Below are positions 1 through 46,615 of a stretch of DNA of 46,615 nt, piece by piece. Every line of letters starts with the position of its first letter. Positions within the stretch are counted from its first letter, which is position 1. The DNA is from Parcubacteria group bacterium CG1_02_58_44 (GTDB lineage: Bacteria > Patescibacteriota > Patescibacteriia > SG8-24): NCBI GenBank assembly GCA_001872545.1, contig MNWN01000003.1, forward strand, positions 1 to 46,615, in the 5' to 3' direction. The translations under genes and the position numbers were made by a program. The notes below the pieces were generated by a model. The model was not told the origin of the DNA. It saw only the letters and a list, made by a program, of their open reading frames with translations, and did not search any database.

Positions 1-167
1 TCAAGAAGAGGTTTCGGTTCATCAGGGGTATGTACGGCGACGGCAACATATGGAGCGTGGGATACTTCTCGTCCACGGTCGGGCTGAACGAGGAGACAAT
101 ACGGAGGTACGTTGAGCACCAAGGAAAGAAGGACCTACCTCAACAGCCCAGCTTTGTGCTCGAATGA
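1..167 (+). CDS. tnpA: IS200/IS605-family transposase TnpA, C-terminal end (cut by window edge)
   Basis: The reading frame is open from the window edge (first full codon at base 3) and gives 54 residues before TGA. The residues GYFSSTVGLNEETIRRYVEHQ match the C-terminal part of the Y1 HUH single-strand transposases of IS200/IS605; the Tyr of IRRYVEHQ sits where the catalytic tyrosine helix lies. The HUH motif itself lies outside the window. The coding end is followed 13 bases later by the hairpin expected at an IS200/IS605 end. No TnpB is visible downstream. Family assignment is by recognition of the motif. Confidence 0.85.
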   Translation, partial: KKRFRFIRGMYGDGNIWSVGYFSSTVGLNEETIRRYVEHQGKKDLPQQPSFVLE

Positions 168-180
168 GTAAGGTTGGAAC

Positions 181-200
181 CCCCGGACTTTAGTCCGGGG
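181..200 (+). repeat. IS200/IS605 subterminal hairpin (right end)
   Basis: A perfect palindrome with arms CCCCGGACT and AGTCCGGGG forms a stem of 8-9 bp. It lies directly after tnpA and is followed by AGGATGTCA. Imperfect palindromes of this kind are recognised by TnpA at element ends, so this should be close to the right end of the element. The exact cleavage point cannot be fixed from one copy. Bases 201-353 hold nothing else that I can recognise. Confidence 0.75.
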
Positions 201-353
201 AGGATGTCATTTTGAAGGAGAGACAGTTGTCAGTTAGTTTTGGGTCTAAATGAATGGCTTATTTCTGTAAGTTTTGGCCATCTGAAGCCTTCCCGTTCGG
301 CTCTCTTCCCGCTACACTCCTAATGACTCCAATTTTCCCGCGTCGCCCTCAAT

Positions 354-740
354 ATGCGCAGCAAAAAGATACTCACTGTCGATGACGATCCCTTCTACGG
401 GAATCTTTACCGGGACATCCTGGAGGCGCATGGCTACAGGACGAAGCAGGCCTTCAATGCCTCGGACGGACTGCGGCTGGCCGGCGAGTTCAGACCGGAC
501 CTTATCATCCTGGACGTCATGATGCCGGAGAGGGAGGGTCTGCTCGACGGCTACGGTCTGCTCGAGGAGCTGCGAAACGAACGGAAGTTTCGGAGTCTGC
601 CGGTGGTCATGGTTACTGCCCTGAACGAGGATGGGGACAGACAACGGGCCTTCGACCTCGGAGCGACCGATTACCTGCCCAAACAGGATTTGAGTCCCGA
701 TGGACTCATTCATTTGATCGAGGCGTATCTAAAACGATAA
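354..740 (+). CDS. Single-domain response regulator (CheY-like receiver)
   Basis: This 128-residue protein is a complete receiver domain with no output domain. The acidic cluster D10-D12, phosphoacceptor D54 (in LDVMMP), T88 (in MVTA) and K110 (in LPKQD) occupy the canonical positions. It should be phosphorylated by a histidine kinase, but no kinase is encoded in the window, so its partner is unknown. There is an insertion between the D54 loop and alpha-3 (REGLLDGYG) that is slightly longer than usual. The ATG at 354 begins just before the conserved first beta strand (KKILTVDDD), which supports this start; no clear Shine-Dalgarno precedes it. Confidence 0.9.
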   Translation: MRSKKILTVDDDPFYGNLYRDILEAHGYRTKQAFNASDGLRLAGEFRPDLIILDVMMPEREGLLDGYGLLEELRNERKFRSLPVVMVTALNEDGDRQRAFDLGATDYLPKQDLSPDGLIHLIEAYLKR

Positions 741-785
741 GTCGTACAGTTCGGTCCAGCGGGCTGGAAAAGATTCAGCTCGCCG

Positions 786-794
786 TGCTACGCT
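786..794 (+). promoter_or_regulatory. Extended -10 promoter element TGcTACGCT
   Basis: TG-C-TACGCT fits an extended -10 and lies 52 bases before the ATG at 847. The same motif, TGTTACGCT, precedes the MurE-like gene. No good -35 is visible. Confidence 0.4.
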
Positions 795-846
795 CGAATT
801 TAGAGTAAATCTAGCCTTCATCTCGACAATCAAATAGGTTTTGTCT

Positions 847-1203
847 ATGAAGTTAAGAATAGAGAACGACCGCCTCAATATCGAGTTGTCCACTGGAGAG
901 AAGCTCTGCTCCTGTCGGAGGACCCTGTCCGTGTCGCTTCGGAGTGTCCGCTCCATCGAGGACGGCGTGCCGGAGCCGCGTCTTCTGGAAATGCGCGTTC
1001 CCGGGACTTTCATTCCCGGCGTCATCAAGGCCGGGACCTACTGGACCAGAAGGGGAAAGGAGTTCTGGTTCGTGACTCGCGGAAAGAGCGACTACGTTAC
1101 GCTTGAGCTGGACGATTCGGCGTCGTTTCGTCGGATCGTGCTTGGACTGGATCGCGAAAACAGGGCTGTCCTGTCCGGGATCAGACTAATGGAACTGGCC
1201 TAA
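847..1203 (+). CDS. PH-like domain protein of unknown function
   Basis: A 118-residue soluble protein. The middle portion, with VPGTFIPGVIKAGTY followed by a W/F-rich strand and a beta-strand ending in VTLEL, resembles a family of small bacterial PH-like proteins found in actinobacteria (pattern PGTGxPGxxxxGT). The family has no defined enzymatic role, and no membrane segment is present. A TTG six bases upstream (841) is an alternative start, but ATG at 847 gives an N-terminus (MKLRIENDRL) like that of the family. It lies 19 bases before the rhodanese gene and is probably co-transcribed with it. Confidence 0.7.
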   Translation: MKLRIENDRLNIELSTGEKLCSCRRTLSVSLRSVRSIEDGVPEPRLLEMRVPGTFIPGVIKAGTYWTRRGKEFWFVTRGKSDYVTLELDDSASFRRIVLGLDRENRAVLSGIRLMELA

Positions 1204-1222
1204 CCGACTTAAACTGGAAAAT

Positions 1223-1576
1223 ATGACCGTAACGGAGATTAGTGGCGAGGAACTGAAGAGACTCATGGACAGTCGGGCCGAATTCTTGCTGGTCGACCTG
1301 CTCGGAGAGAAGTCCTATGCCAGCCTGCATTTGCCGCAGGCGGTGGAGGTGAGTCCGGGCGACGACTTTCTGCCGAGGGTGGATGAGCTGGTCGGCGGCG
1401 ATCACGGACGGAAGGTCGTGGTCTACGGCGCCAGCTTCAAGGATGAGATTTCGACCCGTCAGGCCGAGGAGCTGATGCAGGCCGGCTATACCGACGTGCT
1501 GGACTTTCGCGGCGGACTCAAGGACTGGGCTGCCGAGCTGTTTCCGTTTGAGGGTCAGCGCGCACCCAAGTCTTAA
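1223..1576 (+). CDS. Rhodanese-like domain protein lacking the catalytic cysteine
   Basis: 117 residues with the rhodanese fold pattern: an N-terminal ELKRLMD helix, FLLVDLLGEKSYASLHLPQA (the CH2A-like segment) and a C-terminal GGLKDW helix. In active rhodaneses the strand before the active-site loop ends in a Cys persulfide acceptor; here the segment reads KVVVYGASFKDEIST, with Gly in that position and no Cys anywhere in the protein. It therefore cannot form the persulfide and is more likely a binding or regulatory domain. A second Cys-less rhodanese lies at 38364. Confidence 0.8.
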   Translation: MTVTEISGEELKRLMDSRAEFLLVDLLGEKSYASLHLPQAVEVSPGDDFLPRVDELVGGDHGRKVVVYGASFKDEISTRQAEELMQAGYTDVLDFRGGLKDWAAELFPFEGQRAPKS

Positions 1577-1598
1577 ATCTTTAATAGAGGGCAATTCT

Positions 1599-1991
1599 AT
1601 GTTCAAGTGGAAGGTAGGCATTCCGATTCTGATCGTGGTCGTGGTCGTGGTTGGCCTGGCCGCCTGGCTGCAGTTGGCCGGTCGTTCGGAGGACCGTCCG
1701 CCGGTTGACGATGGAGGTTCGATCGAGCGGGTAGCCGATGAATCCTCGGACGAAACGTCGGACAGCGAGGCAACGGATGAAGAAATGACCGAGGAGGAGG
1801 TGATCGAACAGATTGATGCCTCTGGCCAGAACGAGATCGGCGTTCAGGCTGACATGTTGGTTGATGCGCTTCTCGACGAGTACGGCGAGACCGAAGCGGC
1901 GGCCGGCGACGGCAGCACTGTGGTTGCAGCCGAGCTGAATGACGGGTCGGACGACAGTGACATCTTTAACGTCGACTATTATGAGGAATAG
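1599..1991 (+). CDS. Single-pass membrane protein with acidic extracytoplasmic domain, unknown function
   Basis: 130 residues. The N-terminus FKWKVGIPILIVVVVVVGL is one hydrophobic helix after a short positive stretch, so the rest probably faces outside. The remainder is very rich in Asp, Glu and Ser, which predicts a disordered, highly acidic tail. ATG at 1599 is preceded by AGAGG at a good distance, which favours it over an in-frame start at 1548 inside the rhodanese gene. The stop overlaps the next gene by 11 bases, so both are probably translated together. I do not recognise the family. Confidence 0.65.
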   Translation: MFKWKVGIPILIVVVVVVGLAAWLQLAGRSEDRPPVDDGGSIERVADESSDETSDSEATDEEMTEEEVIEQIDASGQNEIGVQADMLVDALLDEYGETEAAAGDGSTVVAAELNDGSDDSDIFNVDYYEE

Positions 1992-2859
1992 GGCAGTAAA
2001 TCTTTTGGTTATCGGAGCGGTGTTGGTTCAGCTGGCGGCTCCGGTCGCGGTTTCGGCTGTAACTGTTGGCGGCAGCATTTCTACCATGCCTGACACCAGC
2101 GTTTCGGCTGAGCCTGCGGTCAGCGACAGTGGTTCGGGCTTGCCTGACATTGGTCGAAGTGTCAGCGGTTCGTTGCGGATCAACGCCTGCGGCAGCATCG
2201 GAACGTTCGGCGACCGGATGCTGGTGCGCATTGACGAGCAGGCTTCCCATCTGGCGGAACGGAGATCGGGAAGGAACGGACGTCTGGACGAGCGAATAGC
2301 CTCGCAGGAGACTGGCTTGACTCAGGTTCGGACCAGGCAGGACCGGCGACGCGAACGGCGGTTCGATTTGATGGTCGGCCGGGCCGGCGACGAGGACGTC
2401 TTGGCGGCGGTCAGTACCTTCGAGAATGCGGTCGAGCAGGCCCTGTCCGTCAGACGGACGGCGGTCGATACGGCCATGGACGAGTATATGACTGCCCTGG
2501 ATCAGACGGTCATGGATCGGCGGACGGCGTTAGATTCCGAGGTTACGGACTTCAGGTCCGGTGTGGCCGACGCGTTCGAGTCGATTCAGGATAGCTGCAC
2601 GGCCGACGATACTGTGACATCGGTAAGACAGGACATGAACGTCGCCGTACGGTCGGCGCACGAGAATTTCATGACCAACTGGCGTGAGGTCAGGTCACTG
2701 AACGCCGTCGTTAGGGAGGTGGTGTACCGTCGTAATGCGGCCTTTCGCGCGGCTTGGGTCGAGTTCAAGACCTCAATCGAGATAGCTCGGGACGAGCTGA
2801 AGGTCAGACTTCAGGAACTGGCACCGACTGACGGTTCGGCAGATGAGGCGGCCGGCTAG
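1981..2859 (+). CDS. Secreted Arg-rich coiled-coil protein, unknown function
   Basis: 292 residues starting at an ATG that overlaps the stop of the preceding gene. An N-terminal signal peptide is clear (MRNRAVNLLVIGAVLVQLAA, then a small-residue cleavage region near AVSA). After a Ser/Gly-rich linker and a short motif with one Cys, residues of about 90-280 form a long charged region rich in Arg, Asp and Glu with repeated VMDRRTALDSEV-type heptads that looks helical or coiled-coil. Similar exported coiled-coil proteins of unknown role are common in CPR genomes (general knowledge). The cotranslated acidic membrane protein is a plausible partner by charge complementarity; this is inference. Confidence 0.7.
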   Translation: MRNRAVNLLVIGAVLVQLAAPVAVSAVTVGGSISTMPDTSVSAEPAVSDSGSGLPDIGRSVSGSLRINACGSIGTFGDRMLVRIDEQASHLAERRSGRNGRLDERIASQETGLTQVRTRQDRRRERRFDLMVGRAGDEDVLAAVSTFENAVEQALSVRRTAVDTAMDEYMTALDQTVMDRRTALDSEVTDFRSGVADAFESIQDSCTADDTVTSVRQDMNVAVRSAHENFMTNWREVRSLNAVVREVVYRRNAAFRAAWVEFKTSIEIARDELKVRLQELAPTDGSADEAAG

Positions 2860-2893
2860 TCCAGTGGCCCGATAAGTTCATCAGGGTGACCGC

Positions 2894-2925
2894 GGACTCC
2901 CTCAAGGGGGTCCGTTTAGTTTCGT
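2894..2925 (+). terminator. Rho-independent terminator after the 847-2859 gene run
   Basis: GGACTCCC, loop TCAA, GGGGGTCC forms an 8-bp stem with one G-U pair and is followed by the T-rich stretch GTTTAGTTTCG. It ends the preceding four-gene unit. Confidence 0.7.
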
Positions 2926-2988
2926 TTGACGGCGATCTCTAAGGGTAGTGGTGCATTGAGTATAGAATCTGGCCCTAAGCTTCGGGCC

Positions 2989-3030
2989 TTGACCGCGACG
3001 TCAAAATCTGCATACTTAATTAAGTATGCA
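2989..3030 (+). promoter_or_regulatory. Promoter with overlapping 22-bp perfect palindrome (possible operator)
   Basis: TTGACC at 2989-2994 is followed by a 16-base spacer and CATACT at 3011-3016, giving a start near 3023. A perfect 22-bp palindrome occupies 3009-3030 (half-site TGCATACTTAA) and covers the -10 and predicted start, as expected for a dimeric repressor site. Which regulator binds is unknown. Confidence 0.45.
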
Positions 3031-3206
3031 TTTAAGCATGTGGACCAATTTTATCTGCAAGACCGACGTCGGCTACCAGCTGCCGGCGGGTTTTGCTTCC
3101 CCGGTCCACATGTCACCTGAATCGCCCATAAATAGCCCGAAATAGGCTGAGGAAAATCGATTCGGATGAGGTGTCGGCTCGGGAAGTTCCCGAGCCTTTC
3201 GTTTCT
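3023..3206 (+). ncRNA. Candidate structured small RNA with own promoter and terminator
   Basis: No convincing ORF fills this stretch, but it has strong pairing. CATGTGGACC (3037-3046) pairs with GGTCCACATG (3103-3112) and encloses a second stem, CGTCGGC (3067-3073) with GCCGGCG (3082-3088). CACCT/GAATCG in 3115-3125 can pair with CGATTC/AGGTG in 3158-3173, enclosing AGCC/GGCT. A terminator follows. This gives about 180 nt of RNA with a promoter upstream. I cannot match it to 6S, SRP, RNase P or tmRNA from conserved motifs. The pairings are seen in the sequence; the existence of a transcript is inference. Confidence 0.4.
3176..3206 (+). terminator. Strong rho-independent terminator of the candidate small RNA
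   Basis: GGCTCGGGAA, one-base spacer, TTCCCGAGCC makes a perfect inverted repeat, followed by TTTCGTTTCTT. No gene ends nearby on the plus strand, so it supports an RNA gene upstream. Confidence 0.75.
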
Positions 3207-3214
3207 TGCGGATC

Positions 3215-3379
3215 CTGTGTGGACGCATTGCATGCAGCTTCACAATTAACTTGCTCGACGTACCAATCATCAGTACGCCTCGCGTCGTCAATTGCTCCAG
3301 CTGCACACACTGCATCCCACACAGAATCCTCTGGACACACTTTGCTTGGTAGGTCTTGTATCGTCCGCTTAAGAAGCGG
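3215..3379 (+). promoter_or_regulatory. Long structured 5' leader of the MFS gene
   Basis: The leader can fold into one extended hairpin: CTGTGTGG (3215-3222) with CCACACAG (3317-3324), TGCAGCT (3233-3239) with AGCTGCA (3299-3305), CAATT (3243-3247) with AATTG (3290-3294), and CGTAC (3259-3263) with GTACG (3273-3277). A second hairpin, CCGCTT/AAGCGG (3365-3379), sits five bases before the AAGGAGG ribosome binding site of the MFS gene. This fits a cis-acting regulator or riboswitch-like leader. No known riboswitch consensus was recognised and no promoter of its own is evident. Confidence 0.4.
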
Positions 3380-3398
3380 TACGAAGGAGGAGAGTGGA

Positions 3399-4580
3399 AT
3401 GAGGCCGGATCGAGTTTTCGTTCTTTTCAACTTGTTGTCTGGTTTGGGGATGGGCTTTATTGCGCCGAACTATGCGCCGTTCGTTTTGGGTGTCGGTCTG
3501 ACCATGCCGCAGATAGCACTCATTAATGCCGTGTTCTTTCTGACTATAGTAGTCATGGAACTGCCGACCGGCATGTTGGCCGACGGTCGCAGTCGGGCCT
3601 GGTCGATCTGGATCGGATCTGCGTTCGCTGCCGTCTTTCACTTGGCCTATTCGTTGGTTAGTGGATTCTGGGGCGCGCTCTTTTGCGAGGTGATGGCCGG
3701 CATATCGATGTCTTTCATCTCTGGTGCGCTCGATGCCTGGGTGACTGACGCTTTGGGCGGAGCGGGGGACGGGAAGCAGCTACGAAAGGTGCTGGCCAGC
3801 GGTGCTGTCACCAGCTCGATCGGCTGCTTGGCGGGTGGCGTGGCCGGAGCGTTCTGCGGCGTCTATGACCTGCGTCTGGGTTTCTGGATCGGCGGAGGAT
3901 TTCAGCTGGCGGCGTTCGTCGTTGCCCGACTGTTCATGGACAGACGTGGCGAACCGCTGCAGCGCACCGGCGAGCTGGTCGCGCTCAAGGATAGTCTGAC
4001 GGCACTCTGGAGTAGCCGAAGTCTGGCTTGGGCGGCCATGGCCGCGGCTTCGTCCGGACTAGTCTGCTCGTTCAATCACTATTGGTCGCCGTTCTTCATC
4101 GGACGATTCGGGCGAATTGATCGGCTGTCCCTGGTTTGGGTGGTGATCTACGGCGGCAGCACTCTGGGTTCCTGGGCCATTCGTCGCTGGGCTAGATGTC
4201 ATGGACGCGAGTCGTTGGCCGTGGTCGCCTCGTTGGGACTGACTGGACTGGGATTGGCTTTTACCGCCCTACTGCCCGGACTGTTCTGGCCGCTCATGTT
4301 CGCCTTCGGACACGAGTTCGGTCGTGGCGCCTTCCGGCCGCTCATCAGTACCTTCGTCCAGCGTCGGGTCGGCAGCTCCTTCCGTGCGACCTACGGATCG
4401 CTGCAGTCGTTTATTGAACGGTTCGGTTTCGCTACGGTCCTGTCGCTGGTCTGGTTGCTGACCCGTCATCTGCCTGACGGCGAGCCGCTGATCGCGTTGA
4501 CCTGGACCGTTCAGGGTTCGCTCCTGACACTGATCGCCGGACTGCTATGGTTGTTCCGTCCGCGTCGCCAGTCGGACTAG
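3399..4580 (+). CDS. MFS transporter
   Basis: 393 residues with about 12 predicted hydrophobic segments. The loop after the second segment contains the MFS-typical acidic/basic motif (PTGMLADGRSR, equivalent to the GxLaDrxGrk signature). Substrate is unknown. ATG at 3399 is chosen because a strong AAGGAGG lies 8 bases upstream and the first hydrophobic segment follows at once; in-frame codons back to 3171 run through the terminator and structured leader and are not plausible coding sequence. The long leader suggests post-transcriptional control. A terminator follows at 4607. Confidence 0.85.
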   Translation: MRPDRVFVLFNLLSGLGMGFIAPNYAPFVLGVGLTMPQIALINAVFFLTIVVMELPTGMLADGRSRAWSIWIGSAFAAVFHLAYSLVSGFWGALFCEVMAGISMSFISGALDAWVTDALGGAGDGKQLRKVLASGAVTSSIGCLAGGVAGAFCGVYDLRLGFWIGGGFQLAAFVVARLFMDRRGEPLQRTGELVALKDSLTALWSSRSLAWAAMAAASSGLVCSFNHYWSPFFIGRFGRIDRLSLVWVVIYGGSTLGSWAIRRWARCHGRESLAVVASLGLTGLGLAFTALLPGLFWPLMFAFGHEFGRGAFRPLISTFVQRRVGSSFRATYGSLQSFIERFGFATVLSLVWLLTRHLPDGEPLIALTWTVQGSLLTLIAGLLWLFRPRRQSD

Positions 4581-4606
4581 CCATTCCAAATTTCTCGGCT
4601 CTTTAG

Positions 4607-4635
4607 GTCGGCCCCTTCTGGGCCGGCTTTTCATT
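4607..4635 (+). terminator. Rho-independent terminator after MFS gene
   Basis: GTCGGCCC, loop CTTCT, GGGCCGGC (one G-U pair), then TTTTCATTC. Confidence 0.8.
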
Positions 4636-4709
4636 CTCTGGCTGAAGACCCATTTCCCCGTCGTGAAGCTCAATCCCCGGACGTTCAGTCTGGTCGGTCT
4701 GCGGCTAGA

Positions 4710-4718
4710 TGCTACACT
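4710..4718 (+). promoter_or_regulatory. Extended -10 (TGcTACACT) giving a leaderless GT4 mRNA
   Basis: TGCTACACT ends 6 bases before the ATG at 4725, so transcription would begin at or next to the start codon. No Shine-Dalgarno is present, which agrees with leaderless translation. Confidence 0.5.
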
Positions 4719-4724
4719 GCGGGT

Positions 4725-5891
4725 ATGTTTGGTTTTGTCTCGAACCGACGGAATCGTACGGACGGCGATAGTCGGCCAATTTTGGGTATTGATGCCTCCC
4801 GGGCGAACTGTTCCCGGCGGACCGGCATCGAGTGGTATGCCTATCATGTCATCGAACGCCTGAAGGGGATCGTCCCGACCGACGTGCGGGTAGTCCTCTA
4901 TTCGCGCGAGCCGCTCGTTGAGGGGTTGGAGCTGCTGCCACCCAACTGGGAGAGTCGCGTGTTGCTGTGGCCACCCGGCCGTCTATGGACCCAACTGCGT
5001 CTGTCATGGGAGATGCTGGTCAGTCCGCCGGACGTGCTTTACGTGCCGGCCCACGTGCTGCCGCCGGTTCGTCCGCGTCGGTCGGTCACTACGCTGCATG
5101 ACGTGGCGTTCGTGACCGTCCCAGACGCCTACTCGTGGTACGGTCGGGCATTCCTGATTCTTTTCACCCGGCTGGCGGTCAGGTGGGCCGATGCGCTCGT
5201 GACCGTGTCCGAATTCTCGAAGTCGGAGATCGTCCGACTGTTTCGGGCCGATCCGTCGAAGGTTACGGTCGCGCCGTTGGCCTGTGACCCGGAGACGTTC
5301 CGTTCCGACCTTGATCCGGCCGAAACGTCCCGGCGGCTGGCGTGTCTCGGCATCAGGCCGCCCTATTTTCTGTTCGTCGGCCGACTGGAGCGGAAGAAGA
5401 ACCTGTCGCTGCTTCTGGAGGCCTTTTCGTCGGTGCGCGGGAAGCTGGACTGCCGTCTGGTTCTCGCAGGCAAGCGCGGGCGCGGGTTCGAGGATGAGTC
5501 TGCAGCGCTCGACATGCGTTGGTCGGACGAGGTGGTCGAGCTCGGCTACGTTGATCCGCACGACCTGCCGTATCTGTATGCCGGTGCCGAGGCCTTGGTC
5601 TTCCCGTCCCGCTATGAGGGGTTCGGCATCCCGATCCTGGAGTCGTTCGCCAGCGGAACTCCGGTCGTGACGCTGCGGTCCACTTCGATTCCCGAGGTAG
5701 CCGGTGAGGCGGCGATTTACGCCGAGTCCGCCACGGCCGAGGCGTTGGCCAAGTCGATGTTGGCCGTGCGGAACGATGGGGAGCTGCGCCGACGGTTGGT
5801 TTCGGCCGGACTGGAGCGGGTCCGTCAGTTTTCTTGGGACAAGACTTCATTAGGGGTCTGGCGGTCCATTAAGCCGTTTTTGCGTCACTGA
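4725..5891 (+). CDS. Glycosyltransferase family 4 (GT-B fold)
   Basis: 388 residues. The N-terminal half has the GT4 acceptor-domain pattern (GIDASRAN near the start, TLHDVAFV in the middle, VTVSEFSKSEI before the hinge). The C-terminal half carries the nucleotide-sugar domain: YFLFVGRLERKKNLSLLLEAF, then the ALVFPSRYEGFGIPILESFA motif whose EGFGxPxxE element contains the conserved EX7E glutamates. It should transfer a sugar from an NDP-sugar donor to a surface glycan or lipid at the cytoplasmic membrane face; the acceptor is unknown. It stands alone between a terminator and a regulator and is probably transcribed from the leaderless promoter at 4710. Confidence 0.9.
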   Translation: MFGFVSNRRNRTDGDSRPILGIDASRANCSRRTGIEWYAYHVIERLKGIVPTDVRVVLYSREPLVEGLELLPPNWESRVLLWPPGRLWTQLRLSWEMLVSPPDVLYVPAHVLPPVRPRRSVTTLHDVAFVTVPDAYSWYGRAFLILFTRLAVRWADALVTVSEFSKSEIVRLFRADPSKVTVAPLACDPETFRSDLDPAETSRRLACLGIRPPYFLFVGRLERKKNLSLLLEAFSSVRGKLDCRLVLAGKRGRGFEDESAALDMRWSDEVVELGYVDPHDLPYLYAGAEALVFPSRYEGFGIPILESFASGTPVVTLRSTSIPEVAGEAAIYAESATAEALAKSMLAVRNDGELRRRLVSAGLERVRQFSWDKTSLGVWRSIKPFLRH

Positions 5892-6226
5892 GCCATTTTC
5901 GTGATGTTATCTCTTTGAGTTCAGGTCGGCCGTCGAAAGATGGTCGATTCTTTATGGTTCGAGTTTTCCCTTATGGACGGACGGGTATTGAAAAACTTAT
6001 CCCACAGGGCTAGTTCAGGCCCCTTGATCTGGTTTCTTGGATGTAAACTACTGTTTGATTTTTATGTTATTTTAAGCTCAATTTAACGTCTTTTAGAGCT
6101 TGACAAATATTTTGAACATGTCATTATGACCGCCCGACATCAGATTAGGTGTTGACGATGGTTAGGAGGGTTTTTGGGACCGTGAACTTCGTCAGACTTA
6201 GTCCATATCGACTTACGTTCATATAG
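5892..6226 (+). promoter_or_regulatory. 335-bp intergenic region with the TrmB-gene promoter (6100-6128)
   Basis: This AT-rich gap has no gene. TTGACA at 6100-6105, a 17-base spacer and ATTATG at 6123-6128 form a good sigma-70-like promoter for the regulator at 6227, leaving a leader of about 90 bases. A purine-rich AGGAGGG at 6164-6170 lies too far from the ATG to serve as its ribosome site. I see no clear terminator for the GT4 gene here. Confidence 0.55.
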
Positions 6227-6997
6227 ATGGAAGACAGGCTGGTTAAGGAATTGGTCAGCATCGGACTCGGGACAAAAGAGGCTCGGGTCTATTTGGCTGC
6301 CCTGAAGTTAGGTCCGGCCACGGCACAGAACATCGCCGTCAAGTCTCTCGTGAACCGGCCTACGACCTATACGACGATCGAGTCGCTGGTCAATCGCGGT
6401 CTGATGAGCAGGGTCCAGAAGGGCAAAAAGAAGTTTTTTGTGGCGAACGAACCCGGACGGCTTGTAGTTCAGATGGAACAGCAGGAAAAGGACATCAGGG
6501 ATCGAAGGGTGAAATTTTCCTCCTCGTTGGAGGACCTGTTTAGAAACTTTAGTCCCGCGCATCAGTCACAGGTAGAGGTTTTGGAGGACCTGAATTCGCT
6601 GGTCCATCATCAGAACGATCTCGCTTTCGAGTCGTCAAAAATCGAAGAGATCGTCACCGTTACGGCAATGGACGGCAGAGAAAAGACCGGAGAGAGGGCT
6701 TCGATGGAACCGGCTTGGAGGCGTCTCTACGACTCCGAGGTTTCCGTCCGTTCCCTTTACGCCAGTTCAGAAGATCGGCCCGCACACGGCATGACGGTCA
6801 GTTCCAGATGGAAGTCCAAGCGCGTCGACATAGATAGGTTTCCGCTGGAAGGAGAGATTACGATTTGCGGAGACAGGGTGATGATACTTTCCTGCGAAGA
6901 TTCCGTTTTTGGCTTGTCGATCAGAAATCGTTCGATCGCCAACTCGCTTCGGCAGGTTTTCAACTTGGCCTGGCTTGGAGTCGGAATCGGGGAATGA
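6227..6997 (+). CDS. TrmB-family transcriptional regulator
   Basis: 256 residues. Residues 1-80 form the TrmB winged helix-turn-helix: GLGTKEARVYLAALKLG, a recognition helix around NRPTTYTTIESLVNRGL and a basic wing (VQKGKKKFFVA). It is followed by a helical linker (residues 80-115) and a C-terminal effector-like domain similar to that of CPR TrmB proteins rather than archaeal sugar sensors. TrmB proteins generally repress or activate metabolic or envelope genes; the ligand is unknown. It is monocistronic, with its own promoter and a 200-base gap before the MurE-like gene. Confidence 0.85.
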   Translation: MEDRLVKELVSIGLGTKEARVYLAALKLGPATAQNIAVKSLVNRPTTYTTIESLVNRGLMSRVQKGKKKFFVANEPGRLVVQMEQQEKDIRDRRVKFSSSLEDLFRNFSPAHQSQVEVLEDLNSLVHHQNDLAFESSKIEEIVTVTAMDGREKTGERASMEPAWRRLYDSEVSVRSLYASSEDRPAHGMTVSSRWKSKRVDIDRFPLEGEITICGDRVMILSCEDSVFGLSIRNRSIANSLRQVFNLAWLGVGIGE

Positions 6998-7183
6998 CTC
7001 GAGGCGTATCGGTTCAGGTAGGCGTCTCTGTCGGTACCACGGTGGGGATGTGTCGCAGTTTAGAGTCACGGCTGCGGTGTGACCGTAGGCCTAAAAAAAT
7101 GGAACGGCCGGACACTGTCCTGCTTTGCCGACATGTTCTGAAAGGGGCGATTCGTTAAGCTCATTTTCAAGCCTGTCGTTCCG

Positions 7184-7192
7184 TGTTACGCT
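7184..7192 (+). promoter_or_regulatory. Extended -10 (TGtTACGCT) giving a leaderless MurE-like mRNA
   Basis: TGTTACGCT ends 6 bases before the ATG at 7199 and no Shine-Dalgarno is present. The spacing is the same as at the GT4 gene. The remaining intergenic bases, 6998-7183, show nothing else. Confidence 0.5.
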
Positions 7193-7198
7193 TTCGGC

Positions 7199-8575
7199 AT
7201 GAAATCACTGCTTAAAAAGCTTCTTCCGGCCGCTTTTTTTCGTGCATATCATCGACTGCTGTCCTGGCTGGCGTCGGTCTGTTTCGGTCATCCGTCGGAG
7301 CGGATGGTCGTCATCGGCATCACCGGAACCAACGGCAAGTCGACGGTCGCGAACATGATCGCCTGGCTGTTCGAGCGGTCCGGCCGGAAGGTCGGAATGA
7401 CTACGACCGCCAATTTTAAGGTTGCCGACCGCGAATGGCTGAACGACACCAAGATGACCATGCTCGGCCGGTTTCGTCTGCAGTCCCTTCTGCGTCAGAT
7501 GGTGGCAGCTGACTGCTCGTTGGCGGCAGTCGAGACCTCTTCCGAAGGCATCAGGCAGTACCGACATTCCGGCATAAACTACGACACGGCGGTGTTCACC
7601 AACCTCACGCCCGAGCATATCGAGTCGCACGGCGGGTTCGACAACTATCGGCGGGCCAAGGGCCGGCTTTTCGCCAAGCTGTCGCATGACCGTCACAAGA
7701 GGTTGGAGGGAAGGACTGTCCCCAAGACCAGCGTCGTCAATCTGGGGGACGAGCATGCCGACTTTTTTTTGGGGTTTTCCGCCGACCGTAAGATAGGTTT
7801 CTTCGTGCCGCGAACTGCAGGCGATCGCCCGCCGGAGCGGTCCGACGTAGAGACGGTCCGTACAGAGGACCTGTCAGTCGGTGCCGATGGGTCGTCGTTC
7901 AGGGTTTGCGGCGTTCCGTTCGGTCTGACGATGCCCGGCCGGTTCAATGTCGAGAACGCCATGGCTGCCGTCTGTGTCGGCCTGGCCCATGGCCTGGACT
8001 TGGCCGCCATGTCCGAGTCGTTGCGCATCATGCCGACAGTGCCGGGGAGGATCGAACGTATCGACGAGGGTCAGCCATTCGGCGTCATCGTCGACTATGC
8101 GCCCGAGCCGGAATCCTTCCGTAAGCTGTATGAGGTCGTGGACCTTCTGCCGAAGCGTCGGGTCATCCATGTCTTGGGTTCGACCGGCGGAGGACGTGAC
8201 ACGGACCGCCGTCCGGTACTCGGTCGTCTGGCGGCGGAAAAGGCACAGGTCGTCATCGTCACCAACGAGGATCCGTACGACGACGATCCGCCGACCATCG
8301 TCCGCGACGTGGCAGCCGGCGCCCGTGAGGCCGGTAAGCGCGACGGAGTGGACCTGTTCGAGATACTCGATCGTCGGGAGGCGATCGCCAAGGCGATCGG
8401 TCTGGCCGAAGATGGCGATCTGGTGCTCGTGACCGGCAAGGGCTGCGAGCAGGCCATGGTCGTGGCCGGCGGACGGAAGATTCCCTGGGACGATCGGACT
8501 GAGCTGCGGCGGGCCATCCGCGAACGCTATGGCAGTAAGGCGCGGGAAACTAACGACAGCACCTATGGATTTTGA
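7199..8575 (+). CDS. murE: MurE-like Mur ligase (UDP-MurNAc-tripeptide synthetase family)
   Basis: 458 residues. GITGTNGKSTVANMI (residues about 40-54) is the Mur-ligase P-loop; TSSEGIRQYRHSGI and FTNLTPEHIESHG follow as in MurE, with a K in NYRRAKGRLF as the likely carbamylated lysine. The C-terminal domain has PGRIERID, DYAPEPESF and TNEDPYDDDP, which replaces the DNPR(x)E motif of meso-diaminopimelate-specific MurE. The amino acid added therefore cannot be told from the sequence. The enzyme is somewhat shorter than canonical MurE and has an N-terminal extension with a hydrophobic stretch (LLSWLASVCF). It begins an overlapping four-gene run. Confidence 0.85.
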   Translation: MKSLLKKLLPAAFFRAYHRLLSWLASVCFGHPSERMVVIGITGTNGKSTVANMIAWLFERSGRKVGMTTTANFKVADREWLNDTKMTMLGRFRLQSLLRQMVAADCSLAAVETSSEGIRQYRHSGINYDTAVFTNLTPEHIESHGGFDNYRRAKGRLFAKLSHDRHKRLEGRTVPKTSVVNLGDEHADFFLGFSADRKIGFFVPRTAGDRPPERSDVETVRTEDLSVGADGSSFRVCGVPFGLTMPGRFNVENAMAAVCVGLAHGLDLAAMSESLRIMPTVPGRIERIDEGQPFGVIVDYAPEPESFRKLYEVVDLLPKRRVIHVLGSTGGGRDTDRRPVLGRLAAEKAQVVIVTNEDPYDDDPPTIVRDVAAGAREAGKRDGVDLFEILDRREAIAKAIGLAEDGDLVLVTGKGCEQAMVVAGGRKIPWDDRTELRRAIRERYGSKARETNDSTYGF

Positions 8576-9242
8576 GCGCATCGTCAGGCTGAAGGAGGGC
8601 GAGTCCATACTGCGGATAGTCCGTTCCTTCTGGTTGGTTCGGCTGCCGCAGGCGATCCTGGCCGGATTGCTGGTAATGGCACCGTTTTTTTTCATGATTC
8701 CGCTCTTCTCGCTTCGAACCTTCGGCTTGGCGGCGTTTCTGCTGTCCGTCCTGACGGGTATCGTATATGCCCTCAGGCTCTACATGGAGTGGAGCCGTAA
8801 CGCTTTCGTGGTCACGACCAGGAGGGTGATCGACGTGGACCAGCGCGGTTTCTTCCGGCGGACCGTCTCTGAGGCCCCGTACGAGAAGCTGCAGGATGTC
8901 TCGTTCACGGTGGCCGGAGTCTGGGGGACGGTCCTGCGCTATGGGACGGTCGTCGTGCAGACGGCCGGATCGCAGGTTGGTCTGGAGCTGCAGTACGTGC
9001 GTTGCCCCCAGGAGCTGCATTACCTGATCACCGAGACGGCCGCCTCCTGCCAGCCGGAAAATGCGGACGGATCGCACAGTCAGAGGGTGACTCATCTGCT
9101 CGACGCGGCCGCCGACCTGAATGACGCCGAGGCGCGGGCTTTCCTGGTCGCCCTGCAGGATGCGGTCAGTCATGGCGGGCAGGAGCATCGGCTTTCCGTA
9201 CGGCCGCTTGAAGAGATCATGACCGACAATGATGAAGGCTAA
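8565..9242 (+). CDS. Membrane protein with bacterial PH (bPH2) domain
   Basis: 225 residues. Two hydrophobic segments (about residues 30-50 and 53-75) are followed by the bPH2 pattern FVVTTRRVIDVDQRGFFRRTVSEAPYEKLQDV, with VSFTVAGVWGTVLRYGTVVVQTAG after it. These are the conserved strands of DUF304/YdbS-like proteins. The extreme C-terminus is a charged extension not found in the basic domain. ATG at 8565 overlaps the stop of the MurE-like gene by 11 bases; the longer in-frame extension to 8529 lacks support. It is probably translationally coupled to its neighbours. Function unknown. Confidence 0.8.
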   Translation: MDFERIVRLKEGESILRIVRSFWLVRLPQAILAGLLVMAPFFFMIPLFSLRTFGLAAFLLSVLTGIVYALRLYMEWSRNAFVVTTRRVIDVDQRGFFRRTVSEAPYEKLQDVSFTVAGVWGTVLRYGTVVVQTAGSQVGLELQYVRCPQELHYLITETAASCQPENADGSHSQRVTHLLDAAADLNDAEARAFLVALQDAVSHGGQEHRLSVRPLEEIMTDNDEG

Positions 9243-9687
9243 CGCAAAAATCACGGAGCGTCGGGGTATCGGACAGGCCCTGCGGCTGCGGCGCGTGCTG
9301 GCGCTGAATCTCGGCGTGCTGCTGCTGGTGGGCTGGGGATTCACCGGCGAGTTTTTGCGCGGACGGAGTATGGAGGAGGAAATCGGCCGTCTGGACGGGC
9401 AGGCCTCGGAGTTGGAGGACCGTAACGTCGAGCTGCGGCGGACGGCAGACCGACTGTCCGGTTCAGCCATGCTCGAGCGCGAGGCCCGCCTGAAGTTGAA
9501 CATGCGTCGTCCCGGCGAAAGCGTGGTCGTGGTCAAGTCCGAGGGTCCTAACGTACAGGGATACCTCTCGTCGGGCATTCCGGCGGCAGATTCCGGATCG
9601 GCCGGCGGTTCGTTTGCCGCGTTTCAAGTTTCCAATTATCATAAGTGGATAAGACATTTTTTTCCACATGATCAACCTTATGACTGA
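9229..9687 (+). CDS. FtsB/DivIC-like septum formation initiator
   Basis: 152 residues with the topology of FtsL/FtsB/DivIC: a basic cytoplasmic N-terminus, one membrane segment (VLALNLGVLLLVGWGF), a periplasmic coiled coil (residues about 45-75 with EEEIGRLDGQASELEDRN) and the short globular YAR/LNMRRPGE-type motif (EARLKLNMRRPGESVVVVK) typical of the DivIC family. It probably takes part in the divisome. The tail after residue 105 is low-complexity. It overlaps both neighbours (14 and 20 bases), which suggests translational coupling with the envelope genes. Confidence 0.8.
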   Translation: MMKANAKITERRGIGQALRLRRVLALNLGVLLLVGWGFTGEFLRGRSMEEEIGRLDGQASELEDRNVELRRTADRLSGSAMLEREARLKLNMRRPGESVVVVKSEGPNVQGYLSSGIPAADSGSAGGSFAAFQVSNYHKWIRHFFPHDQPYD

Positions 9688-10645
9688 GATAACGGAAAGG
9701 CCCGAGACCGAAGATACCCGTTCGGCTTCCAACGGCGCAATCAGGGGAATACTTTTGGGTTTGGGGGTGGCGGTCGTGCTGCTGCTGGTCGGTCTGGCTA
9801 TCCTGTTTACCGTCGGCATTTACCGTCTCGGCTGGGACGGTCCGATGGTCAAGAGCGTTCTGAAGGTAGTTCCATTTCCGGTGGCTATGGTCAACGGCGA
9901 GAGTCTGCGCTATTCCGAGCTCATCGAGGATACGGCGACTTTGCAGAGATTTTTCGATCAGCAGGTCAGCGACGGGGCCGACCCGTCGACCATCCCGAGC
10001 GACGAGGAGATCAGACAGAACGCCTTCGACCGTCTGGTCTATTCGACTGTCATGCGACAGGAGGCTAATCAGTACGACCTTGAGGTGACGAAGGAGGATA
10101 TAGAGTCCGAGTACGGACAGCTCGTCACTCAGATGGGCGGCGAGGACCAGGTCAAGGAAGAGCTTATCCAGCTTTACGGTTGGACTCCGGAGAAGTTCAA
10201 GGTCAAGATCCTGGTTCCGTACCTGCTGCAAAAGAAGTTGGGTCAGACAGTGCAGGCCGGTTCTGATGAGGCGATCGAACAGCGGAAAAAGGCGGAGGAC
10301 GTACTGGCCCAGCTGCGTGACGGCGCAGATTTCGGCGAGTTGGCCAAACAGTACAGTGACGATACGGCCTCGGGAGCCAACGGCGGCGACTTGGGCTGGT
10401 TTTCCCGCGGCATGATGGTCGGTCCGTTCGAGGATGCGGCCTTCTCGCTTGAGCCGGGGGTAGTGAGCGATTTGGTCGAGACGGATTTTGGACTGCATAT
10501 CATCATAGTCGACGACGTAAAGGAGGAGGACGGCGTGCGTACCGAGGTCAAGGCCAGACACATCCTGTTCTCTTCCCCTGACGTCAGCGAGTACATTCAG
10601 AAGAAAGTCGACGAGGCTAGGGTCAAGAAGTATATCGAAATCTAG
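9668..10645 (+). CDS. Parvulin-type peptidyl-prolyl isomerase (PrsA/SurA-like foldase), membrane-anchored
   Basis: 325 residues. One membrane segment at about residues 30-52 anchors the protein; residues 75-200 resemble the SurA/PrsA N-terminal helical chaperone domain (NAFDRLVYSTVMRQEA). Residues of about 205-290 are a PpiC rotamase domain: ADFGELAKQYSDDTASGANGG, DLGWFSRGMMVGPFEDAAF and TDFGLHIIIVDDV. The second half ends with another ARHILFSS motif, the usual first strand of a rotamase domain, without its continuation, so the C-terminus may be a truncated second domain. It likely folds exported proteins. A terminator follows. Confidence 0.9.
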   Translation: MINLMTEITERPETEDTRSASNGAIRGILLGLGVAVVLLLVGLAILFTVGIYRLGWDGPMVKSVLKVVPFPVAMVNGESLRYSELIEDTATLQRFFDQQVSDGADPSTIPSDEEIRQNAFDRLVYSTVMRQEANQYDLEVTKEDIESEYGQLVTQMGGEDQVKEELIQLYGWTPEKFKVKILVPYLLQKKLGQTVQAGSDEAIEQRKKAEDVLAQLRDGADFGELAKQYSDDTASGANGGDLGWFSRGMMVGPFEDAAFSLEPGVVSDLVETDFGLHIIIVDDVKEEDGVRTEVKARHILFSSPDVSEYIQKKVDEARVKKYIEI

Positions 10646-10676
10646 CCGGATTTCGTTGACCGTCTTCGATTGTATA

Positions 10677-10707
10677 AAAAGCGGTCACTGTCATGGTGAC
10701 CGCTTTT
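10677..10707 (+). terminator. Bidirectional terminator after the envelope gene run
   Basis: AAAAGCGGTCAC and GTGACCGCTTTT form a perfect 12-bp inverted repeat around a 7-base loop, with T-runs usable in both directions. Confidence 0.85.
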
Positions 10708-10766
10708 GATTGCGAAGCTACACTTGATCGGTAAAGAAACCACGGGCGTAAGCCAGGGGAGTGTCA

Positions 10767-10833
10767 TCGGCGGCTCCTTGTAACACAAAACTCCGCTTTG
10801 GGCGGAGTCTTGTCGTGGAGCCACCTCCGGGGA
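10767..10833 (-). repeat. Left 67-bp direct repeat with tRNA-Thr 3' fragment (attachment-site-like)
   Basis: Identical to 11896-11962. Bases 10816-10833 equal the 3' end of the tRNA-Thr gene (CCA end, discriminator and acceptor 3' strand), and the rest is its terminator hairpin and T-run. Downstream the two copies diverge at once. Confidence 0.8.
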
Positions 10834-10885
10834 ATCTCACTGCTCGCGACGCGATTTCGTCGGCCGACCAAATCGCTGCTGCGCT

Positions 10886-10909
10886 TCCGGGAACCTTCGG
10901 GTTCCCGGA
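10886..10909. repeat. Subterminal hairpin, left end of the mini-element
   Basis: TCCGGGAACC, loop TTCG, GGTTCCCGGA: a perfect 10-bp stem with a UUCG tetraloop and no T-run. Its core GGGAACC/GGTTCCC recurs at 11853-11876 near the other end. Confidence 0.6.
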
Positions 10910-11021
10910 CAAGCCCTCCTCCGCATCGTGGAGGACACCGGAACCGCTTTAGCCTTAAATGATGGTTCAGTGGCTATCCCGACGCTCACAGGGTCAGATT
11001 CGCTTTATCGGTAAAACAGAC

Positions 11022-11053
11022 AAAAATGCCCACCCCTTTCTGTTGAGGTGGGC
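11022..11053 (-). terminator. Minus-strand terminator for the mini-element genes
   Basis: Read on the minus strand, GCCCACC and GGTGGGC form a stem followed by ATTTTTG. It lies 29 bases past the stop of the 61-residue gene. Confidence 0.65.
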
Positions 11054-11081
11054 CAAGATCCGACCAACAGACACGGAAGGC

Positions 11082-11267
11082 TCAGAGACCGTAGTGCTCC
11101 GGCTCTCCGAACTTGTCGAACAGGTAGCGAAGCAGCGACTCGGGGGTCCGCATGGACCCGAGGGCTCTCTCCAGACTTTCCCCCACGGGAGCCGCCCCGC
11201 AAGGACCATACTTGGTCGGCTGGAAGGTCAGCCCCCAGTCGCTGGCGCGCAGGTCGCTGCTGCTCAT
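11082..11267 (-). CDS. Small protein of unknown function, mini-element gene 2
   Basis: 61 residues, beginning with ATG at 11267 behind a clear ribosome site (AGAGGA, 5-base spacing). It contains no recognisable domain, signal peptide or membrane segment; a helical stretch with SLLRYLFDKFGEPEHYGL ends the protein. It lies 54 bases after the other cargo gene, on the same strand, and before a terminator, so the two probably form one transcript. I do not recognise it. Confidence 0.55.
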   Translation of the reverse strand: MSSSDLRASDWGLTFQPTKYGPCGAAPVGESLERALGSMRTPESLLRYLFDKFGEPEHYGL

Positions 11268-11321
11268 GGCGTTCCTCTCAAGAATGAACCTGTCTTCGGG
11301 GCCGGACGCCTCGATGTTGAG

Positions 11322-11693
11322 TCAGAACCTCCACGAGATGTCGACTTCCGTATCGCCCACTCCGTAGGAGCCGCAAACAAAGCCGAAGAGCTTGAGGCAC
11401 CGCCAACTTGCGCGGGCGCTCGGGCCCCAGGCGTTTTTGTCCTTCTTGTCCTCCCCACAATCTCCGGCCACCGCCTCGAGATAGGCGACAAAACCTGGAT
11501 CAGCCAGAAGTCCGTCCAGGGAGGCCGAGGCACATCCCACCAGCTCCAGAAAGGGCTGAGTCAGCCTCAGTCGCAGCTCCTCCTGTTGTCGAACCTCCAG
11601 TTCCTCGCGTTCGAGCCGGGCCGCCCGTTCGGCCGCTGCCGCTTTCTCTTTCTCCTTTCTGACTGCTTCCCTTACTCTCCCAAAGACGCTCAT
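11322..11693 (-). CDS. Small coiled-coil protein of unknown function, mini-element gene 1
   Basis: 123 residues. ATG at 11693 follows GGGAGGAG at good spacing and lies 40 bases downstream of a promoter, so the longer extension to 11762, which would run over that promoter, is rejected. Residues 5-45 are an alanine, glutamate and arginine-rich coiled coil (REAVRKEKEKAAAAERAARL); the rest is a mixed region with scattered Cys (ELVGCASAS, SWRCLKLFGFVCGSYG). No domain is recognised. A plus-strand ORF over the same bases crosses the terminator and promoter and is judged a shadow. Confidence 0.6.
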   Translation of the reverse strand: MSVFGRVREAVRKEKEKAAAAERAARLEREELEVRQQEELRLRLTQPFLELVGCASASLDGLLADPGFVAYLEAVAGDCGEDKKDKNAWGPSARASWRCLKLFGFVCGSYGVGDTEVDISWRF

Positions 11694-11733
11694 GCTCTCC
11701 TCCCGCGTCCGGACAGAAACCGGACGTCGAGAC

Positions 11734-11762
11734 ACCTTAACACCGTCGTTCTTGGCTGTCAA
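11734..11762 (-). promoter_or_regulatory. Minus-strand promoter of the mini-element genes
   Basis: On the minus strand TTGACA (11762-11757), a 17-base spacer and TAAGGT (11739-11734) precede the gene start at 11693. Confidence 0.6.
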
Positions 11763-11810
11763 CGGACTTTGTAGAATGTTCCCAGTTCCAAGTCGCGTGT
11801 GGGGTCAACG

Positions 11811-11841
11811 AAAAAACGCCCATTTTAAGGGCATTTTTTTC
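11811..11841. terminator. Bidirectional terminator-like hairpin between tRNA-Thr and the mini-element genes
   Basis: GCCC/GGGC stem around ATTTTAA, flanked by A6 on the left and T7 on the right, so it could stop transcription from either side and insulate the element. Confidence 0.6.
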
Positions 11842-11852
11842 TTGGCTCCGCA

Positions 11853-11876
11853 GGTGGGAACCTCCCGGTTCCCACC
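11853..11876. repeat. Subterminal hairpin, right end of the mini-element
   Basis: GGTGGGAACC, loop TCCC, GGTTCCCACC: a perfect 10-bp stem without a T-run, 19 bases inside the right direct repeat. It shares the GGGAACC/GGTTCCC core with the left hairpin. Confidence 0.6.
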
Positions 11877-11895
11877 ACCTCCCCGTTCGATCTCC

Positions 11896-11962
11896 TCGGC
11901 GGCTCCTTGTAACACAAAACTCCGCTTTGGGCGGAGTCTTGTCGTGGAGCCACCTCCGGGGA
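11896..11962 (-). repeat. Right 67-bp direct repeat, overlapping intact tRNA-Thr
   Basis: Identical to 10767-10833. It includes the tRNA terminator (ACTCCGC/GCGGAGT, 11919-11937, with the T-run on the minus strand at 11918-11910) and the last 18 bases of tRNA-Thr. Confidence 0.8.
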
Positions 11963-12020
11963 TCGAACCCGGGACCTCTGCTTTACGAAAGCATTGCTCT
12001 GCCAGCTGAGCTAAGGTGGC
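11945..12020 (-). tRNA. tRNA-Thr (anticodon CGU)
   Basis: The 76-base minus-strand sequence folds as a complete cloverleaf: acceptor GCCACCU/AGGUGGC, D arm GCUC/GAGC, anticodon arm UGCU/AGCA with loop UUCGUAA, T arm CCGGG/CCCGG with loop UUCGAUC. The discriminator is U and CCA is encoded. Anticodon CGU reads ACG (Thr). Its 5' end is 3 bases from the stop of the mazG-like gene, so the two are co-transcribed and RNase P must cut right after the coding sequence. Confidence 0.95.
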
Positions 12021-12022
12021 AC

Positions 12023-12358
12023 TTATTTTTTCTCCCGTTTGTTTTGGCTGTCGATTCTTTTTTCGAGTTCGTCCATCGTTCGCAGGAACGAATATTCTAG
12101 ATCCACACCATACTTGTCGGCTAGGATCATGATCGACCAGAGACAATCGGACAGTTCGTGTTCGAACTTTTCGTCCATTTCCTCGATGTCCCTGATGCCC
12201 TCCTTGGCCATCACGAGCTTCATCAGGTCACCAACATCTCCGACAAAACCGATCGCTAGGTCTTTACCCGACCACTCATGACCGTACCGGATTTTTTCCA
12301 ACTTGGCGTACTTTCGGCGAACTTCCCGGGCCCTTTCTTTTAGATCTTTGATTTCCAT
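12023..12358 (-). CDS. MazG-like nucleotide pyrophosphohydrolase
   Basis: 111 residues from ATG at 12358 (another in-frame ATG lies at 12364). The helical pattern with KLEKIRYGHEWSGKDLAIGF, GDVGDLMKLVMAKEG and FEHELSDCLWSIMILADKYG fits a single MazG-type all-alpha NTP pyrophosphatase domain; the E..E..ELSD acidic residues would bind Mg2+. Such enzymes hydrolyse non-canonical or excess (d)NTPs. The gene fills the gap between tRNA-Gly (12374) and tRNA-Thr (12020) almost exactly and has no promoter of its own visible, so it should be on the same precursor as both tRNAs. Confidence 0.8.
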   Translation of the reverse strand: MEIKDLKERAREVRRKYAKLEKIRYGHEWSGKDLAIGFVGDVGDLMKLVMAKEGIRDIEEMDEKFEHELSDCLWSIMILADKYGVDLEYSFLRTMDELEKRIDSQNKREKK

Positions 12359-12373
12359 ATGCATAAGTCTCCG

Positions 12374-12447
12374 TGGAGCGGGGTACGGGAATCGAACCCG
12401 CGTTGCCTGCTTGGGAAGCAGGTGTTCTGCCATTGAACTAACCCCGC
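12374..12447 (-). tRNA. tRNA-Gly (anticodon CCC)
   Basis: 74 bases on the minus strand: acceptor GCGGGGU/ACCCCGC, anticodon stem CCUGC/GCAGG with loop UUCCCAA, T arm GCGGG/CCCGU with loop UUCGAUU, U discriminator, CCA encoded. The anticodon CCC reads GGG. A 63-base segment covering its 5' half and leader is repeated upstream at 12635-12697. Confidence 0.95.
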
Positions 12448-12471
12448 AGCTGTTCGACGGCTTTGTCGCCT

Positions 12472-12492
12472 AGCCGCACCGAATGTGCGGCT
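12472..12492. other. Hairpin in the spacer between truncated and intact tRNA-Gly
   Basis: AGCCGCAC and GTGCGGCT pair perfectly (8 bp) around a 5-base loop. The spacer 12461-12634 holds no gene; a further weaker CCGGG/CCCGG pair lies next to this hairpin. Confidence 0.5.
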
Positions 12493-12617
12493 TCGTTGCC
12501 CGGGTTGGCGCCCGGTCCTGCACTAGTTCGGACCGTTCGGCGCTCGCGTGTTCGCATCTGGACGGACACTCACCGCTCGCTGCCAACCCTTCTCCTTCCC
12601 TTCGGTTTTTTGGATAA

Positions 12618-12684
12618 GCGGTAGGGCAGTCGAACCGCGTTGCCTGCTTGGGAAGCAGGTGTTCTGCCATTGAACTAACCCCGC
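12618..12684 (-). pseudogene. Truncated tRNA-Gly copy
   Basis: From its 5' end at 12684 through the anticodon arm this copy is identical to tRNA-Gly(CCC), including 13 bases of leader (12685-12697). At the T arm one C is missing and the sequence then diverges, so the T stem and the acceptor 3' strand cannot pair properly. It lies between the minus-strand promoter and the intact tRNA, so it would be transcribed as part of the leader. Confidence 0.75.
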
Positions 12685-12776
12685 AGCTGTTCGACGGTTT
12701 TTCGTTCAGTCGTCAGCCTTGTCGGCCAGCAAATGCCTGATGCGCAGCTTCTTCACCTGTACCCGCAACGTCACGT

Positions 12777-12804
12777 ATTATATACTTATCTTGATGCTTT
12801 GCAA
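12777..12804 (-). promoter_or_regulatory. Minus-strand promoter of the tRNA-Gly/mazG/tRNA-Thr unit
   Basis: On the minus strand TTGCAA (12804-12799), 16 bases, TATAAT (12782-12777). A perfect consensus -10 suits a stable-RNA operon. Confidence 0.7.
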
Positions 12805-12874
12805 GTCTGGAGTCGGGTCCGGTTTTGGGACCGATTTTGAAGTCCGTTTCCGGCTTACATAATCGATTCGGAGG

Positions 12875-13555
12875 ATGATTCGCCTGAAGAACGTGTCGAA
12901 AACCTATCCGGGGAATATCGTCGGCCTGCAGAACGTTAATCTGCACATCAGGCCAGGCGAATTCGTTTCTGTCGTCGGGCAGAGCGGTACCGGAAAGACC
13001 ACATTGGTCAAGCTCCTCATTTCCGAGGAGCGTCCGACCAGCGGCCAGATCGTGATCGGAGGCTGGGACATCTCGTCGGTCAGGTCCTCGGAGGTTCCGC
13101 TGCTGCGTCGTCAGATCGGCGTCGTCTTTCAGGACTTCAAGCTGCTGCCCAAGAAGACCGTCTACGAGAACGTGGCTTTTGCGCTGGAGGTGGCGGGAGT
13201 CCGGTCCAGCCGCATCAGGGCCATCGTACCGCAGGCGCTCAAGATCGTCGGTTTGACCGACAAGGCCGACCGGTTTCCGAGACAGGTTTCCGGCGGCGAA
13301 CAGCAGCGCGTCGTCATCGCCCGTTCTCTGGTGCACCGTCCCAAGATCATCGTGGCAGATGAGCCGACCGGCAACCTAGATTCGATCAACACTTGGGAGA
13401 TCATCGACCTGCTGCGTCGCATCAACGGGTTCGGGACGACGGTCATGCTGGTCACCCATAACCGTGAGGTGGTCAATTCGCTGCAGCGACGGGTCATAAC
13501 CATCGATCGGGGGCTGGTAGTCTCCGACGTCGAGGAAGGCAAGTACGTCCTATGA
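12875..13555 (+). CDS. ftsE: Cell division ATP-binding protein FtsE
   Basis: 226 residues forming one ABC ATPase domain: Walker [10 protein letters not shown] (residues about 35-43), Q-loop [16 protein letters not shown] (FtsE-typical), signature VSGGEQQR and Walker [13 protein letters not shown] with H-loop VTHNRE. With FtsX it forms a membrane complex that controls periplasmic cell-wall hydrolases at the septum. The gene overlaps ftsX by 4 bases (ATGA). ATG at 12875 lies directly after CGGAGG, too close for normal pairing; a CATAAT 11 bases upstream could give a very short or leaderless transcript. Confidence 0.93.
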
Positions 13556-14469
13556 AGCTTTCGTTCCCGATGAGGATCGTGAGGTTCGGTGTCCAGGATT
13601 TCTTCCGCAATTTTTGGCTGTCCGCGGCGACGGTCAGTGTGCTGACACTGACCGTCATATCCATCAATGCCCTGGTCCTGATGAACGTCCTCGGAAAGAT
13701 CGCAGTCACGGTCGTCGAGTCCAAGATCGACGCGAGCGTTCATTTCCGTCAGGACGTCGACGAGAGCCGGGTGAAGACGGTTCGGGTCGCCCTGTTGAGC
13801 CTGCCGGAAGTGAAGGAAGTCGAGTACGTCCCTCCGGAGGAGGCACTGCAGCGGTTCCGTAACGCCAACGGTGAGGGGTCCGAGCTGGTCGAGTCACTCG
13901 AGGAGATTGAGGGCAACCCGTTCGGTGCCACGTTGGTCATCCGGGCACACGACACTTCCGGCTACGCTGCAGTCATGCATACCCTGAACCAGCCGCTGTT
14001 CGCCGGCCTGATCGAGGAAAAGGACTTCTCCGACTACGATGCTATGGTCTCACGTCTCAATGCCATCACCGGAAAGTTGGAGGTGTTCCTGCTGGCTGTC
14101 ACTTGCGCATTCGGTGCGATCGCCCTGATGATCGTGATGAATGCGGTTCGCGTCTCGGTCTACACCCATCGGGAGGAAATATCCATCATGCGGCTGGTCG
14201 GTGCGTCCAATTGGTTCATACGCGGTCCGTTCTATGTAGAGGCGTTTATCTGGACCCTACTGTCGGTCGGGATGACCGTTCTGATTCTCTTTCCGTCGTT
14301 GGCGTTCGCTCAGCCGTTTCTTCAGCGGTTCTTCGGCTCCGGTTCGGTCGATCTGGTCTCTTTCTATGCCGTCAACCTGCTGCCGCTCGTCGGACTGCAG
14401 GCGGCCGGGGTCGCGTTCATGACGCTCGTGACCACTAAGCTGGCCACGGCCAGGTACCTGCGTGTCTAG
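13552..14469 (+). CDS. ftsX: Cell division protein FtsX
   Basis: 305 residues with FtsX topology: a first membrane segment (residues about 20-45), a large external domain (residues 60-160, containing [17 protein letters not shown] and NPFGATLVI, the FtsX extracellular domain signatures), then three membrane segments near residues 175-205, 225-250 and 275-300. [16 protein letters not shown] is the conserved cytoplasmic coupling region that contacts FtsE. Translationally coupled to ftsE. It should link ATP hydrolysis to an external peptidoglycan hydrolase, which is not encoded nearby. Confidence 0.93.
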
Positions 14470-14470
14470 T

Positions 14471-15172
14471 ATGTTCGGCTGGTGCAGAAGGCCAAAATCG
14501 GACGGAACGGTGTTTTTCCTTTTCATTGCCGGATTGGGGACGATCATCTTGGCGTCGGCGATATTGGGGACTGTCCTCGACCGTCGATTGGCTGTCGGCG
14601 ACGATCCGGACATCGTGGCGCTGCTCGGCCGGGGTTTGAACCATGATGAGGTGACGGGAGTCGAGTATCTGGCAATCGAGCCGGTTTCCGACACGCTGCT
14701 GGTCTACGCCTACGTGATCGGCGGACAGCGTCGCGCAGCGCTGGTCGGCTGGGATCGGCAGGCCGGCAGCTATCGGCTCTACGACGACTTGAGTCTTGAT
14801 TTTGACGGCGCACTCGATGTGGAGCTCCGGTCCGAAGCCGTCGTTCAGCGCGATAGGACGCAGGTCATACGAATCTCTGTTGGCAGCAATGTCGGCGAGT
14901 CGGTGGCCTGGGTCGGCACGGACGGGACGAAGCTCTTCGTCTACTCGATCTGCGATTCGGACGAGGACTGCGGTCAGACCATGGTCGTGACCGGTTCCGA
15001 TGACCTGAACCTTCAGGACGTCACCGGTGACGGGCAGGCTGAGCTGCTCGTCAGCAGGGCCGACGGGACAGCCGATGTAGATGTCTATTCTTGGCATTCG
15101 GTTCGGCTTCAGTACGACCAGTCGCTGACCGTGGCCTTGAACTCTCGGGCGGGGATGTTTCCCGAACCGTAG
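14471..15172 (+). CDS. Membrane-anchored protein with FG-GAP/VCBS-like C-terminus, unknown function
   Basis: 233 residues from ATG at 14471; an in-frame GTG at 14462 inside ftsX is possible. A hydrophobic segment (residues 16-37) anchors the protein, and the rest is likely external. The region near residue 175 reads DDLNLQDVTGDGQAELLVS, which matches the calcium-binding FG-GAP/VCBS repeat pattern (DxTGDGxxDLxV). One CDSDEDC pair of cysteines could form a disulfide. Position after ftsEX suggests a cell-envelope role, but this is only by context. Confidence 0.65.
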   Translation: MFGWCRRPKSDGTVFFLFIAGLGTIILASAILGTVLDRRLAVGDDPDIVALLGRGLNHDEVTGVEYLAIEPVSDTLLVYAYVIGGQRRAALVGWDRQAGSYRLYDDLSLDFDGALDVELRSEAVVQRDRTQVIRISVGSNVGESVAWVGTDGTKLFVYSICDSDEDCGQTMVVTGSDDLNLQDVTGDGQAELLVSRADGTADVDVYSWHSVRLQYDQSLTVALNSRAGMFPEP

Positions 15173-15199
15173 TCTCGACGTGGGTAGCCTCCGCCCGGG

Positions 15200-15230
15200 T
15201 TGATCTGGACGGTTTTTTGATATAAGCTCT
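15200..15230 (+). promoter_or_regulatory. Putative promoter of the tRNA-Gln leader
   Basis: TTGATC at 15200-15205 and TATAAG at about 15221-15226 make a plausible promoter. The stretch GTTTTTTGATATAAGCTCTG recurs in mutated form at 15362, without the TATA box. Confidence 0.4.
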
Positions 15231-15249
15231 GACCGAACCGAAGTGAACC

Positions 15250-15277
15250 GTTCATCTATTCGGGGGTCGTCCAATGG
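15250..15277 (+). pseudogene. Truncated tRNA-Gln 5' copy
   Basis: 28 bases are identical to 15413-15440, that is, the 10-base leader and first 18 bases of tRNA-Gln. The copy then breaks off into a GC-rich hairpin. It is transcribed before the intact tRNA if the upstream promoter is used. Confidence 0.7.
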
Positions 15278-15344
15278 GTCGTCCGAAGCGTGGCCGCGAG
15301 CTGGCGCAGCGGCCGAGCCGGACGACGGGCGACAAAAGTCGCCC
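15278..15344 (+). other. Structured spacer between truncated and intact tRNA-Gln
   Basis: GTCGTCCG (15278-15285) pairs with CGGACGAC (15319-15326), enclosing GGCCG/CGGCC; next is GGGCGAC, AAAA, GTCGCCC (15327-15344), a 7-bp GC-rich hairpin without a T-run. No ORF. It may be a folded part of the tRNA precursor. Confidence 0.5.
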
Positions 15345-15422
15345 GGGCAAAGCAAGGTTCAGTTTTTTGATCGAGGCTCTGCCGAGAGATATTCGTCGGT
15401 CAGTCCAAAAAGGTTCATCTAT

Positions 15423-15496
15423 TCGGGGGTCGTCCAATGGTAGGACAGCGGCCTTTGAAGCCGTCAATCCAGGTTCGAATCCTGGCCCCCGAACCA
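15423..15496 (+). tRNA. tRNA-Gln (anticodon UUG)
   Basis: 74-base cloverleaf: acceptor UCGGGGG/CCCCCGA, D stem GUCC/GGAC, anticodon stem GCGGC/GCCGU with loop CUUUGAA, T arm CCAGG/CCUGG with loop UUCGAAU, A discriminator, CCA encoded. Anticodon UUG reads CAA and CAG. Confidence 0.95.
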
Positions 15497-15653
15497 AACC
15501 CAAGTTTCATGGACAGTCACAGAACTGGGATTTGATCCTGACTCCGATCGGGGGTCCAGCGATTTGAGACAAGATACGATGCAATGGAGATCGCAAGGCA
15601 AACAGAGGCAATTCCGTCCGTGTGGCATGCCTCTCGAAACCATTCCTCCGAGC

Positions 15654-15659
15654 TAAACT
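15654..15659 (+). promoter_or_regulatory. -10 box (TAAACT) for a leaderless tspO mRNA
   Basis: TAAACT ends 5 bases before the ATG at 15665; no ribosome site is present. Confidence 0.4.
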
Positions 15660-15664
15660 GACTT

Positions 15665-16141
15665 ATGAAAACCAGAAACGTCATAAAATTTTTTGTGGCC
15701 GTCGTCGTCTCCCAACTGGCCGGAGCCGTCGGCGCGCTGTTTACTGTCTCGTCCGTTTCGACCTGGTACACGGAACTGACCAAGCCAGCTTTTACTCCGC
15801 CGGGCTGGATTTTCGGTCCGGTCTGGACGATGCTTTATCTGCTGATGGGGGTTGCGGCCTTCCTGGTCTGGAAGGAGGGCTGGAGCCGGAACGGTGTCCG
15901 GTTGGCGCTGGGCCTCTTTCTGTTGCAGTTGGCGCTGAACGCTCTCTGGTCGGTGATCTTCTTCGGTCGGAATTTTGTTGGGTGGGCGTTCATCGAGATA
16001 ATTCTTTTGTGGTTGGCTATACTTTCGACGGCACTGTCCTTCAGACGGATTTCCCGTACCGCCTTCTGGCTGATGCTGCCGTATCTGCTGTGGGTGAGCT
16101 TTGCCGGATATCTAAACATTTCGATTTGGTTACTTAATTAG
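15665..16141 (+). CDS. tspO: TspO/MBR-family membrane protein
   Basis: 158 residues with five hydrophobic segments. The TspO signature is plain: WYTELTKPAFTPPGWIFGPVW in the first loop and second helix, ALNALWSVIFFGRNF in the third, and the W/P-rich last helices (LMLPYLLWVSFAGYLN). TspO proteins bind tetrapyrroles and cholesterol-like ligands and take part in stress and porphyrin responses. CPR bacteria usually lack haem synthesis, so the ligand here is unclear. It stands alone after tRNA-Gln. Confidence 0.92.
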   Translation: MKTRNVIKFFVAVVVSQLAGAVGALFTVSSVSTWYTELTKPAFTPPGWIFGPVWTMLYLLMGVAAFLVWKEGWSRNGVRLALGLFLLQLALNALWSVIFFGRNFVGWAFIEIILLWLAILSTALSFRRISRTAFWLMLPYLLWVSFAGYLNISIWLLN

Positions 16142-16420
16142 CCTTGTTTGGCTGTGGATAACCTAAAGTTGAACCATTTTTTTGTCGAGACGTTTGATTG
16201 CCTGGTTTTCGGTCCAGTCTGGACAGTCCGTTTCTTGAATATTTCCCGTCGCAGAGTTATGGCTTCCTTACTTTTTTCGCCACCCACCCTCCGTGGGTGG
16301 CCCTTCTTTGTGTATTCGGTGGCCTGCCGAAACATCTGTCTGTACTTGTGGAAAGAAAGACGGGTATTATCTGTCGTTACCTTGACCGCAGCAGCCGAAC
16401 GACCTTTAATTACCTGAGTT
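16142..16420 (+). other. Intergenic region with a perfect hairpin
   Basis: No gene is visible. GCCACCCAC, loop CCTCC, GTGGGTGGC (16279-16301) is a perfect 9-bp stem followed by a weak T-rich run, possibly the tspO terminator. TGTGGATAA at 16153-16161 is a single perfect DnaA box. Confidence 0.5.
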
Positions 16421-16747
16421 ATGAGTTGGCCTTGGCGGACGGCAGCAGCGCCGTCGGGAATAGATGCGGAGATCGAGACGACGCCCCATTTCCATGTCTT
16501 CATGGTTCGGTGCGCCGACGGTTCGCTTTTCACCGGCGTGACTTTCGAGTTGGACGACACGCTCCTGAAGATCAATTCGGGCCGGGGACCGCAGTATACT
16601 CGGACGCGCTGTCCGGCCTTTCTCGTCTATAGTGAGGAGTTCATGAACGTGTCCGATGCAGAACGAAGGGCGGAATCCATTCGGCAGCTCGGACGTCGGG
16701 ACAAGGAAGGATTGCTGTCCGAGTCGTCGTTGGCGGTGCTGGAGTAG
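16421..16747 (+). CDS. Degenerate GIY-YIG (UPF0213/YhbQ-like) domain protein
   Basis: 108 residues. FHVFMVRCADGSLFTGVT aligns with the GIY-YIG start of YhbQ-type proteins (usually VYILRCADGSLYTGIT), and KINSGRGPQYTRTRCPAFLVYSEEF with their NSGKGAxYTRxRxPVxLVYxE. The two signature tyrosines are replaced by Phe and the catalytic Arg after the second strand is missing (LDDTLLKIN in place of LxRRLxxHN), so nuclease activity is doubtful. The first 20 residues are not part of the domain, and the start is therefore uncertain. A strong terminator follows at 16758. Confidence 0.75.
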   Translation: MSWPWRTAAAPSGIDAEIETTPHFHVFMVRCADGSLFTGVTFELDDTLLKINSGRGPQYTRTRCPAFLVYSEEFMNVSDAERRAESIRQLGRRDKEGLLSESSLAVLE

Positions 16748-16757
16748 GGCTGGTTAG

Positions 16758-16777
16758 GGCGACCTCGGTCGCCTTTT
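16758..16777 (+). terminator. Rho-independent terminator
   Basis: GGCGACC, loop TC, GGTCGCC followed by TTTTGAG, 10 bases past the stop at 16747. Confidence 0.8.
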
Positions 16778-16781
16778 GAGT

Positions 16782-16810
16782 TTGTGTGCTGGGGAAACGA
16801 GGCCTATACT
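16782..16810 (+). promoter_or_regulatory. Promoter of the half-size MFS gene
   Basis: TTGTGT, 17-base spacer, TATACT; the ATG lies 29 bases downstream. Confidence 0.55.
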
Positions 16811-16839
16811 TAAGCCCGTCAAGTTAATTCGACAACGGA

Positions 16840-17490
16840 ATGAAGATGGACGACAGAACGCATAAGACACGACGTCAGAAGGTGAACCACATCATACTGA
16901 CGATGATCAACACTGACCTGCTGTTCTATCTGGCGGTAGGGCTGACCGGGCCGATCATCGCGATCTTCTATTCCGATCACATACGTGGCGGTAGCGTGGC
17001 CCTGGCCGGTTTGGCAGCGGCGATATTTTGGGTAGTCAAGTCGGTGGTTCAGGTACCGGTATCAATCTACGCTGACCGTCATCCCGGCGAGATCGACGAC
17101 TATACCATGATGCTAGTCGGATTTACGTTGGCTGCTGTGGTTCCACTCTTATACTTTTTGTTCGTGACGGAAGTGTGGCAAGTGCTGTTGATGCAGTCCA
17201 TCAGCGGGGTGGCCTATGGTTTGAGCGTTCCGACGTACCTTTCGATATTTTCTCGTCACATAGACAAGAAAAAGGAAAGTTTTGAATGGACTCTGCAGAG
17301 CAACGCTGTCGGTTTGGGCTATGCTTGTGCTTCCGCCCTAGGCGGTCTTTTGGCGCAGTATTTCGGTTTTCGTGTTCTGTTTTTGATAGCCTCGATAGTC
17401 ATGTTTCTGGCTTCGGTCATGCTGCTGTTCATTCGAAGCGACATAATAATTCGGACCGTCTGGAGTTGGCGTCTGCCGAGACGAATTTGA
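16840..17490 (+). CDS. Half-size (six-helix) MFS-like permease
   Basis: 216 residues with about six hydrophobic segments, the N-terminal half of an MFS transporter. The loop between helices 2 and 3 has IYADRHPGEID, a relaxed form of the MFS motif A. A short basic tail (WSWRLPRRI) ends the protein. I see no second half downstream, since YidC follows after 38 bases, and no frameshift that would restore one. It may work as a homodimer or be a truncated relic; similar short MFS proteins occur in CPR genomes (general knowledge). Confidence 0.75.
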   Translation: MKMDDRTHKTRRQKVNHIILTMINTDLLFYLAVGLTGPIIAIFYSDHIRGGSVALAGLAAAIFWVVKSVVQVPVSIYADRHPGEIDDYTMMLVGFTLAAVVPLLYFLFVTEVWQVLLMQSISGVAYGLSVPTYLSIFSRHIDKKKESFEWTLQSNAVGLGYACASALGGLLAQYFGFRVLFLIASIVMFLASVMLLFIRSDIIIRTVWSWRLPRRI

Positions 17491-17528
17491 CCGGCACCGG
17501 TCTCCCTTCCAAAAATTGATCCTCATCT

Positions 17529-18221
17529 ATGGGCGCATTCTGGCATGACTATCTCTACACTCCGCTCCTGAACTTTCTGATTTTCCTCTACAACGGGCCG
17601 GCGGCCGGTAATTTGGGCATCGCTGTCATCGAGCTGACCGTACTGCTCCGTCTGGCGCTGCTGCCGCTGACGATCGTCGACGAGCGCAACCGTTTCCGTT
17701 ACGAGAAGCTCGATCTCAAGGTGCAGACCATCGAACGTGATTTTAAGGACGATACGGTCAAGATGAAGGAGAAGATCCGTGAGCTACTGCGTCAGCATAA
17801 GGTCAACTATTGGTCGAAGGTCGGATTGTTGGGGGTCCAGGGTCTGGTCTTGGTACTGCTATATCAGGTCTTTGTGGCCGGCGTCAGGCTTACCCGATAC
17901 GAGGTGCTTTATAGTTGGGTCCGTATGCCGCAGAAGGTAAGCTCGATGTTTTTTGGCTCCGATCTTGGACATCGCAGTCTGTTCTGGGCCGGACTGGTTG
18001 CCGGCCTTCTCTTCCTTAATATCTACACAGTGCAGAAGCAGCGCGAGCACCTGGTTACCAAGTCGGACGTCATGTACCTGCTGACCTTTCCATTGGCGAC
18101 CTTCGTCTTGTTGGCCCTCCTGCCCATGGTCAAGTCGGTTTTCGTCTTGACTTCGATGATCTTCACAATGGTGGTTTTTGGGCTAAGGAAGGCCTTTTTT
18201 AGGGTGAAACTGCCGGAATAG
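17529..18221 (+). CDS. yidC: YidC/Oxa1-family membrane insertase
   Basis: 230 residues with the YidC core: LYTPLLNFLIFLYNGPA, then LGIAVIELTVLLRLALLPLT (the conserved TM with the positively charged hydrophilic groove Arg in VLLRL), a charged cytoplasmic hairpin (residues 55-90, RFRYEKLDLKVQTIERDF) and further membrane segments. It lacks the long periplasmic domain of Gram-negative YidC, as expected for the Gram-positive or CPR short type. The last helices diverge from canonical YidC. It inserts proteins into the cytoplasmic membrane. It follows the half-size MFS gene by 38 bases. Confidence 0.8.
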   Translation: MGAFWHDYLYTPLLNFLIFLYNGPAAGNLGIAVIELTVLLRLALLPLTIVDERNRFRYEKLDLKVQTIERDFKDDTVKMKEKIRELLRQHKVNYWSKVGLLGVQGLVLVLLYQVFVAGVRLTRYEVLYSWVRMPQKVSSMFFGSDLGHRSLFWAGLVAGLLFLNIYTVQKQREHLVTKSDVMYLLTFPLATFVLLALLPMVKSVFVLTSMIFTMVVFGLRKAFFRVKLPE

Positions 18222-18314
18222 GATGCTCTTCAGCCTTGACTTCCGAGCCTGTCGCTGGTACGTTGTCCCGTCATTCCTAATGCCGGGTACTGGCCCTATA
18301 GAGAGCAGATCAAT

Positions 18315-18944
18315 ATGTCCGACAGTCTAGACAAGATAATGTACTCATTCGTCGTCGAGGACGTCCTCAAGGGACTGTTCGTTTACGTTCCGCCGGGGTA
18401 CGTGGCCTGCGTCTACGACCTCGGTCGCGGCGTACTGAAGAAGGTCTATACCCCCGGTCTGCATCTCAAGATTCCTTTTTGGCAGAAGGCCAAGCTGTTC
18501 AACACCCAGACGCTGGAGTATTCGGTCAGCAAGGCGTTCAACGAGGACAATGTCCAGGCTTTGGGCGACGTGCCGATTGTAGCTCAGACCAGGGACGGCA
18601 AGCGCATCTCGGTCGAGGGGACCGTACTGCTGCGTCTCGATATTAACCAGATTCCGACCATCTGGCAGACCATCGGCGAGGATTTCGTCACCAAGATCGT
18701 CCGGCCGACGATTCGGAGCCGGATGCGCATGATTTCCTCGCGCTACGACTACAACGATGTCGTCTCCTCGCGGCGCGACTCCGTGGAGGTCGAGGCCAAG
18801 AACGAACTGGAGAGGATCTTCTATCCGCGCGGCATCTTCGTCGAGAACGTGCTGCTGTCGGAGATCAATCACGTTAGCGGACAGCCGGGTGAGCGTGAGT
18901 ACGAGGAGGAGCAGCAGACGCACCGCGAGAACGCTTACGTCTGA
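18315..18944 (+). CDS. SPFH/band 7 (prohibitin-like) protein
   Basis: 209 residues. Residues 20-180 form a band 7 domain: FVYVPPGYVACVYDLGRGV, a PGLHLKIPFWQKAKLFNTQT motif, AQTRDGKRISVEGTVLLRLD and VRPTIRSRMRMISSRYDYND, all standard prohibitin features. No clear N-terminal transmembrane helix is present, unlike most family members, so it may bind the membrane peripherally. The usual C-terminal coiled coil is reduced to a short EYEEEQQTHREN tail. The family scaffolds membrane microdomains or proteases; the partner is unknown. Confidence 0.88.
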   Translation: MSDSLDKIMYSFVVEDVLKGLFVYVPPGYVACVYDLGRGVLKKVYTPGLHLKIPFWQKAKLFNTQTLEYSVSKAFNEDNVQALGDVPIVAQTRDGKRISVEGTVLLRLDINQIPTIWQTIGEDFVTKIVRPTIRSRMRMISSRYDYNDVVSSRRDSVEVEAKNELERIFYPRGIFVENVLLSEINHVSGQPGEREYEEEQQTHRENAYV

Positions 18945-18971
18945 TTAAACTTCGCATTTTCTAAAGACAAG

Positions 18972-18999
18972 ACGGCCTCCCTTGACGGGAGGTCGTTTG
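18972..18999 (+). terminator. Rho-independent terminator after the SPFH gene
   Basis: ACGGCCTCCC and GGGAGGTCGT pair (one G-U) around a 5-base loop, then TTTG. Confidence 0.7.
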
Positions 19000-19006
19000 C
19001 TATAGT
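18998..19006 (+). promoter_or_regulatory. Extended -10 (TGcTATAGT)
   Basis: Overlaps the end of the terminator and lies 59 bases before the ATG at 19066. Confidence 0.45.
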
Positions 19007-19065
19007 CTGGACATAATGAGGCTGGCGTTGTATTTGCGACGCCCAGTGATAAGCGATTCTTTGCC

Positions 19066-20022
19066 ATGAGAAAATTTTTGTTAGTGTTCGTGGTGGCATT
19101 TTTAGTATTGGCGGCGGTTTCGCATTTCAGTGCAGATCAGGAGACGGGGCATCAGGAGATTGATCGCCTAAGTTCGATTCCGGCCGATGCGATCACGTCC
19201 ATGCCGGAGGGGGACATGTATCCGCCGATCCTGTATTCGGATGAGTTCCTGACGCCGGTTCCGGTCGAAGCGATCAGCTCGGCCGGTGTCGAGGATTCGC
19301 CGTTCATTCCGGCCGATCGCGATGAGCTCTATTTCTTCTTTACGCCGGACGTGCGTGTACTGATCGAGAGGCAGATCTCAGATGGAGTGACCGGAATTTA
19401 CGTCTCCCGGCGCGGATCGGACGGGGAGTGGCAGGAGCCGGAAAGGGTTTGGCTGCAGCGTCCGGGCAAGCTGTCGCTCGACGGTTGTGAGTTCGTGTCC
19501 GGCGACTCGATGCTTTTATGCACCGTCCGTGAGGGTTACATCGGACTGCATTGGTTCAGCGCAGAGAGACAGGTCGACGACACTTGGAACGACTGGCAGC
19601 CGTCTGATCTTTTGCCGGAATATGAGGTCGGCGAGCTGCATGTCCATGGCGACGAGCTGTACTACCATTCGGCCCGGGCCGGCGGTCAGGGCGAAAACGA
19701 CATCTGGCGGCTGACCTATAGGGAGGGGGAGTGGCGGGATCCGGAGAACGTCACGGTGGTCAATTCGTCAGGCAACGACGGCTGGCCTTACGTCTCATCG
19801 GACGGGAGCGAGCTGTGGTTTTTGCGGACCTATTTGGGCACGCCGGCGATCTTTCGTTCGCGGCGCGGACCGGACGGAGAATGGAAGGAGCCGGAGATGA
19901 TCGTCTCACGGTTCGCCGGCGAACCGACCTTGGACCGTGACGGCAACCTTTACTTCGTGCATCATTACTACCGCGATGGGGTGATGCTGGAGGCAGATAT
20001 CTATATGGCGAAGCGGAAGTGA
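19066..20022 (+). CDS. Exported beta-propeller (TolB/PD40-like) protein
   Basis: 318 residues beginning with a signal peptide or anchor (FLLVFVVAFLVLAAVSHF). The rest shows repeated beta-propeller blades of the WD40-like PD40 type: DSPFIPADRDELYFFF, DGVTGIYVSRRGSDGEW, VGELHVHGDELYYHSA, GWPYVSSDGSELWFL and EPTLDRDGNLYFVHH. The repeated DGEWxEPExV between blades is typical of surface PD40 proteins. The likely role is external ligand or protein binding. Two cysteines in the middle are the only ones. It is monocistronic. Confidence 0.8.
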   Translation: MRKFLLVFVVAFLVLAAVSHFSADQETGHQEIDRLSSIPADAITSMPEGDMYPPILYSDEFLTPVPVEAISSAGVEDSPFIPADRDELYFFFTPDVRVLIERQISDGVTGIYVSRRGSDGEWQEPERVWLQRPGKLSLDGCEFVSGDSMLLCTVREGYIGLHWFSAERQVDDTWNDWQPSDLLPEYEVGELHVHGDELYYHSARAGGQGENDIWRLTYREGEWRDPENVTVVNSSGNDGWPYVSSDGSELWFLRTYLGTPAIFRSRRGPDGEWKEPEMIVSRFAGEPTLDRDGNLYFVHHYYRDGVMLEADIYMAKRK

Positions 20023-20040
20023 ATCGGTCGGTATGATTGG

Positions 20041-20069
20041 CACAAAAAGAAAACGGCCAAATTGGCCGT
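20041..20069 (-). terminator. Minus-strand terminator of module A
   Basis: ACGGCCAA, A, TTGGCCGT, with TTTCTTTTTGTG after it on the minus strand. Nearly the same stem and tail recur at 21002-21027. Confidence 0.7.
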
Positions 20070-20198
20070 GTGAGTCGGTTGGGTCGGTTGTTGGAGCTTG
20101 TATCTTCCTACAGTAGATGATCATGACTGTAATGTTGATCCATCCGCTCTGATCGACTACAGTCGACATTTGTCGGTCTTTAATGGCAAAGCCTCCTT
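20041..20198 (-). other. Minus-strand micro-gene or small RNA module A
   Basis: A strong AAGGAGG (minus strand, 20198-20192) stands 7 bases before an in-frame ATT at 20184; the next in-frame ATG is at 20169. The frame reads ATT-KDRQMSTVVDQSGWI and then NITVMIIY, and stays open through a terminator (ACGGCCAA/TTGGCCGT at 20053-20069 with a T-run on the minus strand). The N-terminus and TVMIIY part resemble micro-gene C at 21433. The lack of an ATG at the expected place and of a stop before the hairpin means that it may be decayed, non-AUG initiated, or RNA only. Bases 20199-20360 are otherwise empty. Confidence 0.35.
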
Positions 20199-20360
20199 CG
20201 ACGATCTCTTCCGTCCATTCGTTAATCTTTTTTTTCTAGATTCTTCTTGACCACTAGGTCAGAGGCATCACTCGCCAAAAAAACTTAACCTTCTCCATTT
20301 CTGTCGTCTGGCGACGTTTCTTTATAGCAAAGGTTAGTTTTGAAGTCAATCCCCTAAATT

Positions 20361-20597
20361 ATGTCCATCGAAATAGATCGTGAACGGACGGAAACCTACT
20401 GGGAAAGGAGACGGCTCAATGAGAGCGTCGAGCATGACCTGCTGACCAGGCTTGAGGCCGGCCAGGAGTGCATGCCGGACATCATCAGCTGTCCGGTGGC
20501 TTCGTGTCGCTGTCCGCTGACGGTCAAGTTCTTGGCCGACCGCATCGAGTTGGCCTGTTCCAACTGTGGCTTCCGTCAGACGGTCAAGCGCGGATAG
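20361..20597 (+). CDS. Small zinc-ribbon-like protein
   Basis: 78 residues. The N-terminal half is charged and helical (IEIDRERTETYWERRRL); the C-terminal half carries Cys at about 37, 44, 49, 51, 66 and 69 (CPVASCRC and CSNC), a zinc-ribbon-like arrangement with beta strands between the pairs. No DNA- or RNA-binding partner is evident. It has no clear promoter or Shine-Dalgarno. A single perfect DnaA box (TTATCCACA) lies at 20611-20619 just past the stop. Family not recognised. Confidence 0.65.
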   Translation: MSIEIDRERTETYWERRRLNESVEHDLLTRLEAGQECMPDIISCPVASCRCPLTVKFLADRIELACSNCGFRQTVKRG

Positions 20598-20724
20598 GGA
20601 GACTGTCTTTTTATCCACATCTGGTCGGTTTTTTGTTTGGCTGGTAGGTTCGCGCTGTCGATGGAACGGCTGTGGACAGCTCAGCCGTTAAAGTCGTTTT
20701 TAACTTCAATTAGCCAATCTACTT

Positions 20725-20994
20725 ATGGCTCTCACTAAGATCTGCGAACAGTGCGACATGGAAATGCGTCTCATTCCGGCCGGGATCAGCAAGGCCAAGA
20801 ATAAGCCCTATTCGGCCTTCTGGACCTGCGATAAGCGGACTGGAGGCTGTGGTGCCACGGCCAACGCGGAAGGTGAAAACTCCGCCGCTCCGGCCGCTCA
20901 GTCTCGTTCGGCGGCGAATGCGACCGCTCAACCGGACCGATTGGCCTCAATCGAGTCTAAATTGGACCGGATTTTGGAGTTGTTGGAGAGATAA
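20725..20994 (+). CDS. Zinc-ribbon protein with C-terminal coiled coil
   Basis: 89 residues. CEQCDMEMRLIPAGISKAK, then FWTCDKRTGGCG gives a four-Cys zinc ribbon (CxxC...CxxxxxxC) similar to topoisomerase-type C4 fingers and to small CPR proteins with MRLIPAG. An Ala/Ser-rich linker follows (residues 50-70) and then a short coiled coil (SIESKLDRILELLER) likely to mediate oligomerisation. It may bind single-stranded nucleic acid; this is inference. The minus-strand terminator of module B begins 8 bases after its stop. Confidence 0.7.
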   Translation: MALTKICEQCDMEMRLIPAGISKAKNKPYSAFWTCDKRTGGCGATANAEGENSAAPAAQSRSAANATAQPDRLASIESKLDRILELLER

Positions 20995-21001
20995 TTTTGG
21001 C

Positions 21002-21129
21002 AGCAAAAAGAAAACGGCCAAATGGCCGCTGATGAAGGTATATCTGTTCTACGTCCTCTCAACAAGGATGTAGGTCAGCATGATGACGACCATGACGGTG
21101 GCATGTTTTCCGTCACTTGTCTCTCTAAT
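21002..21129 (-). other. Minus-strand micro-gene or small RNA module B
   Basis: A minus-strand frame from ATT at 21129 (first ATG at 21093) to TAG at 21049 ends in HATVMVVIMLTYILVERT. Its LTY segment resembles ILVTYLETV of micro-gene C. A terminator follows at once (CGGCC/GGCCG, 21015-21027, then TTTTCTTTTTGCTG), nearly identical to that of module A. No Shine-Dalgarno is seen, so this may be a relic or a small RNA. The surrounding gap 20995-21380 has no other credible gene. Confidence 0.3.
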
Positions 21130-21380
21130 TGAGAGATGGCTATCTATAATTTTTATTTTGTCACCCCTCGAGCTAAGTCAGTTGTTGGCTCTCAGCTCTG
21201 CTTCTTCTATGGCCCTCGATCCATCTTGTTGAGAATAGGTGAGAGTTTCGTGTCCATGAAAAAGTTTGACCTGCTCCATGAAAGGATCCTTTCTGATTGT
21301 GAATCCAACTTAGACTTATCAGATTGATTACGTGCAAGCAAGTTAAAGATAAAATGATCGGAGATAGGTGCGCTTCTGTA

Positions 21381-21405
21381 TTGAAAAAACAGCCGAGCGG
21401 CTGTT
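21381..21405 (-). terminator. Minus-strand terminator of micro-gene C
   Basis: AACAGCCG/CGGCTGTT stem; TTTTCAATAC follows on the minus strand. Confidence 0.75.
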
Positions 21406-21432
21406 TTAGAGAGTTTTGACTGGAATAGAGGG

Positions 21433-21519
21433 TCAGACGGTTTCAAGGTAGGTGACCAAAATAATTGTATCCACTGTGCCGTCTTTACTTTGGAATAGAG
21501 CAATTTGTTTTTTCCTCAT
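21433..21519 (-). CDS. 28-residue microprotein divergent from hrcA (micro-gene C)
   Basis: ATG at 21519 follows AAGGAG at 7-base spacing, and the TGA at 21435-21433 is followed 27 bases later by a terminator. The peptide is a basic start (MRKKQ) followed by a hydrophobic stretch (TIILVTYLETV), so a short membrane-associated peptide is possible. A minus-strand TATAAT at 21613-21608 sits back to back with the hrcA promoter, and the CIRCE operator lies upstream of it, so it could share heat-shock control. Modules A and B have similar C-terminal segments. No known family. Confidence 0.5.
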   Translation of the reverse strand: MRKKQIALFQSKDGTVDTIILVTYLETV

Positions 21520-21587
21520 TTAGGAACTCCTTTGATCTTTATTTATCATTGATTAGCAGAAGTCTGTAGGCCACGAACATGTGAAAG

Positions 21588-21615
21588 TTGACGTTTTTCA
21601 GGCGAGGATTATACT
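21588..21615 (+). promoter_or_regulatory. hrcA promoter (with divergent minus-strand -10)
   Basis: TTGACG, 16 bases, TATACT. The start would fall at the edge of CIRCE. The overlapping bases 21608-21613 read TATAAT on the minus strand. Confidence 0.75.
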
Positions 21616-21619
21616 GCCT

Positions 21620-21646
21620 TTAGCACTCGGACAATCGGAGTGCTAA
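21620..21646 (+). promoter_or_regulatory. CIRCE operator (HrcA-binding site)
   Basis: TTAGCACTC, nine bases, GAGTGCTAA: an exact match to the CIRCE consensus, 10 bases before hrcA and over its predicted transcription start. HrcA represses the cluster from here in the absence of heat stress. Confidence 0.97.
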
Positions 21647-21656
21647 CAGACCAGAC

Positions 21657-22370
21657 ATGCTAATAGAGACCGAAAATCGAAAGTTGCGGGTGCTCGAGGC
21701 TATCGTGCGCGAATATCTGGAGTCGGCCGAACCGGTCGGTTCCGGGACCCTGGTCGAGAAGTACGGCCTGCGGGTCTCTTCGGCTACCGTTCGCAACGAC
21801 ATGGCCGACCTGACCGAGCATGGACTCCTGGAGCAGCCGCACACTTCGGCAGGGCGACGCCCGACTGAGCAGGGCTACCGTGTATTCGTCCGTGAATTCG
21901 TTGGCGACGGCGAGAAATTGGTCGATGAGTTGCTTCGGCAGATAACTGCAGCAGCCAGCGAGATGGCCGTGCGGCGTGAGGCTGCGGCTCGTGATTTCGC
22001 TCGTTACGTAGCCCAACTAACTGGCGAGACGGTCTTCGTCAGCTTCGGAGACGGATCGGCCTTTCTGACCGGCATGTCCAACCTGTTCAGCAAGCCCGAG
22101 TTCCGCGAGCCGGATTTGGTCCGCGAGTTCTCGGACATGTTCGACCGGTTCGATGAGCTGGCGGCGGATACCCTGCGGCAAATGGACAGCGAGCTGGCGG
22201 TCATGATCGGTGACGAGAACCCGTTCTGCAGCCACTTGAGCTCGGTCGTCGCCAGATGGGAATCGGACGGCCTGCCGATCGGTCTGTTCGGCGTGATCGG
22301 ACCGACGCGTATGGACTACGAGCTGAACGTCGGCCTGATGCGGACACTCCGCGAGGAACTTGAAAAGTAA
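21657..22370 (+). CDS. hrcA: Heat-inducible transcription repressor HrcA
   Basis: 237 residues, shorter than the ~340 of classical HrcA, as in many CPR proteins. The N-terminal winged helix is well conserved: [39 protein letters not shown] and [19 protein letters not shown]. The central GAF-like domain is reduced and the end ([19 protein letters not shown]) keeps the final HrcA motif. It binds CIRCE and is stabilised by the GroE or Hsp70 system. First gene of the cluster, autoregulated. Confidence 0.95.
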
Positions 22371-22387
22371 TTTCTCATATCGAAACT

Positions 22388-22900
22388 ATGGACGATCATC
22401 AGCAGGATGAGGAACAGCCGACGGAAGACGATGTCCGATCCGAGGCTGAAGGCGGCGAAATGACCAGCACAGTTGAGCAGAATCTCGACTACAAGGATTC
22501 GTATCTGAGGGCAGTGGCCGACTACGACAATCTAAAGAAGGAAATCGTCAGATTGCGCGGCGAATACGCACGGTACGCGGCGGTTGAGGTGGTGCGTGAG
22601 TTCCTGCCGGTCTACGACAACCTGAAGAAGGCTCTAGAGCATGCGCCTGCCAGTGACGGCTGCACCAAGTGGACCGAAGGGATCGGCCTGATCGCCGACC
22701 AGTGCGGCAAGGTGCTGGCCGCAGCCGGCGTTCAGGCGGTCGACGAGGTCGGCATGCCGTTCGATCCGACAGTGCATGAGGCGCTCATGCGCGAGAAGCG
22801 CGATGGCGCGGTGACGGATACCGTAGTCAAGGTAGTCGAACCGGGCTACCGTCTGCACGATCGCGTGCTGCGTCCGGCCAAGGTCATCGTGGCCGAATAG
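22388..22900 (+). CDS. grpE: Nucleotide exchange factor GrpE
   Basis: 170 residues. An acidic disordered N-terminus (residues 1-35) is followed by a long helix (YKDSYLRAVADYDNLKKEIV) and the beta-domain with the GrpE motif GVQAVDEVGMPFDPTVHEA, MREKRDG and PGYRLHDRVLRPAKVIVAE. It releases ADP from DnaK. It lies 17 bases after hrcA. Confidence 0.95.
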   Translation: MDDHQQDEEQPTEDDVRSEAEGGEMTSTVEQNLDYKDSYLRAVADYDNLKKEIVRLRGEYARYAAVEVVREFLPVYDNLKKALEHAPASDGCTKWTEGIGLIADQCGKVLAAAGVQAVDEVGMPFDPTVHEALMREKRDGAVTDTVVKVVEPGYRLHDRVLRPAKVIVAE

Positions 22901-22919
22901 TTTTTCGTAAACATTCCGG

Positions 22920-22940
22920 TCCGCCGTACATTACGGCGGA
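22920..22940 (+). other. Intercistronic hairpin between grpE and dnaK
   Basis: TCCGCCGTA, loop CAT, TACGGCGGA: a perfect 9-bp stem without a T-run, 33 bases before dnaK. It may be an mRNA-processing or stability element, as known for dnaK operons of other bacteria. Confidence 0.55.
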
Positions 22941-22973
22941 TACGGGGAATCATGACTGATTAAGAAACAAGAT

Positions 22974-24899
22974 ATGCCAAAGATACTCGGAATCGACCTC
23001 GGTACCACCAATTCATGCATGGCCGTGATGGAGGGAGGTCAGCCCAAGGTCCTGGAGAACAAGGAAGGCAACCGCACCACTCCGTCGGTCGTGGCCGTGA
23101 CCAAGAACGGCGAGCGGCTGGTCGGTCAGATGGCCAAACGTCAGGCGGTCGTCAATTCGGAGAACACCCTGTATTCGATCAAGCGCTTTATCGGTCGCCG
23201 CTGGACTGACGATGAGGTCAAGCACGAGAAGGCACTGCTGCCGTTCGCATTGGTTCAGGCTGGCGAGGGTGTGAAGGTCAAGATGGCGGACAAGGAGTAC
23301 ACGCCGCAGGAGATCTCGGCCATGGTGCTGCAGAAGCTCAAGGCCGACGCCGAGGACAAGCTCGGCGAGCCGGTCACCGAGGCGGTCATTACCGTACCGG
23401 CCTATTTCGACGACGCGCAGCGGCAGGCTACTAAGGATGCCGGTGAGATTGCCGGCTTGACCGTCAAGCGCATCATCAACGAGCCGACGGCGGCCGCGTT
23501 AGCTTATGGTTTCGACAAGAAGCAGGGTAAGATCGCGGTCTATGACTTGGGCGGCGGAACCTTCGACGTGTCGGTGCTCGAGGTGGCCGAGGATACTGTC
23601 GAGGTGAAGGCCACGAACGGAGACACGCATTTGGGCGGTGACGACTTCGATCAGATTATCATCCGCTGGATAATCGACGAGTACAAAAAGTCCGAGGGCA
23701 TTGATCTGTCAAAGGACATGCTCGCACTGCAGCGCATAAAGGAGTCGGCCGAGAAGGCCAAGATTGAGCTGTCGACCGCTCAGCAGACAGAGATCAATCA
23801 GCCGTTCATCACCAGCGACGAGAACGGTCCGAAGCATCTGGTGATGACCATCCAACGCTCCAAACTGGAGGAGCTGGTCGGCGATCTGGTCAAGAAGACG
23901 CTCGAGCCGTGCAAGAAGGCGCTCGCCGACGCCGGCTTGGACAAGAAGGACATCAACGAGATCGTGATGGTCGGCGGCATGACGCGCATGCCCCTGGTCC
24001 TGAAGGTGGTCGAGGAGTTCTTCGGCAAGAAGCCGAACGTGACCGTGAATCCGGACGAGGTCGTGGCCCTGGGTGCGGCCGTGCAGGCCGGAGTGCTGCA
24101 GGGCGACGTCAAGGACGTGCTGCTGTTGGACGTGACTCCGCTGTCTTTGGGCATCGAGACCCTGGGCGGCGTGATGACCAAACTGATCGAGCGCAACACC
24201 ACCATTCCGACCTCCAAGTCGCAGGTCTTCTCGACTGCCGCAGACAGTCAGTCCTCGGTGGAGATTCACGTACTGCAGGGCGAGCGTGACTTCAGCAAGG
24301 ATAACAAGACGTTGGGTCGGTTCATTCTGGACGGAATACCGCCGGCGCCGCGCGGCACGCCGCAGGTCGAGGTGTCCTTCGACATTGACGCCAACGGCAT
24401 ACTGTCGGTGTCGGCCAAGGACAAGGCCACCGGCAAGGAACAGAAGATCATCATCACCGCCTCGACCGGACTCTCCAAGGACGAGGTCGAGCGCATGAAG
24501 AAGGATGCCGAGGTGCATGCCGACGAGGACAAGAAAAAGAAGGAGCTGGTTGAGCTGAAGAACAATGCCGAGTCCATGGTCTATACGACGGAGAAGATGC
24601 TCAAGGACTACGAGGGCAAGATCGGCGACGAGGACAAGAAGAAGGTCGAGGAAAAGATCGAGGCCATGAAGAAGGTCAAGGACGGCGAGGACCAGGAGGC
24701 GATCAAGAAGGCGGCCGACGAGCTGACCGATGTGGCGCAGCAGGTCGGTGGCGCGATGTACAAGCAGGAGCAGGAGGCGACTGAGCCGCAGGGCACGCCG
24801 ACCGGCGCCGTTCATGCCTCGAATTCGGGCGACGGTGGCGAAAAGAAGGACGGTGAGCCGATCGACGCCGAGTTTGAGGAGAAGCGACCCGATGCCTAG
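22974..24899 (+). CDS. dnaK: Hsp70 chaperone DnaK
   Basis: 641 residues, full length. ATPase signatures [33 protein letters not shown] and [13 protein letters not shown] are intact, as are the linker [15 protein letters not shown], the substrate-binding domain and a helical lid. The C-terminus is acidic and glycine-rich ([15 protein letters not shown]), the usual co-chaperone EEVD-like tail in loose form. Its lid has several KKK-rich stretches. With DnaJ and GrpE it refolds proteins. The cluster continues to dnaJ only after a 0.8-kb interruption. Confidence 0.98.
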
Positions 24900-24970
24900 G
24901 GCTTCGGGTCGTCCCGGAATTCTGAACAACAGTGAAGGATATACGGGAACCAAGAGAATGCCGCAACTAC

Positions 24971-25058
24971 TGTCGTCCCGGCCTCCGAGCCGGGACCCAG
25001 GAACTGCCTATCGTGGATCCCGGATACCGCTCGCTGCGCTCGCGGTTCCGGGATGACA
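24971..25058. repeat. TIR-bearing palindromic repeat, copy 1
   Basis: An 88-bp unit with ends TGTCGTCCCGG and CCGGGATGACA, which are inverted repeats of each other, and internal CCGG-rich hairpins including GAGCCGGGACC and CGCTCGCTGCGCTCGCG. It is the same family as 25105-25191 and the copies at 46069-46355. Similar TGTCATCCCGG elements are widespread in some bacterial lineages. Confidence 0.75.
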
Positions 25059-25104
25059 ATTTGTGGGGGTGTAGGTATCTTGCATCCCGCATCGAAACCC
25101 GCCA

Positions 25105-25191
25105 TGTCATCCCGGGCTTGACCCGGGATCCAGAAACCATTGATCGTGGATCCCGGACATTACTTACTACGTTCGTGATTCCGGAATGACA
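25105..25191. repeat. TIR-bearing palindromic repeat, copy 2
   Basis: 87 bp with ends TGTCATCCCGGG and CCGGAATGACA; an internal CCCGGGCTTGACCCGGG hairpin. Tandem neighbour of copy 1, 46 bases apart, between dnaK and dnaJ. Confidence 0.75.
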
Positions 25192-25201
25192 TTATTTAAT
25201 A

Positions 25202-25432
25202 ATGCTTGATCAATCCCTAAAGATATTGAATCTTGTAGTGGCAGTTATAACTATTATTTCGGCCATTGGAATTGCTGTCGGGAAGTTCTATAAATGGGCT
25301 TTTCTCAGAGGAGAAGAGAAGAAAAAAATGTTGGAGTTCGAAAAAAGAATACAAAGATTAGAGACTTCGCAATCAACTCAAATTTTTCCGATTGAAACTA
25401 TTCAACAATCAACTAGAAGTAAGTGGAGATAA
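25202..25432 (+). CDS. Small single-pass membrane protein, unknown function
   Basis: 76 residues: one hydrophobic segment at residues 10-30 (LVVAVITIISAIGIAVG) followed by a basic, coiled-coil-like stretch (EEKKKMLEFEKRIQRLE). Codon use is AT-rich and unlike the GC-rich chaperone genes around it, and it starts 10 bases after a repeat element, so it may have come in by transfer or insertion. No clear ribosome site. Not a known dnaK-operon member. It lies 3 bases before the next start. Confidence 0.55.
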   Translation: MLDQSLKILNLVVAVITIISAIGIAVGKFYKWAFLRGEEKKKMLEFEKRIQRLETSQSTQIFPIETIQQSTRSKWR

Positions 25433-25434
25433 AT

Positions 25435-25734
25435 ATGAATCAACCCAACCAAAACCAGAATCAGATGCAGCTCAAGGTCGATGACGCCATTCTGCGCGGA
25501 GCCTACGCCAATAACATGCAGGTGGCGCACACCAAGGAGGAGTTCGTGATGGACTTCATGAACATGTTCCCGCCGGTGGCCACGCTGAACGCGCGGGTGA
25601 TCGTCTCGCCCGGACACATGAAGCGTATGCTGGCCGCATTGAACGAGAACGTGAAGCGCTACGAGGAAGTGCACGGCACGATCGAGGCCGCCACTTCTCC
25701 GGCTGACAGTGAGATGGGCTTCAAGACGATGTAA
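25435..25734 (+). CDS. DUF3467 family protein
   Basis: 99 residues. ANNMQVAHTKEEFVMDFMNM, then RVIVSPGHMKRMLAALNENVKRYE is the DUF3467 core; the N-terminus is a short Gln/Asn-rich tail. ATG at 25435 is preceded by GGAG at 7 bases; an upstream ATG at 25423 overlaps the preceding gene and lacks support. The function of DUF3467 is not known to me. Its stop abuts the dnaJ ATG with no gap, so it is translated with dnaJ, which hints at a chaperone-linked role. Confidence 0.88.
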   Translation: MNQPNQNQNQMQLKVDDAILRGAYANNMQVAHTKEEFVMDFMNMFPPVATLNARVIVSPGHMKRMLAALNENVKRYEEVHGTIEAATSPADSEMGFKTM

Positions 25735-26790
25735 ATGAAAGACTACTACGACATCCTGGGGGTGCAGAGGAACGCTTCGTCCGACGACATCAAGCGTGCC
25801 TTTAGGAAACTTGCGCATCAGCACCATCCTGACAAGGCGGGCGGCGACGCGGAGAAGTTCAAGGAGATCAATCGTGCCTATCAGACTTTGGGCGACGAGA
25901 AGAAGCGTACTCAGTACGACCAGCTCGGCTACTCGAACTATGAACAGATGGGCAGCGGCGGCGGTCCGGGACCGGGCGGGTTCGACTTTTCCGGTTTTCG
26001 CAGCGGCGGCGCGCAGGGTTTCGATTTCGGCGACATTTTCGGCGGCGGTGGACGGTCCGGGCGTCAGGCCGAGAAGCGCGGCCGGCATATTGAGATGGAC
26101 TTGCCGCTCACTTTCGAGGAGGCGGCCTTCGGCGTCAGCAGGACCATCGGTCCGCACCGCACCGTAACCTGTCCTGACTGCGAAGGTACCGGCGCGGAGA
26201 AGGGGACGGCGCTCAAGTCCTGCAGCGAGTGCGGCGGCAGCGGCCAGGTCAGGACCGTTCAGCAGACCATCATCGGCAATTTCCAGTCGACACGTACCTG
26301 CTCGCGCTGTCAGGGCGACGGCAAGCTGCCGGAGAAGCCATGCGGCACCTGCTCGGGCGGCGGTGTGGTCAGGCGTTCCAAGAACGTAGAGGTCAGCATT
26401 CCGGCCGGCATCGGCGACGGCGAGGTGCTGCGCGTGTCCGGTGAGGGCGAGGCGGTGAAGGGCGGCCGTTCGGGGGACCTTTACCTGACCGTTCGAATGA
26501 AACGTCATCCGAAATTCGAACGCGAGGGATTCGATGTACACAGCGAGGAGGAGGTCTCTTTTCCTCAAGCCGCACTCGGCACCAAGGTCGACGTCAGTAC
26601 GCTCGACGGCGACGTGTCGCTCAAGATTCCGGCCGGAACCCAGTCGAGTACGGTCATGCGGCTCAAGGGCAAGGGCGTTCCTTTCCTGAAGGGCACCGGC
26701 CGCGGCGATCATTACGTCACCGTACGCGTGGCCGTACCGACTAAGCTGACGCGGCAGCAGCGCAAGGCGCTCGAGGACTGGGGTGAATAA
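25735..26790 (+). CDS. dnaJ: Hsp40 co-chaperone DnaJ
   Basis: 351 residues. J domain (residues 1-65) with HHPDKAGGD containing the essential HPD; a Gly/Phe-rich region at about 75-115; four zinc-finger repeats CPDCEGTG, CSECGGSG, CSRCQGDG and CGTCSGGG; then the C-terminal substrate domains. It stimulates DnaK ATPase. It starts immediately after the DUF3467 stop, with no Shine-Dalgarno of its own, so reinitiation is likely. Confidence 0.97.
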   Translation: MKDYYDILGVQRNASSDDIKRAFRKLAHQHHPDKAGGDAEKFKEINRAYQTLGDEKKRTQYDQLGYSNYEQMGSGGGPGPGGFDFSGFRSGGAQGFDFGDIFGGGGRSGRQAEKRGRHIEMDLPLTFEEAAFGVSRTIGPHRTVTCPDCEGTGAEKGTALKSCSECGGSGQVRTVQQTIIGNFQSTRTCSRCQGDGKLPEKPCGTCSGGGVVRRSKNVEVSIPAGIGDGEVLRVSGEGEAVKGGRSGDLYLTVRMKRHPKFEREGFDVHSEEEVSFPQAALGTKVDVSTLDGDVSLKIPAGTQSSTVMRLKGKGVPFLKGTGRGDHYVTVRVAVPTKLTRQQRKALEDWGE

Positions 26791-26804
26791 ACGAAAGAGG
26801 AAAT

Positions 26805-27515
26805 ATGGCCTTTAATGACTTTGCGGAAAAGCTCGGACGGCTTGGCATCGATCGGGACAGCCTTCCGGAAAAAACTCCGGAAAAGTGGATGTTCGAAAGG
26901 AATGACATACCCGAATATCTTTCGGCGGCACTGTCGCATGCACTGTTAGGACTGACCGAACGACGGATGGACATGCCGTTTCTGCACATAACGCCGACTG
27001 AGACCTTGGATGAAAATGGCGTCAGAACGTCGACGAATTTTGAGCAATCTATTATGAGCCGGGGGTTCGACCGGAACACGAGCGGTATTGTCTTTGTGGA
27101 CCGCAATCCGGACAGAAATTGGGAGGAAGCTCCGCCAGAGCATTTCATCTCTAGGCCGGAACTACTGCTTGAGGATTTGAGGAGGGCCATTCAGAGTTTC
27201 GTTCACCACGGTGTCAGGACAAATAAGGGCATTCTTGGATTTAATGGGAAACGCGGAAGTCGGGAAGCCGACTATTTGGCTCACGGTCAAGGCGTCCCTT
27301 TGGTCATGGTTGGCGACCAGACAGGAATCAGTAGGCGGCGTGGAGTTGACGGCATCGAACACTACATAACCAACGAAGGCATTCCACCGGATAGGATCAT
27401 GGGGAGCCTGGAGATCGCTGCTCTGGACATGGAAAGTAAAGAGGATGTCGTGACACTGGCCAAGGAACTTGCGGAACTCATCAACGGCTATTTGGACAGG
27501 ACCTCAAAACGATGA
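26805..27515 (+). CDS. Protein of unknown function
   Basis: 236 residues, soluble, with no signal peptide or membrane segment. AGAGGA lies 5 bases before the ATG, and the gene follows dnaJ by 14 bases, so it may be the last gene of the heat-shock cluster. Mixed alpha/beta composition with segments such as DMPFLHITPTETLDENG, GIVFVDRNPDRNW and VPLVMVGDQTGISRRRG; I recognise no domain. Two other genes of similar codon use follow, each with its own signals. Confidence 0.6.
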   Translation: MAFNDFAEKLGRLGIDRDSLPEKTPEKWMFERNDIPEYLSAALSHALLGLTERRMDMPFLHITPTETLDENGVRTSTNFEQSIMSRGFDRNTSGIVFVDRNPDRNWEEAPPEHFISRPELLLEDLRRAIQSFVHHGVRTNKGILGFNGKRGSREADYLAHGQGVPLVMVGDQTGISRRRGVDGIEHYITNEGIPPDRIMGSLEIAALDMESKEDVVTLAKELAELINGYLDRTSKR

Positions 27516-27569
27516 CGATCTGTTTTGACTTTTCATTGTGGATATCCGAACGACGTTGGGTGCAGCCCG

Positions 27570-27578
27570 TGTTATACT
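27570..27578 (+). promoter_or_regulatory. Extended -10 (TGtTATACT)
   Basis: Lies 12 bases before a strong AAGGAGG (27590-27596) and upstream of the membrane protein gene at 27628. No good -35. Confidence 0.5.
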
Positions 27579-27627
27579 GAAGGCACTTTAAGGAGGAATA
27601 ATCGCGGCTTCGGCCGCCATTTCAATA

Positions 27628-28212
27628 ATGTTCTTGCTGGCAGCGGCGGCGGCAGCAGTCGAGACCGGACCGGGACCGGGACTGGTCAAGGCAGTCGACG
27701 GATTGGTCGGATACGTATCGTCGGTCGATTGGGCGACACCGACCTGGGACCTTTTCATCGTCATCTTCTTTATTGTGACGGTGTTTCTCTACGGCATGTC
27801 CCTTGGACGCGACCGCATCATCGTCATTTTGGTCTCTATCTACATGGCACTGGCGGTGGTGTCGAACATTCCGGTCGTAAGTTCGGCCGGCGGTTCGGCC
27901 AATGTCCTGGTCGGCAACCTTTTCGTACTTAAGGTCACGTCTTTTCTCGGACTGTTCGTCCTGCTGTTCTTTCTGCTGTCGCGTTCGGCATTGATGCGCA
28001 CCTTCGGCAACATGGCCAACGGTTCCTGGTTCCAGGTTTTCCTGTTTTCTATTTTCCACGTCGGACTGCTGGTCAGCATTACACTGTCGTTCCTGCCGCC
28101 GGATGCAGTCGGACATCTGGCGCCGATCACCCGGACGATTTTCGCCTCCGACTGGGCTAAGTTCGCCTGGATCGTGGCGCCAGTCGCCAGCATGATGGTA
28201 CTGAAGGCTTGA
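27628..28212 (+). CDS. Multi-pass membrane protein, unknown function (start uncertain)
   Basis: 194 residues from ATG with about five hydrophobic segments (for example WDLFIVIFFIVTVFLYGMSLG and SFLGLFVLLFFLLSR). Resembles CvpA-like or general CPR membrane proteins, but I cannot name the family. The strong Shine-Dalgarno AAGGAGG at 27590-27596 is 31 bases from this ATG but 4 bases from an in-frame ATC at 27601 that would add AASAAISI to the front, so a non-AUG start is possible. A terminator follows at 28233. Confidence 0.65.
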   Translation: MFLLAAAAAAVETGPGPGLVKAVDGLVGYVSSVDWATPTWDLFIVIFFIVTVFLYGMSLGRDRIIVILVSIYMALAVVSNIPVVSSAGGSANVLVGNLFVLKVTSFLGLFVLLFFLLSRSALMRTFGNMANGSWFQVFLFSIFHVGLLVSITLSFLPPDAVGHLAPITRTIFASDWAKFAWIVAPVASMMVLKA

Positions 28213-28232
28213 CCTTAGCTCGGTAATGTGAT

Positions 28233-28260
28233 AGTCCTTCCTTCAAGGAGGACTTTCTTT
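28233..28260 (+). terminator. Rho-independent terminator
   Basis: AGTCCT(T)CC pairs with GGAGGACT around TTCAA with one bulged T, then TTCTTT. Confidence 0.6.
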
Positions 28261-28274
28261 ATGGAAAGAAACGA

Positions 28275-29088
28275 ATGAGACTTTTTTCTCACGAGACATT
28301 CAAAGAGACTGACTGATGAAGACCGAGAGTCATCGGAGTTTGTCGGTATCTCCGAGAGTGGCGTCGAGCTGGCGGGGGAGAGGGCCAAGGACATCCTGGC
28401 CCTGTTGGACAGAGCAGAGGAAGAGACCGTCATGTTTCTCGGCGGCAGCTCGGACATCAGACGAACCGCCTCGACTGCCTTGGCTTACGGCGATGAGATC
28501 AGGCGGCTCCTTGAGGAATTGGGACGGCACGATGTCGTAGTTGTGCTGCCCAGCGACATATCGGGGATTTCCAGTGCGATCGGAATGAGGGAGTACCTGC
28601 TTGAATTGGCTGCGTCCAATCCGGGCAAAAAGCTGGTCGTGGATCTGCCTTTGTTCACCAAGGAGCTTTCCTATCGCGGTTCCTTTCAGACTAGAGACGG
28701 AGAATCGACGCCGTACTGGAACGATTGGCTGAAGCGGACCGGCGGTGATGTCGAAGACTGGTTCGAGAACTGGAACCGAGATTCGAAACTCATGGGTCCC
28801 GATCCGAACAAGGTCGCCGAGATGCAGCTTCACGGAATAGGGAGACTGCGGCGGCTTGCGAGCCAATGTTTTCCTGACGGTCGGCCCTTACTTATCGGGG
28901 CGGTCGGTCACAGTCTGACCTTGGATGCTCTGGCGGTTTTTCTCGCCAACGGCGGTGAGGTTACTGTCGATGCGTTCAGGGAATTGGGTGGATTGTTGAT
29001 CGGCGAGACACAGATGATTTCCGTGACTGTTGGTCAGGACGGGAAACAAGTCTTCAGGTACGGAGACGTCGAGATGCCTCTAGAGTAG
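28275..29088 (+). pseudogene. Histidine-phosphatase-like protein with a homopolymer frameshift
   Basis: ATG at 28275 reads MRLF and then leaves frame at a run of six T (28282-28287), with an early stop. With five T the frame becomes MRLFLTRHSKRLTDEDRESS and continues to 29088 as one ~270-residue protein: RHS resembles the RHG catalytic motif of the phosphoglycerate-mutase/histidine-phosphatase family, and GAVGHSLTLDALAVFLA holds the second histidine. The downstream part also has an in-frame TTG (28405) that might start a shorter protein. Causes could be slippage, a real mutation or an assembly error. A terminator follows. Confidence 0.7.
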
Positions 29089-29107
29089 AAAGGAAATGAA
29101 GGACTGT

Positions 29108-29139
29108 AAGGTCTCGGGTTAGCCTGAGACCTTTTTTTT
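29108..29139 (+). terminator. Rho-independent terminator
   Basis: AAGGTCTC(G)GG pairs with CC(T)GAGACCTT, then a run of eight T. Confidence 0.9.
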
Positions 29140-29297
29140 CGCAGAATCACGGGCATGAGTCAGGGGAGTGTTATTTTTCGCCTTAAAATTCATTTTTTGA
29201 ATCGTTTTAGCCTTATTTTTTGGAAAAAGACGATCCGACAGGTCTTTCCCGCCGACAATCAAGGTGTTAGCATGACTTCGTTCACCCTGAACCAACT

Positions 29298-30731
29298 ATG
29301 CTTAAACTTTTCGACTCCTACACCAAGAAGAAGCGTGCCTTCCGTCCGTTACGTAAGGGCAAGGTCACGTTCTACGGCTGCGGACCGACTGTCTACAGCA
29401 GCGTGCACATCGGGAATCTAAGGACCTTCCTTTTCTATGATCTGCTGCGGCGTCTTTTCGAGTTCTCCAAGCTGGAGGTGACGCAGGTGATGAACATCAC
29501 CGATGTCGGGCACATGATGGCTGACGCCGACGAGGGCGAGGACAAGATGGAGGTCTCAGCCAAGGAAAGCGGCCAGTCGCCGCAGGAGGTGGCGGAGTTC
29601 TATGCTCGCCAGTTCTTCCGTGATATTGATCGGCTGAACTTTCGGCGCGCCGACGTCTATCCGAAGGCCAGCGAGCACGTCACCGAAATGATCCGGCTGA
29701 TCGGCCGTCTGCTCGACAGGGGCCATGCCTACAAAGTCAGGCACGGCGACGGCGGAACGAGCGTCTATTTTGACGTCTCGACCTTTCCCGACTACGGCAA
29801 GCTGTCGGGCAACAGGTTGGACGACCTGAATCCGGGAGCCAGGATCGAGGTCCGGGACGAGAAGCGGCATCCGGCCGACTTCTCCCTCTGGATACACAAT
29901 CCCAAGCACTTGATGCAGTGGGAGGCGCCATGGGGCAGCGGTTATCCGGGTTGGCACATTGAGTGTTCGGCCATGGCCATCAAGTACCTGGGCGAGACCA
30001 TCGACGTTCATGCCGGAGGTGAGGATAACAAGTTTCCCCATCACGAATGTGAGATCGCCCAGTCGGAGTGTGCGACTGGACATGAGTTTTCCCGCTATTG
30101 GCTGCATGTGACTCATCTGCTGGTCGACGGGGAGAAGATGTCTAAGTCCAAGGGCAAATTTTTTACGCTGGACGACCTGCTGGAGAAGGGGTTTTCGGCT
30201 AGGGCAGTCCGCTATCTGTTGTTGTCATCGCACTATCGTCAGACACTGAACTTCACCATGCATGGTTTGGATTCGGCTACGGCGACCTTAGACCGACTGG
30301 ACAGCTTCGCCGATACGCTGAACCGTCATTCGGGAAATGGGAAGGGCGTGCGTGTCAACCCGGCGGTCGCGGCCAGGAAGGGGTTCGTCGCCGCATTGAA
30401 CGATGACCTGAACGTCCCGAACGCCCTGGCGGTGCTGTTCGACTACGTGCGCGAGGCCAACGAACGGATGGCTAAAGACGAACTCACTGTCAGTGAGCGT
30501 TCCGACGCCGACCGGCTGATGAAGACGGTAGGTCAGCTGTTGGGATTCACCTTCGGCCGAACGGTCGGCGATGATGACGTTTCGTCTAGCGTCAAAGCGC
30601 TGGTCGAGAAGCGCGAACAGGCCAGAAAGGAGAAGGCCTTTTCTGAGGCCGATCGCATCCGTCTCGAACTGCTCGACAGGGGCTACGAGATCGAGGACAC
30701 TTCCGACGGTCCGGTCATCAAGAGGAAGTAG
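29298..30731 (+). CDS. cysS: Cysteinyl-tRNA synthetase
   Basis: 477 residues, class I synthetase. Residues 25-41 read FYGCGPTVYSSVHIGN with the zinc ligand C28 and HIGN (37-40); EKMSKSKG is the KMSKS loop; WHIECSAM and AGGEDNKFPHHECE are the CysRS zinc and active-site motifs. C-terminal anticodon-binding helices are complete. It charges tRNA-Cys. The ATG at 29298 fits the family start; no clear promoter is found in the 158 bases after the preceding terminator. Confidence 0.97.
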   Translation: MLKLFDSYTKKKRAFRPLRKGKVTFYGCGPTVYSSVHIGNLRTFLFYDLLRRLFEFSKLEVTQVMNITDVGHMMADADEGEDKMEVSAKESGQSPQEVAEFYARQFFRDIDRLNFRRADVYPKASEHVTEMIRLIGRLLDRGHAYKVRHGDGGTSVYFDVSTFPDYGKLSGNRLDDLNPGARIEVRDEKRHPADFSLWIHNPKHLMQWEAPWGSGYPGWHIECSAMAIKYLGETIDVHAGGEDNKFPHHECEIAQSECATGHEFSRYWLHVTHLLVDGEKMSKSKGKFFTLDDLLEKGFSARAVRYLLLSSHYRQTLNFTMHGLDSATATLDRLDSFADTLNRHSGNGKGVRVNPAVAARKGFVAALNDDLNVPNALAVLFDYVREANERMAKDELTVSERSDADRLMKTVGQLLGFTFGRTVGDDDVSSSVKALVEKREQARKEKAFSEADRIRLELLDRGYEIEDTSDGPVIKRK

Positions 30732-30753
30732 TCAGTACATCGGACCGTAACCA

Positions 30754-30780
30754 AAAGCCCGCGTCGAGAATGCGGGCTTT
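30754..30780. terminator. Bidirectional terminator between cysS and corA
   Basis: AAAGCCCGC and GCGGGCTTT pair around a 9-base loop; serves the convergent cysS and corA genes. Confidence 0.85.
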
Positions 30781-30810
30781 CGTCTTTTCTTGTCTATAAT
30801 TCGGCTCTTG

Positions 30811-31779
30811 TTAGAGCCAACGTTTCCACTTCAGGAAAGTGAACGTTCCGGCCATTGTGGTCAGAACGAAACCGAGCATGATCCAGAAGTCGTACTGATG
30901 GCCCCGGATCGGCATGGAGTCGACGTCCATGGAGAAGATCGCGGCGACCAGAGTGGTCGGAAATATGATGAGCGCCAGGGCCGCCAGGCGCTGTGAGGCC
31001 TGGCTGGCGTTGTGCGTGATCAGCGAGGTATGCGAATCGTAGACTGCCTCGATAGTATCCTTGTCGTTCTCCAGGTAGTCCCAGATTTCCTTGGTATGGC
31101 CGATCAGGTCGTCGAAACGCAGGTCCATACCGCGCAGGTCGAGCAGCTTTCCGGATCGGTCGATGAACTTGCGGAGAACCGTCTTGTGTCCCTGCATGGA
31201 CTGTCGGCACTGGACGATGTTGCTTTTGATGCGCAGGATCTTCCGGGCCGTCTCGTGTCCGTACTCGTTGAAGATTTCGCGTTCGGCCAGCAGGATGTCG
31301 TTTGACAGCTGAGTCAGCAGCGGAAAGACCGAGATCATCAGCTCGTGCGTCAGGTGGAAGAGCAGCTCCGGCGAGGTCCGTCCCAGGTGGTTCAGGGCAG
31401 TCTTGTCTCCGTTCAGGCACTCCTCGGCCAGCTTCGTGAGTTGCGGCATCTTTTCTGCCTGGCTGGTCACGACGAAGTCCGGGCCGACGAAGAAGTCCAC
31501 CTCGACCGGCATGATCGTACGGGTTCGGCTGTCGTAGACCGGAAAAATCAGGACCATGAACAGGTAGTCCTTACGCTCCAGCAGCTTGGGACGTTGGAAT
31601 GGCGGCAGGCAATCCTGAAGGTCGATGTCCAACAAGAATGGAAAGCGCTTCTGCAGTGACTGCATCGCGCTGGTGGTGGGGCGAAAGACGTTGACCCAGG
31701 TGATCCCGCCCTTGTTTTCCACCACCTGCATGCTCCTCTGCGGCAGCGTGATTGCTGATTTCTTTTTTGGTCTCGTCAT
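30811..31779 (-). CDS. CorA-like Mg2+/divalent cation channel with altered signature motif
   Basis: 322 residues. The cytoplasmic domain, the long stalk helix (ILLAEREIFNEYGHETARKILRI and following) and two C-terminal membrane segments with a basic end (KWKRWL) match CorA. The pore signature GMN between the helices is replaced: AIFSMDVDSMP reads SMD in place of GMN, so ion selectivity may differ. It would take up Mg2+ or other divalents. A TATAAT 8 bases before the ATG indicates leaderless expression. Confidence 0.85.
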   Translation of the reverse strand: MTRPKKKSAITLPQRSMQVVENKGGITWVNVFRPTTSAMQSLQKRFPFLLDIDLQDCLPPFQRPKLLERKDYLFMVLIFPVYDSRTRTIMPVEVDFFVGPDFVVTSQAEKMPQLTKLAEECLNGDKTALNHLGRTSPELLFHLTHELMISVFPLLTQLSNDILLAEREIFNEYGHETARKILRIKSNIVQCRQSMQGHKTVLRKFIDRSGKLLDLRGMDLRFDDLIGHTKEIWDYLENDKDTIEAVYDSHTSLITHNASQASQRLAALALIIFPTTLVAAIFSMDVDSMPIRGHQYDFWIMLGFVLTTMAGTFTFLKWKRWL

Positions 31780-31786
31780 GCCTGTG

Positions 31787-31795
31787 ATTATATCA
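31787..31795 (-). promoter_or_regulatory. Leaderless corA promoter with overlapping inverted repeat
   Basis: On the minus strand TGATATAAT (extended -10, perfect -10) lies 7 bases from the ATG. TGTGAT/ATCACA forms an inverted repeat over it and might be an operator. Confidence 0.6.
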
Positions 31796-31919
31796 CAAGT
31801 TGATCAAGGTTCGGATGCGTGTGAAGTTCATCTTCGATCCAGCACCGTCAGGCCGCACAATACGGACTGTGCCGCAGGCCTTGGTCCGATGCAACCGTCT
31901 GTCTGATTCAGACGTTTGT

Positions 31920-31928
31920 TGCTAATAT
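31920..31928 (+). promoter_or_regulatory. Extended -10 (TGcTAATAT)
   Basis: Precedes the ATG at 32000 by 71 bases. The rest of 31796-31999 shows no gene. Confidence 0.35.
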
Positions 31929-31999
31929 GAGTCTTATTCGAGTGTTCGGCCGTCGTCCTCAAAGTACAAAAACAATTTAGCCTGATCATTCTTTTCAAT

Positions 32000-32707
32000 A
32001 TGAAAAGAATTTTAGTCGCCAGTCTGATTACCTTTCTGCTGGCAGTCGTCGTTTCGTTTAGCTCGGCGCTTTTGTTGATCGATAGGCGGTTTGAGGCTCT
32101 GGAAGGTAGGTTGCATCTGCTGGAGTTGAGTAAGGTAAATGCAGAGGTAGAGTCTGAAGAACCGTTCGTCGATTCAATCATTCCGATGCAGGAGGAACAG
32201 GAAGAAGAGATTCCGGTTGTCGGTCCGTTGACCAGTCAGCAGATCGACGCCGCACTTTCGGCCATCGTCAGCGATCCGATCTGGACCATGAGATCTGATG
32301 TGCAGGTTGACGAGTCAGGGGGCCGTTTTGTCGAACAGGTCGTAGATAACGGGGATGGACCGGACAAGGTCTGGCGGGTGAAGGTCGAGACTTTTGGACG
32401 GGACGAACTGGAACAGCTGGGTGTCGGCAACGTGTTCGATCTCGTGACTAAGACTTGCGGCAGCGTAGGCACAAGGCTGATTTCTGTAGGAGACAAGACG
32501 GCCTGCATCTTGACTAGCCGTAACGATACGACCGGAACTTATGAGGAAAACTATTTCATCGCGATAGGCGACTCTCAGTCCGTTCAGATTTACGGCTCCG
32601 AGTGGACCAGAATAGTGGATTCTGATTTTTATCAGAAGTCAGTGGTCAATCCTCGTTCCTTGGTCGATGTCGTGATTAGGGTCTTTGGTCAGGTGATGAG
32701 TCAGTGA
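32000..32707 (+). CDS. Membrane-anchored protein of unknown function
   Basis: 235 residues. The N-terminus is one hydrophobic helix (SLITFLLAVVVSFSSALLL), then a short coiled coil (RRFEALEGRLHLLEL), an acidic linker (MQEEQEEE) and a mixed alpha/beta domain of about 150 residues likely to lie outside the membrane. Two cysteines (TKTCGSVG, KTACILT) could form a disulfide. No domain is recognised. A terminator follows at 32745. Confidence 0.65.
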   Translation: MKRILVASLITFLLAVVVSFSSALLLIDRRFEALEGRLHLLELSKVNAEVESEEPFVDSIIPMQEEQEEEIPVVGPLTSQQIDAALSAIVSDPIWTMRSDVQVDESGGRFVEQVVDNGDGPDKVWRVKVETFGRDELEQLGVGNVFDLVTKTCGSVGTRLISVGDKTACILTSRNDTTGTYEENYFIAIGDSQSVQIYGSEWTRIVDSDFYQKSVVNPRSLVDVVIRVFGQVMSQ

Positions 32708-32744
32708 TCTTGTCTGTAGGCAAAAAGTCCGAACAGTCGTCGAT

Positions 32745-32773
32745 CGCCCTGTCCGTTTCGGTCAGGGCGGTTT
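32745..32773 (+). terminator. Rho-independent terminator
   Basis: CGCCCTG(T)CCG and CGG(T)CAGGGCG pair around TTT, then GTTTG; the T-run is weak. Confidence 0.6.
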
Positions 32774-32833
32774 GATCCTAGGCAGGACAGGCACTGTCGG
32801 GTCACGTCTTCGGTAGGTAAATCGCGTTTTTCA

Positions 32834-33394
32834 ATGAATGTACGGCCGTTCCCCCAAAGCTTTTTTGACCGACCGACGCTCGACGTCGCACGGGAGCTTT
32901 TGGGTGCGCGGCTGGCGATCCGCGACGCGACCGGCCGGATCCGCCGGCAGGCCATCGTCGAAGTCGAGGCCTACGACGGCCCGGACGATCTCGCTTCCCA
33001 TGCTTCCCGCGGTCCGACCGAGAGGAACGCGCCTATGTTCGGTCCTCCCGGACATTGGTACGTCTACCTTTGTTATGGCATGCATTGGATGCTGAACGTA
33101 GTGACCGGTCCGGTCGGCTATCCGGCTGCGGTGCTGATCAGGGGACTTGAGGACATCTCCGGTCCGGCTCGCCTGACCAGACAGCTGGGTATCGACCGGC
33201 GATTCGATTCCTTGGTTGCCAACCGGCACGTCGGACTCTGGATCGAGGCCGGTCCAGCGGTACCTGACGCGGAGACACAGCGTCTGCCCCGCATCGGTGT
33301 CGACTACGCTGGCGATTGGGCCGCTCGTCCGTATCGTCTCGTCGTGTCGTCTCGAACCGTCGAAAAAATGGGCAAAAAGACGCATAAAGCTTAG
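32834..33394 (+). CDS. DNA-3-methyladenine glycosylase (AAG/MPG family)
   Basis: 186 residues. DVARELLGARLAIRDATG, VEVEAYDGPDDLASHASRG, TERNAPMFGPPGHWYVYLCY and GMHWMLNVVTG are the conserved AAG core, with the catalytic Glu in VEVEAY and Tyr in WYVYLCYG. It removes alkylated purines, opening base-excision repair. It is shorter than the human enzyme but normal for bacterial members. It stands alone between a terminator and an unrelated small membrane gene; no strong ribosome site. Confidence 0.93.
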   Translation: MNVRPFPQSFFDRPTLDVARELLGARLAIRDATGRIRRQAIVEVEAYDGPDDLASHASRGPTERNAPMFGPPGHWYVYLCYGMHWMLNVVTGPVGYPAAVLIRGLEDISGPARLTRQLGIDRRFDSLVANRHVGLWIEAGPAVPDAETQRLPRIGVDYAGDWAARPYRLVVSSRTVEKMGKKTHKA

Positions 33395-33494
33395 AATAAG
33401 GATTGACTTGATTTGTGAGTGGCACTTGAGCGGTTGCGGCCCTCCCCATGACTTTTAATTCCCGTTTCCAAGTCAGGAAAGTAAATTACGTTTT

Positions 33495-33755
33495 ATGGAA
33501 GAAAATATTATAGAAATGCCCACCATGGCCACTAACCTGCTTTTCGCCATTCCGTTCATTTTTGCCATGATCGTTCTGGTCGCGGGTATCGTGATTCTGA
33601 ACGGTGTCGCCCTCTGGAAGGCGGCCCGAAACGGGTCCAAGGGGTGGTTCATCGCCTTGCTCCTGACCAATACCATAATTCTGGAGATCCTCTACGTCTT
33701 CGTCTTCAGCAAGTCCGAGGAGACAAGTCGGCTGGTCGACGGTTCCGGCAAGTAA
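33495..33755 (+). CDS. DUF5652-like small membrane protein
   Basis: 86 residues with two hydrophobic segments (residues 13-37 and 49-70) joined by KAARNGSKGWFIALLLTN, which is the DUF5652 signature (W-K-A-x-x-x-x-x-x-x-W-F). The family is common in CPR bacteria and uncharacterised. The C-terminus ends in a short charged tail. It may be co-transcribed with the antiporter gene, 52 bases downstream. Confidence 0.8.
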   Translation: MEENIIEMPTMATNLLFAIPFIFAMIVLVAGIVILNGVALWKAARNGSKGWFIALLLTNTIILEILYVFVFSKSEETSRLVDGSGK

Positions 33756-33807
33756 CTCCAGCCGTAGGCATCGTCCGTTTCTGATCGTCTTTACCTTGAG
33801 CGCATTT

Positions 33808-34764
33808 ATGGAACTCCTCCTCTTTATATTCCTGGTCGTCATCGGGTTCGTCCTGCTGGTCAAGGGTGCAGACATGTTGGTTTCCGGCGCCTCGTCGCTG
33901 GCCGGAAAGTTGGGCATCTCGACCTTGGTTGTCGGACTGACCGTGGTCGCTCTGGGTACGTCCATGCCGGAACTGGTGGTCAACGTCTATGCGGCTCTGA
34001 CTGGGGTGTCGGACATCGCCATCGGCAACATTGTTGGCAGCAATATCGCCAACATCGCCCTGATTCTCGGACTGTCGGCGGCGCCCTATCCGCTCCATGT
34101 TCAGCGTTCGACCGTCTGGAAGGAGATTCCGTTCGCATTGATGGCAGTTGCCTTGGTGGCCATCATGTCCAGCGACGTTGTCCTGAACGGGATGGTCTCG
34201 AACGTCATCAGCCGCAGCGACGGTTTAATTCTGCTGGCCTTCGCCGTCATCTTTTTCTATTACATTCTGGGAATGGTGCGGAGCGGCAACTCTCCGGTCA
34301 TCGACGGTTCCTCGTCTTCTTCGGCGAGATTGGTCTTTTTCGTGGTCGTCGGCATCGGCCTTTTGGTCGTCGGCGGAAAGCTGGCCGTCGACGGTGCCGT
34401 GGGCATCGCCGCTGCGGCCGGACTCTCCGAGCGGGTCATCGGTCTGACTATCGTGGCCATCGGGACGTCGTTGCCGGAGTTGGTTACGTCCTTGGTCGCC
34501 GCCTACCGAAAACAGCCGGACCTGTCCGTCGGCAATATCGTCGGATCGAACATTCTCAATATCTTTTTGGTCCTCGGATTGAGTTCGGCTATCCGACCCC
34601 TGCCGTTTCAGGGCGAGTCGTTCGTCGACGTCGGGGTGTTGGTCATGCTGACTTTGATGCTGTTTACCTTCATGTTTCTTGGTAGACGCCACGTGCTGGA
34701 GCGCTGGCAGGGGATCGGGTTCGTGGTCATCTACGTGGCCTTTACGGTTCACCTGTTTTTCTGA
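33808..34764 (+). CDS. Na+/Ca2+ antiporter (CaCA family, YrbG-like)
   Basis: 318 residues with ten or so hydrophobic segments and the two inverted alpha repeats of CaCA exchangers: VVGLTVVALGTSMPELVVNV and IGLTIVAIGTSLPELVTSL, each with the ion-binding Glu; GNIVGSNIANI and GNIVGSNILNI are the partner repeats. It exports Ca2+ in exchange for Na+ or H+. ATG at 33808 starts directly at the first helix; a TTG at 33796 is less likely. It lies 11 bases before the P-type ATPase gene. Confidence 0.95.
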   Translation: MELLLFIFLVVIGFVLLVKGADMLVSGASSLAGKLGISTLVVGLTVVALGTSMPELVVNVYAALTGVSDIAIGNIVGSNIANIALILGLSAAPYPLHVQRSTVWKEIPFALMAVALVAIMSSDVVLNGMVSNVISRSDGLILLAFAVIFFYYILGMVRSGNSPVIDGSSSSSARLVFFVVVGIGLLVVGGKLAVDGAVGIAAAAGLSERVIGLTIVAIGTSLPELVTSLVAAYRKQPDLSVGNIVGSNILNIFLVLGLSSAIRPLPFQGESFVDVGVLVMLTLMLFTFMFLGRRHVLERWQGIGFVVIYVAFTVHLFF

Positions 34765-34775
34765 ATCCGTAGAAC

Positions 34776-37514
34776 ATGTCTGACTTTTCCGTCAAAGACC
34801 CTCATGCTCAGCCGGCCGACGAAGTGGTCAGTCAGCTCTCGGTCGATCCCGTTCACGGCCTGACTCTTGAGGAAGCGGCGTTGCGACTGGCGGAGTGCGG
34901 ACCCAACGAGTTGCCCAAGCCCAAGAAGCGCAGCCCACTGCTGCTCTTTTTCGGTCAGTTCAACAATCGGCTGATCTACATACTGTTGGCGGCGACGGTC
35001 ATTTCCTTTCTGTCCGGGCAGCGCAACGACGCCTACGGAATCCTGCTGGCCGTGCTGGTCAACGCGGTATTCGGGTTCTGGCAGGAACGCAAGGCCGAGG
35101 TGGCGATCGAGCAGCTGCAGGCCATGATAGTTCCGGAGTCGACCGTGCTGCGCGACGGGAACGTCTGCCGTCTGCGTTCGGCCGAGATAGTTCCCGGAGA
35201 CATACTCCTGCTCCAGGAAGGAGATCGCATTCCGGCCGACGGTCGACTGGTCTCGTCGAAGGATCTCCGGACCGACGAGTCGTCGCTGACCGGCGAATCC
35301 GGTTCGGTACGCAAGGGGCCGGAGTCGGTCGGTGCCGCGGTCGGTCGGTCGGACATGACCGACATGGTTTGGATGGGTACGTCCGTCGTGGCCGGAACGG
35401 TTCGGGCGGTGGTGACGGCTACCGGCACGCGGACCGCCTTCGGAGGCATCGCCGTTTCACTGTCGTCCATCAGGGAAGAACCGTCTCCTCTTCAAAAGAG
35501 GATCGATCGGCTGGGCCAGAAGCTGGGACTGGCCTCGGTCGTCTTGGCCGGCGTGGTGTTTATGTTCGGTTGGCTGGATGGCTTCTCCCTCCAGGAGATG
35601 TTCTTCTTCTCTGTGGCGTTGGTGGTGTCGATCATTCCGGAAGGGCTGCCGGCCGTGCTGGCCGTGGTGCTGGCGATCGGCGTACAGAGGATGGCCAAGC
35701 GCAATGCCATCATCCGTCACGTACCTTCGGTCGAGACCTTGGGGGTGACGGACGTGATCTGTACGGACAAGACCGGGACGCTGACCGAGAACAAGATGAC
35801 CGTCCGTCAGCTGCATGTCGACGGACGTGACTGGTCTGTGACCGGCGAGGGCTGGAAGCCGGAGGGCGCCTTCATGATCGGCGGCAGGAAGGTCCATCCG
35901 GCCGAAATGCCGACCCTGAATCGGCTGCTGAAGGCGGGAGTGACCTGCAACCATGCGTTCCTGACCGTCAAGGACGGACGTCCCGACGTCATCGGCGATC
36001 CGACAGAGGCCGCACTGGTCGTGATGGGCGCCAAGGCCGGATTCGATCGGCAGGAGCTGCTGGCCGAATTTAAGCTGGTCGACGAGATTCCGTTCAGCTC
36101 GACGCGCCGCTATCAGGCCCGTCTGGTCGAGAGCCGCAGTCTGGACGGGGTGAGGAAACGTCAGCTGTTCGTCGTCGGGGCCTTTGAGACGCTCAGGTCC
36201 AGGAGCGTCAGCGTCGGCAGTGATGGGGGTCCGCTGTCGTTGGCCGAGGCGGAGGATGATCTGGACGCGGCCGTCGACCGGTTGGGCGAGCGGGCCATGC
36301 GCGTCTTGGCCGTCGCCTGCCGGGCGGTTTCCGCGGATGAGCCGTCATCCATCGGCGACGCCGACGTATACGGACTGGAGCTGCTGGGATTGGTGGGGAT
36401 GGTCGATCCGCCTCGGGTCGGCGTGGCCGAGGCGATCGCCAAGTGCCGACGGGCCGGAGTGCGGGTCATGATGGCCACCGGCGACCACAAGGCCACGGCC
36501 CTGGCCATCGCCCGTCAGGTGGGAATCATCGACGGGGACTGTTCCGTCGGAGGTCCGCGCGGAGTGTTCACCGATCAGGAAGTGGCGACCATGTCAGATG
36601 ACCAGTTCGATTTGGTTTTGGGCAGTGCGTCCGTGTTCGCCCGCGTCTCGCCGGAGACCAAGTTGAGGATCGTCGAACGGCTGGAGCTGGCGGGACACGT
36701 GGTGGCCATGACCGGCGACGGGGTCAATGACGCTCCGGCCCTCAAGCGCGCGTCGATCGGCGTTTCCATGGGCATCGGCGGCACCGACGTGTCCAAGGGG
36801 GTGTCGGACATGGTCTTAGCCGACGACAACTTTATTTCTATCGTAAGTGCCGTCGAGGAGGGCCGTATAATTTTTCGCAACGTGAAGCAGACGGTCGGCT
36901 ACCTGTTCATGACCAATATCGGGGAGGCAGTGACCGTGCTGGTCAGCTTGATCGCTCATTTTCCGTTGCCGCTGCTGCCGGCGCAGATACTCTGGATGAA
37001 TCTGGTCACCGACGGACTGCCTGGCGTGGCCCTGGCCACTGAACGACGGGCCAAGGACGTGCTCGACCGATCGCCGCACAGTCGCGAGGCGCCGATCCTG
37101 ACCCGTCGGGTTCTGTTCCTGACCGTGATCACCGCCGCTCTGATGTGTCTGGGCACGCTGGGGCTGTTCAGCTGGGCCCTGCGGTCGGGTGACTTGTCCT
37201 ATGCTCGGACGGTCGCTTTTACCTCCATGGTCGTCTTCCAGCTATGTAACGTCTTCAGTATGCGGTCGATCAGGACATCCATCTTTAGGCTGGGGTTCCT
37301 GTCGAACGGCTATGTCTTTTTGGCTGTGGTCGCGTCGATGCTGATGCAAGTCGCCGTGCTGTACCTGCCGCCGCTGCAGCGCATCTTCCGGACCGTGCCA
37401 TTGGGCTTAGTCGATTGGGCGGCCATTGTCGTCGTATCCAGTTCGGTCTTCTTTGCCGTTGAGATCTACAAATGGTTCCTTCGCAGGAAAGCCCTGTCGG
37501 ACGGTCGAACCTGA
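34776..37514 (+). CDS. P2-type cation-transporting ATPase (Ca2+-type)
   Basis: 912 residues, full length. An N-terminal cation ATPase domain, TGES in the actuator domain (SSLTGESGSVRKG), the phosphorylation site DKTGTLTE with Asp331, IIPEGLPAVLAVVLA in TM4, TGDGVNDAPALK in the P domain, and four to six C-terminal membrane segments. The PEGLP motif with VLAI is typical of SERCA/PMCA-like pumps, so Ca2+ export is the best guess, consistent with the adjacent CaCA exchanger; Na+/K+ or Mg2+ cannot be excluded. Probably one operon with the exchanger. Confidence 0.95.
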   Translation: MSDFSVKDPHAQPADEVVSQLSVDPVHGLTLEEAALRLAECGPNELPKPKKRSPLLLFFGQFNNRLIYILLAATVISFLSGQRNDAYGILLAVLVNAVFGFWQERKAEVAIEQLQAMIVPESTVLRDGNVCRLRSAEIVPGDILLLQEGDRIPADGRLVSSKDLRTDESSLTGESGSVRKGPESVGAAVGRSDMTDMVWMGTSVVAGTVRAVVTATGTRTAFGGIAVSLSSIREEPSPLQKRIDRLGQKLGLASVVLAGVVFMFGWLDGFSLQEMFFFSVALVVSIIPEGLPAVLAVVLAIGVQRMAKRNAIIRHVPSVETLGVTDVICTDKTGTLTENKMTVRQLHVDGRDWSVTGEGWKPEGAFMIGGRKVHPAEMPTLNRLLKAGVTCNHAFLTVKDGRPDVIGDPTEAALVVMGAKAGFDRQELLAEFKLVDEIPFSSTRRYQARLVESRSLDGVRKRQLFVVGAFETLRSRSVSVGSDGGPLSLAEAEDDLDAAVDRLGERAMRVLAVACRAVSADEPSSIGDADVYGLELLGLVGMVDPPRVGVAEAIAKCRRAGVRVMMATGDHKATALAIARQVGIIDGDCSVGGPRGVFTDQEVATMSDDQFDLVLGSASVFARVSPETKLRIVERLELAGHVVAMTGDGVNDAPALKRASIGVSMGIGGTDVSKGVSDMVLADDNFISIVSAVEEGRIIFRNVKQTVGYLFMTNIGEAVTVLVSLIAHFPLPLLPAQILWMNLVTDGLPGVALATERRAKDVLDRSPHSREAPILTRRVLFLTVITAALMCLGTLGLFSWALRSGDLSYARTVAFTSMVVFQLCNVFSMRSIRTSIFRLGFLSNGYVFLAVVASMLMQVAVLYLPPLQRIFRTVPLGLVDWAAIVVVSSSVFFAVEIYKWFLRRKALSDGRT

Positions 37515-37638
37515 TGACCTCGTCTGCCGTGCCGTTTCGGCTTTCCTGTATGGGCGGTTGATCTAGCGTTGACTGTCGGACTGGAATACCTCGTAATTTA
37601 GTGTCTTGCTGTCAAGACAGCAGTAACGGAGGAAAAAC

Positions 37639-38216
37639 ATGACCAAAGAAAGTACACGAGAAGATCCGTTCGCGCTCAGGATGCGGGAACTGACGGCGTC
37701 TGTGCCTACGGGAAGGGAAATGAGACCGCCTTCGCTCGCCGTCTGACGGAGGGCCGGCCTACGAGGGACGAGAACCCGGAATCCCATTTTTGTGTCTACT
37801 TCGCCGCCTACGATCCCAAGTCCGGGCGGGTGTTCATCGGTCTGCATAGGAAGTCGGGCCTTTGGCTGTTCAACGGAGGGCATATGGATAGGGGAGAGCT
37901 GCCCGAGGAGGCCTTAAGAAGGGAGATCATGGAGGAATGGGGTCCGGACACGGCCGTCTCGACTGTCGGGAGACCGCGGCTCCTGACCGTTACGGAGATA
38001 AGCAACCGGCCAACGCAGACGTGCCGTATGCATTATGACATCTGGTTCTTCGTCAGCGTCGACGAGAGGAACTTTCGCCCCGATTCGTCCAGAATGTACA
38101 CCGAATTCTCCGAGTTCGGATGGCATTCTTCGGAAGAGGCGAGAGGTAAGGTGACCGACGGCAGTACGCTGGAGGCGATCAGTCTAGTCGAGGGTGATTT
38201 TTTCAGGAATGCATGA
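37639..38216 (+). pseudogene. Nudix hydrolase with an N-terminal frameshift
   Basis: ATG at 37639, with a strong GGAGG 6 bases upstream, reads 20 residues (MTKESTREDPFALRMRELTA) then runs out of frame to a TGA at about 37746. A one-base change near 37704 links it to the frame CAYGKGNETAFARRLTEGR that continues into HFCVYFAAYDP and the Nudix box (GGHMDRGE, then REIMEEWG, residues in canonical spacing). The joined protein would be ~190 residues and typical of CPR Nudix enzymes. Within the second frame there is no earlier ATG than 37830, which lies inside the domain. Error, decay or programmed shift cannot be told apart. Confidence 0.7.
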
Positions 38217-38331
38217 GGATTTGCGGTTCACGACTTCGGTTTCAAGCTTTTAGCGCAGAAAAGGAGCCGTTCGACCATTTCTTGGCATGTGGATACGGAT
38301 CTAGTTCGTGCAGTCCGGTTTCGCGGTAATA

Positions 38332-38340
38332 TGCTAGACT
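38332..38340 (+). promoter_or_regulatory. Extended -10 (TGcTAGACT)
   Basis: Lies 23 bases before the ATG at 38364. The gap 38217-38331 is otherwise empty. Confidence 0.45.
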
Positions 38341-38363
38341 TAGCTCACTTAGCCACCATTTTT

Positions 38364-38819
38364 ATGGAAAAGAACGCCATTTCACACATCACCTGTGAGC
38401 ACCTGCTTACGATCAAGAAACAGCCTCAGCCCACAGAGCATGTGGTCCTGGATCTGCGCGATCCGTTGGAGTACGACGCCGGGCACATCGAGGGATCCAA
38501 GAACGTGCCGCGGCGCGAGCTGACCGCCAATGTCGTTAACGTCGTGCCTGACAGGAAGCGTCACGTGATCGTAGTGGTCGGACCGACTTTGGAGTCCGAA
38601 ATAGAGACCATCCACGATGACCTGGCAGAACTGGGCTACGAGAAGGTCGAGTTTCTGGCCGGCGGGTTCGACCGCTGGTGCGAGATTTCGATGCCGACGG
38701 TCGAAGACGTTCTGGGCGGGGAGGTGACGCCGGAAGAGGCTGGAGCGGTCAGCAAGGAAGAAGAGCCAGACCTCTATGAGGGTGAGGATCTGGAGGAGAC
38801 CAACGAACCGTTGATGTAA
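38364..38819 (+). CDS. Second Cys-less rhodanese-like protein
   Basis: 151 residues from ATG at 38364; in-frame codons back to 38289 contain the promoter and are not used. VVLDLRDPLEYDAGHIEGSK is a strong rhodanese match, and the active-site loop is HVIVVVGPTLESEIETI, with Gly at the usual Cys position. The domain's only cysteines (C11 and the one in RWCEIS) are elsewhere. GGFDRW is the final helix motif. The C-terminal 40 residues are acidic and probably disordered. Sulfur transfer by persulfide is not expected. Confidence 0.85.
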   Translation: MEKNAISHITCEHLLTIKKQPQPTEHVVLDLRDPLEYDAGHIEGSKNVPRRELTANVVNVVPDRKRHVIVVVGPTLESEIETIHDDLAELGYEKVEFLAGGFDRWCEISMPTVEDVLGGEVTPEEAGAVSKEEEPDLYEGEDLEETNEPLM

Positions 38820-38833
38820 CCCCTTTACCCACT

Positions 38834-40192
38834 ATGCCGATGACGGACGAGACAAAAGAGGATTTGATTTCGGTCGATCCGGCTTCGGTCGCGGACGATC
38901 AGCTGTCCGAATTGCCTCAGGCCAGCCCGCACATCCATGAGACCAGAAAGTTCCCCGATGGGTTTCTTTGGGGGACGGCCACTGCCGCCCATCAGGTGGA
39001 GGGTGGCAACGTCAACTGCGACTGGTGCCGTTGGGAGCAGGCCGGCCACGTGCTCAGAGGTCAGGTGTCAGGTCAGGCCTGCGATCAGTTTAATCGATAC
39101 GAGGAGGATTTCGACTTGGCGGCGGAACTTGGCAACAATGCTCATCGGCTGTCGATCGAATGGGCCCGCATCGAGCCGGAGGACGGTCGATTCGACCAGG
39201 AGGCGATCCTGCACTACCGTCGCGTGCTGGAGGCGCTTCGGAAAAGGGGACTCTCCCCCATGGTTACGCTGTGGCACTTCACCCTGCCGCAGTGGTTCGC
39301 CGACCGCGGCGGCTGGGAGTGGTCGGGAGCAGTGTCGAGGTTTGCGCGCTATTCGGAGAAGATGGCGGAAGAGCTCGGCGACTTGATCGACTTGTGGGTG
39401 ACCATCAACGAGCCGATGATCTATCTCGGACAGTCGTACGGAACCGGCGTATGGCCGCCCGGCAAGAAGGGCATCTGGCGGGTACTGCGTGTTTTTAGCC
39501 GACTGGTGCGGGCCCATCGCGCGTCCTACGACCGGCTGCACCGACAGCTGGACCGGGATGGCTATCGGGCTCGGGTCGGAATCGCAAAGAACGTGGTCAC
39601 CTACGAGCCGTACCGCCGCTATTCCGAGCTGGACAGCGTCTTCATTCGTCTGGCGGACCGGCTGTTCAACCATCAGTTCTTCATCTGGACCAGAGGCAAG
39701 CACGACTTCATCGGCGTCAACTACTACTTTCATTACCGCATCAGGTATCGGCCGACCAAGATTTCGTCGTTCTTCCACGAGGTGCACACCGAAAATCGCG
39801 AGGTCAGCGATCTGGGCTGGGAGATCAACCCCGACGGCATGTTCGACACGCTGATGTCGATGAGTCGCTATGGGCTGCCGGTCTACGTGACCGAGAACGG
39901 CATCGCCAGCGCCGACGACGGCAAGCGTCCGCGGGCGCTCGTGTCCATGGTCAAGGAGATCTACCACGCCATAAAGGCCGGGGTGGACGTGCGCGGCTAC
40001 TATCATTGGTCGCTCCTGGACAACTTCGAGTGGGAGAAGGGCTACGACGGGAAGTTCGGTCTGGTCGCCGTCGATTTCAGGAATCAACAGCGTCAACCGC
40101 GACGAAGCTATTACGTCTATCAGGATATTTGCCGCGAGAACGGGATACGTCATGATCTGCTGCGCTTTTTGGGACATGGAGTTCGTTGGTGA
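38834..40192 (+). CDS. Glycoside hydrolase family 1 (beta-glucosidase-like)
   Basis: 452 residues forming a GH1 barrel: FPDGFLWGTATAAHQVEGG at the start, acid/base E193 in TINEP, nucleophile E354 in VTENG, and YYHWSLLDNFEWEKGY near the end. It should cleave beta-glycosides (glucosides, galactosides or 6-phospho forms). There is no signal peptide, so it is cytoplasmic unless exported by another route. It lies 14 bases after the rhodanese gene, so both may form one transcript. CPR bacteria with few sugar enzymes often keep GH1. Confidence 0.93.
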   Translation: MPMTDETKEDLISVDPASVADDQLSELPQASPHIHETRKFPDGFLWGTATAAHQVEGGNVNCDWCRWEQAGHVLRGQVSGQACDQFNRYEEDFDLAAELGNNAHRLSIEWARIEPEDGRFDQEAILHYRRVLEALRKRGLSPMVTLWHFTLPQWFADRGGWEWSGAVSRFARYSEKMAEELGDLIDLWVTINEPMIYLGQSYGTGVWPPGKKGIWRVLRVFSRLVRAHRASYDRLHRQLDRDGYRARVGIAKNVVTYEPYRRYSELDSVFIRLADRLFNHQFFIWTRGKHDFIGVNYYFHYRIRYRPTKISSFFHEVHTENREVSDLGWEINPDGMFDTLMSMSRYGLPVYVTENGIASADDGKRPRALVSMVKEIYHAIKAGVDVRGYYHWSLLDNFEWEKGYDGKFGLVAVDFRNQQRQPRRSYYVYQDICRENGIRHDLLRFLGHGVRW

Positions 40193-40273
40193 CGGACATT
40201 TCGGTCTGGGGTGGTTCGCTTCAGAATAGACCGATTGGGGAGTTATCTGGGTAGAAATCTGATACGGAAAAAC

Positions 40274-41623
40274 ATGAAACTTACTTTTTACGGTGCGGCC
40301 GGCGAGGTGACCGGCTCCAAGACGCTGATCGAGGCCGGTGGCCGGCGCATACTGCTCGACTGCGGCCTGATTCAGGGTGAGGGGTCCGACCTGCGTAATC
40401 GGGCGCCTTGGGCCTTCGATCCCAAGTCGATCGACGCGGTCATCGTGACCCACGCCCACTTGGATCACATAGGTCTTCTGCCTAGGTTGGTCAAGGACGG
40501 CTATGGCGGTCCGGTTTTCGCCACCGAACCGACCAGGGAGATTTCCCATATCATGTGGGAGGACGAGGCTAAGGTCCGCGACGAGGATACCGAGGCCGGC
40601 ATCGAGCCGCTGTTCGGACAGGAGGAGATCGATGCAACCTACAGATTGTTGAGGGGGGCGAATTATGGCGAGAGTGTTCGGGTGGCGCCGGGTTTCGATG
40701 TTGTCTTTCGCGACGCTGGACATGTCTTGGGTTCGGCCTTCGTCGAGATGCGGGTCGACGGACTGACTTTGGTCGGTTCTGGTGACATCGGCAACGACCG
40801 TGTTCCGATATTGCGCGATACCGAACCGATGGCCGAGGCCGATGCCGTAATTCTTGAGTCGACCTACGGCAACCGGACCCACGACGGCAGCGAGGCCGGA
40901 CGTGAGGATCTGCTGCGTCGGGCCCTGATCCAGACGGCGGAACGAAAGGCAGTGCTGATGATCCCGGCCTTCTCGCTCGAGAGGACGCAGGAGATACTTT
41001 ACGAACTCAATGGCTTGGTGGAGGGCGGAGCGGTTCCCAAGATGCCGATCTTCCTCGACAGTCCGTTGGCCACGTCCCTGTTGCCGATCTTCAAGTCGCA
41101 TCCCGAATGTTTCGACGAACAGGCCAAGGTCTTGCGCGCCATGGGCGACGACTTCTTCAGCTTTCCCGGACTGAAGATTACGCACAATTACCGCAATTCG
41201 TTGGCTATCGACAAGGTCAAGTCCCCCAAAGTGATAATCGCCGGCAGTGGCATGATGAGCGACGGTCGGATCATGCGTCACCTCGGACGTTACCTTCAGG
41301 ACTCGAACAATCTGCTGCTGGTCATCGGTTTCCAGGGGCAGGGGACGATCGGGCGGCAGATCGTCGACGGGGCGGAAGCGGTGATGATTGACGGACACAC
41401 GGTTCCGGTTCGGGCCGAAATGCGGCAGATCGAATCGTTTTCGGCCCATGGCGACCGCGACAAGTTGCTGCACTGGTTGAAGTCCTCGGGACGGACTCCA
41501 GGACACGTTTTTTTGAATCACGGCGAGCCGGAGGCGGCTGAGTCGCTGGCCGAGGGCGTTAGACAGACCGGCGAGGCCGGGCAGGTGGACGTGGCTATGG
41601 AGGGGAAGGAGTACGAGTTTTGA
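40274..41623 (+). CDS. MBL-fold/beta-CASP RNA-processing exonuclease-like protein
   Basis: 449 residues. N-terminal metallo-beta-lactamase fold with HAHLDH (residues 60-65), LDCGLIQG and DAGHVLGSA; beta-CASP domain with ILESTYGNRTHDG, AFSLERTQEILYEL and GSGMMSDGRIM; and a final RMMBL motif (IESFSAHGDRDKLLHWL). It resembles the YSH1/CPSF73-like bacterial nucleases rather than RNase J. It probably processes or degrades RNA. ATG at 40274 is preferred because the family starts with MKLTFYG; the in-frame stretch from 40211 is unsupported. Confidence 0.93.
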   Translation: MKLTFYGAAGEVTGSKTLIEAGGRRILLDCGLIQGEGSDLRNRAPWAFDPKSIDAVIVTHAHLDHIGLLPRLVKDGYGGPVFATEPTREISHIMWEDEAKVRDEDTEAGIEPLFGQEEIDATYRLLRGANYGESVRVAPGFDVVFRDAGHVLGSAFVEMRVDGLTLVGSGDIGNDRVPILRDTEPMAEADAVILESTYGNRTHDGSEAGREDLLRRALIQTAERKAVLMIPAFSLERTQEILYELNGLVEGGAVPKMPIFLDSPLATSLLPIFKSHPECFDEQAKVLRAMGDDFFSFPGLKITHNYRNSLAIDKVKSPKVIIAGSGMMSDGRIMRHLGRYLQDSNNLLLVIGFQGQGTIGRQIVDGAEAVMIDGHTVPVRAEMRQIESFSAHGDRDKLLHWLKSSGRTPGHVFLNHGEPEAAESLAEGVRQTGEAGQVDVAMEGKEYEF

Positions 41624-41855
41624 GGGCTACTTTCGCTTCACCCACTGCCCTGCCAACTCATAAATCGTCTCTGCGAATTCCACCCGTCGTCCCGGACCTG
41701 ATCTCGGACCCACGATCGATTTTCGACCCAACCTTTACCTTCGGCAGACATATCTTCGTCTGATTACGATCCTTTCGGCAGTTGTATCTCGGTTTACGGT
41801 GTTGTAATATCGCACCGCCGCGACGTCACGAGCGGCGAATCTCTGAGGCAGAATT
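41624..41855 (+). promoter_or_regulatory. Intergenic region with promoter of the defence island (41782-41810)
   Basis: TTGTAT (41782-41787), 17-base spacer, TAATAT (41805-41810), 45 bases before the methyltransferase ATG. A fragment resembling the TIR repeats (CGTCGTCCCGGACC) lies at about 41690. No gene. Confidence 0.5.
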
Positions 41856-42935
41856 ATGGCCAACCAAAATCTTACCAACGCCAAGCGGGCCAAGAACGAC
41901 GAGTTCTATACCCAGTACAGCGACATCCAGAAGGAGATCGAGGCCTACCTGGAATACGACTCCGACGCCTTTCGCGGCAAAATCGTGTACTGCAACTGCG
42001 ACGATCCGTTCGAGAGCAACTTCTTCCGCTATTTCGTGCTCAGCTTCAGGAAGCTGGGACTCAGGCAGCTCATCACCACCAGCTATAGACCCTCGCCGGT
42101 GGCCAACACCCAGTTGGGCCTGTTCGGCGACGACAAGACGCTTGCGGGTCCGAAGGGCCGGCCAAAGGTGACCGCCAACAAGTTCATCGTGAGCGACGTG
42201 GGCGACGTGGACGGCGACGGCGAGTTCACTCTGAAGGACGTGGCCCAGCAGCTGAAGGCGAACCGGCACAACGAGTGGGCGCCGCTTGCGGGCGACGGCG
42301 AGTTCCGGAGCGACGAGTGCGTCGACCTCCTGAAGCGGTCCGACGTCGTGGTGACCAACCCGCCGTTCAGCCTGTTCCGCGAGTACGTCCGGCAGCTGGT
42401 CGACCACGGCAAGAGGTTCGTGATCATCGGCAACATGAACGCGATCACCTACAAGGAAATCTTCCCGTTGATAAAGGAAAACAAGATGTGGTTGGGAAAT
42501 GGTTTTCACGCGGGGAACGCTTACTTCTATACACCAAACGCGCGTGATTTCTCGTCGGGTGTCTATGATGAGAAAACTGGTCTGGTAAAGTTCCGTAATG
42601 TCTGCTGGTTCACCAACCTCGACCATGGGCGTCGCCATCAGCCGCTGCCGCTCATGACGATGGAGGAGAACCTGAAGTACAGCAAGCACAAGGAGATCAG
42701 GAACAGGAAGGCGTACGACCGGTACGACAACTACGACGCCATCGAGGTGCCGTTCACCGACTCAATCCCCAGCGACCACGACGGCGTGATGGGCGTGCCG
42801 ATCAGCTTTTTGGACAAATACAATCCCAGTCAGTTTGATATTCTAAAATTTAGACACGGTAACGACGATAAAGACTTGCGACTAAAGGATGGAAAATGTC
42901 CGTATTTTAGAATTTTAATTAGGCATAAGAAGTAA
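41856..42935 (+). CDS. Adenine-specific DNA methyltransferase, EcoRI family
   Basis: 359 residues. AKNDEFYTQYSDIQKEIEAYL and IVYCNCDDPFESNFFRYFV are hallmarks of the EcoRI-methylase family; NPPF (residues 168-171) in VVVTNPPFSLF is the catalytic motif of N6-adenine methyltransferases. It should methylate a defined adenine and protect host DNA. The C-terminal third changes codon use: bases after about 42810 are AT-rich while the rest is GC-rich, so the 3' end may be mosaic. It is the first gene of the island and has its own promoter. No EcoRI-like endonuclease is recognisable. Confidence 0.92.
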   Translation: MANQNLTNAKRAKNDEFYTQYSDIQKEIEAYLEYDSDAFRGKIVYCNCDDPFESNFFRYFVLSFRKLGLRQLITTSYRPSPVANTQLGLFGDDKTLAGPKGRPKVTANKFIVSDVGDVDGDGEFTLKDVAQQLKANRHNEWAPLAGDGEFRSDECVDLLKRSDVVVTNPPFSLFREYVRQLVDHGKRFVIIGNMNAITYKEIFPLIKENKMWLGNGFHAGNAYFYTPNARDFSSGVYDEKTGLVKFRNVCWFTNLDHGRRHQPLPLMTMEENLKYSKHKEIRNRKAYDRYDNYDAIEVPFTDSIPSDHDGVMGVPISFLDKYNPSQFDILKFRHGNDDKDLRLKDGKCPYFRILIRHKK

Positions 42936-42961
42936 AAAATAATTGATGTAGTGTATTTTCT

Positions 42962-43564
42962 ATGGTGAGCAATACATGGAAAGAGGGGGATGTGAAAAAT
43001 ATAAATTTTCATCCGGCTCTAAAAGATATAGAAAACATGTTTTTTCTTTTTCTTCTCTCAGTAAGAATGTTGTCTGATCCCGAAATGCAATCTCTTATTA
43101 AGACAAAAAATTCTATAAATGATGGTTACGAAATTTTTAATGAGATACTCGAAAAAGTTAATCAGTCAATGAATTTAAAAATAGAAATTCATGATCGCAA
43201 ATTTATTTCAAGGCTAGATTTATCTGGCCAAATGGTTTTTTTGGGTAAAGCAATGGCAGTTTTGACCTATGACTATCTTCTTTCTTCGCCATATAACAAT
43301 GTTTTAAGTAACGAAGATCAATTTATTTTTCTTAAATTTATTAGAAATGGAGCTGCTCACCACAACAAATTTAATCTAAAAGATGAAAAAGGTGAGTGGA
43401 AAGTTGCAGAGGGTGAAATTTTTGAATGGGACGGCCTAAAAATAAGCAGAAGTTTACATGGCAAAAAAGTTTTTAATGATTTTATAACATTATTTAATGT
43501 TTTCTCTTTAGCAAAACATTTTTCCGATAGGCTAAAATCAATTGATCTAGCCCCATCTCATTAA
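42962..43564 (+). CDS. AT-rich protein with HEPN-like RX4H motif
   Basis: 200 residues, strongly AT-rich, unlike the neighbours. A mostly helical protein (KDIENMFFLFLLSVRM...; AKHFSDRLKSI) with KFIRNGAAHHNKF, in which R128-N-G-A-A-H133 fits the RX4-6H signature of HEPN ribonucleases. A VLTYDYLLS region is also typical of helical HEPN bundles. It lies 26 bases after the methyltransferase and before the RhuM-Fic gene, so it is a candidate effector or partner of the island. HEPN assignment is inference from the motif and context. Confidence 0.55.
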   Translation: MVSNTWKEGDVKNINFHPALKDIENMFFLFLLSVRMLSDPEMQSLIKTKNSINDGYEIFNEILEKVNQSMNLKIEIHDRKFISRLDLSGQMVFLGKAMAVLTYDYLLSSPYNNVLSNEDQFIFLKFIRNGAAHHNKFNLKDEKGEWKVAEGEIFEWDGLKISRSLHGKKVFNDFITLFNVFSLAKHFSDRLKSIDLAPSH

Positions 43565-43599
43565 CGAAAACACAGTAAAACAATACATAAGGTGGTCGC

Positions 43600-44613
43600 A
43601 TGAACAAACGAACTCAAAACAACCAAATTATCATCTACAAAACTTCGCATGACGAGGTGGAGTTGAAGGTTCGTTTTGAGAAAGAAGATGTCTGGCTGAC
43701 GCAAAATCAGATTGCCTTGCTTTTCGGAACGCAGCGGCCGGCCATTACCAAGCACCTGAGCAACATCTTTAAGAGTGGTGAACTTGAAGCAGAAGTGGTT
43801 AGTTCCGTTTTGGAACACACCACCAGACACGGCGCGATCCGGGGAAAAATGCAGACCAAGAACGTAAAGTTCTACAATTTGGACGCAATCATCTCGGTCG
43901 GCTATCGGGTCAACTCTCGAAAGGCCACCCAATTTCGCATCTGGGCGACGAGGGTGCTGAGACAGTATCTGGTCCGCGGATATGCCATCAACGAGTGGCG
44001 GCTGCTGGAGGCGAAAAGCAGGTTCGGCGAACTGCAGGAGGCGGTGCTGTTCCTGCAGAGGCAGTCCGGCAGGGAATCGCTGAAGGGGCAGGAGGCGGAG
44101 GTGCTGAACCTGCTGGCCGACTACTCCAAGACGCTGTCCCTGCTGGGGAAATACGACAAGAGAAGGTTGGATGAGGTGAAGGGCACGAAGTCCAAGTCGG
44201 TTCTGCGGTATGAGGACTGCGTCAGAATCATCCGCGAGCTAAAGAAGGGACTGGTCGCCAAGAAAGAGGCTGGTGACCTGTTCGGTTCGGAAAGGGGCCG
44301 GGCCCTCGAGGGCATCGTCGTCGGGCTGTACCAGACGTTCGGCAAGAAGGAACTGTATCCGACCGTCGAGGACAAGGCGGCGCACCTGCTCTACCTGACC
44401 GTCAAGGACCATCCGTTCATCGACGGCAACAAGCGTTCGGCGGCCTTCCTGTTCGTCTACTTTCTGGACCGGTCGAACCATCTGTTCAAGAAGTCCGGCG
44501 GGCGTAAGATCAACGACAACGGCCTGGCCGCACTGTCCCTGCTGGTCGCCGAGAGCGACCCGAAGGAGAAGGAGACAATGATCAAGATCATCAAGAACCT
44601 AATTGCGGAATAA
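43600..44613 (+). CDS. RhuM-like/Fic-domain fusion (virulence RhuM/Fic family)
   Basis: 337 residues. Residues 1-120 match RhuM: IIIYKTSHDEVELKVRFEKE, VWLTQNQIALLFGTQRPAI and VKFYNLDAIISVGYRVNS. The C-terminal half has a Fic fold with HPFIDGNKRSAAFLF (residues 271-285), the intact FIC motif that AMPylates or otherwise modifies target proteins. AAGGTGG precedes the start by 5 bases. The 5' third is AT-rich and the rest GC-rich. Fic/RhuM proteins accompany restriction systems and toxin modules (known association). No inhibitory anti-Fic gene is seen next to it. Confidence 0.9.
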   Translation: MNKRTQNNQIIIYKTSHDEVELKVRFEKEDVWLTQNQIALLFGTQRPAITKHLSNIFKSGELEAEVVSSVLEHTTRHGAIRGKMQTKNVKFYNLDAIISVGYRVNSRKATQFRIWATRVLRQYLVRGYAINEWRLLEAKSRFGELQEAVLFLQRQSGRESLKGQEAEVLNLLADYSKTLSLLGKYDKRRLDEVKGTKSKSVLRYEDCVRIIRELKKGLVAKKEAGDLFGSERGRALEGIVVGLYQTFGKKELYPTVEDKAAHLLYLTVKDHPFIDGNKRSAAFLFVYFLDRSNHLFKKSGGRKINDNGLAALSLLVAESDPKEKETMIKIIKNLIAE

Positions 44614-44623
44614 GCTTCCTGCC

Positions 44624-45792
44624 ATGAAAACGACCCTAAAAACCGACCTCACCGTCAAGGACATCTGCGAGGGGTTCGTCTACAGCGAACTCGAGGGCAA
44701 GGGCCTGTTTGGCCTGTCCGGCCGGCTGACCGTCCAGCCGGAGTACCAGCGGAACTACATCTACGCCTCGGACGGCGGCAAGCGGGAGATGGCCGTGGTC
44801 GAGTCGGTCCTCAAGGGCTACCCGATCGGGCTGATCTACTTCAACCGGGTCTCTGAAAAGGGCCTAGAGGTCCTGGACGGGCAGCAGCGCATCACCAGCC
44901 TCGGGCGGTTCGTGACCGAGAAGTTCGCCATCCGGGACGAGAACGGGCTGCCGCAGAACTTCAGCGGCCTGGCGAAGGACAAGCGGGACCGGATCATGGG
45001 GACTAGACTCCTCGTCTACGAGTGCGAGGGGACGGAGAGCGAGATCAAGGAATGGTTCAGGACGATCAACATCGCCGGCGTCCCGCTCAACAGCCAGGAG
45101 CTTTTGAACGCGGTGTATTCCGGGCCGTTCGTGACGCTCGCCAAGGAGGAGTTTAGCGACAGCCAGAACGCCAACGTCCAGAAGTGGAGCGCGTACGTGT
45201 CCGGCAGCGCCAACCGGCGGACTTTCTGGAGTGCGCGCTGGACTGGGTGAGCCGGGGCGACGTCGGCGGCTACATGAGCCGTCACCGCTTCGACCGGGAC
45301 ATCGCCGAGCTGAAGAGGTACTTCGGCACCGTGATCGACTGGGTCTCCGGCGTGTTCACCGACGTCGAGGGCGAGATGCGCGGCCTTGAGTGGGGACGGC
45401 TCTACGAGGAGTACCACAAAAAGTCGTATGATCCGGCCGCGGTGTCGGCCGAGATGCACCGGCTCTATGCCGATCCGTATGTGAAGAACCGCCGGGGCGT
45501 CTTCGAGTACGTCCTCGGCGGGTCGGTCGACACAAAACTGCTTGACGTCAGGGTCTTCGACGAGGCGACCAAGAAGTCGGTCTACGCGATACAGACCGCC
45601 AAGGCCAAGGAAAAGGACGAGTCAAACTGTCCGCTGTGTGCCGTTGGACACGACGCCGCCAAGGGTAAGGTCTGGGGCTTCGGCGAGATGGATGCCGACC
45701 ACGTGGCGGCGTGGAGTAAGGGTGGTGCTACCTTAATCAAAAACTGCCAGATGCTCTGCAAGACCCACAATCGGGCCAAGGGCAATCGGTAG
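44624..45792 (+). pseudogene. DUF262-HNH nuclease (GmrSD-like), frameshifted
   Basis: Two overlapping frames together make one DUF262-HNH protein. The first (44624-45250) has the DUF262 ParB/sulfiredoxin-like motif VLDGQQRITSL (residues 83-93). The second carries LECALDWVSRGDV onwards to an HNH domain: CPLCAVGH, DADHVAAWSKGG and NCQMLCKTHNRAKG. The switch is at 45217-45220, where one base is missing (NRR/TF versus NR-DFLE). The family restricts modified or foreign DNA, as in GmrSD and related systems. The frameshift may be an error, phase-off or inactivation. It starts 10 bases after the Fic stop. Alternative start TTG 44603 is rejected. Confidence 0.8.
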
Positions 45793-46068
45793 AGAGTGCT
45801 CTCTGGTGGCCGGCCTTCCGGACCGTCTGGTCTGGGAGGTCTTTGCAATTGGTGAGGTCAGACCTCTAGGCAGCCTTGATTGGTCGACCGATCCGACCTT
45901 TAGTCCCTAAACTCATCGTCGTGTGATGGCGGCGAGACCAGAGACAACCTAACTCGGCCCGCGATGATTTCGTTCGCCGTCACAATTCGGTCGGCCGACA
46001 CCGCACCCCCAGAGAGCCGCCCTCCGGGGAAGTTTGCGTTTTTGAATTTCAATTGTTGTTGAATGGTT
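45793..46068 (+). other. Non-coding stretch after the island
   Basis: No gene is visible. Some weak palindromes such as AGAGTGCTCT just past the nuclease stop, and GGCCGGCC near 45820, could end transcription, but none has a T-run. Confidence 0.5.
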
Positions 46069-46098
46069 TGGATCCCGGCTCGGGGGCCGGAACGACAG
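46069..46098. repeat. TIR-bearing repeat, half copy
   Basis: TGGATCCCGGCTCGG then GGCCGGAACGACA: one half of the 24971-type unit. Confidence 0.6.
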
Positions 46099-46122
46099 AG
46101 TTTTGTGAAGCAAAGAATCTTA

Positions 46123-46206
46123 TGTCGTCCCGGGCTACGACCCGGGAACAAAAAGTAGAAAAGAACCGAATGACTTCTGGATCCCGGGTCTCGGCCCGGG
46201 ATGACA
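46123..46206. repeat. TIR-bearing repeat, copy 3
   Basis: 84 bp from TGTCGTCCCGGG to CCCGGGATGACA with two internal CCCGGG hairpins. Confidence 0.75.
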
Positions 46207-46256
46207 GATTAGGAAGGGTTACGGTGCCGGGATGACAAACGTTTTTCCTAATCTAC

Positions 46257-46355
46257 TGTCGTCCCGGGCTACGACCCGGGACCCAGGAGCAGAAAGATCG
46301 GATCGGATTCTGGATCCCGGATATTGCTCGCCGCGCTCGCAATTCCGGGATGACA
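46257..46355. repeat. TIR-bearing repeat, copy 4
   Basis: 99 bp from TGTCGTCCCGGG to CCGGGATGACA, including the GCTCGCCGCGCTCGC core shared with copy 1. It and copy 3 are each followed by the same unit (GATTAGGAAGGGTTACGGTG, then CCGGGATGACAAACG), at 46207-46252 and 46356-46402. Confidence 0.75.
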
Positions 46356-46423
46356 GATTAGGAAGGGTTACGGTGCCGGGATGACAAACGTTTTTTCTAA
46401 TTAACTATGGGGAAGGTAAACGT

Positions 46424-46615
46424 TCATCCACCAAATTTCCCGAGGAAGTCGAGCAGTCGCTCGATTTTTTCTTTCTCGGAATCCTTGCGGCGGTTGTACC
46501 GCCACACCTCCTCTGAGACGAACAGGCCGAGCCTATCGCGGCGGATCCCGCCGGTTGTCTTGAGCCCGCGCTTCAGGTAGCCCCAGAAGCCCTCCATGCC
46601 GTTCGAGTGCACCTC
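46424..46615 (-). CDS. IS1595-family (ISXO2-like) transposase, C-terminal end (cut by window edge)
   Basis: The minus-strand frame is open to the window edge and ends at 46424. VHSNGMEGFWGYLKRGLK and EEVWRYNRRK are the conserved C-terminal segments of the ISXO2-like DDE transposase domain (pattern HxNxxEGFWxxLKRG ... RYNRRK). The catalytic residues and N-terminal zinc ribbon lie beyond the window. The IS end should lie between 46355 and 46424, but I cannot fix the terminal inverted repeat. Confidence 0.85.
   Translation of the reverse strand, partial: EVHSNGMEGFWGYLKRGLKTTGGIRRDRLGLFVSEEVWRYNRRKDSEKEKIERLLDFLGKFGG

What the first reader, a model, noticed from the sequence alone, without database searches (positions are those of the whole stretch)
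20041..21519. Three similar minus-strand micro-gene modules ending in terminators
Modules A, B and C each encode a short peptide with a hydrophobic end containing a TVMxxI/LVTY-like part, and each is followed by a hairpin plus T-run; the terminators of A and B are almost the same. Only C has a normal Shine-Dalgarno and ATG. They lie between small zinc-ribbon genes next to hrcA. This could be a microprotein family, a type I toxin-like peptide group or decayed repeats.
Basis: partly seen in the sequence, partly recalled or inferred. Interest (0 to 1): 0.6.

Follow-up and report, generated by a model that had tools for sequence, protein, structure and literature searches.

The report
Decaying cluster of small-protein genes
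Two of the three 'micro-genes' next to hrcA in this uncultured Uhrbacteria-related bacterium are broken copies of an unnamed, patchily distributed family of roughly 60-residue soluble proteins, and the third is a 28-residue stub of uncertain kinship, so this looks like small genes being lost rather than new microproteins or toxins.

Summary
The modules are real but were read too short. B is one 76-codon frame (21279-21049, minus) with Shine-Dalgarno, ATG and terminator, broken by one TGA at codon 34. A belongs to the same family, with two compensating homopolymer frameshifts, no Shine-Dalgarno and no stop before its terminator. A profile of 17 sequences from 16 other genomes, without A and B, picks out only B (E 5.5e-9) and A (0.0015) in the six-frame window. 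The TGA sits on the family's nearly invariant Trp; reading it as W raises B from 34.4 to 45.6 bits. AlphaFold gives B a confident beta-alpha-beta-beta fold (pLDDT 95). Homologues occur in about 6-8% of 381 sampled genomes of the class. The congener Ca. Uhrbacteria RIFOXYC2_FULL_47_19 lacks A and C and keeps only B's Shine-Dalgarno region and terminator. C (28 aa) only weakly resembles the family's C-terminal hairpin (p 0.003-0.02) and has no convincing homologue. Best reading: a small-gene cluster in late pseudogenisation. Toxin and DNA-repeat readings are disfavoured; recoding or assembly error remain possible but unlikely. The family passes no Pfam or NCBIfam cut-off; Cse60-like proteins are the nearest lead. 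What the intact proteins do is unknown.

The parts
20101..20298 (-). Module A: frameshifted family member; no Shine-Dalgarno; frame has two TAG and no stop before the terminator
   Evidence: Profile without A and B: 15.7 bits raw, 31.0 bits with the middle read in the other frame; frame open to 19906; sequence
20277..20283 (-). T7 run, first frameshift site of A
   Evidence: Direct reading
20228..20235 (-). A8 run, second, compensating frameshift site of A
   Evidence: Direct reading
20043..20069 (-). Terminator of A
   Evidence: exact 20-mer shared with B
21049..21279 (-). Module B: 76-codon family member with one internal TGA
   Evidence: E 5.5e-9 with the independent profile, 45.6 bits with TGA read as W; AF2 pLDDT 95
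21178..21180 (-). In-frame TGA at the family's nearly invariant Trp
   Evidence: alignments
21287..21292 (-). Shine-Dalgarno AAAGGA of B
   Evidence: flank 93% identical in the congener
21003..21030 (-). Terminator of B
   Evidence: conserved in the congener
21433..21519 (-). Module C: 28-aa ORF, possible truncated family member
   Evidence: Suggestive only; absent from the congener
21527..21533 (-). Shine-Dalgarno AAAGGAG of C
   Evidence: Direct reading
21384..21407 (-). Terminator of C
   Evidence: -11.7 kcal/mol, z -5.0

Best explanation
The modules are a small cluster of genes for a family of about 55-75 residue, probably soluble, beta-alpha-beta-beta proteins, each gene with its own terminator, transcribed away from hrcA and now being lost in this lineage. 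B was inactivated recently by a nonsense mutation at its nearly invariant Trp. A carries two homopolymer frameshifts, lacks a Shine-Dalgarno and has no stop codon before its terminator. C is probably a truncated remnant that keeps a start site and the last beta-hairpin. The congener has gone further: A and C absent, B reduced to its Shine-Dalgarno region and terminator. Shown here: family membership of A and B, the lesions, the congener state. Predicted: the fold. Inferred: present lack of function, the origin of C, and the direction of change for A and C, since loss in the congener and gain in this genome cannot be told apart. For the intact proteins I commit only to a non-essential small cytoplasmic protein, possibly oligomeric or ligand-binding; this last step is a weak guess from fold class.
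For: Independent profile (17 sequences, 16 other genomes) hits only B and A in the six-frame window. The TGA is on the nearly invariant W and costs 11 bits. None of the intact homologues listed has a stop inside the conserved region. Congener: 22 nt where A lies, remnant of B at both ends, no C. Confident fold for the read-through of B. One syntenic homologue pair has dN 0.22, dS 0.94, so the family is under purifying selection there. Simulated neutral decay loses B's score beyond about 0.2 substitutions per site, while neighbours have dS 1-2.7 between the two species, so B broke late.
Against: Only one congener is available, so no dN/dS for A, B or C. A MAG consensus can carry errors in homopolymers. 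C's kinship is weak, and several tests were run on one short peptide. The timing argument assumes B is ancestral, and the simulation used homologues that are in the profile's training set. B keeps a good start and terminator, which would also fit a gene still expressed.
Confidence: 0.8

Rival explanations
1. The genes still work through recoding: near-cognate tRNA-Trp reads the UGA in B as Trp, the very residue the family needs, and transcriptional slippage on the T7 and A8 runs restores the frame of A.
For: UGA sits at the nearly invariant Trp; the rest of B is well preserved; both lesions of A are in homopolymers.
Against: TGA is an ordinary stop here (16 of 45 genes listed by hand). Trp codons are among those most easily turned into stops, so the position is not surprising. 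A needs two slips, lacks a Shine-Dalgarno and lacks a stop. The congener has lost all three.
Confidence: 0.06
2. Assembly or sequencing error makes intact genes look broken.
For: The window is a MAG contig (51 contigs); A's lesions are one-base changes in homopolymers of 7 and 8.
Against: B's lesion is a substitution, not an indel. A also lacks a Shine-Dalgarno and a stop. The congener shows independent loss.
Confidence: 0.07
3. C, or all three, are type I toxin-like hydrophobic peptides.
For: C has a good Shine-Dalgarno, ATG, a short hydrophobic stretch and a strong terminator.
Against: A and B belong to a family with a soluble predicted fold. C's hydrophobic run is too short for a membrane span. 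Rfam finds only tRNAs. No convincing homologue of C in 380 other genomes of the class.
Confidence: 0.03
4. C is an unrelated short ORF whose resemblance to A and B is chance.
For: Profile score of 1.2 bits lies inside the shuffle range; no homologue; absent from the congener.
Against: Same strand, same place and same start-ORF-terminator layout; p 0.003 against B and 0.017 against A.
Confidence: 0.4

Closest known systems
Cse60 sporulation protein family (Pfam PF10957)
   Same: Size of about 60 aa; a viral model named Cse60 is the second-best fold match of B (TM 0.68/0.81); two homologues give sub-threshold Pfam hits, E 0.012 and 0.018.
   Different: No homologue reaches the Pfam cut-off (16.1 bits at best against 20.7). 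The own genome has no PF10957 match. Cse60 function is unknown (PMC8863042).
PHROG phrog_13248 (phage protein of unknown function)
   Same: 7 of 19 family members match, best E 3.6e-5; a Bacillus phage relative found by tblastn matches it too.
   Different: The match covers mainly the N-terminal half; no function is known.
Dodecin and Alba folds (PDB)
   Same: Make up many of the top solved-structure matches of the model.
   Different: All E-values are 0.03 or worse, TM mostly 0.4-0.55; no sequence match in the PDB. Shape resemblance only.

Membership tests
Unnamed small-protein family defined here (alignments A3, A5) | Profile match by a model built without the tested sequence | tested here: met
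   A and B: E 0.0015 and 5.5e-9 across the six-frame window
Unnamed small-protein family defined here (alignments A3, A5) | Near-invariant F, N, W and Y | tested here: met
   B has F, N and Y with TGA in place of W; A has all four once its middle is read in the other frame
Unnamed small-protein family defined here (alignments A3, A5) | Uninterrupted reading frame | tested here: not met
   A: two frameshifts and no stop before its terminator; B: one TGA. They are filed as broken members
Unnamed small-protein family defined here (alignments A3, A5) | Profile match of C | tested here: inconclusive
   1.2 bits; pairwise and block tests p 0.003-0.02
Cse60 (PF10957) | Pfam gathering score | tested here: not met
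   Best homologue 16.1 against a cut-off of 20.7; own genome no match
Cse60 (PF10957) | Same fold | tested here: inconclusive
   Model-to-model match, E 6e-3, to a viral protein named Cse60
Type I toxin peptides | Membrane-spanning hydrophobic peptide | tested here: not met
   About 8 consecutive hydrophobic residues in C by direct reading; B predicted as a globular alpha/beta protein
Type I toxin peptides | Antisense antitoxin RNA | not testable with these tools
   No RNA data; Rfam finds only tRNAs in the window

The most novel reading that the evidence does not exclude
B is still made, by UGA read-through that inserts the Trp its family requires, and A by slippage on two homopolymer runs: small genes kept alive by recoding in a streamlined genome.
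Probability: 0.06. Interest if true: 0.6.

Novelty: new member of a known kind. Interest (0 to 1): 0.25.

Why it matters
It turns three apparent micro-genes into a case of gene loss caught at two stages in two congeners, and it points to an unannotated small-protein family found in roughly 6-8% of sampled genomes of this class, with no Pfam or NCBIfam model above threshold. It also warns that short ORFs followed by terminators can be the tails of broken genes.

Tried and rejected
Pfam, NCBIfam and PHROGs scans of B, C and the family: nothing above a curated cut-off. PDB by sequence: none. Phage and plasmid tblastn: only weak phage matches, best E 5e-4 in Staphylococcus phage JS1. Global UGA reassignment: rejected, TGA is a normal stop. 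A stop-count argument for recent loss of B was too weak (P of at most one stop is 0.19 even at 0.5 substitutions per site), so I turned to a profile-score simulation; that choice was made after seeing the first result. A two-block score for C did not place the tyrosine anchor and I give it little weight; the pairwise shuffles were run afterwards, so C has had four tests and only some reach p below 0.02. Modules as generic terminator repeats: rejected, the terminator core has only two exact copies in the genome. dN/dS of the L068/L069 pair was uninformative (saturated, doubtful orthology).

Full report
Observation. On the minus strand, three units end in a hairpin plus T-run at 20069-20043 (A), 21030-21003 (B) and 21407-21384 (C). 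A and B share the 20-mer CAAAAAGAAAACGGCCAAAT exactly, with 0 copies expected by chance in the window; the 15-nt core has two exact and two one-mismatch copies in the 1.06-Mb genome. In A the frame starts at ATG 20298, has two TAG in the raw frame, and reads as MEKVKFF-LASDASDLVVKKNLEKK-INEWTEEIV...TVMIIY if the frame changes at T7 (20283-20277) and back at A8 (20235-20228). A's frame has no stop before its terminator (open to 19906). C is a 28-aa ORF with Shine-Dalgarno AAAGGAG.

Family. A three-row profile found homologues in the class. A 19-row alignment then matched 31 of 381 genomes at E<=0.01, the own genome included. The low-scoring tail of that list includes stretches inside long unrelated ORFs (for example L074 and L075), so about two dozen genomes is the safer count. 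In a phylum-wide sample 7 of 380 genomes matched, the own one and one other of the class included. None of the nine other genomes held for the own family matches. Because the 19 rows contain A and B, I rebuilt the profile from the other 17 rows, which come from 16 other genomes (two rows are the halves of one fused protein, L035/L063). That profile finds only B and A in the six-frame window, E 5.5e-9 and 0.0015. Writing W for the TGA raises B from 34.4 to 45.6 bits; reading the middle of A in the other frame raises it from 15.7 to 31.0. F, N, W and Y are the near-invariant positions; the TGA is the W. Tandem or fused copies recur (L063, L065, L072).

Anatomy of homologues. I printed 18 homologues with their start regions and 70 nt downstream and judged them by eye. 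Most have a strong Shine-Dalgarno. About half (for example L055, L021, L059, L061, L062, L063, L065, L068, L069) have a hairpin with a T-run shortly after the stop. L056 and L058 are followed at once by another gene, and L060 and L070 show no clear terminator. This was not counted against a control, so 'gene with its own terminator' is a common layout, not a family rule. Neighbourhoods look different from genome to genome except within a genus; neighbours were not annotated systematically. One syntenic pair (L060/L070) has dN 0.22 and dS 0.94, a sign of purifying selection, from one pair of 53 codons.

Fold. B with TGA read as W, aligned with 24 homologue sequences, gives AF2 pLDDT 95 and pTM 0.80, strand-helix-strand-strand. 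PDB fold matches are weak (best E 0.03, many dodecins and Alba proteins). Among viral models the second match is a protein named Cse60 (TM 0.68/0.81), and two homologues give sub-threshold Cse60 hits in Pfam. This is a lead to Cse60, not membership. The function of Cse60 is unknown (PMC8863042).

Congener. Its gene order is the same, but it has 22 nt where A lies. B is reduced to a 30-nt 5' flank with the Shine-Dalgarno (93% identical) and the terminator, and C is missing. Having both ends of B argues that B was in the common ancestor and its coding part was deleted in the congener. For A and C, gain in one genome and loss in the other cannot be told apart.

Timing. Random mutation of B or of four homologues shows that a score at B's level is rarely kept beyond about 0.2 substitutions per site. 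The four homologues are in the profile's training set, so the bound is rough. Neighbouring genes have dS of about 1 to 2.7 between the two species. If B is ancestral, it was constrained for most of that time and broke late. A simpler count of stop codons would not have shown this.

C. The profile gives 1.2 bits, inside the range of shuffles. A two-block score gives p 0.02, but its best placement does not use the tyrosine anchor. Smith-Waterman shuffles give p 0.003 against B and 0.017 against A, the latter as an ungapped match of all 28 residues to the C-terminal end of A's family domain. These are four tests on one short peptide, and one of them is negative. The best match of C outside its own locus has E 0.13. 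I take C as a probable truncated remnant, at about 60%.

Mechanism and rivals. The most likely account is decay of a dispensable gene cluster. Recoding (UGA as Trp, slippage at homopolymers) is not excluded but unlikely, since TGA is a normal stop here (16 of 45 genes that I listed by hand) and A has further lesions. Assembly error is not excluded for A's frameshifts. A type I toxin is not supported.

Composition. The module regions have 38-44% GC against 57% for the window, but several other intergenic stretches are 41-48%, so this alone does not show foreign origin.

Noticed in passing
21588-21646: A sigma-70-like promoter (TTGACG, 16 nt, TATACT) followed by a perfect CIRCE-like operator TTAGCACTC-N9-GAGTGCTAA just upstream of hrcA (pair I7), conserved in the congener with a change inside one arm at most.
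   Followed up: partly
10764-10833 and 11893-11962: A 70-nt direct repeat (99% identical) whose second copy overlaps the 3' end of the tRNA-Thr gene (11945-12020, minus), 1.13 kb apart: looks like att sites of a small integrated element.
   Followed up: no
12374-12701: Two tRNA-Gly(CCC) genes 237 nt apart share a 67-nt repeat; one of them scores poorly in Rfam (33.1 bits), perhaps a decaying duplicate.
   Followed up: no
20361-20597 and 20725-20994: The two small zinc-ribbon-like genes are conserved in the congener with dN/dS of about 0.07-0.08 but pass no Pfam or NCBIfam cut-off; the first has a relative in G007.
   Followed up: partly
L063 1495-1869 and L072: Proteins carrying two family domains in one chain, so tandem duplication with fusion has happened in the family.
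   Followed up: no
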